A stretch of DNA of 64,000 bases from Taiwanofungus camphoratus (taxonomy: Eukaryota; Basidiomycota; Agaricomycetes; Polyporales; Taiwanofungaceae). Under the pieces are notes generated by a model, which saw only the letters and a program-made list of their open reading frames with translations, searched no databases and had not been told where the DNA came from. The stretch lies in the NCBI GenBank assembly GCA_003999685.1, contig CP021224.1, forward strand, positions 2,294,001-2,358,000. Direction: 5' to 3'. The translations under genes were made by a program, and so were the position numbers. Of this stretch, positions 1 through 64,000 are shown piece after piece (positions within the stretch are counted from its first letter, which is position 1; each line of letters opens with the position of its first letter).

Positions 1-2725
1 GAATCGTCGAGGGACGCCATGCGTTGGCCTGGTCGACCGCCAAGTACCCTTGACTGTCCGGGTCCTCCTCCAAGCCCTTCACCCAATCAGAGCAACGCAA
101 ATTCATTGGATCCCCGCCACGATCACGTGCTTATCGGACATCATCCGGGTACCCTCCCAGTCATCGCTGGACATCCAACGCTGGCCTTCGTTCTGCCTGT
201 TCCGATTGCCTCGATAGCCATGGTTTAATATGTCTGAGCGACATTCCTAGTAGGCATCTGGACCGTCATGGTGGTAAAGAATAGGTCGGTGATTGCAGAG
301 TCGGTATGCCGGTATTCATGCCTTGTTATTCGAATTTTATTTCGCATTGGCCTACGGCTTCTTCACAGCCCTTGAATGAGCAAACTCAGATACAGACTCG
401 TGGGCATCGTGGCCACTGGCAGTTGATTTACAAATTTAGCACTTTCGCGAGCCATTGACATTGGGCTTGGTCTGACTCGGTGAGTTGTTCGGTTTTCAAG
501 CTTACTTTCATGACCTTGGAAGACTGAACACTTGATATTGCCCCCTCCACCAGACACTCCGAATGTAGGCGGTTTGTGGCAATCGGCTCCGCGCCCTCAA
601 CAGACGGTTTGCAATAGCACGACTGCGAGGGTTGTTGCCGTAACGGTGGTGGATAGGCACCCACTGGCCTTCCCATCAATCAAACTAGATGAAGGACGTC
701 ACGATTGACATACGCGAATCCGACAAGAAGGTCGTGAGTGGACTGACGGTTAGGAACCTCCACGGCGAGTAGAAGTGAAGAAATACATGTTACTTCGGGA
801 TTTGGGCGAAGTCATATAGTAACCCAGCGGCTTACAGAAATCACATATTGCCTGCACGCTCTAAAATTCCAGCGGAACTTCCATGAAGATGCGATCGCAG
901 GAACCAGGTGCTACCCGCTGCGCAAAATTTCTAGGCATCCTCGCTGGCGTCGAGGCGTAGCGGTAATTAATCCGCCACTTCCGCTGACTGTCGCTGATTA
1001 ATATCACTGATAGGGAAGCTCTGGCTACGTGGAGGCTCAGTGACATCGATCTCTAGGCAGAGTTATTCACAGCAAGACTCCACCTCTATTCTGGTTTCCC
1101 GGGATACTTGATCTTGCCGAAGTACAACCGGTGGTGGTTCAGGTACAGCGATTGGGCAGGTCCTGCAACCTTCCCAAAATTCAGGGCCGCGGAGAGACGG
1201 TGAAAATACCTGTCATCCGTTTTCATACGTGCCGCAGCCTCGGCCTTTCATCCTGTGGAAGAAGATCCCCCGGTCTGCGTATCTGTGGGACAATCTGTTT
1301 CGACATGCGCCCAGAGCCCAGGCTCAATCACGTCGGGTACCCTTTGTACAGTTTTTGCAGTTTTTGCCCGAGATTTATTTTTGGCCCCCACTGGTCAAGC
1401 TTAAGGTTTGCCCGTTGCTTGACACGACTGGTGCGGTTGTTCCTGGAGATGCATGTGGAACTCGAGGTGCTGCCAAATAAGCTTGGGAATAAGGGCACCT
1501 TGTGTCGCGCATCTTGCATCTTAGAGAATCCAGGAACACTAAGAGTCAAGTATTATTGTCGTGTGTGCTCTAACGCGGCAGGACAGTCCAAGTATACTGA
1601 GCTATGTTTCTGAAAATAGGTTACACGTACACAAATAAATTGTATCTGTGACTGAAGTAAATAAGGCCCAGTGACTCCACCATTAGTCGGTGCATGGACT
1701 CTGCTTGAGTCAGAAAAACCGGAAAATGAATTGTTTACTTCCGACCGCAAGTAGGCATGACACGAGACTTCTTTTAGGTACAATCAGTGGGCAATAGTCT
1801 TGCTAGGGGTATCACTAAAGGTGATTTTCCCAAGCACAGTACGCAGAGTTACGAGGTGTGTCCCCCATTCTCGAAAAGCTGATCTTGTATACAATCAGGC
1901 TTCAAAAGACACTTTCTCCGTACACAAAGATATGAACTACACGATGGTGCGATATCTGATAGATGAAGCTGCCAAATTGACAATCATCGGTTCGACATGG
2001 GGCTCGTACAAGTAATTAGCAACTAATAACGACATTGATCGTCCAAAACCACAGTGGACCACCCGTTTTCGCCGTTCGAAAACTCAGAGATTGAGTATCA
2101 CCAGAATGACTCTGATCATAGTCGCGCACCCCACGAGCTGCTAGAAGCTCTACGCAGGCACTTCTACTTTCCCCGGGTAATATCGTCGTGGTACACAGGC
2201 GGCGAGATTGGAGACCACGGTCAGCTGATGGGCATTTTAGGATCGTACGATATTTATGGTGGGCGTGTTGGCTCAATACACGGATTCGGACTCATAAATA
2301 CAACCAGTCAGCTGCTCCGTTGCTTGAAGCAATACCGGGCAACGTTGGAAAGGCTAAGTCGCATCTATGGATTAGGTCAATGGCCTGTAGGGCTGACAAG
2401 GAAAGTAAGTGACCGATGGCTAAGATATGCCTAGTATCGATATCTATCCAAGCTGCCAGAAAGAACCTGCACATTATGGGTGTCAAGTTCAGATGGTCAT
2501 TCCCCTTACACATTGATATATCAATTCATACTGCGGATGTTCAAGCATACATGCAATCATATACTAGTAAATCAACGTTGTGTAATCGTACAAGGACCAC
2601 CGCATTGCTGGAAGTACATATAATGTCCGAGGGCTAGAGAACCGGCTACATCCTTCGCTGATCGTCTGCTTCTGCTTCTCTTGACTTGGTGATTCATTTG
2701 GACCAGGGCAATTGAATGGCTATGA
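1..2725. other. Gene-poor left flank
   Basis: No stretch in any of the six frames could be tied to a known family. The longest open frames (about 1131-1613 and 2054-2434, both +) are short, have no recognisable motif, and no splice sites join them into something longer. I see no tandem repeat or clear inverted repeat. It may be the edge of decayed repeats or long intergenic DNA downstream of the first tyrosinase. Confidence 0.5.
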
Positions 2726-4833
2726 TCAAGCGGCCCATCCCTCCACAGGAACGCCTCCAGGAAGATGTCTAACTATGTCATGGTAGTATACCGCTTCTCC
2801 CAATGTAGGGAACTGGTCGTAAGGGCCCTCGGTGATCGTTTGCGAGAACGGGGCGAGTTTCAGCGACGGCAAGTCGGTAGGCTCCGCCACAGTACCGTCG
2901 GCCTAAAAAGAACGTTCATGCTTGTGAGGCAGGCTGGAGGTAAATTCTGTTGATGTACTCACCTTAACTCCTTCAACACGCCAAGCCAACCGCTCTTGGA
3001 TGACGGGCCTGACATGGGCCGGCGAGAGTGAGACCAGGTCTGGTATCTCGACCAACTTCTCGTTGAGGTGGACGAACCCTTCTATCTCCACGTCTCGATT
3101 AGCGACACAGTTGGCGCAGCGGCCAGAGCTCCGGCCTACGAATGCGCTGACTGTTCCGACGTAAGACGAACTGCTGTACCAGTTGTCACGCTCGGCGGGG
3201 ACCGGGCCCAGGAATACCAAAATCGAGAAGCTCGAGCCGAGTTCGAATTTCTTGAACTTGAGGTGAACAGTCCAGTCGTAGTGGCCTGTGTTGGGGTTGG
3301 TCTGGATCTGTGGCAACCTCTTGCCAAGTCGACCTAGGGATCCATATAATTCTTCTATTTTTATCCGGATGGCCGCCATGACCTCCCATTTGTTAGCATG
3401 ATTCAGGTCATTAAATTCGGGATATGTGTAATTCAGAGTTGGAGATTGTTGGATGCTGTTAGACTTCCAGTAGGCCGTCTGATCTGTCCAGAACGGGGTG
3501 AGATCTGTCCACGGCGTTGAACCACCAGCGCTTATCAGTACTGGACATCAGGTGGGGATGGAAATATATTCACCAGTATTTGAGTCGACGTAGGCTTCGT
3601 TCTTGACGGTATAACTGCCACCATCGTACTGCTTTCCTCGGGTGACCCAAATGTCTGGATTAAGGGCCGACCATAGAGCAAGTAAGCGGTCAACATTCGC
3701 ATGGTGCATGTAGAAAATTGGATCAAAGCCTAATTGCGACAAATTCAGACCTATTTTTTCAGGTTCCATCTTTCTCAGGAACTCTTACCAGCTACTCCCG
3801 TGTCCGACATATGACCGGCCCAGGGTGTCAGGCCGCCGATTTTCACATGCATGGTGTCGTGAATGCTTTCCAAGCTGTTAGCGTACGCACTTCCGCCTGT
3901 CGTATGGTTGCTGAAGGCATCCCATTCTTGAAGCCGTGTCAGACAGTTGTATGTATCCGTTCGAGCTTGCCTCGCGTGTCCCTCCAATGCCCTTGAAATG
4001 ATACTCATAGTCAGCCTTGTATCTGATATGTAACAGTATCTATCGGCCAACATACGTCTTCAGCCTCGTATTGCTGCTCTTCGCGTCCTTATCCTCATAA
4101 GGATGATCAGGATACCTGAGTGTAGATGGCCAGTCCTTAAAATCACCGAAAGTATCCGTTGGATCGTCTGAATGAAAGAGGTACTGAGCAAGTGGATTCT
4201 TTATTTCCTTCTGGCCTCCAGGTGTTATGATAATGACTGTTTCAGAAGTTACCTCTCCAGGAAGGCTGATATCGCTTGCCCAGTCCCAATACGGAGCACG
4301 AAGGTTGGCAGCTGCCATGATCCACTCGGAGCTCTGATACTCCTTCGCTATCTCGGCGGCGCAATCATACAGCTCTTGCTATACGGGTAAAGGCGCATCG
4401 GATGGAAAAACTTTGACGACGAAGATGCAACCAACGAACCTCAAATAGAGCAACATAAGGACGATGCCACGTTGGGAAAATGACGGAACCATGAGTGCAG
4501 TAACCTCCCCATTCAGCGGCAGGCTTGTCACCTCCAGATTCGCCCCATCGTTGGAAGGGTAACCCATGGATTCCACCAATGTTGAAGAAGGAGAGCAGAT
4601 TATCTACTTTGCGTTTTGATAACATCTCTGGCAGAATTCAGCATGCATTCAGAAGACTTCGACATACAAATTGACCGCATCACTACTAAGCACTTACCGA
4701 GTGCTTGTATGTAGAGTGAGAACTGACGCGTATCTTTGACGAGTTCATGGATGTCGAGACGGTTGGGGGCTAGTCTGTCTGGTCGCACTGTACCGCCTTT
4801 GGCACCAGTGATAACAGGATGGGAAGCTTTCAT
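2726..4833 (-). CDS. Tyrosinase (polyphenol oxidase), paralogue A
   Basis: A type-3 copper enzyme that hydroxylates monophenols and oxidises diphenols to quinones, the entry step to melanin-type pigments. Seven exons (4833-4698, 4627-4440, 4378-4056, 3991-3789, 3729-3574, 3504-2963, 2902-2726) give 574 residues with every phase consistent. CuA ligands are His66, His91 and His100, with Cys89 in CTH, the expected Cys-His thioether partner. CuB shows IHDTMH (His260, His264) and FYMHH (His292/293). After about residue 400 comes the C-terminal domain with RCANC, a CxxC like that of other fungal tyrosinases; in that family the domain covers the active site until it is cut off. No signal peptide is visible, as is usual for mushroom tyrosinases. 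The start is the ATG just before the NRLDIHE block, with a TATAAG box about 65 bp upstream. Confidence 0.93.
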
Positions 4834-4896
4834 CTGGATATAGTCAGTCGTTTCAGGGGTGACTTGCTTGAGGTAATGCGAAAGGGTAGTCTAGTT

Positions 4897-4902
4897 CTTA
4901 TA
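4897..4902 (-). promoter_or_regulatory. TATA box of tyrosinase A
   Basis: TATAAG read on the minus strand, ending 63 bp before the tyrosinase A start codon. The second tyrosinase has the same hexamer at almost the same distance, which supports a real core promoter. Confidence 0.5.
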
Positions 4903-5798
4903 CCATCGTGTCATGCTGCGCAGTCCTTCAAGGCTCTTCGCCCTGAGTGACATGATCACGTAGAACGGCAGGTCAGATGGACACAAACAATGGAAATGAT
5001 TCTCTACCACATGGCCTGTCGGTTGGAGATGTCCACAACCCTCAGTACAGAAACAATGAGGGGTGACTTCGTTGAAAGAACCCTGGACGGCGCTCAAATT
5101 GCACCCCAGTTTGAATTCTTCCGTACTTCGGCTTCGTATAACAAAGCTCCAAGCTCGACCACATTCTGCTTTCAATGCGATTCATAATGTTTGTATTGAG
5201 GCGCAGCGGACACCGAACCATAAATAACAATAGTTTAACTTCGGTCACGTAGGACGATACGGTGAGACCACCCAAGGGCCAAGTAATGCTACACTTCAAC
5301 GTTCAACCAACTTATGTGCAAGTTCGAAAGTCAAGTAGCGAACCTTGAAGCAGAATCATTATAGCCTTAGTGAAGACTGAGTCCATTAGTTTTGGTAGGC
5401 CACTGGCAGCTTGTCATATTAAGCAATGAGAAAAGACCGCGTGGAGTTCATCCGCAACTCGGTCATCTTGTTGCCGAGCTGTAAATCATCCTCCCGTAGG
5501 TTGTGCATATCCTCGGAAATTACAAGCCAACATCAGGCAAGTTCAGATCACGTGCGTCATATTGTGGGATGTCTTCGGTAACTGATGTAGGTCGCAAACT
5601 ATATACCTCAAAAGCGGGTTTTTCTCATCGATCATCCCCCTTGATCTTTTCGCTTCCATTGAGGATCAGTATCCGGACGAAAGGATAGAAATTCGTACAC
5701 CATCCCAGTGCCGGTATTGATTGATAGCACCACATATGATGCAAAACGACGGCAAGTCTTCTACACGAGGATGTAAGTTCTCACGTGCCCGAGAATAA

Positions 5799-6010
5799 TT
5801 GTAGGGAAGCATCAACACAATGGGCTGCAGGGAAGCATCAACATGATGGGCTACAAAGCATCGAAAGAATGGGCTACAAGGAACCATCGACATAGGGGGC
5901 TGCAGGGAACCATCGACATAAGGGGCTGCAGGGAACCATCGACGTAAAGGGCTGCAGGGAACCATCCACACAAGAGGCTGCAGGGAACCATCAACACGAG
6001 GGCCTGCAGA
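5799..6010. repeat. 26-bp minisatellite, about 8 copies
   Basis: Repeat units follow each other at 26-bp spacing, with starts of the CTGCAG-type core at 5799, 5825, 5851, 5874, 5900, 5926, 5952, 5978 and 6004 (one step is 23 bp). The unit is close to GGGAACCATCGACATAAGGG plus CTGCAG. The copies from 5900 on are nearly identical, while the left ones are more diverged. Because 26 is not a multiple of three, the open frame across it cycles through three frames, so it is not evidence for a protein. Confidence 0.9.
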
Positions 6011-6688
6011 AATCATATAAGTCTTGGATAAGAACACAAAGCACAGAACACGTTTTTCCCCCAGATCATTGACATGAGATAAGGTCATATGTTATGGGGC
6101 TAAAGCTTAGAATAATATCACTGCCTGGAAATTTGTCAACATATTGGTCATTGCAAGCTCTATCCTCCTTGCACGACATACATGACAGCCGTGTCTCAAG
6201 CATGTGAAAGGTTGTCGCGATGTCAAAGGGTTCTATGTCTTGGTACAGACTTGGAGCAGAGCTAGGACTTGCACACAGAGACCGTAGAAAGAAGTGGCAT
6301 GTCGACTACGAATCCTATGGCAGGAACGCATCTTTCCATCTAGTACGAGTGGTACTCGTCAGACCTTATCGTATGTAGACATCTTGTCCGGGCAACCCTT
6401 GGCTAAGATAGGTGATGCTGTCCCATCACGCCTTCATTATTGGCAAATGATGTTATAGAATGCCTGGAGTGTCAATGGTGGTTTGCATGGCAATCTGAGA
6501 GCCAATTGCCGGTCTTGTGAGAGGCGCGCATCCGATTGACATAGGCCACAGCGACAAGCAGAGGGCCGTCAACCAGGATGATTCTAATGGTAAAATGGAT
6601 CGATCAATAACGCATTCATATGTCGTAGGATTCCATAACCTTACGAGACATTCCGCTCTTCCACCTGTCGTTTCTATTCTGGTCCCAA

Positions 6689-8427
6689 TTATCTGTCAAG
6701 CTCCTCGATCGGCGCCCTTCTCACATCCCTGGTTACTAGTTCGCTTATGCTGCGCCACGGACCTTGAGTGGCACTCGTGTTTGGTAATGCAAGCGCCTCT
6801 TGCATGACTCTCGTGTCTTCGGATTCCAGGGCATCGGCTCGAGCGGCAACCTCTTCAGCAAGCGCATGCAGTAAAACTGAAGGCACGCCAAGGATGTGCA
6901 CGGCATAAAATGACAACTTGTGCGTAACATGATTTCGTTGTGGACTCAGGTTTCGGTTCATTTCCGTACGAGTTGTGGACTGGTGGAGGTTGGCTGGAGG
7001 CGTAGATGATGAGGGCCGCGCCATGGACGTGAAGAGGCCAAAGAGATCGGACAGAACCCTTAGGGCATTAGTACTTGGGTGGGCCTCCAGATCCTGGTAA
7101 TTCTGATCGTTTGACGTGTCATGCTTTGAGTGTGAAGGTCTGCTCAAGGAAGGAGAAGCGGGAGAGAGGACGGTCACTGCTACTGGCCGAAGAAGAATTG
7201 CGGCGTCCCGAAGGAGGAGGGAGAAAACTGGCTGTGTCATCCTACCCTAGAAAATGCGCAAGGAGCAATCTTTATCAGAAGAGAAGAAATAGAAAAACAG
7301 ACTACTTACAGGTTCAAATCTGGACCATAGATCAGTTACCACGCTGGATAATGTTGGATGAACGACTTGAGACTTGCGTTCCGTCAGGAATGGGACGAGC
7401 TGCGCTATCGAACGCCGCGCTTCTTCGTGTTCCGGTTCGTGTGGTGAAATGGAAGAAAGGGGAGATGTAGAGAGAGAGCGCGTGACAAAAGCATAGGCTA
7501 TGCTGCATACAACAAGTGTCATTAGGAGACACGATGAGAATATGAGTTATGGTTTGATAGACTCACCAAACAGCACATATATTATACAGAAGCCGCGGAC
7601 CCCTTGCCACAGGAGGAGATGACGACACATTAATCATCGCCGCGGGAATGGGCATTATATCAGGCTTAGGACCGCGTGCCCTCGTGGAGATTTTTGCTGA
7701 CAGCTTGTCATCATCACTCCTTTCCATGTGAGCCTCCCACCACGGTTCGGTGCGTTCGTTTTCTAGCTCGTCACTCGCTAAAAGTTGTTGTATTAACTCG
7801 CTGGACGGATCATTCAGAGCCTTCAAGAATCTGCCGCGCTGGGCAGGCGATAGGGCAGTCCAGAGTTGATCGTATGAGGCAGAGCCTATTGGCGACGAAC
7901 ACAATGAACATGATGCCAATGTTATGAACGTATCGACAAATCTTACCTACATCCAGGCTGGCGATCCTGCATGCTAAATCTGACTTGTCCTCTTCATATT
8001 CAGCTGCATCTCCTAAGACGCTGTCATCCATGCTATCTTCTTCGAAATGTTTCAGCAGTTCCATCATCTTGTGTCTTTCTTCTTGGGTTTTGGATGGAGA
8101 ACTTCGGGCTTCTGATTCTAATTCCTTCCGGTAGAACGTTTCAGAACAGCCAGAGTGAGCCTATAATCAAATGAAGACATAAGTAGCGGAATACAATTCA
8201 GAAACAAAAGTGGAATGCAGACTTGTGAGCGAAAACATATCAGCGAGCAGTACGGAATATTACACCGAGGACAAGCGTATTTTGAGAACTGTCTCCGGCA
8301 ACTAAAAATCAATCAGGGCAGCTGAAGACACGATTTCTGAGGAATAAACGTACATTGCGCATGGAGTGGTGCTGATGGCCTCGTTTTCAGATGACTTCGT
8401 GTGTATCCCAAGGGCTCTTGCAGACAT
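6689..8427 (-). CDS. HIT-type zinc-finger protein, ZNHIT2-like
   Basis: Predicted scaffold protein. ZNHIT2 in other eukaryotes works with the R2TP/RuvBL chaperone in assembling U5 snRNP. Six exons (8427-8354, 8301-8223, 8160-7947, 7885-7567, 7502-7310, 7246-6689) give 478 residues. Residues about 23-60 form the HIT zinc finger: CAIC, then CPRC, then the PYCSLIC block and a later His and Cys. The rest is helical and acidic, as in ZNHIT2, with a YDQLWTALSPAQRGRFL stretch typical of that subgroup. The start at 8427 was chosen because only its frame reaches the first Cys pair in phase; an upstream ATG at 8516 lies in another frame. ZNHIT6/Bcd1 is less likely because of the length and the C-terminal region. 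Confidence 0.8.
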
Positions 8428-8672
8428 GTTCCTTGAGTTGAATCAAGTGCCGCTAAATAGGCCTCCGATAGTAAGCGCTGAAGCGCTGAATGGTCAAGTT
8501 GGGACACGTCGGTCATGTGAGTCTATTCCCGCAAAGGAAATTTCTTTCGAAAAGTCCCAAAAAAGTCCTCGGTTCTTCATGACCTCCTCCTACGAGGCTA
8601 CTCGCTGAAAACCTTGCATCTGCCGGTTGTTTTCCATTCACTTGTCTTTCTGGAATCTGGGGGTGTGAAAAT

Positions 8673-11415
8673 ATGCCTGATCCACGTCTTGTAGACCCAA
8701 AGGCAACGTTTGCCTCGTTCTCCCATATTCTCGACAGCCGTATTCTGCGAGCTCTTGCCGATTTGGGCTTTGCACGGCCAACCCTTGTTCAAAAGAAGGC
8801 CATCCCGCTAGCTCTGGAGAATCGGGACGTCCTTGCAAGGGCGCGTACTGGAAGCGGCAAGACCGCCGCGTACTCTATCCCAGTTGTGCAGAAGATTTTG
8901 AATGCGAAAGCTGTGGGTATGCGTTTCTTATATTTCCTTACTAGCTCTTCCTAGTGGTGTGAGACAGGTTTTGGGTGACGATGTACGGAAATCCTTCAGT
9001 GAGGGGACTTGATACTTTTGGAAACCGACCGCCCTGAAATACTGCTATTGGCTTCTACAATGTCCGACAGTGTTCTCAGCGTACTGAATGTGGTATATCC
9101 TTTATAACATGTTATCATGGGCAAGATTTTGGCGTGTAGTCTTCTTTTTCTCTCCGTCGTATGGAGTGTTGCATTGTTTGGTGTCCTTTGAGCCTACCTC
9201 CTGCTCTAGATATGGCATCGTCTACAAGCTGTCCCCATTGCTAGAATTGAACGAACATCTAATCTCCATCCTGTTTCGCCCGTTGTTAACGCAACTGGTG
9301 ACATTGACAGAACATCCCATCTGAAGAACTCACCAAACAAGTCACCCGTGCTCTTATCCTCGTGCCCACCCGCGAACTGGCGGAGCAAGTTTCAGCGCAC
9401 TTGAACGGCCTCCTAGCATACTGCGATAAAGAGGTGATCGTCGGGAATGTCTCCGCTGGAACATCGACACATATGCAGAGGTAAGGTTCACTTGCCGAAT
9501 TACTGACTACATCATACATACTGTCTGTCCCAGGACGCTACTATCGGATAACCCTGACATCGTGATTGCCACGCCTTCACGCGCTTTGGTTCTGCTTCAA
9601 TCAAAGGTAAACACTTCATCTTGCATCATTCGGCCAAATCTGGATGAGAGTGCTTTATAGGCAATGATCTTAAATTCACTCGATACTCTCGTGATAGACG
9701 AAGCCGATCTGATATTGTCGTATGGTCATGATGAGGATGTTCGTCAGATATTCAATGGCGGATACCTTCCGAAACTGTATCAATCCTTCCTCATGAGCGC
9801 AACAATGACCGAAGACGTCGAGGCACTGAAGGGTCTTGCGCTCCGCACTCCGGTACGTTCTGAACGGAAGCCCATCAACGATTAACCTGACCTGGAATCT
9901 TACCACAATTGCAGGTAATTCTTAAGTTGGAAGAAGACGAGGATGATGCGGCCAACCTCACTCAATATTCTGTCCGGTAAACAGCCATCTAGTGTCGTTT
10001 GAAAAAATTGACCCAATCTAACATCGTTCATAGGTGCTCGGAGGTGGACAAGTTCCTCCTGACCTACGTCATTCTCAAGCTCAAACTCATCAAAGGGAAG
10101 TGCATCCTTTTTGTGAACGACGTCGACCGCTGCTACCGCCTAAAGCTCTTCCTGGAGCAATTCTCCATCAAGAGCTGCGTTCTCAATTCGGAATTACCGC
10201 TCAATTCTCGGTACGTGACCCTCGTGCTTCTATGTTATTGCAGCATGTGGTGATGTCGCTGATAGGTATCATGTAGTGCAGGAGTTCAATAAGGGTGTCT
10301 ATGATTACATTATTGCGTCTGATGAAAGCGCCTCACGTGCTGAGCAGGACTCTGAGGATGAGCCAGAAGAAGAGGAAGTGGACGAACAATCCGAAGAGTG
10401 TAAGATTGTTTCGTGTGTCATCCTGCCGCATACCGATGCCCTTTGTTTGTCTAGTCACCTCAACTCAGCGCGAGCCCGTGCCAGAACAGCTAGATATCTC
10501 CGATGGAGAAACCGAACGACCGTCGACCTCTCGTATATCGCACAAGCGTAAAAGAATCGGCGATTCATTACCTGCGGATACCGCTTCTTCGTCTAAGGCC
10601 TCAACGAACTCAAACAAGCGCAAACATCGCCGACGCAACGGGGACGCCGAGTATGGTGTCTCACGCGGAGTAGACTTTGTTGACGTCTCTTGCGTTATCA
10701 ATTTCGACCTGCCGTCGTCGGCGCGCTCCTACACACATCGCATCGGGCGTACGGCCCGTGCAGGCCGTTCTGGGATCGCATTGTCGTTCGTAGTACCACG
10801 TGAGCAATGGGGTCGCAATAAGGTCGTCGGTTGTGTTGAAAGCTCAAAGGAAGACGAAAGAGTATTTGCTCGAGTTGAGCGCGAGCAGGGGGGGCGAGGC
10901 AGCCAAATAAAAGAGTATAGGTTCGACTTGAAGCAAGTGGAAGCGTTTAGGTATCGGATGGAGGACGCGTTGCGCGCGGTGACTAGGAGCGCTATCAAGG
11001 AAGCTCGGATCAAGGAGCTCAAGACTGAAATATTGACGTCGGAGAAATTGAAGGTGTGTGATATGACTTTCTAAACCAGACATTTGTTGACGATGTTATC
11101 CAGGCTCACTTCGAGGACAACCCAAATGACCTTGAATACCTTCGCCACGACAAGCCTCTTCATCCAACACGAGTTCAATCACATATGAAGCATGTTCCCA
11201 AATACCTCCTGCCTCGTATCGCCCCAGTCGCCGGTGGCGAAGGTGGTGGGGATACGGATAGCCAGGGTGGTGGCGGGGAAGTCGGGTTTGTGCCCTTTAA
11301 TAAAAGAGGTGGACGTGGACGCGGACGTGGTCGTGGTCAAGGCCGAGGTGGTAGAGGAGCATTTGGCGGGAGAGGCAAGAAAAAGTCTGATCCTCTTAAG
11401 AAGTTCGGGCACTAG
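8673..11415 (+). CDS. DBP9: DEAD-box RNA helicase Dbp9 (DDX56 family)
   Basis: Nucleolar ATP-dependent RNA helicase for 60S ribosomal subunit assembly. Nine exons (8673-8912, 9311-9480, 9534-9606, 9661-9852, 9915-9976, 10034-10210, 10266-10399, 10455-11053, 11104-11415) give 652 residues, in phase throughout. Seen in order: Q-motif region with [10 protein letters not shown], Walker A ARTGSGKT near residue 60, [12 protein letters not shown] in [11 protein letters not shown] in LMSATMT, an acidic and lysine-rich insert before the last helicase block, and motif [15 protein letters not shown]. The tail is RGG/RG-rich and ends in a lysine patch. The acidic/basic insert is typical of Dbp9. The first intron is about 400 bp, far longer than the other seven (about 45-60 bp). 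Confidence 0.95.
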
Positions 11416-11669
11416 GCCCATCTCTAGCCTTCGTTTATTGTTCTGTATTCTAGTAGTTGCCTTGCCTCTAGACAGAGCATGGACTGCATCTAGTTGCGTG
11501 GACTGTTTCATTCAACTGCGGATGAGAGTGAGAGCGAACTGAATAGATTGGATCGTATTCGATACACTGTTCGTAAGATAATGCAACGAGCTAAGTGCCC
11601 GTCCTTGGCACGGAATGGATACAATGGTATAGTTAGTCACCGCTCATTGATACACTAATAAATCGACAA

Positions 11670-14284
11670 TTAGTTCCTGCCACCGACGACAGACGCAACT
11701 CGACCCAAGTGCGTCTCAAGTTTGACAATGTCTCCCATGAGGCTTGTATATCTCTTGTCAAACTCGTCGAGGACATCATAGGAGAGCAGATGATTATGAA
11801 CAACTATCTCTCGCCCTTTCGATTCTGTCGGTTGAAGTACATCTTGGATCACCAATGATGGGGATAAGGGTCTTGCCTCGTCACTTCTATGTATGCTTCC
11901 TTGACCGACCTTCAAAAAATAGGAAGAGCCGGAGATAGTTGGTGTTTGACTTCTCCTTGACAGCATAGACATGGCGGAACCCGGTCTCGGACTTGGACTC
12001 GGACTCGGGGGCACGTCCAAGCCTGCGTCCGAGAAGCTCGCATCTTCGGCTAATACCTCCTGTGAGACAGGATCTAACACGGACAGTACGGAGTTACTGA
12101 GCGAACTTAATGAAGGCGCAGCCGCCTCGGTCCTGTATGACACGCCACCATCGCCGACGACGATCACAGAAGTGTCGAACCTGAGCTCCTTGAGCGCAGA
12201 CGAGCGGCTGAAGGACGTAAGGATGCGCGGCTTGCGCCCGCTCTCGAGCACTTTCTTGCGTGCGCTCATTCCTACGCAGTCCACGAGCTGTTTCATCGCC
12301 TCACGATCAGATACGGCGCGACGGGGCGCTGTGCGGCGGATAGTGCTGGCGCGAGGAAGTGTCTGGTGTGGAGTGAGCGCACTTGGGCGGATGGGCGTGG
12401 CGAACGGATACCGCTGAGAACTCAGTGTGACATTTATCGTGTTCCGAGATCCTTGTATAAATGGGGTTGATGGTACGGAGAGGCGGGTAAGAGGGTGTGG
12501 AGTGTGGATATCGGCCGGAGCGAACGTGTGCATTTTCTCGTCTGCCGTTGGGAACGCATCTGCCGGAGGACCCCACGAGAACCCGATGAATGATGCTGTA
12601 GACTGTTCCCGTAAACTTGAACGGCAGGTGTGCTGTGACGGCGTCGTTGGATTGGCAGATGCACTCAGTGCAGACTGCGGGGAGGACTGAAAAAGCGCAG
12701 AGAAGGCGAAGGGGGGTGCGTCTGACGGTTCTCCAGGAGAACTGGAGATGGGTCGAGCAGCATCTGAAGGCTGGACTGGCGTCGAATAGGTAAACTGAGG
12801 GAGATGCAAGCCGGACGGGCTCGACACTAAAGCCCAATGTCAGGTGTTATCAGAAAACTCGTACTTTAGTCTGGGCGACGACGTGCAGTGATCGCTCACG
12901 TTCGTATAAACTTGACCACTTTATGCCTTCAAAAAATGGATGCCACATGATCTCGTCGGTGTTCCCGCGGCCCAGACGCAGTTCTGAGCTAGTCAGCAGC
13001 CTATTATATCATGAATACCTTTAGCGCCATCCTTTCTGAAGTATCAACCTACCGGCGCAATAAATCTTGAAGATCACTAGAAATCGAAGCAGACTCATCG
13101 AAACGGAGGCTTCTCTAAAAGCAAGAATCGAGCCTGGTCATTACTTATCGGGAAAAAAATTGGAATGCCACCAGGTGCACGCACATGATGGTCAGTAATT
13201 TTAAGATACGTTTGCTTTATGTCCCTTGCAAAGAACGGAGCAACACCGTAAGCCAACTCGTACAGCATGGCACCCATGCTCCACCAGTCTGTCTCGCGCC
13301 CATATCCTCCCGTTTCGTCTCTGGAAAGTGGACGGGTATCATCAGCCATCTCCAACGCCACTAGTGCCTCCTCATGCGCCTGAAGAATTTCTGGAGAAAT
13401 ATAGTCGCATGTGCCACAAGGAACGAGGCAGTACTGCTTTGGTACGCGTTGACTGCCGTCTTGGTCCGGCGGCAGAAGCGGGGCGGCCGAACCAAAGTCA
13501 ATAAGCAGGAGATGAGCAGATGATGCGAGAACGAAATTATGCGGCTTGATGTCCCTGTCACATCATCAGAGCTATAGTCCTCGATATAAGCGACTCTACG
13601 AATCGCGTTTCTACTCACCGATGCACGAAGCCTTGGGAATGGCACCAATGTATGGCACTGACTGTTTGCGGTACCCACCATCTAAGGTCTGTCTCAGGGA
13701 CCTTGCCATCATGAGGGCTGGACTCCAATACGTCCCACAATGTCCCGCCCTCTGCATAATCCATCACAAGGCTAAGGTGCGTTGGCGTCTGGAATGCGCA
13801 AAGAAGATGTGGAGCCCAGTGCGAGTCAGTCCTTCGCGCTCGCAACAGAATGTCACGTTCAAACTGAGGAAAACATTGCTGGGACAAGACTATTAGTCCC
13901 TCGGTACGAATATAACTGTTTATCATTGAACGCACGTCGCGAGTTCTGAGCGCGATTCGCTTTTCTATAGACTTACGGACATATACGCAGCCATTTTGTC
14001 TACAAGTTACGACATCGATCTAACAAGCATATCATCATTTAGGAACCATACGGCCATAGATTCACGCCACCTACAACGCCAAACTGGCCGTATTCCAATG
14101 TGCCGATGACGTCCAAATCTTTGTCGCCAAATCGCAGAGCATCGATCTGAGTTGTTTTGGCTGTATGAAAATAGGCAAATTCAGATCGTATGAAAGCAAA
14201 TGGGAAGGTTTGGAAGGTACTCGCAGGTCTTCCCGATGATGCATTGTCCATGTAAGATACGGTCCAATGCCAGAGCTTCAGCAT
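11670..14284 (-). CDS. Ser/Thr protein kinase with long C-terminal extension
   Basis: Exons 14284-14075, 14019-13936, 13878-13619, 13554-13185, 13114-13053, 13000-12865 and 12794-11670 join in phase to about 749 residues. A 60-bp in-frame stretch in exon 1 has GT-AG ends and may be an extra intron, giving about 729. Kinase motifs: glycine loop GTLEYGQFGV, lysine in VYVRKS, catalytic loop HRDIKPHN, DFG in LIDFGSAAP, activation segment CGTCDYISPE, and DTDWWS-like GRETDWWSMG. The fold looks closest to AGC/DMPK-type kinases, with a WHPFF segment near the end of the domain. The last 375 residues are Ser/Pro-rich, probably disordered, with a short helical end. The N-terminal start is uncertain: an open minus-strand frame at 14444-14674 could be an upstream exon. 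Confidence 0.8.
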
Positions 14285-15675
14285 CCTCGTCGCCCTCGCA
14301 CTTTAGCAATACACCCAGTTGGGCCTTGCGCTTGCCCCATGAAGGAGACATTCAAGATCATGAGAGCGCCACAGAACACTTGGAAGAAATAACAAGCTGC
14401 CCTCACAGCTCTTTCCGAAGAGTCGTTCTCGGACCACAGGTATTCAGACGTTGCAGTAAACGTCCATACACAGCGAAATAACCTGTGAAGAAGATTTTGA
14501 AAGTTTGTACGATGCTACCAGCTTCGGATCGTCATGCACAAGACCTCTAATGTTTAAACCAAGATCAAATTGCCCCCAGACGGGTGAGCACACAGAGGCC
14601 AATGTGAGATAGTATTCAAGGAAAAGGCTGAGGCTGGTTCGATGCGTGACTTTACGACGCGACGCGATGGTCACGACTCGCTCGAAAAGGTGCTTAGTAA
14701 GCGAGGACGCTGCAAACGAATTTGTTTCTCAAAGTCTCCTCCAAGTCCCAGACAGTGCCTACGTATAAGCGGCCTGGCCATGTTCTCCCAAGGGCCTCTG
14801 ACTCTTACACTCTACTTTACCTGCCTATCGTATGAGCCTCTACGTCCTCTACTAGTGGATGATCCGTCCGCGTGTCTTACTGAAACAAACTGTCACTCGA
14901 ACTCTCCACCCCGGTTTGCGTCAAGTTACGAAATTGCCTTTGACCATCTGATGATTTCGCCGTTGTCCGCAGTTCTGTGCTCCTAGTCTAATTAACAGCG
15001 CTAGAGCTTTTGACAGTTCCCAATCAATACATAAGCGGTTCTCCAGCGCGCCGACGCCCATTCATGTCCTTTGGACGCTGGGACTTGTGTATATAACCTA
15101 ATTCACGGCGCCAAACGATTATGTGGAGCAACTCTGCGAACTCGCACCATATCAATGTTCTGTTCTTTCGATTTCATAAGTAGCATCCACCGGCCATGGA
15201 ATTGCTCGAGTTAGGAGTCTTTCTTTTTCATTACTCGTATCCCCTGACGGGCAATTACATCTTGACCGTTATGCCTAGGTCACCAGGCATGCCCAAAAGC
15301 GCTCAGTCATCTCATGGCGGTCAATGTCGACCTCTTCGTGCGCTACTCGGAGCCGCCGCCAGCGTTTTGTACCACAATATAGGGAATGTATCGCAATGGT
15401 CTATCATTGCAGCGCTTGCATCGCCTACAGCGCTGTCTTGGCGATTAAAACTACGTCCCGTGAGGCTTCTTTGCTGAGCTTTTGACATGCATGATGCCTA
15501 ATGCTCCCATTACTACGTTTCAACATGGGCTCCGCTTGTCGGATCAGCTACGAGGAATGGAAGTGGCTGTGACCAAATCTACTCGTGCCCCAAGCTCTGA
15601 AGGCGAATTGCTATAAGTACTGGCTGCTTTTCTCTACCTGATCGCTATCCACATCTACTTGGGAATCTATATAAC
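14285..15675. other. Intergenic stretch, possible extra kinase exon
   Basis: Between the kinase and tyrosinase B. The minus-strand frame 14674-14444 has protein-like content (for example LVHDDPKLVASYKLSKSSSQ) followed by a plausible donor, so it may be a 5-prime exon of the kinase gene. No clean join was found. On the plus strand only short unsupported frames occur. The TATA box of tyrosinase B lies at the right end. Confidence 0.4.
15612..15617 (+). promoter_or_regulatory. TATA box of tyrosinase B
   Basis: TATAAG 58 bp before the start codon of tyrosinase B, matching the hexamer and spacing at tyrosinase A. Confidence 0.5.
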
Positions 15676-17847
15676 ATGACCAGCACTCATCCCGTTATCA
15701 CTGGTGCCTCAGGCGGGGATCTCAAACAGAACAGCTTGGGTCCCAACCGTATCGAAATCCACGACTTCGTCAAACCGGAAAACTTCCGTCAATTCTCACT
15801 GTACATTCAGGCACTGGGTAGGGGATCTCGAGACCATTTCATACCGCTGTTGTTTGACTTATTGGATCAACTTGTACCCAGGAACTTTGTCGCAACGCCC
15901 TTCGGAAAACCTCTTTTCGTTCTTCAGCATCGGTGGTATCCACGGGCTTCCCGCCCAACAATGGGGGGAATCTGGCAGCGCTCAGGCACCCACCGACCCG
16001 AACCAGTTTGGGGGTTACTGTACTCACGGTTCTGTCCTTTTCCCTACTTGGCATAGGCCCTATGTTGCCCTTCTTGAAGTACGTCCATAGTACAATGTCG
16101 ACTAGCATGTGTGCTTATGTCTCATCACGACAATAGCAAGCTCTACAGGAGTGCGCCATAGCTAAAGCGAAGGAGTACAAGACGGATACGGAGGAGTGGG
16201 GTCAAGCTGCTGCTAACTTCCGTCATCCCTACTGGGACTGGGCACATGATATGAACCTTCCTGAAGAGGTCATTTCAGACAAGGTCAAGATCACGACGCC
16301 AGAGGGAGAGAAAGAGATCACCAATCCTCTCTACGCATACAAGTTCAAGCCAGATGACTCTATCAGTTCCTTTCCCGAGCCTTATAAGAGCTGGACGACT
16401 ACCCTCAGACATCCTACCAGCAGCGATCCTGATGCCAAAACTGATGTAAAAGCACTGGTCAAGTACGTATCTCGATACCAGTGTCGCTGTTGTCTGATCT
16501 TCTGACCATTATTATCAGTACACTGAATGCCAACGCAAGACAGATCCGTACTAAAACCTACAACTGCTTACAGCGTCTTGTAACTTGGCCGACCTTCAGC
16601 AACCACACAACTGGAGAGAACGGGGTTGCGAACAGCTTGGAATCTATCCATGATAACATGCATGTACTGATCGGCGGCAATACTCCTGCTGAAGGTCACA
16701 TGAGTGATCCTGCTGTAGCTGGTCAGTGGTTCCTTAGGTTATTGTTGATGAGTTTTTGACCAAGACATGAAACAGGGTTTGATCCTATCTTCTTCTTACA
16801 TCACGCAAACGTCGATCGTCTACTCTCTTTGTGGTCGGCCGTTAACCCCGATGTCTGGGTCACGGACGGTGTTCAACCGGGTGGAACCTATACAATAACG
16901 GAGGATGGCCCAGTGGGCGACAGATCGAGTAAGTTTTCACTATACCATACTCTTGCACCATATTCTATTCAATGATTGATAAATACTGATACCTACGCGC
17001 TTAAATAGACCTCACGCCGTTCTGGATGGATCAGAAAGCCTATTGGAGTTCGGCCGACATCCAACAGGCGGACGTCTTCAGCTACACATACCCTGAGTTC
17101 AACGGCCTCGAAGGGAAAGATCCTGGTACAGTCCGAGATGCAATCCTCCAGACAATCGACAAATTGTACGGATCGAGCGTGGCCACAGCCCCATCTTCCT
17201 CCGCTCTCCAGTTAACCTCGCAGACTGTGAAAGCAACCGCGGTGCAGTCAAATACCACGGCTAAGGCCAACCTTGCGACGTCATCGAACCCCGGCTTTCA
17301 TGATTGGACTGTTCATGCCAAATTCAAGAAATTCGAACTCGGTTCCAGCTTTTCCATCCTGTTCTTTATTGGCCCAGTTCCTGAAGATCCATCTGACTGG
17401 TATACTAGCCCTTCGTTCGTGGGTTCCGTTAGTGCCTTTGTCAACAGCCGGCCGGATCGCTGCGCCAACTGCGCCAGCCGTATCAACGCGGAGATCGAGT
17501 CTTTCGTCCATCTCAACGAGCATATCCTTGCCAACTACCCGGATCTTCCGTCTCTTGATCCTGAGCACGTTAAAGATTTTTTGAAGTCGCATCTTTCGTG
17601 GCGTATTGAGGGCCGCAAGGTAAGTATTTTGGAGTACCTATGTATCGACGATATCTCATGAGCTCCCGAATTTGACCAGGCTGATGGCAGTCCAGCGGAT
17701 GTCAGCGATTTGCCATCCCTGAAGATTGTTCCCTTCTCTCAATATGTAAGCAAGGGTCCGTCCGATACGCGCCCGACACTAGGGCAACCTGTGTATCACC
17801 ATGATGTTACTCATGGTAAACCTGGAGGTGCTCTCGTGCAAGCTTAG
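15676..17847 (+). CDS. Tyrosinase (polyphenol oxidase), paralogue B
   Basis: Same enzyme class as the gene at 2726-4833. Seven exons (15676-15817, 15882-16078, 16137-16462, 16519-16721, 16776-16928, 17009-17619, 17680-17847) give 599 residues. CuA ligands are His68, His96 and His105 with Cys94 beside His96; CuB has IHDNMH (His266, His270) and FFLHH (His298/299). The C-terminal domain carries RCANC. All six introns sit at the same positions and phases as in paralogue A, and exon 4 is the same length (203 bp), so the two arose by duplication. The main length differences are in exon 2 (an extra stretch before GGYCTHGS) and exon 6 (Ser/Ala/Thr-rich linker after the CuB domain). All metal ligands are present, so it is expected to be active after C-terminal processing. 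Confidence 0.94.
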
Positions 17848-18382
17848 GATGGGAACGACCGTTCGTGCTTGGAGGTACACTGGAATTACTACGTATATGC
17901 GTTGTCAGGATTCCATGTAAAGTAGTTTGATATCAATGTCCCTGGCATCACTTCAAATTGAATAAGAGACAGTTTGTGCCCATCTTCCTGCATATGACAC
18001 ATCTAAGAGCCTCACACTCATGACATTGCTTTGTGTCAGCGACCATGTCACGCCAAAATAAAATGTGATAGCCCTTGGTGACGAACAGGTTTCAGTATTA
18101 TAAACGTACTAGTTTCACGCCCTTTCTAACATTTCCTTTGTTCCTCCGTGTCTCGTTTTGTCATGCTGGGCTCCGGCTGTCATCACGCATACTAGTAAGG
18201 ACTCCGTAGACAATTCTCACCGGTAGTCACCTTTGAACGAACGATTTGATTCACGACGCACAAACGTACTTAATTACGGTACCAGAAAACGAGTTTCCGA
18301 TACGTCGGTTAATTACAACATATGTATCTGTCTCCCTTGTCTCTCTTCAGTCCGAATTCTAATCCGTTCCAAGCGAGCGGTA
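17848..18382. other. Convergent intergenic stretch
   Basis: About 535 bp between the 3-prime ends of tyrosinase B and glycerol kinase. It should hold both 3-prime UTRs. I see no repeat and no coding potential. Confidence 0.5.
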
Positions 18383-20588
<2,206 letters not shown>

Positions 20589-21125
20589 GGTGGAGTGGTA
20601 ATGGCGAAAAAGGGGGAGACGATGCGAATACCTGAATACATGACGAATGAAGCTCATATTTCATATCCTGTGCCGTTGCTGGCGCCGGGTTATGGTGGGT
20701 ATCGGTCCGGGCCTGTCCGGGAGGTCAGCTGATACCTGCTTAATGCGGTCAGATGCGCCGCCGTGACTTCAGGCTACTTACTTACTGCTTGTTATCGCGA
20801 CTCCATCAGCGAAGCAATCAGACAGCTCCCCACAATCGCATGCCAAGCGAGATCGCACTATCATATTACAGAGACTTAGGGTATGTATGAGGGATCATAA
20901 CGTCTGGTTTCTATGTGTACGCACTGCAGCTATCCTCCGCCCCGAAGTTGTCAGGCACATCTGACATAGCCGCGGGGGTCCCAGTCAATGCCATGAGCTC
21001 GATGACCTTCCAAGGAGTCCGCAAAGAGCTATAGTCAGTCGTGTGCTTAATAGAACAAATGTAAATGATTATCAGCTCAGGATGACGTACCGGTCCGAGG
21101 CGCTGACGGGAAGAACCAATGCGGA
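20589..21125. other. Intergenic stretch
   Basis: About 537 bp between glycerol kinase and the 3-prime end of the GH47 gene. It should contain the glycerol kinase promoter. No TATA-like box, repeat or open frame stands out. Confidence 0.5.
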
Positions 21126-23713
21126 CTACGGTGAGGGCTTCGAAATGCCGAACTTGTGTCTCTCCCACGCCGACCACGTGAAAACAGGCAACGGATGCGC
21201 TTCCGTGTTGAAGACCCATCGGTCGAAGGGTACTAGCTCTTCCCCGTGGAACAATAAATACAGGTACTTCAATCTGGTTCTCATAGCATCAGCGTTGTCG
21301 TACAATTCGGGTGGTATCGCCTACGTTTCTGCAAGGAAATAACTGACAAACCGAACAATGTCGTCAGCGGAATCTTCAGGAAATCAAAAACAAAAGCACG
21401 TTACCTAGGCATGTCGTCCTTCAGAGCGGCAGGAGAACGCAGCACGTTCTTAACGGATGCATACCCTGTTGCTGTCTTGGTTTCTCGCTCAATAGCTTCG
21501 AAGATGAACCATCCTCGTTCTCTCCATACAGGGTTTCCAGTTGTCCTAAACAGGACAAACAACGATTCAATGGTCTGCAAAGGAATAAGAACAATGAGCC
21601 AACGGCTCAAGAATTCCTATTTAGTCGAACATGCCTCGGGCCTCAAAAGATAGTCAGTCCTCCTAAGTGCGTAATCTTTTTTCGGCAGCGGAGATCCCCT
21701 TAAATTGCCCTCTCGTATCTCTTCCTGCGTATACGGCATCGGCACTTTCTCTCCCAGACCAGGAGGCCATGCCTGCTCGCCCGATTCTCGCCATTTGGCA
21801 ATCGCATCTATCCAAAGCTTGCCGCCAGCCGGCGTTGGTGCCTGCGAGGCCCTGTGTCCACTAAACCTCATATGAGAAGTGTCAGGCTCGGTTGTCGGTT
21901 GCATGTAGACCTCGTCGGGCCCCAGCCCAGATGGCTGGTCTGCGTACAGCATCCAGCACGTAGTCGCTAGGCCTTCAGCTGCCCACCTGTGCAGCGACGG
22001 CAGGTCGTAATCCTGCAGGAGCTTATAAGAACGTAAACCCTCCGGGCCCAGCGTCGCTGGGTCCAAGTCATCTAGTGAAAGATCCAGCGTATGTGCGCCA
22101 AGAGCGAGTAGACCAGGGAGAAAACATGACAGATGCTCAAACCTGTGCGACGGAAGAAAACTGCCGCGGCTACTATCGGTGACGTACAGGAGATCCCGCG
22201 AGTCGGAGAGGTAGAGGAGGTGAGTCAAGATGTGATTTGTTGTCCGCAGGTCTGGAGATATGTTCAAAGGGGTAGTGAATCAGAATCAATAATAGACCGT
22301 GAGCTAGCAATGAAGTCGAGTCTGCCTACACATTTGCAAGCTTGCTACGTCACTCTTAGCAGTTAACAAATATTGCTTAAGTAGGTATTCATGAGCACTG
22401 TCTGCGGCGGCCCCGACAGACAGAACATCTACATAAATAAAAGTATATGGTGTCACGAGGACACAAATACAAGTGTCATTATGGAGTCAACATACCGTCC
22501 ACTGGTCGCCCAGAAGACAAGTTCCACCGCTTTGGAAACATGTCCCCTTGTCGGCTCACATTCGCACGTGCAAGGGTCTGAATAACATTATTCGCCTTCA
22601 TGATTCGTGTGCAGCGAATTCATCAGTACTTAGTACTAGTGGCAGAACTAAGCTTACTGACTTTCTCAAAATATTCTTTCCTGCCTGTCATCTGAGCAAG
22701 ATATGTGTACTCCAGCTGGCAGCTGGCGACCTCTGCAAGAATGCCAATGCCAGGTCCATGGGTCGCACCACTGGAATTAGAAGACGGGTGAATGGAGGGC
22801 GGTAATCAGGGGATGGAAAGAAAAGACACGAATACTCGGACATTATCGAGCTTAGCGCAGTGGGCAACATTGATGGATATGGTCAAGTGAAAGAGAATAA
22901 AACATACTCATCAGTATTCACCGCATAGAGGGGGAGCCCGCTTTCAGTGTTGAAGGCGGGAGACAGCATACGGCCGAGATCATCGGCACGTTGGAGAAGT
23001 ATTGGTTCGTGAGAAAGGGCATAGGCAGACAGAAGTCCTCCTAGATAACGTATCACGGTCTCAAAGAAAGGAGCGTATTGTTTGCGCAGGCGTCCCTCGG
23101 AGATCACGTCCTACGAGGGCGATCACCCGACAAAGCATCGCGGAGGAATGAGTGAGCGATGACCTTTACGGTCTATGGCCCACAACCAAGTTCGGTGAGG
23201 CTCACCGGTGGTAGAGAGAAATTAGCCCGTTCGACAACTGGGAGTGCGCGACCGAACTCCTCGTTAAGGCCCATGAGAATCATGGTGTCGAGCGAGTCAA
23301 AAATACTGACGCCCCAGCCGTTGAAACTAAGAGAGATTCTCAGAAGCCTGATATAGCAAGAGGAGGTACAATATTTACTTGTCCTTGCTCTTATTAGACA
23401 ATGGGAGCAACTCGTCATGAGGTGCAGCGTACACTTCGTAGCCATGGTACGCGTGTACGAATGCTCGTTTTACCTGTTCCGCTCGACTGTTCCATACATC
23501 CGACGAGGTCTCGTTGTATTCAGACCAATGTGGACCAATCCACTGCTCGAGAGGAGCCGAGTGTTGATGGAGGGCAGTGTAATACAGCATCAAGACCACT
23601 AGGACGGCTGCCGCGGCTAGAGCTAAATAACGACCGGACACGCGTCTTGTTGGGAAAGTGTTGCAAGCATATCCTGTGTAGGAGCGAAAGCCAGTATTCA
23701 CCGACGAGAACAT
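21126..23713 (-). CDS. GH47 alpha-1,2-mannosidase (class I, secretory pathway)
   Basis: Trims alpha-1,2-linked mannose from N-glycans in the ER or Golgi lumen. Ten exons (23713-23379, 23326-23206, 23110-22908, 22770-22662, 22595-22496, 22428-22354, 22251-21635, 21574-21405, 21325-21342, 21273-21126) total 631 residues. The N-terminus is a type II signal anchor (about residues 29-47, [17 protein letters not shown]). GH47 blocks follow: [96 protein letters not shown] and VFNTEAHPL, whose Thr binds calcium in this family. The conserved SYFLAETL segment is recovered only by including an 18-bp micro-exon. The intron after GCCCGAG begins with GC rather than GT. Some fungal GH47 enzymes act as ER-degradation factors, so the exact compartment is open. 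Confidence 0.92.
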
Positions 23714-24128
23714 GATGACACTGGGACGCTCAGCCTGAGGCTCCTGGCAAGAGCGTACTGGCACTTTGATTGAGAGCCCAGCTTGACAAGTTATTGGGAG
23801 GGCCAGTTGTCGATATCGCTAGGTATGGGTGTGAGTTGAGACCAACTCTTGGAGACCTATAATTACATGTGAAGGTCGCTACAGCAGTATTGAGCCTGCG
23901 CCGTCGGCCGGTCCAAGGCATGCCCAGTGTGGCGGATTTTTGCCAAACCTTCTCAGGTCTTTCCTTAGTAATATCCATTTATGGAGAACTACTGGCCCAA
24001 ACGCGCAAGTAAGCGGCCAAATCCGTGCCACAATCTTACCAAGTCCTGCCTTACGCTGGAGTCCGGCACAGTCGAACAGCTTGGGAGAACGGCTACATCA
24101 CTCTGCTACAACCCCTTCTTCTGCGAGT
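23714..24128. promoter_or_regulatory. Divergent promoter region, GH47 and AP180-like genes
   Basis: A 415-bp gap between two start codons facing away from each other. It must hold both 5-prime UTRs and promoters. No clear TATA box was found. Confidence 0.45.
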
Positions 24129-27100
24129 ATGACCAGTTTCGAGAAGGCAGTAAAGGGTGCGTGCAAGCCGAAGCCTAATCCCCCCAAGGCCAAGGTGAGC
24201 GATTGTTGTTCAGCGATTTGTGAGTGTGGAATGAAACACACATCTGTCGTTGCCAGTATGTCGACCCGATTCTCGCTGCTACGTGGTCAGACGATGGCGC
24301 AGTGCACGACGTTTGCAGGGCACTTGCACCTCGCTTTCGGGAGCCCAACGCTGTGGTCAGTGAGACAGCTCTTTCATGTTCGCTGGAGTTTAACATCTAA
24401 CGCTGTGATCGGAAGATCGTCTTCAAGGCACTGATTGTTCTGCACACTATGATACGCAATGGCTCGACGGACAATGTATTGCAATATCTGTCTTCGTCTG
24501 ATGTGTTGAAGCTGAAGAATATCTCAGCGGGAAACTGGGATGGTACGTCTTTGGCTTGTCCGATGGTTTTACCCGGCGGCGCTGACGGGAGCCCGTATGT
24601 CCAGGCTACCAGACTCCTCAAAATATGCAGCAATACGCAGTCTACCTTGACTCCCGCATCCGTGCTTACCGCGAGCTCAAACATGATGCCATCCATGTTC
24701 AGTCCGAGAGCAATCGGGACATGCGCAACTCCCAAGCGATCGAGGAAGAGAGGGACAAGTTTGAGGCAAGCTCCCACCGTTCCCGTGGCAAAGGCGCCCC
24801 GACGAGCGGTGTGCAGAGAAGTAAAACGATCGCAGGGCGGAAGTTGAGGGTTATGACAGTGGAGAAAGGCCTCTTGCGCGAGACGAAGATAGTGCAGAAG
24901 ATGATTGATGCACTGGTTGAGTGCCGGGTGCGTATCTGTCTGGTTCGTACAAGATATGGCAGGTTGACAATGTTGTGCAGTTCTACCTCGATGATCTGGA
25001 CAACGAGCTCAACATTACCGCGCTTCGGATGCTCGTCAAAGACCTTCTTATTCTCTTCCAAGCTTGCAATGAGGGTGTCATTAACGTTCTGGGTGTGTTC
25101 AATCTCAAAATGCCTGTTGTTCAGCTCGAATGATATGCTGTTGCAGAGCACTACTTTGAAATGTTCCGCAGTGATGCAGTAGAAGCGCTCAAGATCTATC
25201 GGCATTTTTGCGAAGAGACTGAACGCGTTGTCGAGTATCTGGGGGTGGCCAAGAAGCTACAGAATATTCTGAATGTGCCCATCCCCAATCTAAGACATGT
25301 GAGTGACAACGCGTTACTGAAGATTTGGTAGAGTAATCGTTGGACAGGCACCTGTGTCTCTTGCCGGCGCTCTGGAAGAATATTTAAATGATCCCAACTT
25401 TGAGCAAAACCGAATAGAATACAAGACGAATAAGGAGGCGGCAGAGCGGAATGAAAAATTGGGTGTCAAAGTCGGCCCTGTGCAGCAGCAGCCGGATAAG
25501 GGTGTGTTGCCATTTTTCACTTCATCTTGTTGACTCACAGGTAATCACTAGCACCGTCATCGAAGCCGTCATCTACGGCTGGAGTTTCGTCGTCGCAACC
25601 CGCTCCTGCCAAGGCACCTGCTAATCAGGAGTTGATTGACTTCTTCTCTGCTATCGAAGAGGAGCAACAGACTATGTTTAACCCTCAAACAAACAGGTCA
25701 GTCATGAACAGCGAACATCTGTGGTCACATTAGACTTACATCACTGGCTGATAGCCCTTCGACGACGTACTTTCAACAGCACGCTGCACATAATCCTTTT
25801 ACCCAGCCTCAGATGACGGGAGCACCATTTGGTGCACAGCCATTCGTACAAACTCAACTACAGGCACAACTTACGGGTTTTGTGGTCCCGCAGCATACAG
25901 CGTTCCAAATGCCTCAACAAGCTACCCACACGAACCCCTTCAACCTCCAAGCGCCTCAGCAGCAGCCAGCGCAACAATTCCAGCCCATCCTCCAGTCCCA
26001 ACACACTGGGCTTCTTCAGCCCCAAGCAACAGGGGCGAACCCATTCCGACAAAGCATGATGTTCCAACAGACAGGGGTGCCATCGTTCGGGATGGATACA
26101 GTTGCGTCGCAGCAGCCCGTAAGCACAAATCCGTTTCCGGTGCAGAACATAGGACAGCCGGCGACGGGCCAGCAGCAAAGTGTACCTGCACCGGGTCACC
26201 CATCTTTCAATCTCTTCACATCTGCGGCGGGCCCTTCAACATCGGCGTTTCCTCCGCAGGTGGCTGCCCCATCCGCTCAGCCTCCTTCTAGTGCTTCCAA
26301 TAATATAGGACCTGCACGACCCGCTTCTACCCCACTCACGGCGCTGTCGACCCCATCGACGTCCGCAACAGGTCCTCCTGCCCCACAGCCTATTAGGACA
26401 CATCAAACAGGTTCGAGAAATCCGTTTGGGACACCGGTGACACCTGCACCACCAATGCCGAAGCCGCCCACGTTGATGGAGTTAGCTATGGGTGGTGGCA
26501 GTACTCACAGTGGGTCGCAATTTGGCCAGCAACAACCGCAAACTGCTGGAGCCCCCACTGACTCTGGCTTCGGTGTTAACGGATTTGGCTCAAATCTGGG
26601 TCACCAGCCTACTGGATCTGTCATGTCGAATGTTGCCTCATCCTTCTCGTACAATAAGCCGCCAGAGAATCAGCACCAGAGCTCGATTTCACCCTTGTCT
26701 CCGCAGCAGACATCGACAGCAACGGGCTCTACCTTCTCCAACACGCTTTTCTCTTCTCTAGCCAGTCAGCCGACTGGGGCCACTGCAACCACTGCAGCAT
26801 CTGCGGCACCATCTATCTCTATCTCTTCGGCTGCTCCGTTACAACCGCAGAAGACAGGGTTTAGCGGGATCAAAGCCTTCAAACCATCTTCTTCATTTGG
26901 CGCTGCGCTGTTGGAATCATTGCCACCTATACCACAGTCCGCACCAAGCACACCAAATGAACAGTCCCAGCCCACGTTCCCTTCGGGCCAGCCAAATAGC
27001 AGCGCGCCGTCAACGAATCCCACATTCGGTAGTGGCTTTTCGGGGCTGAGCTCGCAGCATACGGGCTTCGGTCTCCTAAACACTCAGCCGACCGGCGCAC

Positions 27101-27435
27101 TTAATGCCCAACCAACTGGCACATCTGGCGGTTTGGGTACGTCGTCTCTTGGCGTGGGTCTTCGTCCGCAGGCGACTGGAGCAGCGGGAGCGGCTAACCC
27201 GTTCAGGGCATCGATGTTCTCGGTGTCACCCGCCGCGACTGGGGTATTCGGCTCTGGCCCGGGGTCATCCACTTTGTCCGGCTCATCGCCGTCGGTTCCT
27301 GGGTTGGGGCATTCACTATTCGGAACGAACAACTCGACGGGGACACCTTCCTTCGGTTCCGGACAGCTTGCCTTCGGCCAGGATATGTCGAAGCAACAAC
27401 AACAACAGCGGAATGGAAGTGCTTCCCTCATCTAA
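24129..27435 (+). CDS. YAP1802: AP180/CALM-type clathrin adaptor (ANTH domain)
   Basis: Endocytic adaptor that binds PtdIns(4,5)P2 membranes and recruits clathrin and EH-domain proteins. Nine exons (24129-24194, 24257-24355, 24416-24542, 24605-24927, 24981-25092, 25147-25298, 25348-25501, 25552-25696, 25755-27435) give 952 residues. Residues 1 to about 270 form the ANTH domain: SFEKAVKGACKPKPNPPKAKY contains the lysine cluster for phosphoinositides, then VIVFKALIVLHTMIRNG and PQNMQQYAVYLDSRI. From about residue 340 the protein is Q/P/S/T-rich and disordered. It carries six NPF motifs (EH-domain ligands) and ten LxxQxTG motifs, the sites used by Ark1/Prk1 actin-regulating kinases in yeast. A (CAA)n run near the end codes for glutamines. 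Confidence 0.93.
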
Positions 27436-27938
27436 TACCACCTTGTCGCTCGTTCTCTGTACTTTCCTAGTTTTCCTCTTGGCGTAGTAACGATTCTTCG
27501 GGTAGTTCAACTTGATGTATGCATTTTGGAGAGTGCTTGGGTGCTTTCGTGAACCACATAATAATTACGCTGCTAATGGATTCTACGCAAAGAAATACCC
27601 GATTGAATCGTAATGTTCCTGGGGGCGGCTGTCGATCGTCATTGATACCTCCGAACGAAGGCGATCGTGACATATTAACGAAGTCATTGTGGATGTAGTG
27701 ACTGCCATGCGTAAACCCGTAGAGCCTTGCGGTGAGTCGTCTAGCCCCCACTCAACACTCCGAACCTGAGGTATGTCCAGAGCGTGTCGCGACGCGTCTG
27801 GTCACATGTGATACGCATTCATTGCTCACGTGTCTAACGCAGGCCACTCAAAGCCAAGCTACACAATCATAACTTGAATAAAGGGATGCTTCAGGGGTTG
27901 TTGTTTTACCATTGAACATATTCAACACGTCTAGCGCG
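27436..27938. other. Intergenic stretch
   Basis: About 503 bp downstream of the AP180-like gene and upstream of the NASP-type gene. No repeat, no supported open frame and no clear core-promoter box. Confidence 0.45.
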
Positions 27939-29490
27939 ATGTCTGTGTGAGTCTCGAAACCTTCCACTGTTTGTCGGGCCATGGGTACTCACCCATCAAT
28001 ATGGTAGCCAAGCCAAGTCTGAAGCGCCTGTGGACGTCCCTGCAATGTCTGTCGAGGAAGCACTTGAACACGCCAAACGCGCGTTCGCGCTCAGGAAATA
28101 TGAACAAGCCGTGGATCATTATGCAACCGCACTTGAGCTCATGTAGGAGACACGTCTCTATCATCGTGTTCGCGTCGCGTCACGCCATGACCGCTCATAT
28201 CTTGCTTGCTTCGCAGGACAGCAAAGCATGGCGAAAACGCCCCCGAGACAGCGGACTTATACTTCTTCTACGGTAAGGCACTATTGGAGAACGCTATTGC
28301 GCAGAGCTCTGTTCTCGGCAAGGAGCAATCGGAAGACACCGTGCAAGCCAGTGATCTGACGAGTAAGCAAGTCGTAGTGTTGCTACGGTCTCACCACTCT
28401 GACTATACAGCATAGACTCTGATCCGACTAGCAACCGCGCGTTTCTCTCTTTCTCTGGCGACCCGGATGATGAGGATGAGCTTGTCTCTGGAAGCAAAGA
28501 AGATGTTGCAGTGGACCTATTTGCTGAAGTGACAAAGGCAGTTGACACGATGGACGGTCATGATGACGAGGATGATGAAGACAACGACGCCGAGCCCGAG
28601 GACGACTTTAATGCGGCATGGGAGGTTCTTGACCTTGCGCGGGCTATATACGAGAAGCAGCAGGATGACAATGATGAGGTGAAACTCAAGCTTGCGGACA
28701 CGTATATTGCACTCGGAGACGTGTCACTCGAGACAGGCATGTTTTTTGTTACTCTTTGAGGTCGCGAATAACTGACGTCTACATACAGAAAAGTTCGACC
28801 AGGCGATTACAGACTACAGTGCAGGTCTCACACTCAAAACCGCTCTCCTCCTACTTTCCTCGCGCCAGATCGCCGAGGCGCACTATAAGCTCAGCATCGT
28901 GCTCGACCTCACTTCTGGGAGACTAGGCGATGCGATCTCACACGCGGAGCGCGCGCTCGAGAGTGTTGAGGCACGGCTTGCGGAGCTTCGGGACGCGCTC
29001 AGTGGACAGGGCCTGGTCAGCATGGACATAGATCAAACGGACGCGAAAGGGAAGGGAAGAGCGGCGAAGCTGCCGATATTGGGAGACGATGCGGTCCAGA
29101 AGCTGAGCCGTGACCAGATGGAGGGGGAGGTGAAGGAGCTGCAGGGGCTGAGGGAGGACTTGGCGCTAAAGGTACGATACCTCCCTTAGACTGCTTGAGA
29201 TAAGTATAATCGATCGTCTTGGACAGGTGGAGGAGCTAAAGGCGGCACCGGAGGAGCGTACTGAGTCTGCGCCAGATATCGTTGCGAAAGCGCTGGACAG
29301 CGAGTTGAATGCCGCAGCATCACCGGGCACTACCATCCAGCAGACAGTGGTCAACGACCTGACAGGAATCGTTAAGAAGAAGAAAGTGTCAGAATCGAAT
29401 GGGGCCCTGAAGCGGAAGGCTGACGAAGACATTAGCCCCTCACCGCAGACGGACAAAAAGGCGAAGGTAGAGGACGGAAGTTCGCTATGA
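27939..29490 (+). CDS. NASP/Hif1/Sim3-type histone chaperone
   Basis: SHNi-TPR protein that binds histone H3 (H3-H4 or CENP-A in relatives) and hands it to nucleosome assembly factors. Six exons (27939-27946, 28008-28142, 28217-28362, 28416-28736, 28789-29171, 29227-29490) give 418 residues. First TPR: EALEHAKRAFALRKYEQAVDHYATALEL. A TPR follows with DLYFFYGKALLENA, then a long acidic tract (DEDDEDNDAEPEDD) interrupting the next TPR, which resumes with AAWEVLDLARAIYEK, and a later TPR with AEAHYKLSIVLD. The acidic insert within the TPR array is diagnostic of this family. The C-terminus has KRKADED-like basic patches, probably nuclear localisation signals. Exon 1 codes for only 8 bases. The intron after exon 4 starts with GC. 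Confidence 0.9.
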
Positions 29491-29580
29491 GTCGCATTGC
29501 TTTATTGTCTGATTAATCATAGTAATTTGTATCGATATATGATGCGTCTTAGTTAGTGCTGTCGATTTTTTATCCGATTC

Positions 29581-31220
29581 TTATTGTACCTGAGCTAAAA
29601 ACGGCACTGAATCTGTGTCGATCCTCCTATGCTTATATCTCTTCTTTCCATCACCTAGCCCAAATTCACCTACTATATGCCCTTTATCGCCCTTACTCTT
29701 CAGCATATATTTGTAGGTCACTAGTCCCTCGAGGCCAACAGGTCCACGTGCATGGATACGTCCGGTGCTGATACCAACCTCGGTACCGAAACCATATCGG
29801 AACCCATCCGCAAAGCGAGTGCTCGCATTCACGAATGTCCCCGCCGAGTCGACGCCCTGACAGAATGTGGAGGCCGCGGTGGGTGTCTCAGTGACTATGC
29901 AGTCAGTATGATGTGATGAATGCACGTTGATGAAGCTGATCGCGTCCATGAGCGAGGGCAGCGCAATGACGGACAGTGTGAGGCTGAGGTGCTCGGTTGT
30001 GTAAGAATCGGGCGTTGAGGGGTGGACATGGGCGTGGAGGTTGGCAGGGGCGGGAGAGAGAGTGGTAAGACTAGTCAGCGTTAAAGAGTCGCAAAAAAGC
30101 TGAACGTCAGCAGAGAGTAGAGCGTTCGCAACAACCGGCCAGATAGTCGACAATAGCTTCTCATGTACAATGAGCGTTTCGGCTGCGTTGCAAGCAGCAG
30201 GGTAGTCCGTCTGGCTCAAGACACATCAGCGTCGATTTTCGCGGACGGGAATATGGTATACCTTAGAGTCTAATACGACTCTGACTGCCTTTCCAAGATC
30301 AGCCGACTCGTCCAGATATATTGAACATAAGCCATCGGCGTGCCCCATTACGGGAATTCTTGTACTATTCTGAATATTGCGCACAAGATTATTGCTTCCG
30401 CGAGGGATCACTAGGTCAATGTATTGATCCAGTTCCAATAGGGCCGATACTTCGGCTCGAGTCTGAATGGCTTGGATGTATGTTCTTGGGATGGATGTCC
30501 TAGACAGGGCAGCCAGGATGGCCTTGGAGAGCAATTGAGTTGTCTTGTTCGACTCTTTACCTCCTTTTAGAATCGCTGCATTACCTGCACGAGTAAACAT
30601 TAGTTGTGCGTGCCAGGAGGAACATGATTTACTTGCTTTACCTGACTTGATCGCCAGCGCAGCAATGTTTATGACAACCTCCGGGCGTGCCTCAAAAATA
30701 ACCAGCAAGACGCCGATTGGACAAGAGACGCGGTACAATTCCAGATTATCGTCCAGCTCAGAGGCATACGTGACTATTCCAGTAGGATCAGGTAGGTCAG
30801 CGACATCTGTAAGCCCTTGCAGCATGGAGTCCCATTTATCCCCCTTTCCCAAGTCAAGCCTCTTGAGCAATGAATCGGACATCCTTCCTGCGTGTACCTC
30901 AGCTTGAGCCACCTAAAATTATATGTTCAATGGAAGAATTGTATGCCCGAATTGTAAAATGCAGGCATGTATATACGGATGGAGAGGAGACGGAGATGAG
31001 AACAGCGATGTTTCACTTCGCAAGTAACAAAATGCACCTCAAGGTCTTTTCTGTTAGCCGACAATATTTCATCTTTTGCAGTCACCAACTCCTTCCGAAG
31101 TTCATGCAACGCATTTATTCGTTCTGTTGTCGGGATCAATTGAGATGCTTGAAATGCTTTCTTTGCAGCTTCTGCGATAGATTCCGCTGCACGGGGGCTA
31201 TCATGTACGGTGCAAGACAT
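29581..31220 (-). CDS. PRO2: Gamma-glutamyl phosphate reductase (proline biosynthesis)
   Basis: Reduces gamma-glutamyl phosphate to glutamate semialdehyde with NADPH, the second step of proline synthesis from glutamate. Four exons (31220-31038, 30912-30642, 30584-30262, 30210-29581) give 468 residues, a little longer than bacterial ProA. Family blocks: IGVLLVIFEARPEV, AIKSGNAAILKGGKE, VIPRGSNNLV, MGHADGLCSIY, and the catalytic cysteine in YPAACNAAETLIVH. GTFVNASTRFADGFRYGFGTEVGIST and RGPVGLEGLVTYKY close the domain. A TTG-started frame extends nine codons upstream, but the first ATG at 31220 is the natural start. Its 3-prime end lies only 90 bp from that of the NASP-type gene, which runs towards it. 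Confidence 0.96.
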
Positions 31221-31748
31221 CTTGAATGCCAATTTATCGCCTATCAAGGAAGAAAACTCGTGGAAAGCACAGGATAGTTCTGTTCAGATGGACATAGATC
31301 CAGGGTAAATGTCAACAATTTATACGCACTGTAGACTTTATTCGATGGTAATGAAAGCTATCACAGATCTCAAGAATTAAAATTGATGACTGGAATTCCA
31401 CCGATAAGATAAGATGTTACTTATGTGTAAGGGCGTCCATGCTGTGAAAGACCCCGTGAACCCCACAAGAGCTTCGGCATTTTCTAGGATAATTTTGAGC
31501 ATGGTTTACACCCATGTAAATGAGAAAAAAAATCCTTAGAGCCGTCTTCTGCCACTGAAAAAGGGGATAGAATCTTCATAGAGGTTTGATGGGCCCAATT
31601 TGGTGTTGAACAGAGTCTTTCGCCTCTGTTCACTTTTTGGGGATCGTATGGTTGTGGGGTCCTTGGAGAACGCGGTTATGCATGGTAGCATACTGGTTGT
31701 TTCCGTCATCCAGTGTTAGTGGATGTGCTACATTGCACTGAGGTACCA
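31221..31748. promoter_or_regulatory. Divergent promoter region, PRO2 and COQ6
   Basis: A 528-bp gap between start codons pointing away from each other. No other gene fits. No definite TATA box or known operator was recognised. Confidence 0.45.
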
Positions 31749-33763
31749 ATGTTGTATTGGCGTGCGAATAAGTCGAAGTTGCTGGCTATAGCGCATGCAC
31801 ATCGCCGCGCACCTCGAAGGCGGACTTTATCTACGACTATTGCACCGGAACAAAGTGACGTTGTGATAGTCGGAGGCGGACCAGCAGGCCTCGCTCTTGC
31901 AGCAGCGCTCGGTATGTATTCAGGCCATCTGTGCTCTCTTAGTGGCTCTTGATGCACCTTTCAGGTTGTTCTCGGACCATCCAGGATACTCTACGGATCA
32001 CCCTTGTCGAAGGGGGTGACTTGTCCAAGATTGCGGAATGGTCCCCCCAACCAGGCACATTCTCTAACAGAGTCAGTTCCATCACCAACTCATCACAAGA
32101 TTTCTTGAATGGTGATTTGCGCAGTGATTCAATTTTATCTTGATTCTTACTATTGCACTTCTCAGATATCTGTGCATGGAGTCATGTTGATGTAGAGCGA
32201 ACAGGTCCCATTGAGGAAATGCAGGTGCAGGTGTAGTCTCAATATCCACTATAAGCTAAACCGCTTACATGAGTGCGCCCGCAGGTCTGGGATGGGGTTT
32301 CGGATGCTCGAATTACTTTCTCCGCGACAGAATTGTCCTCATATAGGCCGGGCGCGTCAGTGGAAATGGCTCGTTTAACTGAAAATCTCAATCTTCAGCG
32401 GGGATTATTGCGGCGCATCTCGGCTATTCCTGCAGTCAAGCTTATTGACAAAGTGAAGGTGCAGTCTATCCAAAAGGCGGATAAACAGGGCGGTGACTGG
32501 CCGTTGGTTCATCTCTCTGACGGTCGCATCCTGCGTGCAAGGCTTTTGGTAAGTTCATGCTTCAGGTCATTTATGTGGTGCTGATGATTAGACAGGTAGG
32601 TGCGGATGGTTTTAGCTCTCCAGTGCGCTCGTACGCAGGGATCCAATCATACGGGTGGGCCTATGATACGCAAGCGATCGTTGCGACGCTATCCCACAAT
32701 CCTCGCGTGTCGTTCCAACCTCCTAATACCATCGCGTACCAGCGTTTCCTTCCTACGGGACCTATTGCATTCCTTCCGCTCTCAGACAGCACGTCTTCTC
32801 TTGTCTGGTCGACGAAGCCGCTCCTCGCAAAGGCATTAATGGAGTCGGATCCCGCGGTACTGGTCAGCATGATCAATGCTGCATTCCGCCTGCCAGAAAT
32901 CTCCGTTCGCTATCTTCATGACCGGATTCTGGAGGCACATGCCACAGGTGCGACTCTGACACTGCAGCAGATTGTCTCAGAGATCGACTGGCGCGAGCGC
33001 TCTCATGGCATTGATCGGAACTCTGCGTATTCTCTTTCTTTACAGCGCGGTGCCCCCGCGTCGGGAGTTCCGCCGGCGGATGCGGTTACCATTCCGCCAT
33101 TTGTGACATCTGTTCAACCAGGGACCGTTGCATCTTTCCCGCTGCGTTACAGTCACGCTGACTCGTACATCGGCGAAGGTCCGGGTGCTCGTACTGTCTT
33201 AGTTGGCGACGCAGCGCACACTGTTCATCCACTCGCCGGACAAGGCCTGAACATGGGCCTTGCTGATGTCGAATGCCTTGCAAAATGTATTGACAATGCA
33301 GTCCTCGGGGGTGGCGATATTGGTGAGTACCGTGCTATCTACCATGGCAATATCATTGAGAATCTACCTTCTCAACCAAAAATGCTGCTATCAAGGCTCT
33401 CATACCGCACTTATGCCGTATGCTCGTGAGCGCTATTTTGAAAATCACAAGATCATGGCGACAGTCGACAAGTTGCATAAGCTATACTCCTCGACCGCAG
33501 AGCCGATCGTGTGGGCGCGCTCGGTCGGTATCGAGATACTGAACGAACTTGATACTCTCAAGGCAGCGATCATGATGTCTGCTGGTAGCCGCAGCTCCGA
33601 TGTTCGAACCGCTGGGAGCTCAGTGAGCTGGAGTGTAGGTGCTAGTGGCATTGAAAATCTCGCAAGGAGTGTTGCCAGTGCAAGAAGTTTTAGTGGAAAC
33701 GTTGCTGGGTTGGTTGGCGCAAATGTACAAAGGCTTTTCAAACAGGTATTGGGCTCGAGATGA
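31749..33763 (+). CDS. COQ6: Ubiquinone biosynthesis flavin monooxygenase Coq6
   Basis: Mitochondrial inner-membrane flavoprotein that hydroxylates the ring at C5 in coenzyme Q synthesis. Six exons (31749-31911, 31965-32111, 32166-32224, 32285-32548, 32596-33322, 33396-33763) give 575 residues, about 100 longer than yeast Coq6. The N-terminus is rich in Arg, Lys and Ala with a typical presequence end (RRRTLSTTIA). FAD-binding features: DVVIVGGGPAGLALAAALG, LRITLVEGGDLSK, the second flavin motif VGADGFSSPVR, and GDAAHTVHPLAGQGLNMGLADVECL. The tail (about the last 90 residues) is Ser/Ala-rich and not part of the usual fold. The ATG at 31749 directly precedes the presequence. Confidence 0.95.
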
Positions 33764-34396
33764 ATACGGAAGGTGAGAAATTTAGCAGTCATTGTAGCGG
33801 CACTCAATCTCAGCCTACTCTTCTACTCTTTTAGGCATGCTGTGATTTGATCTCGTTCGCGCTGACAGATGGTAAGTACGCGTCGAGTATCCGACATGGT
33901 GTTGTAACATGATTCTAGAAAGGGCGATTGATTGCGTCTTAATATCTATGCACAGGTTCATCATCGTGTTGTCGCTCAAGTAGTAGACCGGGCAGGTTTG
34001 CTGATTGCAGAATCTCCGCCATTATTGTAATGAAGAGTGTCTTTCTCAGCGACAACCCTTCTTTTCTCAGGATCGGTCGGGTAAGCTAAGGATATGTCGG
34101 TTACGACAAATCAGAGCATCCGTACAACACGGAGGTTTATACTAAGACGCGTGCTCATCGACCTGTTGACATAGATCTTAGCATACCAGAGTAAAGCATG
34201 TTTCTCAGTGGCGCCCACTATATGTGTCTGGTTCCCCTGGTTATCTTCACCTTAGTAACTTGGTTATTGGATACCTAGTACCGATGATCGATCAAACTGG
34301 CAGGGAGGTAGGCGTTGATTCGCTATAAATGGATTCACATCCCTCCTTCCTTGTATTCTGCTGCACTACAGAACTCCAACCAATATACCTTTCGAG
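33764..34396. other. Intergenic stretch upstream of the DUF6533 remnant
   Basis: Normal base composition with frequent CpG. At its right end a TATAAA at about 34324-34329 lies some 70 bp before the old DUF6533 start codon, and looks like the former promoter of that gene. Confidence 0.45.
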
Positions 34397-36045
34397 ATGT
34401 CATCTAGTGAAAGTTCTGCTCAAGAAATTGCTGCAATCTCCAGGTCATGGTACGTAAATCTGCATCTGGCATCGTCAATGACTAATGGAGCACTGGCATG
34501 GTCCGTCTTCAGGTTTGTGAACAATAACTGTCAACTTGCAGCTGCAAGCGAGTATTATACTTCTTCATATAATGCAAGTCCATCAGATATCTAATACTGA
34601 TTAGCCCTCATATTCTATGAACATCTCATGAATTTCTCTGACGAGATTCATTTTATCTGGGGTCATAAAAAACTGGTGTTACTGTAATATTTTTTATCAA
34701 CTGGTATCTTCTCATCTGGGGAGTCATTTATGTGCTGTCCAATGTCACTTGGGACACTCCAATGGTGTGTTACTCTTATTGCATTTCATTGTCCACCCTA
34801 ACATGTTTGATATTCAGAGGTGCCTTACACTTACACTTGCACAACATATTCTAATTCACTGTGACCATTGTGCCAGCTGTGAGACCATATGTGTTTTTCA
34901 TTATGTTGTTCAGCTCATACTACTTGCTACCATAGCAGATTAGTGCTACTTGATTACTTTCTTTGTTGCAAACTTAGAGATAAATCTATTTTGTAGGATT
35001 CTCAGCTCTTCATGCTTATGGTATCAGTGGACATAAGTTATGCCTGCCTTGGTAACATTGGCTTTGGGACTTGTCCCAGTGGGCACTGATCTTGTCTATT
35101 TCCTTATCTATCATTGAGTATTAAACACCGATACAACTTTGATAGTATATTGCTTCACATTTATCTTGTGCATATGTGTCATATATAAATGAGACACCAT
35201 TTCAGACTCCATACTTTTCGCAAGCACTTGACATCAAGTATGCTAGTCTGTCCATGACTCACTACAACAGTTTCACAATGTACTTGTCTCTCACTAAGAC
35301 TCACTGAACATGCATCATCTGATTTTTGGTCATGTTGTCTACAGTAATTATTGCCACTCACACTTTTGCTATCATGTCTGACATGAAAGTGCTTATTGTG
35401 ACCTGGTCTCACACTTACAAAATCAGAAAAGAGGCAAGTGTCAAAACATCCTTGATAACATTACTTTGAAGAGATGGTGTGTTTATTTGCTATTCTGGAA
35501 TAGTATATCATAATTTCAAAAACCCTTCACTTAATGTAGGATTAGTCATGCATTGATTAAAACTTGGCACAATTGTTGATCTTCATATAAGATTGCTTCT
35601 GATACTCAATATCATCCAAGTTACCAGAAATTGAATTGCTCCCCTTTGCTCAAAATGTAAGCCTGTTTATATATGTTGAATCAATTTGCTAATCAGCATC
35701 TGTTGACAGTCAGGTGATAGCTATGTAGCATATTTCACTCCTGTGTAGGTAATCTTCTTGACTGCATTCTTGATTTGAACTTATGTCTCTTAGCATATCC
35801 TCAATCCTGGTCTCTGGGGTTATGCTCAATTTTCGTCAGATTTGTTATGTCACAAATGAAAGTATGCAGTATACATCTAGCCAGCAGTCACAGATTCAAT
35901 CTCTTGAATTTGCATCTAGAGTAGTGGGCAATATGGGTACTTCCTTGAGTTTTCTGATTCATCAATATCAAGGACAAGATACAGCTCCAACGTGCTGGCA
36001 CACAATGAGCAAAAAGCCAGGAGATGTGCATGTATGTCATATATA
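34397..36045 (+). pseudogene. Decayed DUF6533-type membrane protein gene
   Basis: DUF6533 proteins are multi-spanning membrane proteins of unknown function that form large families in Agaricomycetes. The first exon (34397-34454) and its intron still look normal, and the next exon resumes with WFVNNNCQLAAAS. Further blocks stay recognisable along the strand in order: IFYEHLMNFSDEIHFIWGHKK, FSALHAYGISGHK followed by LVTLALGLVPVGTDL, ADV-like MSDMKVLIVTWSHTYKIRKEAS, and near the end SSILVSGVMLNFRQ and FASRVVGNMGTSLSFL. Several stops and shifts interrupt these blocks, so no full-length protein can be made. The body is strikingly poor in CpG: I count five CpG in 34561-36045. Changes such as expected Arg to His (LHAYGISGHK for LRAY-type) fit loss of methylated CpG. 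Family assignment is from memory of the motif order. Confidence 0.72.
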
Positions 36046-36346
36046 GGCATATCGGTGTTCTATGAAGGTACGTTTACAAAATACATCACTAGAAAATAGA
36101 CAGACGGAGGAACCCCATGAACACGGAGACAACGTCAAAAGTCAACAATTAGCCCGGAGAGTGGTAACTCGTTTCACGAGCAGCTGGTATAATAGGTATC
36201 GACAAGGTGTCACGACAAGATGAGATCGAGAGATAACGCCTGGCAGAAGAAAGTGTGCTGTATGGAGGTATGGCAATATATAACAAGTGCGAAGCGACGA
36301 TGACGAGAGAAGAAAAGAGCGAAAGGAGCGACAATAGACAGGGTGG

Positions 36347-39300
36347 TCATTCGCGAGCGACCCAATCAGTGCTTCGAGAGACCAGCTCGATGGAATTATC
36401 AATTGTCCAGAACAATCGTTCAATAGCGCTTCGGCCGCTCCAACTCTTTTGGTCACGAAGAACCATTGCCTGTGAGAAAGCTAAGTATCAGCGCTCGTGA
36501 AGTAAGGAATAAATATAGGTAATGCACCTGCTGGGCACCGAAGTTACGCTGATCATGCGCAAATATATCGACATTATCCTCCAGCGCCTCCGACAGCACC
36601 TGCATATCTTGTAATATTGATTGAATTGCACGCATTGCTGACAGCGTAAGGAGCTCCTTGCGATTCCTTGCTTGACCCTCTCTAGCTGAGGGTGGCACAG
36701 ATTGCGTGATGTTCTGCAATACAGTGTGTAGAATGCGTCTCGTTTCACCGAGAAGTTTCTGTGCTTGTGGCATGTTCTTTCTCGACACCAACACAAGTGC
36801 ACGAGTTATCATGTCCGAAGCGAGTAGCTCCATCCTTCGACGTACGATGACAGGGTCGGAACCGTTCGCCGCTGGTGTGCGCGGACGACTGCCAGTATTC
36901 GGCAGTAGTGTGACTGTAAGAAGAACGGGGTGGGCGAGACGCGAGACGTGCTTTGTTGCTGCGGGGTCAAAGAACGATCCATCGACCTCAAATACCGGTA
37001 CTTCGTCAATCATACGGTCCATCATTCCGTCCGCAAGATCGGGAAGATCACCAATTGACAACGCATCCAAGCCAAAACGCTGATTAAACTGATCGGTGGC
37101 ATTCAATGGGCGATTGGGTTGACTAGACTGTTGTGGGGAGATTGGGCTGTGCACTACATCGCTGTTGTCCAACTCGAGCTCGACTAACATCTCCTTGCGC
37201 TCCCCATAACGCAACTCGCCAACTTCGACATCGACATCACGTCCGTCGGAGGACAAAATTGCCATCGGCCCGCCAGATATCTTGCGGATGCGGAAGCGCT
37301 GCCCGTCAACAATCTTCATGTGCAACTTCATATGGAGCAGTCCAATAGACATCATGCCACCAATGCATCCGGCTAGGCAATCGCGCAGGTCGTACCAGTC
37401 CTTCACAAACGTATACGTACCACTGGTATGGTTTGACATCAGCCATAGTGAGGCAGGATCATGTGAGCGGCCGTAGCCGAACGAGTGGATGGGAACATTG
37501 GCAGCTTCTGTGCGTGCGAGCACAAGATCCATCTGTGCACGTCGAGTAGTATCGGATGCGTCGCTGACAAGAACCATGCCCGTTACTGGATTGCGAGACT
37601 TGCGTTGCAGGACAACATCAAGGCCTGATAGACTAATTGAGTGTCTCTGAGGAATGGTTGTAGAATGAAACATACCATGATTGACTGCCGTGACGACATC
37701 CGTCTTATCGTCCTGGGTGGCCCTTACCAAGAACTCGTCCTCAAATGGGCCATCATCATCCCTCCGTCCGATCTCGTCCACAAACTTCTTGAGTCGTGTA
37801 CGGCTTTGCGGCCGTCCAACACACAAGAACGGCGTTTTCCGCACCTTGCCGCCAATGCCAACCTCAAATGTGACAAGGCTCAAGCGGTCTTTCATACCAA
37901 GCGATGCGATCATGAAATCCAAGGAGGCCCTGATAACGCGCAGCTTGAGCGCGGCCGTACTTGGGGTAGCACTGGGAGAGGGGATGGAGATGACAAGGAT
38001 AAGGTCGAGCGGCGGGTGTGGTAGAGGAGTAAGCGAATTTGAAGGGCCTGCAGACATGTGCGGTGCGATGAGCGGCGTCGGCGAACTATACCTGCTCAGC
38101 TCGTCGTCCTCCTCGAGCGTGCTCAGTTTATGCTGTAGGCCGCGAGCAGGGCCCGTGGAGCCCGAACCGTACGACGTATGCGACGAGATCGTCGAACGTG
38201 AGGAACCATTGAGCAAGAGGCTATCCGCAGTGCTCACCGTGGCGGACGTCGCTGTGCTTCCGCTAAGCATGCGCATCGCCTTCTGGCTCCCGCCAAACTC
38301 CTCTTGGAGGATGCGCGCGGCCTTCGCACTCCCGCCAAACTCCTCGAGCTCAGGAGCGCTCTCGCGCGCCGCCGTGCTTTGCTGCTGATACACGGCGACG
38401 AGGCTCTGAATGTGTGCGCGCCATGTTTCAAGCGACGAGCGCTCGCGGAAAATCAGGATGAACGAATCGAGGCGCTCGTCCTCCATGTCGATTGTGAGGC
38501 TCAGCTCGCCGGAGACGCTTGTGTCTGTGACATGTTTGATGTGTCGGATGTAGATGCGGCCCTTCAGCCTAAGCACCCCCTTCTGTGCTGCAGGCCCCTG
38601 CGGGCCGTCGCGCGCATCTCCAAACGCAGACGCCGCACCCGACGCGGACGAGAGGAGGCGCCCGAGGGTACGCTTTTTCTCCTCGACGACGCAGATGATC
38701 GCCTCGCGGAAGAGGTAAACGAAGAACTCGCGCACCATGGCGTCACGCCTGACAGAGAGTAGGTCGTACATCTGCAGCGGCCCGAGCCCCGAAAGCGGGT
38801 GTCCCTTCCAGTCAATGATCCGGTTCCGCAGGTCCTCTGTGATTGCGCTGAAGGGCGAGTCCTCGTTGTCCGCCGATTGTAGCGGTAGCTCCTCGGACTC
38901 TTGAGGCGGAGATCCATAGTGTTCCTGCGAGGATACAGGTGACATCGTGAGTGACCGCAGCCCTGACGCGTGCTCGGGCTTCGGTTGATATGGTTGTGAT
39001 TGCTGGTGCTGGTATGGTTGCTGATGCTGGTATGGTTGCTGAAGCTGATACAGTTGCTGATGCGGGGGTGACATTGCATGATCGGGATGGGGACTTGAGC
39101 GCGCTGACTGGCTGCTATTCTGCATGAGCATGACCGCTCCGGGGACGTGAGTGTTCAACCGCTTGCCCGGCAGCTCGACGACGACGATGCACGTCAGTGG
39201 CTGACTCGCCTCTGATGTGCGTGTCAGCGACGAGAACTCTGATCGCACCTGAATTGACGGCGCGACGATATAGTGCGACTGATCCTGCGACCCCCCTGGC

Positions 39301-40382
39301 TTGAGCGAGCTCCCATGTTCAACGGGATCGTCTTCTGTCGGATCGTACGGCTTGGCAGTCACGTGGCTTGCGCGCCCGTTGAGCGACCGCAGCGAAGACG
39401 GCGTGTCTCGCCCCGGGTACATCGACGGGCCACCGGGGTCGCCCATCCCCGTCAGCGCGGCTAGCTCTGCGACACGGTCAGGACATCAGTTCGGCGGCGC
39501 GGCATCGCGACGACATGTTCAGGTCACTCACTGTTCGATTTCCCGCCGTCCCCGTCTCCCACCTTCATCGGCCGTCTGCACACGCCGCAGACGCCCAGAT
39601 TTGTTTTTCGGACAACCGCTCCAGCGCGCGACGGTCCCGGCGGTGGACCGTATACGGCCGTGAAGCATGCCTGCAAAGACGTCAGCACCAAATATACATC
39701 TTCCACTCCGACGTCGAACAGGTCGTGCGAGGAAACGTGCCCGCGCTGCGCTGTTCACCCAGCCAGAGAGCAGCGCGCTTAACTGCACCACATCGTCGCA
39801 CACCTCCCCATTCAAACGAATGGCGCGCGAGTCACCAGGATGTGGATGGGCAGGCAGCGCATCTCGTTCTCGTCGAAGAATCGCAACCACCACACTCACC
39901 TCATGCAGTGCATGTCCACACTCTGGCACGATGTGTGGTTTCTCTCCAGGCAGTCTGAAGCTGAAGCTCAGAGGCTCCAGGCAGACGGGACACTCGTCCT
40001 CGTCTTCCGTGGCGTCGTGGCTGGAGACAACTGGCAGAGGCGCTGCGACCATGGCAGCGAAGGGGTGTAATTGGCGAGATGAATTCAACTCTGATTGGGA
40101 AGAGTACGGTGGGGGGTTGATGGACGAGGACCCCGAGTACGAGGAGTGGAGAGAGTTGGTAGACGGGGCGCGACCAGGGGCGCGGTGAAAGACAGAACGG
40201 AAAGAGGCAGTGAGCGAAGACGGTTTAGGCACCAAAGATCGAGAGGAAGGACTGGGAGAAGAACTTTGAGGAAGTTGATGAACGTGATAGCTCACGGTCT
40301 GATGCTGATGAGGACGAGGCGGTGGAATATTTGCTATGCTCTGATTCTTCGGAATCCGTTTAGACGGATGATCAGCCTTCAT
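36347..40382 (-). CDS. RING - PH-like - von Willebrand A domain protein
   Basis: Five exons (40382-39900, 39670-39532, 39466-37676, 37624-36528, 36469-36347) give 1,210 residues. Seen: a Ser/Pro-rich N-terminus; a RING-H2 finger with CPVC, CGHALHEAC and CGVC, the last pair encoded by exon 2; a Q/P/Y-rich spacer with QPYQHQ repeats; a region from MYDLLSVRRDAMVREFFVYLF to SSLETWRAHIQSLVA that reads like a PH domain; and a vWA domain, LDLILVISIPSPSATPS through GMVLVSDASDTTRR to PIHSFGYGRSHDPASLWLMS. A C-terminal helical region follows. RING plus vWA suggests a ubiquitin ligase that binds partners through vWA, and the PH-like part suggests membrane contact; this is inference. No yeast gene name can be given safely. 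Confidence 0.85.
38975..39065 (-). repeat. Coding repeat for Gln/Pro/Tyr units
   Basis: Short imperfect tandem units inside exon 3 of the RING-vWA gene, encoding repeated QQPYQHQ-like heptamers. The length keeps the frame, so it probably varies between strains without breaking the gene. Confidence 0.7.
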
Positions 40383-42081
40383 GCGCACGCCAGGGGATTG
40401 TTTTTCGTGGTCGATGTTCGAGAGAAAAAGGGTCGAGACGGGGGTAATGAGAAAACACTGGCAACCTCTGACTTCGCTAAGTACAAGCGATCTGGCCACA
40501 GCGATCTGGCCACTGATACTCCGCCACAAATTTGTGGCTGTACATACAGCTCAAGTAGATCACTACTTGTCTGTATACTGGAAAACAGACGTTATAAGGA
40601 GACTGCACACCAATCCTACTGAGAATGAGTTCACGTTACAAGTCCCACACACCAGTTGCGGGAATGCACCCGTGATAGACGAATGGACCGCTCCACTGTC
40701 CGTGGCAGAACCTTTTATTCATATCCCGACTTAGCCTCATCGGCTGCAGCAAACCTTAAAACCCAGATATTGAAAATTGTCGCTAAGCCTTTCGGATTCC
40801 GAAATTCATCAGCTGGTCTTGAACTATTGGCACTTCGGTGCCGGTTGTGCCAGAGAATTCAACGGCATCTCGACCCACGGCCGCCATGCTGAGTGTCTGC
40901 AATAATCATTGCCCTACCGAAGCGCGCTCTAGCCTTTTCTTACGTACTCTAAATGCGTATAGCTAGAGCTTAGCTTCCACTAGGAATTCTGGACACAGCG
41001 GAATTCTCTCTTCTGGGCCGCAGAATTCTGCCAGGAAAGCAAAAACTATACGCATCGGAACGCCAAGTATCTGCCGGCGGCCTTGAGGGCATATACCATG
41101 TACATCAGCCCATACTTAGCATGCTGAACAGTGTGATCGTATGGTAAGACAGAACTGAGCTCTCTTCGCATCATTTACTGATACAGGAACCTGATACAGC
41201 TGTCATTGGCCTTGAGACGCTTTACCTCCCTTACCCTCGTAAAGGCTCCGCTGATCGTCTTCTAGCTCTACGAAAGCTCGTAAGGTGAGAGATGTCTATT
41301 TCTGAATCCTTAGCAATAATTACAGTATGCATCAGGTTTGCATCTAATCGGGACGCAATTTTTTCAGTTGCTCCTGGGCTTGCCTCAAGTCGTGCGAACT
41401 GTCTGGGACGCGTCACATAATCCTGATCTCAGTAGTGTTGATATCAAACGAAGAGCACCGCTTGAACTCTGAAGGACATTATCGCATCTTCTTTGCTTCG
41501 CTTTAGGTGCTCACTGCCCCGTTCATAGTCCACCATACGACGAGGACCTCTCAGGGTGTAAGCATTTTCAGCGCACGTTGCTCGTTTGTTACCGTACTAT
41601 CTCGTTGCACTTTCTCATCCTCGATGACTACACGGCTACACGACTACCCACGGCGCAGTAAGACTCGAAATTCATCACGTCAAATGATTGCCGGCCCGTC
41701 AATAAGGTACGCATGCGGCTTTCCGCAGTGTTGTTCTCGGTGCATCTGTGATTCAACTCCCGTGAATCGAGTTGTGGCGTCGTGGTGGCTCGACTGCCGC
41801 TTTTCAGTCTCGTCAACTCATTCATCACTAGAATTCCTCTTTGGGCAACTGTTCGTTCCTTTCACGAACCAGGGATGCTGATTATCCATCACACAACTTC
41901 GCGGTTATCGGTGTCATGTGTGGTATGAGCTACTGATATATGTCGAATTTACACAATATAGCCGTCACGCTCGTTGCTGGCGATGACTCTGCGACATTAT
42001 GTGTGCTGTTTTTGACTTAAAGCATACTTTCCATTCGCTGTTTTGATGTTATGACCACCTGATCTCCTGAAGGTAACGGAT
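40383..42081. other. Intergenic stretch
   Basis: About 1.7 kb. Short frames on both strands lack family motifs. A 14-bp direct duplication (GCGATCTGGCCACA type) occurs near 40488-40515, and three GAATTCT words cluster at about 40983-41034. Nothing here supports a gene. Confidence 0.45.
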
Positions 42082-43191
42082 ATGTCACCTATTCCTCTCA
42101 CTAACTTCCCCCCCGCGCCCAACGATGATCCCGAGGCGTTTTTAGACAGGCAGGTTGTATGAATACAATAATTGCTCGTTGGCATTCGAGCAAAGTAAGT
42201 CTCCTTGTTCAGATATCAAGCTACGGCGGTATATAGAATCGGACTTGGCAGATGGACATCAGGGTTGTGCGGCGTCCGCGGGTGTCTGCATACAATCAAG
42301 TAAGTTGTGTATGGACTGCATGCAAGGTATGGTGTTACTGACCTGAGCACGACCTAGTGTGTCTTGCTTACTTGAAAGAATATGCCCCTTCATGAGAGTC
42401 TAACATATTTAAAGCTCAAGCTAGTTGCAATGTGCTATCTTCAAGGTTGGTTCTCCTTTGCAGATATCTTCCAGTTACAATATTTCACCTGTATCCGACC
42501 AAGCTGCGGCGGCAGGATCATAGTCTGTGCTTTTCGAGCGACTCGCGATCAGAAGCGTTGCGTTTACTATGGGATTGTCGTAATCTATTCCAGGACCTTG
42601 GTGAAAAGTGTAAGCAGTTCAAATGCTCAAAGGGCTGTATACTCACCATGGATCCTGGGACAGATGCTCGGGCGGTCATCACGTACGCTACAAAATTCAA
42701 GGAGAACGAGCATCCTATAGACTTTCTGAAGCATGTTGCTTTGGCCCTCCATTTTTCTGCAGCTTTGCATCCTCCAGACTACCAGCATATTCGAAGTGAA
42801 CTGCTAGCAATGATTGGTCTTCTGCAGAAGGCTCTCAATCCTCCCGACACCTTGTTGCCTTTCTTTCTGTCAGGGTCATCTGCCTTGTCAGTTCTCTTAT
42901 CGAGTCTGCTCAAGATAGCAAAAAGGCACAAGGATATGATGATTGTAGACACTGCCCTCGTGCACGGTCTAAAAAAGAGGCATATAACTCATAAGTCTTC
43001 CATGAATGATTGGTCCCTTCAGTTTCACCAAGACTGAACTTGCTACCATCGATCGATGCCTACAGGAACTCCATGCCCTGCTCGACAGTTTTCCCATACT
43101 ATGTAGTTGCACTCATTCTTCCGCAATCAGCACCCCGGCCGCCTCAGACGGTAGTGTAGATGGTAAAGCAGATGAGCAGGCTGGAGCATAG
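42082..43191 (+). CDS. Hypothetical multi-exon gene (uncertain)
   Basis: Not recognised. A plausible first exon starts at 42082 (MSPIPLTNFPPAPNDDPEAF). Downstream, a protein-like frame runs about 42530-42900 (LRLLWDCRNLFQDLGEKCKQF, then FKENEHPIDFLKHVALALHF and LLAMIGLLQKALNPPDTLLPF) and a last frame 43018-43191 follows a good acceptor (TTCAG) and ends in SVDGKADEQAGA. The pieces look helical and coding, but no set of introns joined all of them in phase by eye, so it may be a real gene with odd splicing or a decayed one. Coordinates are approximate. Confidence 0.35.
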
Positions 43192-44324
43192 CAACAGTCC
43201 ACAATACTTCCCCTTGAAGACCAAGTTCGACGGGTGATTTCACACTGACGTTGGGTTTTGGATTATTTTTTTTCTGCCTCAATGCGCCATGGAATACATA
43301 TTTACAGCTTCACTGGTTATATTTGTGAGTAATACTGATGGTCTTTCGTGAATGCGTCGTGTTGTAGACAATGCTCTGCCACTTGTGCAATCGTTCACTT
43401 TCTTTTCCGTGCTCATTGAAGTCATTTTACATCTAAGTGTGATCATGTCTTCAATCCGATACAGCAGTCTGTCTTTGAGTGTTTTAATTATATCCTTCTT
43501 CAATTCAAGTATGGTAGAAAATTTAAACATTTCTATACCAATAGCGGTTGGAAGATAAAGAACTCGCCTTTCCCGAAGCTTGCCCTGCACGGTGACGTTG
43601 TACGTGGGCATGGAAGATCCATGACTTTCCCATAAGTAAGGTACACATACCAGTCGGTGCCTTAGATAGACAACGCACAACACTATCGCTTCCGCGTCAC
43701 AAATGAAAATATGAGAATTAGACGACGAGGTGGATGATATTGCATGGGTCTAATCGACACGGTGCGCCTAATGATCGTGGCGGTGAACAATTGGATTGCA
43801 GACAGTATGAGCGCTCAACGACCGTGCATCTACTTAAGTCAGCCGGGATTCCGTACCAAAGTGTCGCGCCTCAAAGCCTTGACGATAATGCTGGCTTTCG
43901 TCGAAATATTGTGTTTTGGGCACAATGCTCTGATACAGCTATGATCTGTAAGGCACCTTCATTGGAATACTACGCACGACGATTGAAATTAACGGAACTG
44001 AGCGGCTGACTTGTAATACGTGGGACAGCTCACATAACAGCACACATCTTGTTTTGACCGCAGCCTTCCTCGCACGTAAGTCGACTTCAAACAGGTTTCA
44101 TAGATGACGTGCGCCGGAACGAAACTGCTTCAAAGATGTGGCCATGCTTTTCCACAGACTTGACGTCTCATTTATCCTAGGGTGCCCGCGAAACACCAAG
44201 TACAGCAGTTGTGTTTTGTGGGTATCTAAGCAGACTAAGACAAGACCAGAGTCAGATCCAGCGAAGCGCACTGCCCTGAGTAATGAGATACAGACCAGGG
44301 TATCATAGACCACGGGTGCAAAAC
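43192..44324. other. Intergenic stretch
   Basis: Contains a 134-codon minus-strand frame (43279-43683) with a lysine-rich, possibly helical centre and no known motif, and short plus-strand frames. None has splice or family support. A gene cannot be excluded. Confidence 0.4.
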
Positions 44325-45220
44325 CTATTCATACCCTAATCTTTGTCGTTCATCTCGATCCCGTTCAAGTCTTCCCATCTGGTCCTCCGCTTCGCGAATC
44401 TCCTCATCCCAAGCCACGAACAGCTCTGAGAGAGTATCGACGCGTGTAGCGTAGCGATCCATAAGCGCAGCTACGCGCTTCTCCAGAGCGGCCGCCTTCT
44501 CGAGATCCTCTTCATGTGCTTGCACCAGGGCGTCCAGTCGAGGTTGCAATGCCTGGTAGTCTGCAAGCTTACCAGCGCCTGTCACACCTTTATCCTCCAG
44601 GGTGCTGATCTCACGCAAGTCGCGCTCCGCAGCACGAATGTCAGGCTCCATTTCGGCCAGGAAGGCCTCGAGCTCACTCGGTGACATATTCTCGTAAGTT
44701 GGTGGCGCAGAGAGAACAGTACTTGAAAGTGCGAAAGACGGTGTGAGGAACTGCGCGTGTTGCTCATCTGCGAACATGGAAATTCTCGATCATCGAACAG
44801 TACGAGACACAGACGAGACCTCGTACAGTGATCCATAAACTTTCTGAGACCTTCATTGCTCTGCACTACACTGTCAAGCTTCCGCTGCAGCTCCTCGGCA
44901 CGACGCGTCAGAGTGTCGCCGGACTTCAGCTCTGGCCCTTTCGGACGGTCTTTGCGCTCATGACCGTCTGATCGGGAACCATAAAGCAACGTCTCCAGCC
45001 ACCTCAGCCGCAAATCGAGTGAGAGCTCCGGGGGTACCGTAGGCCGGGTAACATTTGGCCTTGTCTCTTTCGGAATGTCAAAGTCAAGGTCGTGAAAGCT
45101 ACTCATCATGGAAGAGGGAGACAGATGAGGTGGTGGCGAAGACGGAGGTGTTGAAGATGATAGCAATCGCTGCCGCCGCTGCACGTCACCCAAGAACACA
45201 CTTCCAATATGTGTAGTCAT
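44325..45220 (-). CDS. Dynactin p24-like subunit (DCTN3 family)
   Basis: Likely component of the dynactin shoulder, which links dynein to cargo. Two exons (45220-44827, 44767-44325) give 278 residues. The protein is mostly coiled coil after a Ser/Pro-rich start. The block DLRLRWLETLLYG corresponds to the LERWVYG start of animal p24, and SELFVAWDEEIREAEDQ near the end matches the SKQFVQWDE block. The middle has the FLTPSF and alpha-helical heptads in the expected order. Length is about 90 residues above animal p24 because of the N-terminal extension. Similarity is by motif order only, so another coiled-coil protein remains possible. Confidence 0.68.
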
Positions 45221-45700
45221 TCGATTCTGGTTGTGAAGGAACCGTTAGATATGAAGTAGACCACGCTTCTAACTCACAAGCTATTCACACGTATGTAAAA
45301 AATAACAATGTCAGGGAGAACGAGTTCTCCACCTCTGGATGCCACCTTTGAAACGAGTCAAGTAGCCAGTACGGTAGAGATGAGCACACCCTGTTGGCCC
45401 TGTCTGGGCAGTTGGGCAGGAGTTTGGACCTGAAAGTTGAAACCGGCGTTCGTGAGAATGACATACCCAATTTGGTAACTCATTCTTATGTGATGGCTTG
45501 GGCGCTCATTTCATAGACGCCCGCAAGCATAGGCAGCAATTGCTCACCTCATCGTCCGAGTCTGTCAGCGCAGGCGCTTTTGTCGAAACTCCCGACGGTG
45601 ACATTCATCTACTATCCACAACCATACTAGCCCCAGTCGTATGGTATTTATCGCATTCGACGTGTGATCAGCTCACATCGATTGTTTTCTCGTATCCATC
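45221..45700. promoter_or_regulatory. Divergent promoter region, dynactin-like and copper ATPase genes
   Basis: A 480-bp gap between opposite-facing starts. I searched by eye for copper-response words of the yeast Mac1/Cuf1 type and found no convincing cluster. Confidence 0.4.
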
Positions 45701-48700
45701 ATGTCCGGGTTTTCTGCTGCTTTCACTAATCTATTGGGCACCTCTTCGATCGCTGCTTCTACTGGGAAACTGGAACTTCCTTTGTCAATTAATGAGCCTC
45801 TAGGGGAAGGAAAGGGGCCATCGTCGGAGAAATGCGAGTTGAGGATAGAGGGGATGACCTGTGGGTCATGCGTAGAGGTGGGGAACCCAATAATGGTATA
45901 GGAAGAATGTCCACTGAAAGTAAAAGCAGTCGATAGAAGGCATGCTCAGATCTCAACCTGGTATACACTCTGTGAAGGTTGCTCTGTTGGCAGAGCGAGG
46001 TGTTGTAGAGTACGACCCCGATGTATGGAATCCGGACAAGATCATGAATGTGCGTGCCGCCTTATGAATTGGTATCCGATTCACCACTGATAGAGTCACA
46101 GGAAATATCTGACATAGGGTTTGATGCGACGCTCATACCCTCTTCGCGCTCTGATGCCGTCACGCTACGTATCTACGGCATGACATGCTCCTCCTGCACT
46201 TCTACTGTTGAGACCGAGCTGAGCGCAATGCCTGGGATCAATAGTGTGGCAGTTTCTTTGGCTACAGAGACGTGTAAGGTTGAGTTCGACCGCTCACTTA
46301 TTGGTCCCCGTGAAATGGTGGAACGAATCGAGGAGATGGGTTTCGATGCTATGCTCTCAGACCAGGAGGATGCAACACAGTTACGCTCTCTCACTCGGAC
46401 AAAGGAGATTCAGGAATGGCGACAACGATTCCAATGGAGTCTCGGATTTGCATTGCCTGTGTTTTTCATTAGTATGATTGCGCCGCATATACCTGTCATC
46501 TCCCGAATAGTGGATCTCCGACTGGTCCCTGGTTTGTATTTTGGTGACCTGTTGGTGCTGTTCATAACCACGCCTGCACAATTCTGGATCGGGGAGAGAT
46601 TCTACCGGAACGCTTACAAGTCTCTCAAGCACGGAAGCGCCACAATGGACGTTCTCGTTATGCTAGGCACCTCAGCAGCGTATTTCTATTCATTCGGTGC
46701 GATTATTTTTGCCATCTTCCAAGGCGATCCCGAATATCGTCCGTTCGTTTTCTTTGATACCAGCACAATGTTGATCATGTTCGTTTCTCTGGGTCGATAC
46801 CTCGAGAATCGAGCCAAGGGCCGGACCAGCGCCGCGCTCACAGACCTCATGGCGCTCGCTCCGTCGATGGCTACAATCTATACTGACGCGCCGGCATGCA
46901 CCGAGGAGAAGAAGATCCCGACCGAGCTGGTCCAGGTCGGAGACACCGTCAAGATTGTGCCAGGAGACAAGGTACCTGCAGACGGGACAGTTCTCAAGGG
47001 CTCGTCTACGGTGGACGAAAGCGCCGTGACAGGTGAACCCATGCCTATTATTAAACAAGCTGGAGACACTGTCATTGGAGGTACTGTGAACGGGCTTGGC
47101 ACATTCGACATGCTCGTGACGCGTGCAGGCAAGGATACCGCACTCGCCCAGATAGTCAAACTCGTTGAGGACGCGCAGACATCAAAGGCGCCTATCCAGG
47201 CGTTTGCGGACAGGGTCGCAGGATATTTCGTCCCCACTGTCATCGGTCTCGCTGTCATCACGTTCACCGCGTGGATGATTATTTCGCACGTTATCAGCGA
47301 CAGCGCGCTTCCCGCCATGTTCCGTTTGCATGGTGCAAGTAAACTCGCTGTGTGTCTGCAGCTGTGCATCTCTGTCGTCGTTGTAGCTTGCCCCTGCGCT
47401 TTGGGCCTGAGCACTCCTACTGCGATCATGGTAGGCACTGGAGTCGGCGCGAAGAACGGTATATTGATTAAGGGTGGAAGAGCGCTTGAAGCTAGTAGAT
47501 CAATCAAGCGAATCGTTTTGGACAAGACCGGCACAGTAACAGAGGGCAAGCTCACTGTTGTAGCCGCAGCATGGGCGGCTTCTGATGACTACAACGAACT
47601 GCAAGCACACGCTGACGGCGCAGCACAATCTCTCAGCGAAACCCCCCTTACTGTCAAGTGCTACGAGGGTCTCACTCGGGCTGATGTTGTCGCGATGGTT
47701 GCGGCAACCGAGGCACGTTCTGAGCACCCGCTGGCTAAAGCCGTTGCGGTCTACAGCAAAGACGTCCTAACTAACTCTCACATGGCCATTCCACAAATTA
47801 CGATTGATTCGTTTGAGAGCGTCACCGGCGAGGGCGTCAGAGCGACCGTAACACTGTCCGGATCGAAAAGCCGATACACTGTATACGTCGGGAACGCACG
47901 ATTCGTCACTCAATCCGATGACGCGCTCTTACCCTCTTCGTTGTTGACTTTCGATTCCCAAGAGGGATCCCAAGGCCTGACCACGATCTTTGTATCGACA
48001 TGCGTTTCCGGTTTGCGACCATCCCCGCTAGTTGCGATTGCCTTGTCAGACGCTCCAAGACGTTCTTCCGTGCACGCTATCAAGGCACTGCAGTCCATGG
48101 GCGTCGAAGTGAACATGATGACGGGTGATAGTAAGGTGACTGCTTTGGCAGTTGCGAAACAAGTTGGGATCAGCCCTAAGGGTGTGTGGGCAAACATGAG
48201 CCCCAAGGGCAAGGCAGCCGTTGTAACAGAGCTGATGGAGAAATATGGCGGTGTTGCTATGGTTTGTTCACTTATCCACAAAGAGAGTCTTTAATTTACT
48301 CACCGCTTACGGGCTGTAGGTCGGCGATGGTATTAACGATTCGCCTTCTCTTGTTGCCGCCTCCGTAGGAATCGCATTATCTTCGGGCACTACTGTCGCG
48401 ATCGAGGCAGCAGACATTGTCTTGATGCGGTCAGACCTCCTCGACGTTGTGGCAGCGCTTCATCTCTCCCGAGCCATATTTGCGACCATACGACGAAACC
48501 TGGTGTGGGCTTGCATCTATAATGTTCTTGGTATCCCTCTAGCGATGGGTCTCTTCCTCCCCTTCGGCCTGCATCTGCATCCGATGATGGCTGGCGCCGC
48601 GATGGCATTCTCATCCGTGAGCGTTGTCTCGAGCTCCCTGATGCTGAAGTGGTGGGTTCGTCCTGGGTCGAGTGTCATGCCTGGGGAAGTCATTGTGCAT

Positions 48701-48829
48701 GAGACGATGATGGACAGCCTCCGCCAGACTGTTGGCGATGCTTGGGAACACGTCAAGAGCGTTGTCCGTGGAAGAGGTCGACGGTCTGGATACAGCCAAC
48801 TTCCTGTCGAGATGAGCGAGAACGTGTAG
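45701..48829 (+). CDS. CCC2: Copper-transporting P1B-type ATPase
   Basis: Pumps Cu(I) from cytosol into the trans-Golgi lumen to load secreted cuproenzymes. Four exons (45701-45877, 45930-46049, 46102-48261, 48320-48829) give 988 residues. Two N-terminal metal-binding domains, with MTCGSC near residue 54 and MTCSSC near residue 128. Then transmembrane helices, TGE in VTGEPMP, the copper site CPC in [10 protein letters not shown], the phosphorylation site DKTGT, the SEHPLAKA nucleotide-binding HP, MMTGDS and GDGINDSP. The last helices end in a short polar tail. The intron positions in the N-terminus cut right after the first metal site. It is 28 kb from the nearer tyrosinase; mushroom tyrosinases are mainly cytosolic, so a direct link is not implied. 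Confidence 0.96.
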
Positions 48830-49072
48830 GGTGCAGTGGTGTGTGCCTGATGGATTCGCTGTCTGCTGAAGCTGGTTACATGCTAAGTCTTTCCATTTTT
48901 GGTGTTGAACTAGTTCGTCCGTTGTATCTCACATTAATGCTCTGTCGTCTGCTCGATATCTGTATTCTGATAGTAAGGTAATGTCCATTAATAAAGGCGC
49001 TCGAAGGAAGTGGCAGGACACGCTTGCTATGAAATCTAGCCAAATCTTCTGCGAGTTGCAGGTCATTCTCGG

Positions 49073-49790
49073 ATGTGTCATATGTTCCCAATCTCGAAGC
49101 TTGATTCAGACGACCTTGTCCGGAATATCTACGATTATGGCGCTTCGGAGTCAATAAAGGCAGTTATTCATGTGCTGCCTGCTTGGCTTCAAGTTGACGG
49201 AGTGGCATCTCCGTTTTCGAGTTCTTTCAACTTCCTCACTTCAACTTTGCTTGCGCCAGAAAACCTCTTCATGGCGAGGATAATGCAGTGTTCGGGCTGA
49301 GCATTGTGTGTTTTCAATGTACAACTTTGACATGCCGATCTTGCTGCAGATCGATTCATATTTCCAGTCGTATGAGCCGGTCAATTATACTATCATCACT
49401 CGAGGGGTATTCCCAGTGTCTCGAATACATGCAAGCGAAAGGGTGGTTCGATATGCCGAATATCCGTATCCTAAGAGGCCCCTGGCAAGACTTCATAGGC
49501 CCCAAGGCTTGCTCTGACATAAAGTGGCCAGCCAATGGCACGGGAGTCATAATCGAAGGTGTTGGGAAGTTCGATATTATCTACTTCGACACATTCAACG
49601 AAGGCTATCCGGGCCATCTCAAGTTTCTCGACTGCGTCCCAAATCTCCTTTCTAGCCTGTCTGCTCGGTTTTCCTTCTTCCATGGTCATTGCCGCAATTG
49701 GAAGATGGGCTATGAGATAGATAGTGGCCCCAACCTTCTCCGTTCTCACTTAAGTATATTCTTCGTGTTACGTTGCAGGTATCTGTAGAG
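49073..49790 (+). pseudogene. Rmt2-like (arginine N-methyltransferase 2 / GAMT family) remnant
   Basis: Blocks of a methyltransferase appear in order: an ankyrin-like start (SESIKAVIHVLPAWLQVDGVASPF), a former motif I region, QIDSYFQSYEPVNYTIIT, then in the next frame QCLEYMQAKGWFDMPNIRILRGPWQDFIGP and FDIIYFDTFNEGYPGHLKFLDCVPNLL with FSFFHGHC. Rmt2 proteins have ankyrin repeats followed by such a domain and methylate ribosomal protein Rpl12 in yeast. The middle joins only by a one-base shift near 49402, where an extra C fits, and the ankyrin part has a stop near 49298. No start codon or splice set gives an intact protein, so this is a pseudogene or fragment. The functional copy would be elsewhere in the genome. 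Confidence 0.62.
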
Positions 49791-51446
49791 GTTTCACAAC
49801 GACACGCGAATGACCTTGGTCTCGGCACCAAATGGGTTGGTGGGTGAATACATTGTATCAATATTACTCGAGGCATTGAATTTGCTCTTGTCTCTAGACT
49901 TTATGGTCGACCCCAAGAGACGATGTGGTCCGGTCTCAATGCGAAGAAAACAGGGACTGGTGGAGTGAGCATGCACATATACTCTCGGATCTAAATGACA
50001 CATGACACATCAACCCTTGACTACTCCAGGACCCTGAAGAAGACCATCCGTACAAGGTTCCAATTTCACCAATGGCGCCGACTATTCCACGCATCGTTCT
50101 ACCAGGAACAAGTTGGGCTGCCCTCACCAAAGACACCGAATGAGTTCTGCGAACTGGCTGAGTGTTGGCATGGCATAGGCCTGGTTCAGATGGCAGTTGA
50201 AAATGTATCAGAAGTGTACAATAGCATTTTATATTCAGCGTCAGTATTCAACCGCCTTGCAGTTCAAGTGTCCATTGTTGACTACGTTGATGAGGGGTTG
50301 AGGAGAGTGACTTCCGCGTCTGTGCTGCAGATCGGCGTCTATCGACGCGTCGTTCAGTGCACGTGGTCCGTCCTAGACATTCACCCCGAATGGAGGTTAT
50401 TGTTTTCTGTCACAAAACAGTATACATCGGTCGAAATTTGATCGCAAACCGGTTGCCATTCGTCTTAGCAGCTCTGTTACATTTATTGGCCCCTTTAAAT
50501 CGTTATAAAATTTTGCCGCTTACATCTGCGAAACTAAACAGTAAGCAAAGTCTTCCAACTGGACACAGCTGATGTTATGGTTGGTAGAGCTTTATTGTGC
50601 ACGAATGACCCGTGAACGTCTTGTAGTTCAATGTTACCTGGCTCAGTCAATGCAAGGTACTGTGAACAAGGTGTTGCTGGTATTCCTGTAGATGACATTC
50701 CGGTGGCTTTGTCGTTGTTGTGCCCGTTTGTCCCCGTCTCCACTCTACTTGTTTTCACGGTGAACAGTAGTTAAGGTGCGCTCGCTCCCTTGTCTGCAGG
50801 ATAGCAATTGCTCAGCTTGCAGTGATCGTCTGCAGGCGTGTTGCTCTGCGTCCTTTCGGCGGGCATCCAGCACTTGTTCTGGCATCGTCTAGAGAGGCAA
50901 GTCCTCTTATACTTGGTGTTCTTCAGCAGTGCCACGGTCGTCGATATGACATGTGCTCCGACCATCCACTTCATAGCAGTGCCATTGATCTAGCCCCTAC
51001 TTTCTATTCCATGCATAAATTGAGGGCGGTGGCTTGACGTTGTACCTCGTGTGCTGACACTGCGTTGCGCACCCTTAAGGGAGCATGTACCCACTTTCGG
51101 AATTTGTGTACCCGTGCGCTCATATGATGAACAGGGTCTGTCTACCCAAATAATGTTGGCCTTGTCTTCCGACGACGCGCGTACTCCCCATCGATACGCA
51201 GAATGCTTGAGAAGCCCGTTGTGTACTGCATCATGGCTGTTTTCGTTAAGGTCCGACGCTCGGGAACACGTCCAACGTCGGCTGGTGAATTCAGTCGGGC
51301 AGCTCTGCCAGAAGACATGTCCAGTGAGGCTATATCTGTCTATGCTTGGACCGTCCCTGAGTACTATGTAACCTGCGGCGTCGCGCCACCAATAACGATT
51401 TTATTCGTGTCTTGCATTCCATCCTCGAAACATTGTAATCTTTGCT
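49791..51446. other. Intergenic stretch
   Basis: Short frames on both strands. One stretch near 50028-50125 (+) reads DPEEDHPYKVPISPMAPTIPRIV and ends at a stop; it looks like an exon fragment but has no partner exon. No repeat is evident. Confidence 0.4.
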
Positions 51447-52964
51447 ATGCTTATGGGCAAAGGCCACAAGGACAAAGGCCGCAAGAGCAAGGGCAAGCGA
51501 CGTCGCGGAGATAACGAAGGGGATGGGCCTCCGCTCCGTCTTCAAAGGAAGCTACAAATGCTTCCGCATGAAGGAGTCTGTTCATGGCTGTCTTTTTTTT
51601 TGCGATCGACTTAGTGCTAATAGTGTGCACAGTTCCAAGTCTGGGGGCAGCGATGGAGCCCTAGGACCTCCGCCTCTAATGACCTGACGCAGACGGATAC
51701 TGAGGCCTCCTCTCAGGCAGGTACTTCAAATGCAAGCGCAGCTGCGTCTTTCGGGCAGTCGTTCACTCCCGTGTCGCATCTTCCAGACAAGACTTCGCTT
51801 TTGCATGTGTCTTCCACTAGTCCTGTCTTACTGGAGGACAGCATTTCGTTTGGGTCCCCAGAACGACCTCTATCTCTTCCTCTAACACCCCAGAACGACA
51901 CAACCTGCTCGGTCCCAGATTTCGAGCCCCGCGACTACCAATTTGTCACAGCGCCACACTCCACCTCAGTCGTTACTCATACGCCAACGGCATCCAGACG
52001 GACCTGCGCTCAGTCGTGCAGTCCCAGACGTCAGAGCCGGGGGAGACGCGGTAGTGCGAGACGTCATGATCGGAATGTAGGATCAGACTTGTCTTCAAGA
52101 CTGGTTCCCCTCTCCGGAGAAACCGTGATGCACAGATTACAAGACGATGGCCTTCGTCGAGCTAGCGATCCGGGCGTATCATTGGTCGACTATAGTCAAC
52201 ACTGGGTCTCTAACCCACAGTCAATGTGGCCCTTAGCTTCTCCGGCTTACTATTCGAGCAGCGTGACCGACGCATCGTCTCTCTGTTTTCCTCCACCTTC
52301 TAGCTCATCTGCCGTAACAGATTTTGGATCGTCCGGTGCTAGTCCATTGGTAGTTAATGACGATCCAAGACAAATATCGTGGCCATTACATGAACCTCTA
52401 CTCCCTGCATTAGAAGAAGCATCACAGGCCACAACCTCTCATGCACCACTTCCTAAGCTCGAGCCTATTTACAGAGGTTCCGCCGATGCATATTTTGGGG
52501 TACCCGAAATAGGTGACCCATCTACGGCTCCTTCGGACGCTTCAATTGAATCGTTGGTAGGCTTGACTGATGGTACAGCGTATCCCGGACGGGCTGCTTG
52601 GCCTTTGAATCCATGGCTGTTTCAGGAGATGGAACATAATCCAGGTAATACCAAGCCCAGAATCCACGTATCCTGGTTTGCTGACCTAAGATATCCAGTA
52701 AATCTCACTGCTTCTACCGTGCCCTCCCGATTTGTCCAGTATGTTGACGATAATGATATCGACTGGGTTCATGCGGTGCAGCAGGTCCAACACGCTCAGT
52801 CAGAGGGATTCGAAGACGATACCTATATTTCGATGGATACTGATCCTCTCCAGCTTGCCTCTACTGTCAAAGGACAAGAGCACCGTGCTACCGTCTCGCA
52901 GAGTTCATCCATCCATCAATGGCTATCTGGTTGTGGCGATACTCATTCCACCATGCCTTCATAG
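51447..52964 (+). CDS. Unrecognised, probably disordered protein
   Basis: Two exons (51447-51575 and 51633-52964) join in phase to 486 residues; the intron (57 bp) has GT-AG ends, a CTAAT branch-like word and a pyrimidine run. The start is lysine-rich (GKGHKDKGRKSKGKRRRG) and could be nuclear or nucleic-acid binding. Then come Ser/Thr/Pro-rich stretches, a second basic patch near residue 130 (RRQSRGRRGSARRH), and an acidic, aromatic C-terminal third with repeated WP and DTDPL-like words. The long open frame and clean splice argue for a gene. I know no family for it. A transcription regulator is one possibility, not shown. Confidence 0.6.
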
Positions 52965-55304
52965 CTGCCATCATTACTCTCTCTCTGTGAATACCGTGTT
53001 CTCTGCTTACGCGCATGGTCACTCATAATCACCCGAATCTAGGTTGGGATCACTACGTAGTATATAGTCCTTCAGCTAGTATGTAATTGTGCTTTTCGTT
53101 TGTAGATCTTATGCCGGTCACAGTAGGACATCTTGACCGAGCATTGTATAGAAGGTTACCGTCGAGTAGTTGTATGAGGCTTTGATTACTCTCTATAAGG
53201 ACATTGCATACTTCGTTCATCAAAATAACTCTTAAATCGCTTCAACTTCTGTTAGACTCGAGTTCTGGTTCATGCGGATACCCGCCCCTGTTGTCGATGA
53301 TCTAGTTGGTGAGTGCTGCATATTAGAACTGAGATCCTTAAGCAAGTAAAAACGAACTACATCAGACATCGAAAGTTACATAATAAATTTACTTTCAAAC
53401 ATTAATATGTCACTGAATCAAAGCATCATACTGAATTACTAGGACGTACATATTCCCAAATCATCAGGGACATATAACATAGAGTTGATGTGTCCAAGTG
53501 CAAGGGTCAGAAGTCTCTTATGAGCAATCATGTTCTGCTTAAGTACATGATCACTCATAACAGACCGCTGACTCGTGTCCTCCAGATCAATCGGTTGTGT
53601 TTCTGTGTGTGAAATGACCGGCAACGACGAAGGACGTGGGGAAAGCCTTACCTACTAGAAGCGTTATACAAACCATCATCAGTACGCGATTGTCGAACAG
53701 AAGCAGAACGCCTGACGCCAGTGGGACGAGTACTTCTTGATTCTTTTATACTAGCCCTTTTATTGTCTCCCCTTCCCAAATCAATCATCATCGTGGCGTC
53801 TGGCCCTGGTAATTGTTCCGGCTGTTATTATGCATGCTTTTTGTGTTCGCGAGCTGATCCCCGAGTTGACACTGTTACGTTCAATTGTCCCCATAGTAGA
53901 GTTCTCGGTAGCCTCCGTTGCTGACCATGGCAGTCAATCCATATCTGGTAAGTAGATATATTATATGGAGTTCTGTCATGTACTTTAGAGTGCACCGAAA
54001 AATGGCTCTAAACAGGATGGAAGAATGCCAAGAGCTCGAGGCACGGAGGTCGAAGGAAGCCGCATTCAGTCTGCCTGGGCATAGAAAATATTGGACGTAA
54101 AGCTTTCCCATAATACTTGGAGCTGGCGACACTGTAAGGCATTCCGCTCTGATCGCCTAGGGTGCCATCATGATACGACAATTTTTATTAGGAATTTGTC
54201 ATGTTCAAGTTCTCAAAATGTTATGCGGGCAAACATGCCCGCAGTGTCCAGGCGCTCCTTTGTCGGTCATGGGCCCATAGCTGCTTTTTTCTAATGATGA
54301 CCTCTCACTGTTTCACGTCAATCTCAGACTCCACCAGGAAAAATCAGGGTAGCTCCTGATGCTACGGCAACTACAACCAAATCTGTAGCACTATATAGTG
54401 CTATAGATTGGGGATGTAGCAAATCCAGCTACATAGTTACCTGCATTTTTCCTGATGAGTCGTGCATGCAAGACCGTGCCAGGGACGACAATTTGCGACA
54501 CTGCTCTGGGTCTGTCGACATGTAGCCTGCCAATGGAGGATGCTCGATGTTTGCCTGGTTGATAGCACGTCCATACCACTTCCACATATCAACATGTATG
54601 TAGTACGGATCAACTCGTTCTAATCCATCAGAAACCCTAACTTGATGCATGGATCGTGCGCCCTTTTGCATACACTCTTGCGTCATTATCTGGGAATCAG
54701 GGGTCTAGGCAATGTTGATGAAGCTTAAGAAACCTCAGATTAGAGGGGTCATCTTTCGCTTTTTGGGGCTTAGGCGCTCCCTATTCTCAATCTCATCGTT
54801 CTGTCGCTTCGGTATGACGGGGTTGGGTGCCGATGGGTTGTTGTGATCCCTTGTTAAACTGTTCTGTGGAATGGTACTGCAGCGCCTTGCGTAGTTGACG
54901 TTCTCGGCAAATTAGATGAATCTTTATGGTGCTAGAAAGTGCGTTCCCCATATTTCGTTATTAAGGCCAATAGTCCATGCAATGCAGATACAGATTGCTA
55001 TAAAGGCGTACTATATAAGGCAATCCATACGGTACGGTTGGTAGAGGCGTAGCATCCTAGAGTCCGAAACACCCAGAGTTGCCCAGCCAAGCAACATCAG
55101 TCATTTGAAGCTACGTAAGTTCAGGAGGCATGGCGCGGTGTCCATAAAAATGCGAAATGCATGCCACGGCGCAGGATGTGGGGATGAAATCACAGAATAG
55201 GCCCAAAACAATATAAATTGCAGGGATATCTAGATGATGAAATGAGAATGGAACAATAGCACAACATGTGGAGAGGAAAAATGTGAATGAAAGATAAAGT
55301 CTCG
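52965..55304. other. Gene-poor stretch
   Basis: About 2.3 kb with no convincing gene. It holds the MITE-like palindrome at 54327-54461. A two-exon mini-frame at 53926-54080 (MAVNPYL, intron gtaagt to tttag, then about 30 codons) has good splice signals but encodes under 40 residues. Confidence 0.45.
54327..54461. mobile_element. MITE-like imperfect palindrome (about 135 bp)
   Basis: The two ends are inverted copies: left CAGGAAAAATCAGGGTAGCT (54335-54354) against right, read on the other strand, CAGGAAAAATGCAGGTAACT (54454-54435). Matching extends outward to GACTC/GAGTC. The centre is an exact 18-bp palindrome TAGCACTATATAGTGCTA at 54386-54403. The whole can fold into a long hairpin. This is the shape of a non-autonomous DNA transposon; an RNA hairpin gene is an alternative. 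No clear target-site duplication was seen. Confidence 0.6.
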
Positions 55305-57990
55305 TTACTTTCGTCTCTGCTGTTGCTGCCAGATCGATAGGGGCATATCCTCGTCCTCGTTCGATCGTCGATGATTCTGCACAACAGCATGTGCGCTCGA
55401 GCCCTTCTTGATCTTCCCGTTGACCTGATGCATTGTGGGCACAGGAGGAGCAGCTGAGGCAGACAATGACCGTCCTGGAAGCCTTCCGCCACTGTATGGT
55501 TGCTTCTCCTGGGCCGGAGTATAGCGATTCGCAGGTGGTGGAGAGCGTGTACGACGCGGAGAGGTGCTGGGGGACGGCGAAGAGCTTGGTGGAGAAGAGG
55601 ATCGCGGCGGTGGGGAGTTTCGCGACGTAGCTAGCGAAGAGTTAGATAACCATGTTTGCTCTACAGCAACAGGAGGCATCGCGCCAGGCGGCAGTGACCC
55701 GCCGACCACCAACGGGGAGTACTGTTGAGTCTGGACCGGAATGTTGCCCATGTTATAGAAACCATTGCTCATGGACTGCGGCTGCGGCTGCACTAGCTGC
55801 ACGCCATACTGCGACGGCGGGGCAGTCGGCGGTCTGCTGATAGGCTGCGCTTGATAGCCACTTGCCGTGGCAGGAACAGAAGACGTTCGCGCGAGACTAG
55901 ACCCACCAGACCCATTCCCTAATGGCGTATAGCCATATTCTTGCTCCATGACCCGATGCTGCATCTCGTACTGGGGCCCACGCACTGGCATTTCTGCCCT
56001 CCGTGAGCCAGGTGCAAGCGAACCAGCCGTTGGCGTCTTGGTCAGACTACCACGACGTTGTCGGTCCTTCTGCTCCTGTTCCCTTTCTAGTCGTTCTTTC
56101 TCCGCTCTTTCCTGCTCCTCACGCTCCCGCTGTTCCCGTTCCTGCTGCTCCTTCTCAGCAGGTGTCGGCATGGTCTGAGGTTGGCCGGTCCCGCTGGCCG
56201 GCGTAGGGGTCTGAGCTTTGTTGATGACGCCCAGGTACCAGAACATCAGATTGCTGATCAGGACCTGTTCATAGAGTGGTCGGCGTGGATTAGCAAGTTT
56301 GATATGACTCAGGCGGTAGATCGCGCGTTCGACATGGATGGGATAGCGAGCATAGGCTCCGGCGAGCTGTGGCGATGGCGAAGGAACGTAGTTCCTAGAT
56401 GACTTTGATGCGCCGAGGAGTGCAGCAGCTGTCTCGCGTCCTGAAGTCCCGATACCAAGGGGCGGAGAGCTCTCCTCCTGCTTCTTCTTGCTACCAAACA
56501 ACGAGCCAAGCCAACTAGAATCTTTGTCCTTCTCTCGATCACGGTGGTCCTTGTCCTTATGATTCTTCTTACTGCTTTTGTCGCTCCCCCACTTGCCGAA
56601 GAGCCCTCCCTTCTTATCCTTTTCTCGTCGTTGATCAGAAATGCTTGGAGACGGGGAATGATAAGGCGGGGCTTCTTGTAGAGAAGGGCGAGGCTGAGAG
56701 CTTGTCGAAGGAGGTGCAGTTGGCACAGACTCGGGGGAAGGAGACCGTGGGGACACAGCAGGGACAGGAATGACAGGGACCGCGGCGCGCTGCGGCTGCG
56801 GATGATGGAGGACAGGAGATATGGTAGGAGTAATATCATCCTCTAGTACGGGCTCGGAGGTTTCTGTATGTGAAAAGGTGGAAGGTGGTGAGGAAAGAGA
56901 TGCCGACTCTAAAGAAGGTTCAGGCGTCGTAGCGGTAGCAAGACCTTCTGTATCCTCAGGCTCCTCTGACGCATACGCGTCGTAAATCAATGCTTCCTCA
57001 CTATATGATTCCGGTCGTGCTAGAGGTGGAATCTCCGACACCTCTGAGTTCGCTCGAGATCGTCGACTTGGCTCTGCATCGCCATGATCGCTGGAAGACA
57101 TGTCGCTGGAGGTCCGTGGCTCTTGCATTGTTGCAGCACGATTTATCGATTTTCGCCGACTGCGTGTAGCAGTGAATCGATGAGAACCCTCTCCCGTCAT
57201 CCCGGGTTTCCTGATTTTGGTTCGTGCCGCACGACGCAGAACCTGACCTGGACGAGGTACAATGATCGGCGAGTCCGCATCGTCGCCCAGTTCCGGTATA
57301 TCGTCCATCTGGTCGATGACTGCACACGGAGTTGTATCAACACATAAAGCGCCAGAGAGAAATATATCTACCTGACGGCGCTACATTATAACTAAGACTT
57401 CTCCTCAAGACGCTCCTCAGTTTTGTAGGATCGTCGCTTTTCGAGGCCTCCTCCGCCAACTCCTCCAGTTTCTGCAGGTCGTTTATTGTCAGCTGCGGCC
57501 CAGAGTTGGCAAAGACGCTCGTCCTGTTTTGTCGAAGGGGTACAACACTTTCTTCCTCTTCTCCTACTCCATCGTTTGCTGATGGCTTGTACTGTCTGCT
57601 GAGCATTGATCGCTTCCGACCAAGCTCAGAGCCGGTTGAGGTAGAGCGAGCCAACACCCCAACTTCATCGACCGGGGCACGAGCATGCTCCTTCAGAAAC
57701 TGCCTAAACTCTGCAGGCGCAATTTCAGGATGAAGGCGTGCCGGAACCCAGAAGAGATGGAACGGATCGTCTTTTGCATCGGCCGAGCTGGTGTCGCTGC
57801 CATCTTCATGTGAGCTGCTGCTCGAGTCATCGGCGGGAGACCAGTAGGCTGTAGTGGATGATGCCTGAGACGAGGCACCTGGTAAATCCGGATCCAGAAT
57901 GAGGGAACCAGGACCGCCAGCGGTTGAACGTCTTCTGATATCACGGAGAGCCTCTACCTCTCGCTGGATTTCGTACTCGGACGGTTGCAT
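55305..57990 (-). CDS. ZDS1: Zds1-family protein
   Basis: In yeast, Zds1/Zds2 bind and steer PP2A-Cdc55 in mitotic entry and exit and affect mRNA export. Two exons (57990-57372, 57319-55305) give 877 residues. The N-terminus has EIQREVEALRDIRRRST and, near residue 80, the conserved FHLFWVPARLHPEIAPAEFRQFLKEH. The C-terminal Zds domain, VERAIYRLSHIKLANPRRPLYEQVLISNLMFWYLGVIN, lies around residues 530-570. Between them is a long Ser/Pro-rich region with a basic KDKDHRDREKDKD stretch just before the domain; after it comes a Glu/Arg-rich helix and a Pro-rich tail. The order matches the family, though the tail after the Zds domain is longer than in yeast, where the domain is terminal. Upstream, 58050-58280 (-) may be 5-prime UTR with an intron. 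Confidence 0.9.
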
Positions 57991-59521
57991 CGCAGGCTGC
58001 TAAGAAGACATTGATCAGGCGAGCGACCGGTATACCTGTCTTTGTACTCGCCTGCGGTTCTTCCACAGGGGTCGTTTGTCACGATGGTCGTGGTCGTCGA
58101 GGCGGTCGCAGTCGACGAGGAGCACGAGACGAGCTTGCCGGGTATGCAACTGCACCAGCGGCTGCAGCCTTGATCAGGGCCTTCACTTCTCTGGCACGCG
58201 GTGGCGCGGCATTGACATGCCGGACCTTATGTCTCAATATTTTCGGCGCCGATTTACGGGACCGCCCGAAATGCGACATGAGCTATAGTGCTCTATTCGT
58301 CGCTCTGTTACCGACAATGAAAGGAACGCCTTCATATCAACGGAGAACTCGCTGTAATTGACTACTCAGAAGATCTCGCTGGTCTAATTCTAGATGAGTT
58401 TACACCGTTCGAGCTCCCACTACACTCGTGGAAAATTGTCTCATGCTTACGGGAGTTTTCCGGATATTTTCATCTCCCCCATGTCTAACATGCTGAGCTG
58501 TCGACACCTCCAACATTGGGCTCAACGAGGCCACTAGGTGACACAGGAGCGTCTTGGATCTCAATCGTTTTATAATCGTGGTGTGACGCGTGAGGGACAA
58601 CGCTCCAAATGGACTGAACCACTTACTGGCGCACTGCTCATGTGAAAAACATGTCGGACCGACTGCTACTTTACCCTTTATGTGAACTGCTTCATTGCCC
58701 AAGTCCACCTAGAAGGGAACTCTACTCACGCAACGTGTCTGTCGGATCCCGCGTAAAGAGCGGTTGGATACGCCAATTCTACGGCACGCAATTAACGGTC
58801 CGGTCGAGCAAGCATACTAATGTCATCGCACCGATACTACTTTTGAGTGATGCTCTGTAAAAAGCGTAGTCAACATTGGTGCAAAAATTGCAGGGCAGTC
58901 ATGTCCCAGTTGCACAGGTTGACTGGTGTACGCTGACTGCTCCATATTCAGCCACTGAAAGGCAGGAATTTGACTAGTTAGTCAAGTGATATGATTACTG
59001 GAAAGGTGACTAAGGCCGACCTTCATTTTTTACAGTGACATGCAGTGTGCATGTCGTGGTTGGCAGGGATACGGTGCCATTTGGTATACGCCTTGTTACT
59101 TGGCACTAAGGTAATTGTGAATTTATTGCCCAATCTGCATTTTTGGCCTTCATTTAGTACGTTCATTGTCACATCATGATGAACTGTGTCAACCACTATC
59201 AATGATGCTGCATTGTGGTTGTGCCTCCTTGGAGAAACAGCCCGTGTAGTTTGCGGAGGGTGTGGTACTTATCACGCATTACTGAATCGTGTAAAATATT
59301 CGTTGATTACACATGCTCAACAGATTCCAAAGATCCTGGTCCTACCATAAGGACTACATAGCCGTGACTTTTGGATTAAGCCCGGGTATTTCAGCTATCA
59401 CTGACGTCTGATATGCGCTCAAAAAGTAACGCTCAGCTCGGCTGTCTCAATGTTCATCAATGCCATCAAGAATAACTGGAAGGGAAGTAATCTTACGGAA
59501 TGATTATTTATGCCTGCTGGG
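57991..59521. other. Intergenic stretch
   Basis: Holds the ZDS1 upstream region. A minus-strand frame at 58279-58079 (MSHFGRSRKSAPKI) is basic and ends in a stop before ZDS1; it may be an upstream frame or UTR. The part from about 58860 to 59330 has fewer CpG than its surroundings and may be an old decayed repeat, but no family was recognised. Confidence 0.4.
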
Positions 59522-60623
59522 TTATACAGGGCCAGAGGTAATCTTATGCATCGTGAATAGAGATCGAATCCGACAGTGGTAAACGAACTGTTTGTTCTCG
59601 GTATCGTAAACATGGCTCATTCTGTATCCCTCCTCCGACCACGATTCATACTGACCTATATCTGCTAATAGGCTCTGCGTCTTGCGCCTGACTATTGCAA
59701 GGCAGTCCATTCCCAGCGGGAAATGCAGAGGAGGGCCAGGCAGTAATGCGAGTCGATATATGGCCTGAGTGGCCTTTTCTGCACTACCGATATAGATCGA
59801 ATCGCTCAACATGTGCTGGCGGGTGACAACGGGCACAGTCCCAGGTTTCATGTAGGCAGGATGAGGAGCCTGCACCACTGCGTTGTCGCCAATCCTTGTT
59901 TTGAACCGACCTGGTTTAACAAGCGTTATCTGCCTGCATATTCACATCAATTCATACCTTCTAAATATCAGACCCCTCACCTTGATATTCCAGTCTGGAT
60001 CTAGTTCTGCGGCGAGGGTTTCACTGAACCCTTCCAGCGCTGTTTTACTGTAACGTTACAAACTGTGGTTGCCTCCGGCGCTAGGCTGAGTATACATACC
60101 AGACTTCGCTGCATTGTAGAAGCCAAGGAGAGGGTACACGCTTATACCGTTCACAGAGGACATCTGAAGGAGTCTCCCTCCAGACGGCTCGTTCGCTTCG
60201 CGGAAGAACTTCACAGCTTCCCGACTGATATTCGCCGCGCCCCAGAAGTTCGCCTCGATCAAAGACCGAGCAACATTGTCCGGTGTGCTTTCGATTTCAC
60301 CAAAAACAGCATACCCGGCGTTGTTGAACATCGATACGTTCGAACGCCTCCCTCGCCTCGATGAAAGCGTCAACAATTTCCTGCGGCTTGCAGACATCAA
60401 GCTTCACAACGAGGAGCTTGTCCAGGGGATATTGGGAAGATAGATCCTTGAGGACTTCCGGCTTCCTAAGAGTGGCGACTACGAAATCCCCGTTCTTCAA
60501 GACATATTCCGCCATCAGCCTCCCAAGGCCAGAAGAAGATCCGGTTACTTGGCCTTGAGTTTAGGTCAGTATTCCATGCGTAGAACAAATACTCTCACTA
60601 AACCAAATTTTAGGAGACGACAT
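59522..60623 (-). pseudogene. Short-chain dehydrogenase, copy 1 with a broken frame
   Basis: Classical SDR fold: MSSPKIWFI then TGSSSGLGRL, KLDVCKP, NNAGYAV, SSVNG, active-site YNAAK and a C-terminal GMDCLAIVRRKTQSLL segment. Four exons (60623-60599, 60547-60100, 60039-59981, 59929-59522) match those of the next gene in position. Exon 2 is 448 bp against 453 bp in copy 2; five bases are missing just before NNAG near 60332, which shifts the frame in the middle of the Rossmann domain. The rest stays open, so the break is recent or a sequence error. The C-terminus is 30 residues longer than in copy 2, and the usual EPGWF is KPGRF here. Confidence 0.8.
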
Positions 60624-61293
60624 TACGCGGGATGTCTGTTATATACATGATACCGAGATACTGAAGTACGCACGACGCTATGCCTCGCTCTGCGGAATCG
60701 ATATATAAGCTGTCCATAGCATCTATCACGGCATGCACCTACCTCATACACTATATTCGATTATACAGTTACCGAAGGCATGACCCGCCCAGTAAGCACA
60801 TGACAAGAGCTCTTCCGTTAGGGCTGTAAACGCTCCTTTCGAGTGCATTCACATTGCAAGTGCGACCTCATAATCAGGTCCCTGCACAAAGTTGCTTACT
60901 TCGCTGCAATACAAGCGCAAGTGCTTACTGTTTAAAGCTCCAAGTGATGAGTTTGAAGTTATGTGCAAGAAACAAGAAGCGAAACAATTCGTCTACGTAA
61001 AGGACAGTGAACCCTTTGCTTTGCATGGCACCTACTATCTGCATCACGAGACCTGAGTATACAGTGTTTCTGCACCATACTTTCTCAGTGTCCTACAAAC
61101 GCGCACAGTAAACTTTACGTTGTTCCTTGGTCTGCGGTCGAGCCTTCTCCGTCAAGACGGACTTCAGCTTCTGCAATCAGTTGAAAATCCGGTGCAAGGT
61201 TTAGATACTACAGTGACGATCAACATCCATGCGCACGCTTCTGAAAATCAAAGTATTTGAATACATACAGCTAACGAGCCTCGCACGATTCGT
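60624..61293. other. Intergenic stretch between the SDR copies
   Basis: About 670 bp separating the two tandem dehydrogenase genes. It should hold the former promoter of copy 1. No repeat or supported open frame. Confidence 0.45.
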
Positions 61294-62308
61294 TCATTGA
61301 TCTCTCTTCGCCCCTTCTGACCATGACTCGTACCTGTCGGTATCCGCCAGTAGGCTGGTTGTCTTGCGCCTGACCTCCGCAATGCAGTCTTTGCCCAACG
61401 GGAAGTGAAGAGGGGGTGCGGACAGTAGAGTCAGCCGATACATGACCTTGACAGCAGTGTCTGCATCTCCAGGATATTGTGAGTTGTTGTACAGAGCACG
61501 ACGGGCCACTGCAGGAACAGAGCTGGGTTTGGTATAGGCTGGATGTGGGGGCACTATTACAGCATTCTCGAGACCTCTGGTTCGGAACCAACCCGGCTCG
61601 ATGATCGTAATCTGGTTTGCCGTATTGTGATTAATTCATGGCCTTCAAATCGGTGAACCACTCACATGAATGTTCCAGTCTGGATCAAGCTCTGCGGCAA
61701 GGGCTTCGCTAAAGCCTTCTAAAGCTATCTGAATTCATTAGTATACAATAACGCACCACTACCTGCAATTGCACTCACCAAACTTGCTTGCACCGTAATA
61801 AGCCAGAAGAGCATTGCCGTGAATACCTTGTACCGACGACACTTGCAAAAGTCTTCCCCCGACAGGCTTATTCACGTCGCGGAAGAACCTCACCGCCTCG
61901 CGACTGACATTGGCCGCCCCCCAAAAATTCACCTCAAACATGGCGCGTGCGGCATCATCTGGGATACCCTCAGCTTCACCGTCAACAGCATAACCAGCGT
62001 TGTTGAACACAACGTCAACTCGCCCAAACGTCTCCCTCGCCTTGGCGAAGGCATCGATAATCCCCTGCGGCTTGCTCACATCCAGCGTCGTGACGAGGAG
62101 CTTATCGCTAGGATACTGAGAGCTGAGGTCCGCCAGAACCTCAGGTTTTCTTAGTGTAGCAATTACGATATCTCCATTCTTCAAGGCCCATTCAGTCATC
62201 AACCTCCCAAAGCCGGATGATGACCCAGTAACTTTATCATGCTCAGCATCAGGATATCGCATGTAGAGATCATAGACTCTCACTGAACCAGATTTTGTTA
62301 GACGACAT
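61294..62308 (-). CDS. Short-chain dehydrogenase/reductase, copy 2
   Basis: NAD(P)-dependent oxidoreductase of the classical SDR type; substrate unknown. Four exons (62308-62284, 62231-61779, 61724-61666, 61611-61294) give 284 residues in phase. Motifs: cofactor loop TGSSSGFG near residue 10, DVVFNNAGYAV near residue 85, SSVQGIHG with the catalytic Ser, YYGASK with Tyr and Lys, and ITIIEPGWFRT. Acceptors after the first and second introns are offset by a few bases from nearer AG pairs, and only the listed ones keep phase. Same strand as copy 1 and 670 bp away: a tandem duplicate. Confidence 0.9.
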
Positions 62309-62848
62309 CTTGAAAGTGCGACTTGGTATCCTCAAGGTGCCAATTGCCAAAAATACACAGGCCCTGCTCAATTTATACCGTTGTCAAGAAAGGCTATCCA
62401 AAACCGATTCTCATGCTCGGAAAGAACGAGTCGCAACCAAGAGTCCTTCGTCAGTACAATATATCCTGAACAGACTCGGAACATTTATCGTTGAAAGATA
62501 TCAAGTCTGTGTGCAGCAACCTGAACTAGATGCCCCTTGAACAGTGATAAATCATGATGCTAGAGTATTATATAGGCCTGGCCGTCGTAGTAGTATCTTG
62601 CTTTAGTCGCGCATAGTCGAGACTGGGTAGATCGATGTATTCAAGATATGTGCAACTTGTGACTTGGACATACCAATCTGATCAGGTACATACACGACAT
62701 TTGCACGAGCTAGACATCTGCACTATCGCGCTTCACGACGAGTGTTGACCAAAATACAATAATAAGTATGCACGTCGACCTTACCCCTGTTGTTGCACGC
62801 GTTCCAGCAGTGGCTCCTTTCGCTCGTCCCTATTCCTGAGCGTCCCAC
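62309..62848. promoter_or_regulatory. Divergent promoter region, SDR copy 2 and SEC6
   Basis: About 540 bp between opposite-facing start codons. A TATATA-like word lies near 62570. No other feature was recognised. Confidence 0.4.
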
Positions 62849-64000
62849 ATGTCGGCCTCAACCATGATCTCTGCAGCGCAGGCCGTTGGGGAATACTTAC
62901 AGTCGCCAGACGACCTGGCGAAGGTCGCTGCATTCCGCAAGAAATTGGAAAAGGAGAAGGCATCTATCGATGCAAGGCTGAAGAGCGGGGTCAAAGAGCA
63001 GCTAGACGCTACGAGAGACGGTCTGCGGAAGCTTTTCAGCACACGGAACAATGTGCAGACCATCAAAGACGAGATGGAAACCGTGGACAGGCTCTGCAGC
63101 GATCCTCAGAATACTGTATCTACGTTTGACCAAATAAGCAGGGCAAGTAATTTCTCCAGTCACTTGTTCAAACTCGGCTCATCGGCGTGCGAAGGTGTCC
63201 ATGGCTCATCGGAATTTTGAACGGACGGAAGAGATGGTCAACAACCTTATTGAAATGAGCTCAAAGCTCGATATGCTGGAGAGGATGCTGGAATCAGATA
63301 GAAGCGACATTCTTGGTCCGGCTCCAAATCTTCTGCGAATACACTACATGATCAACAAGCTGGAAGCATTCCGCAACCAGACAATGCACCAGGCCAAGAA
63401 GTCGTCTGCCGACACAAGAATTACACTTACACGGTGGTTTGAACGGCTAACGCGGCTTATCGAAGCTTTCGACGAATACATTCTTGCTTTAGCCCGCAAC
63501 ATTCTCTCCATCGTAAGAGCTGGTAATCCGGAGGTAGTTGTGAAGCTCATCAAGATCGCTGAGATCGAAGGAAGAGAGGACGAGAAGGTATGCACGGAAC
63601 ATGGATGCCTGTGCTCGTGATTCAATGCTCATATATATGGAAGGCGATAGCTATCAAACTTGTCAAGAAAGCTGCTAAGATGGATGCCGCCGCCAAGTTC
63701 AGGTCTATGCAAGCTGATGCACGCGTTATCAAGCACTACCGCTCAAAGGTTACCAAATGTATTGTTGATTCTATCAAGGCAAGTTTCGACGAAGCATATA
63801 CCCGCGATGCGAACAACCCCTCTGGATTTCTCGAAAATCTCGGATGGATATACCAGGATATCATCCGGGTGGAAAGTGATGTTGTCCCGTGCTTTCCGCC
63901 GTCTTACGATATCTATTCCCTCTATGTTCGCGAATACCACAAGGCACTCAATGCCACTCTCAACCAGCTCTTGAAGTCCGAGCCCGAAGCGAGCGTCCTA
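62849..64000 (+). CDS. SEC6: Exocyst subunit Sec6 (5-prime part, runs off the window)
   Basis: Exocyst component that tethers secretory vesicles to the plasma membrane and binds the SNARE Sec9 in yeast. Visible exons: 62849-63142, 63195-63587, 63644 to the window end, about 348 residues. The start has AQAVGEYLQSPDDLAKVAAFRKK followed by a coiled coil. Family words: TFDQISRVSMAHRNFERTEEMVNNLIEM, LLRIHYMINKLEAFRNQTMHQAKK, and FRSMQADARVIKHYRSK. The intron after exon 1 begins GCAAGT, not GT. The gene continues beyond base 64000. Confidence 0.93.

Follow-up and report, generated by a model that had tools for sequence, protein, structure and literature searches.

According to two reviews (PMC13297926, PMC7862722), regions rich in transposons hold most of the CpG methylation of basidiomycetes, and fungi have largely lost gene-body methylation, Uncinocarpus and Metarhizium being among the exceptions. 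In Coprinopsis cinerea, 5mC/5hmC has been reported on non-expressed multicopy paralogous genes (PMC8889193, citing Chavez 2014), in Puccinia striiformis gene-body methylation is carried by lower-expressed alleles (PMC12129025), and in Pleurotus gene-body methylation has been described as negatively associated with expression (PMC5974365). A title search, conducted mostly in literature available without subscription, returned no paper on functional gene families of basidiomycetes that are stripped of CpG. The gene family considered here, DUF6533, is called basidiomycete-specific and includes SNB1 (Snowball), which is described as a membrane protein with seven helices that is required for patterning of the fruiting body (PMC10949477); the domain family is the common ground between SNB1 and the gene analysed here, the seven-helix description being that of SNB1.

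The window analysed here is a 64-kb stretch of DNA (C5:2294001-2358000) from a genome of 33.19 Mb in 15 contigs, and contains a DUF6533 gene that is nearly devoid of CpG. Matches to DUF6533, DNMT1-RFD and TET/JBP suggest that the genome is that of a mushroom-forming basidiomycete. The likeness to C. cinerea is that modified cytosine there, and putative methylation here, fall on families of paralogous genes in a mushroom; the C. cinerea genes are described as non-expressed, whereas sequence constraint is seen here and DNMT1-type methyltransferase genes are included. P. striiformis is likewise a basidiomycete whose gene bodies carry CpG methylation, measured there and presumed here; the P. striiformis case differs in being measured at the level of alleles, and the term CpG depletion is absent from PMC12129025.

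A profile match to PF20151 (DUF6533) was found at 34601-34696 with a score of 30.8 bits (cut-off 24.1) and one stop within the match, and spliced protein-to-DNA alignment placed further family blocks behind it in the expected order, in agreement with the identity assigned in the preliminary description. On the plus strand, an open reading frame begins at ATG 34397, and the stretch from the start codon into exon 1 (34397-34549) has partly kept its CpG. The DUF6533 domain exon (34604-34766) contains a frameshift inside an A-run and has Trp at the invariant Arg of the NRY motif. It is followed by a third family block, CETICVFHY... (34877-34942), by the block FSALHAYGISGH (family form FSALRVYAISGR; 34997-35078) with its Arg codon now CAT, by the block SDMKVLIVTW...RDG with an in-frame stop (35345-35502), and by the last family block, SILVSGVMLNFRQI (35794-35857), in which the third invariant Arg is still a CpG codon (CpG 35834). 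One of the three invariant Arg CpG codons is kept and the other two are TGG (Trp) and CAT (His), so that the Arg-to-His change proposed earlier holds at one invariant Arg, while another became Trp instead. The window copy is a pseudogene, in line with the decay described earlier, because its four frameshifts and one stop exceed the 0-2 lesions detected by the same spliced alignment in each of 30 DUF6533 paralogues. No close DNA duplicate of the gene was found elsewhere in the genome, the best other match being 76% over 95 bp.

Dinucleotide counting gave exactly the five CpG previously reported for the 1485 bp from 34561 to 36045 (CpG o/e 0.10, GC 0.368), whereas the whole window has a CpG o/e of 0.94 and a density of 59 CpG per kb. 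TpG+CpA o/e is 1.58 in the same interval and 1.15 in the whole window, a CpG-specific loss with TpG/CpA gain that is in line with the TG/CA-rich words described earlier. In a segment scan in which each base scored +0.018 and each CpG -1, the maximal-scoring segment, assigned to neither strand, extended from 34550 to 36052 with a score of 22.1, compared with 2.9 or less anywhere else in the window and a top segment score of 3.82 in first-order Markov simulations (n=200, 64 kb each). The block begins at -51 relative to the domain start and covers the DUF6533 gene from the first exon through to the 3′ end, its edges lying near the gene limits as originally described; the promoter and first exon, which had been thought nearly untouched, are less affected but not intact in this respect (10 CpG in 34201-34550, approximately 29 vs 59 per kb). 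CpG is normal in the neighbouring genes, a FAD-binding monooxygenase (PF01494; 32524-33426, plus strand) upstream and a PH_10 domain protein (36456-39485, minus strand; VWA match below cut-off) downstream. A regional effect was rejected as the cause, as CpG is normal in the flanks, and contigs with stripped family members carry unstripped ones as well, unstripped L007 lying approximately 50 kb away from stripped L028 on contig C10. An Rfam search over the window returned zero matches.

The same scan was applied to the best 30 of 75 candidate DUF6533 places in the genome (63 of the 75 were marked over the cut-off). Block scores were bimodal: a CpG-stripped block was present in 12 of the 30 loci (scores of 7.2-41.3) and the other 18 scored 3.6 or less, with none between, whereas none of 30 P450 control loci had a block (all scores 2.7 or less). 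A minimum 600-bp o/e of 0.35 or less was seen in 13/30 DUF6533 and 0/30 P450 loci (Fisher p 4.6e-5), the borderline L024 (minimum 600-bp o/e 0.35) being stripped in this count and unstripped in the count of 12. Mean lesions by spliced alignment were 0.75 in the 12 stripped and 0.83 in the 18 unstripped loci, with 0-2 in both classes; single paralogue lesions were left uninterpreted because some are probably artefacts at variable junctions. The lack of excess lesions in stripped loci indicates that CpG loss is distinct from gene death. In a quick tree of 31 rows, 13 of them stripped (L032 was left out due to poor alignment), there were 6 state changes, 2 of which are forced by well-supported branches, relative to a shuffled mean of 10.1, indicating that stripping was partly inherited and partly gained or lost more than once; due to this partial clustering, not every stripped case is independent.

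Block position relative to the gene falls into several patterns. Six loci are fully stripped (L006, L018, L020, L028, L031 and L033, read at greater length as L035-L040), with a block that begins 0.3-1.0 kb upstream of the domain, ends 2.0-2.6 kb downstream of it and takes in the promoter, with 0.2-0.9 kb of sequence upstream of the gene. In the four loci read at greater length as L041-L044, the block begins 0.41-0.77 kb downstream of the domain start and extends to 1.8-2.1 kb beyond it; the start lies at +493 in L014 and at -116 in L009. Beyond the block edges, CpG regains its normal level over a few hundred bp. In animals and plants, gene-body CpG methylation, as read from CpG depletion, likewise leaves functional genes with CpG-stripped exons and introns; in L011, L012, L013, L014 and L019 the body is stripped and the promoter, start and domain exon are spared. 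Unlike that system, which acts on broadly expressed housekeeping genes, the putative methylation here is confined to a small gene set and includes the promoter in six loci. Two further observations concern the duplicated copies. L038 and L039 share 3′ sequence that contains imperfect repeats (approximately 69-72% identity, spacing of approximately 0.3 kb) and extends past the stripped block, and L036-L039 (stripped; contigs C10 and C14), which are 80-87% identical, have a divergence that is uneven along the gene and looks like gene conversion or mosaic recombination.

Stripped blocks were also found in methyltransferase genes. A profile search of the genome gave five PF00145 matches, taken as four genes, two of which are of DNMT1 type and contain an internal block, at C3:1505165-1507451 (L080/L049; score 20.2, o/e 0.22) and at C3:3120920-3123372 (L081/L047; score 33.2, o/e 0.11). 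Both blocks, of 2.3-2.5 kb, end inside the catalytic region, and CpG-normal sequence lies both before and after the block inside each inferred gene. The former gene has a DNMT1-RFD (PF12047) match and an intact PCQ motif, recognised by manual reading over a small putative intron, and the latter has a BAH match below cut-off; both are probably functional, because their exons are open. The remaining two PF00145 loci (L045 and L046) are CpG normal and have no block. Together, the PF00145 and PF12047 matches show that a predicted DNMT1-type enzyme is present in the genome. Eleven TET/JBP matches were also seen, several in near-identical open frames, which resemble transposon-linked TET genes. Reverse-transcriptase stretches (L082-L086; 5 of 150 matches) had an o/e of 0.55-1.11, corresponding to mild CpG loss or none, and no stripped block was found among these five. 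A view in which methylation serves defence only predicts strong stripping in old transposon copies, and this is not seen in the five stretches.

The few CpGs that remain in the stripped genes recur at codons for invariant arginines. The six fully stripped loci retain 54 CpGs, 16 of them at the three invariant Arg codons (NRY, LRVYA and NLRQ motifs), which are still CpG in 16 of 18 cases. Among four close stripped paralogues, dN/dS was 0.33-0.64 over 242-246 aligned open codons per pair, and the excess of silent changes was significant in five of six pairs (Fisher p 0.0001-0.023; sixth pair 0.053), these pairs sharing sequences; purifying selection therefore operates in this one clade of four stripped loci, in which dS is about equal to noncoding divergence. 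C/T differences among the four copies were found at 2/970 YpG sites vs 455/4215 YpH sites, and A/G differences at 19/878 sites after C vs 406/3914 otherwise. The near absence of YpG differences indicates that CpG was gone before the four copies parted and has scarcely been regained since. The alternative that the blocks are heterochromatic, permanently silent genes on their way out, with methylation serving for silencing only, would fit the inclusion of upstream sequence in the six fully stripped loci; however, dN is lower than dS in the close paralogues, the arginine CpGs have been held, and the methyltransferase genes are stripped internally while their 5′ and 3′ parts are normal, which makes this alternative unlikely.

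The preliminary description had presented the window gene as one decaying family member, and a single dead DUF6533 copy that was silenced by methylation and then decayed would indeed account for a copy with multiple lesions, stripped CpG and lost arginine CpGs. It is at odds with the 12 of the best 30 DUF6533 loci that bear equal or larger blocks without excess lesions, the outcome that the preliminary description itself had named as contrary to its reading, and with the stripping of DNMT1-type genes whose exons are open. Single-copy decay is contradicted as the cause of stripping, for which it is now distinctly unlikely, and stands as the later fate of the window copy.

The mutational signature was compared between 10 stripped and 10 unstripped DUF6533 loci, with CpG per kb of 2.8 vs 32.0 in introns, 3.7 vs 47.6 in flanks and 3.3-10.6 vs 36.6-48.8 across codon positions, where positions 1-2 retain most (10.6). 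From unstripped (excluding L009, L014, L024 and L034 in both the dinucleotide and codon comparisons) to stripped sequence, CpG density drops from 45.6 to 4.1 per kb, and that of TpG+CpA increases from 151.4 to 182.7 per kb; CC/GG falls from 85.5 to 60.4 per kb, a drop in C+G larger than CpG loss explains. At codons with CG in unstripped genes (L022, L029 and L032 also being excluded here), TG or CA was found in 39% of comparisons for fully stripped genes vs 16% for unstripped genes, whereas GC control codons had AC or GT in 23% and 22.5%, respectively; these percentages draw on non-independent pairs, and the window copy was counted among the fully stripped genes.

RIP in basidiomycetes is of the TpCpG type, and shares with the present case a C-to-T loss at CpG. 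RIP or MIP-like targeting of duplicated sequence, also raised in the preliminary description, would be in keeping with the multicopy nature of DUF6533 and with the 80-87% mutual identity of stripped L018, L020, L028 and L031, but all four NCG contexts are reduced 8- to 25-fold in stripped relative to unstripped loci (ACG 0.08, CCG 0.10, GCG 0.04, TCG 0.12) and there is no limitation to TpCpG, TCG being the least depleted (0.12 vs 0.04-0.10). There is no CpA-to-TpA signal either: TpA o/e is 0.72 in stripped and 0.80 in unstripped loci, and 0.81 in the window block vs 0.80 in unstripped family genes, with no rise. Close duplication is not needed, as the window gene and several other stripped loci have no close DNA match in the compared set; in L038/L039, the one duplicated pair compared in this way, homology extends to +4.2 kb but the stripped block stops at +2.0/+2.4 kb, and P450 genes are likewise multicopy yet 0/30 are stripped. 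Such targeting is very unlikely on this evidence. Selection against CpG, codon choice or an AT-rich base-composition effect in place of mutation was rejected as scarcely credible, since, although the blocks are AT-rich (GC approximately 0.37-0.41), CpG loss is as strong in introns and flanks as in exons, GpC o/e in the blocks stays at 1.16, a few low-GC 600-bp windows elsewhere (five listed) retain an o/e of 0.53-0.80, and TpG/CpA is gained in the blocks.

The best reading, to which we assign a probability of roughly 75%, is long-standing CpG methylation and deamination in selected functional genes, which is consistent with the gene-targeted process suggested at the outset. CpG methylation would have acted over evolutionary time on blocks about as long as a gene within a particular set of functional genes, including some members of the DUF6533 membrane-protein family and the two genes for DNMT1-type methyltransferases. 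Deamination of 5mC would have converted nearly all block CpG to TpG or CpA, alike in exons, introns and flanks, and selection would have retained the few CpG coding for indispensable arginines. The window gene would be a member of this stripped class that died later by frameshifts and a stop, after which, released from selection, two of the three held arginine CpGs of this copy may have decayed too. The blocks are recurrent, CpG-specific and biased to one family, with retention of arginine CpGs and, in one clade, purifying selection. Methylation as the cause of the blocks is the probable explanation of this pattern, and it may persist today and may repress or tune these genes. Several results weigh against methylation: the five of 150 reverse-transcriptase matches, representing the usual target in these fungi, are without a block; there is a surplus loss of C+G; one of the six selection tests misses 0.05 and dS is close to noncoding divergence; and the promoter lies inside the block in six loci, unlike in classical gene-body methylation.

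Long-term methylation of particular functional genes is regarded as uncommon among these fungi, and CpG loss alone should not count as gene death. Tentatively, CpG methylation could be a heritable mark that the fungus places on a family of receptor-like seven-helix genes and on the genes for its DNMT1-type enzymes, whose proteins are under selection while their DNA is nearly CpG-free; it might then serve as a switch choosing which members are expressed and as feedback on the methylating enzyme, not as transposon defence. If the methylation reading is true, the stripped genes would provide a ready list of loci with which to test what targets methylation to mushroom genes, and what its effect is there.
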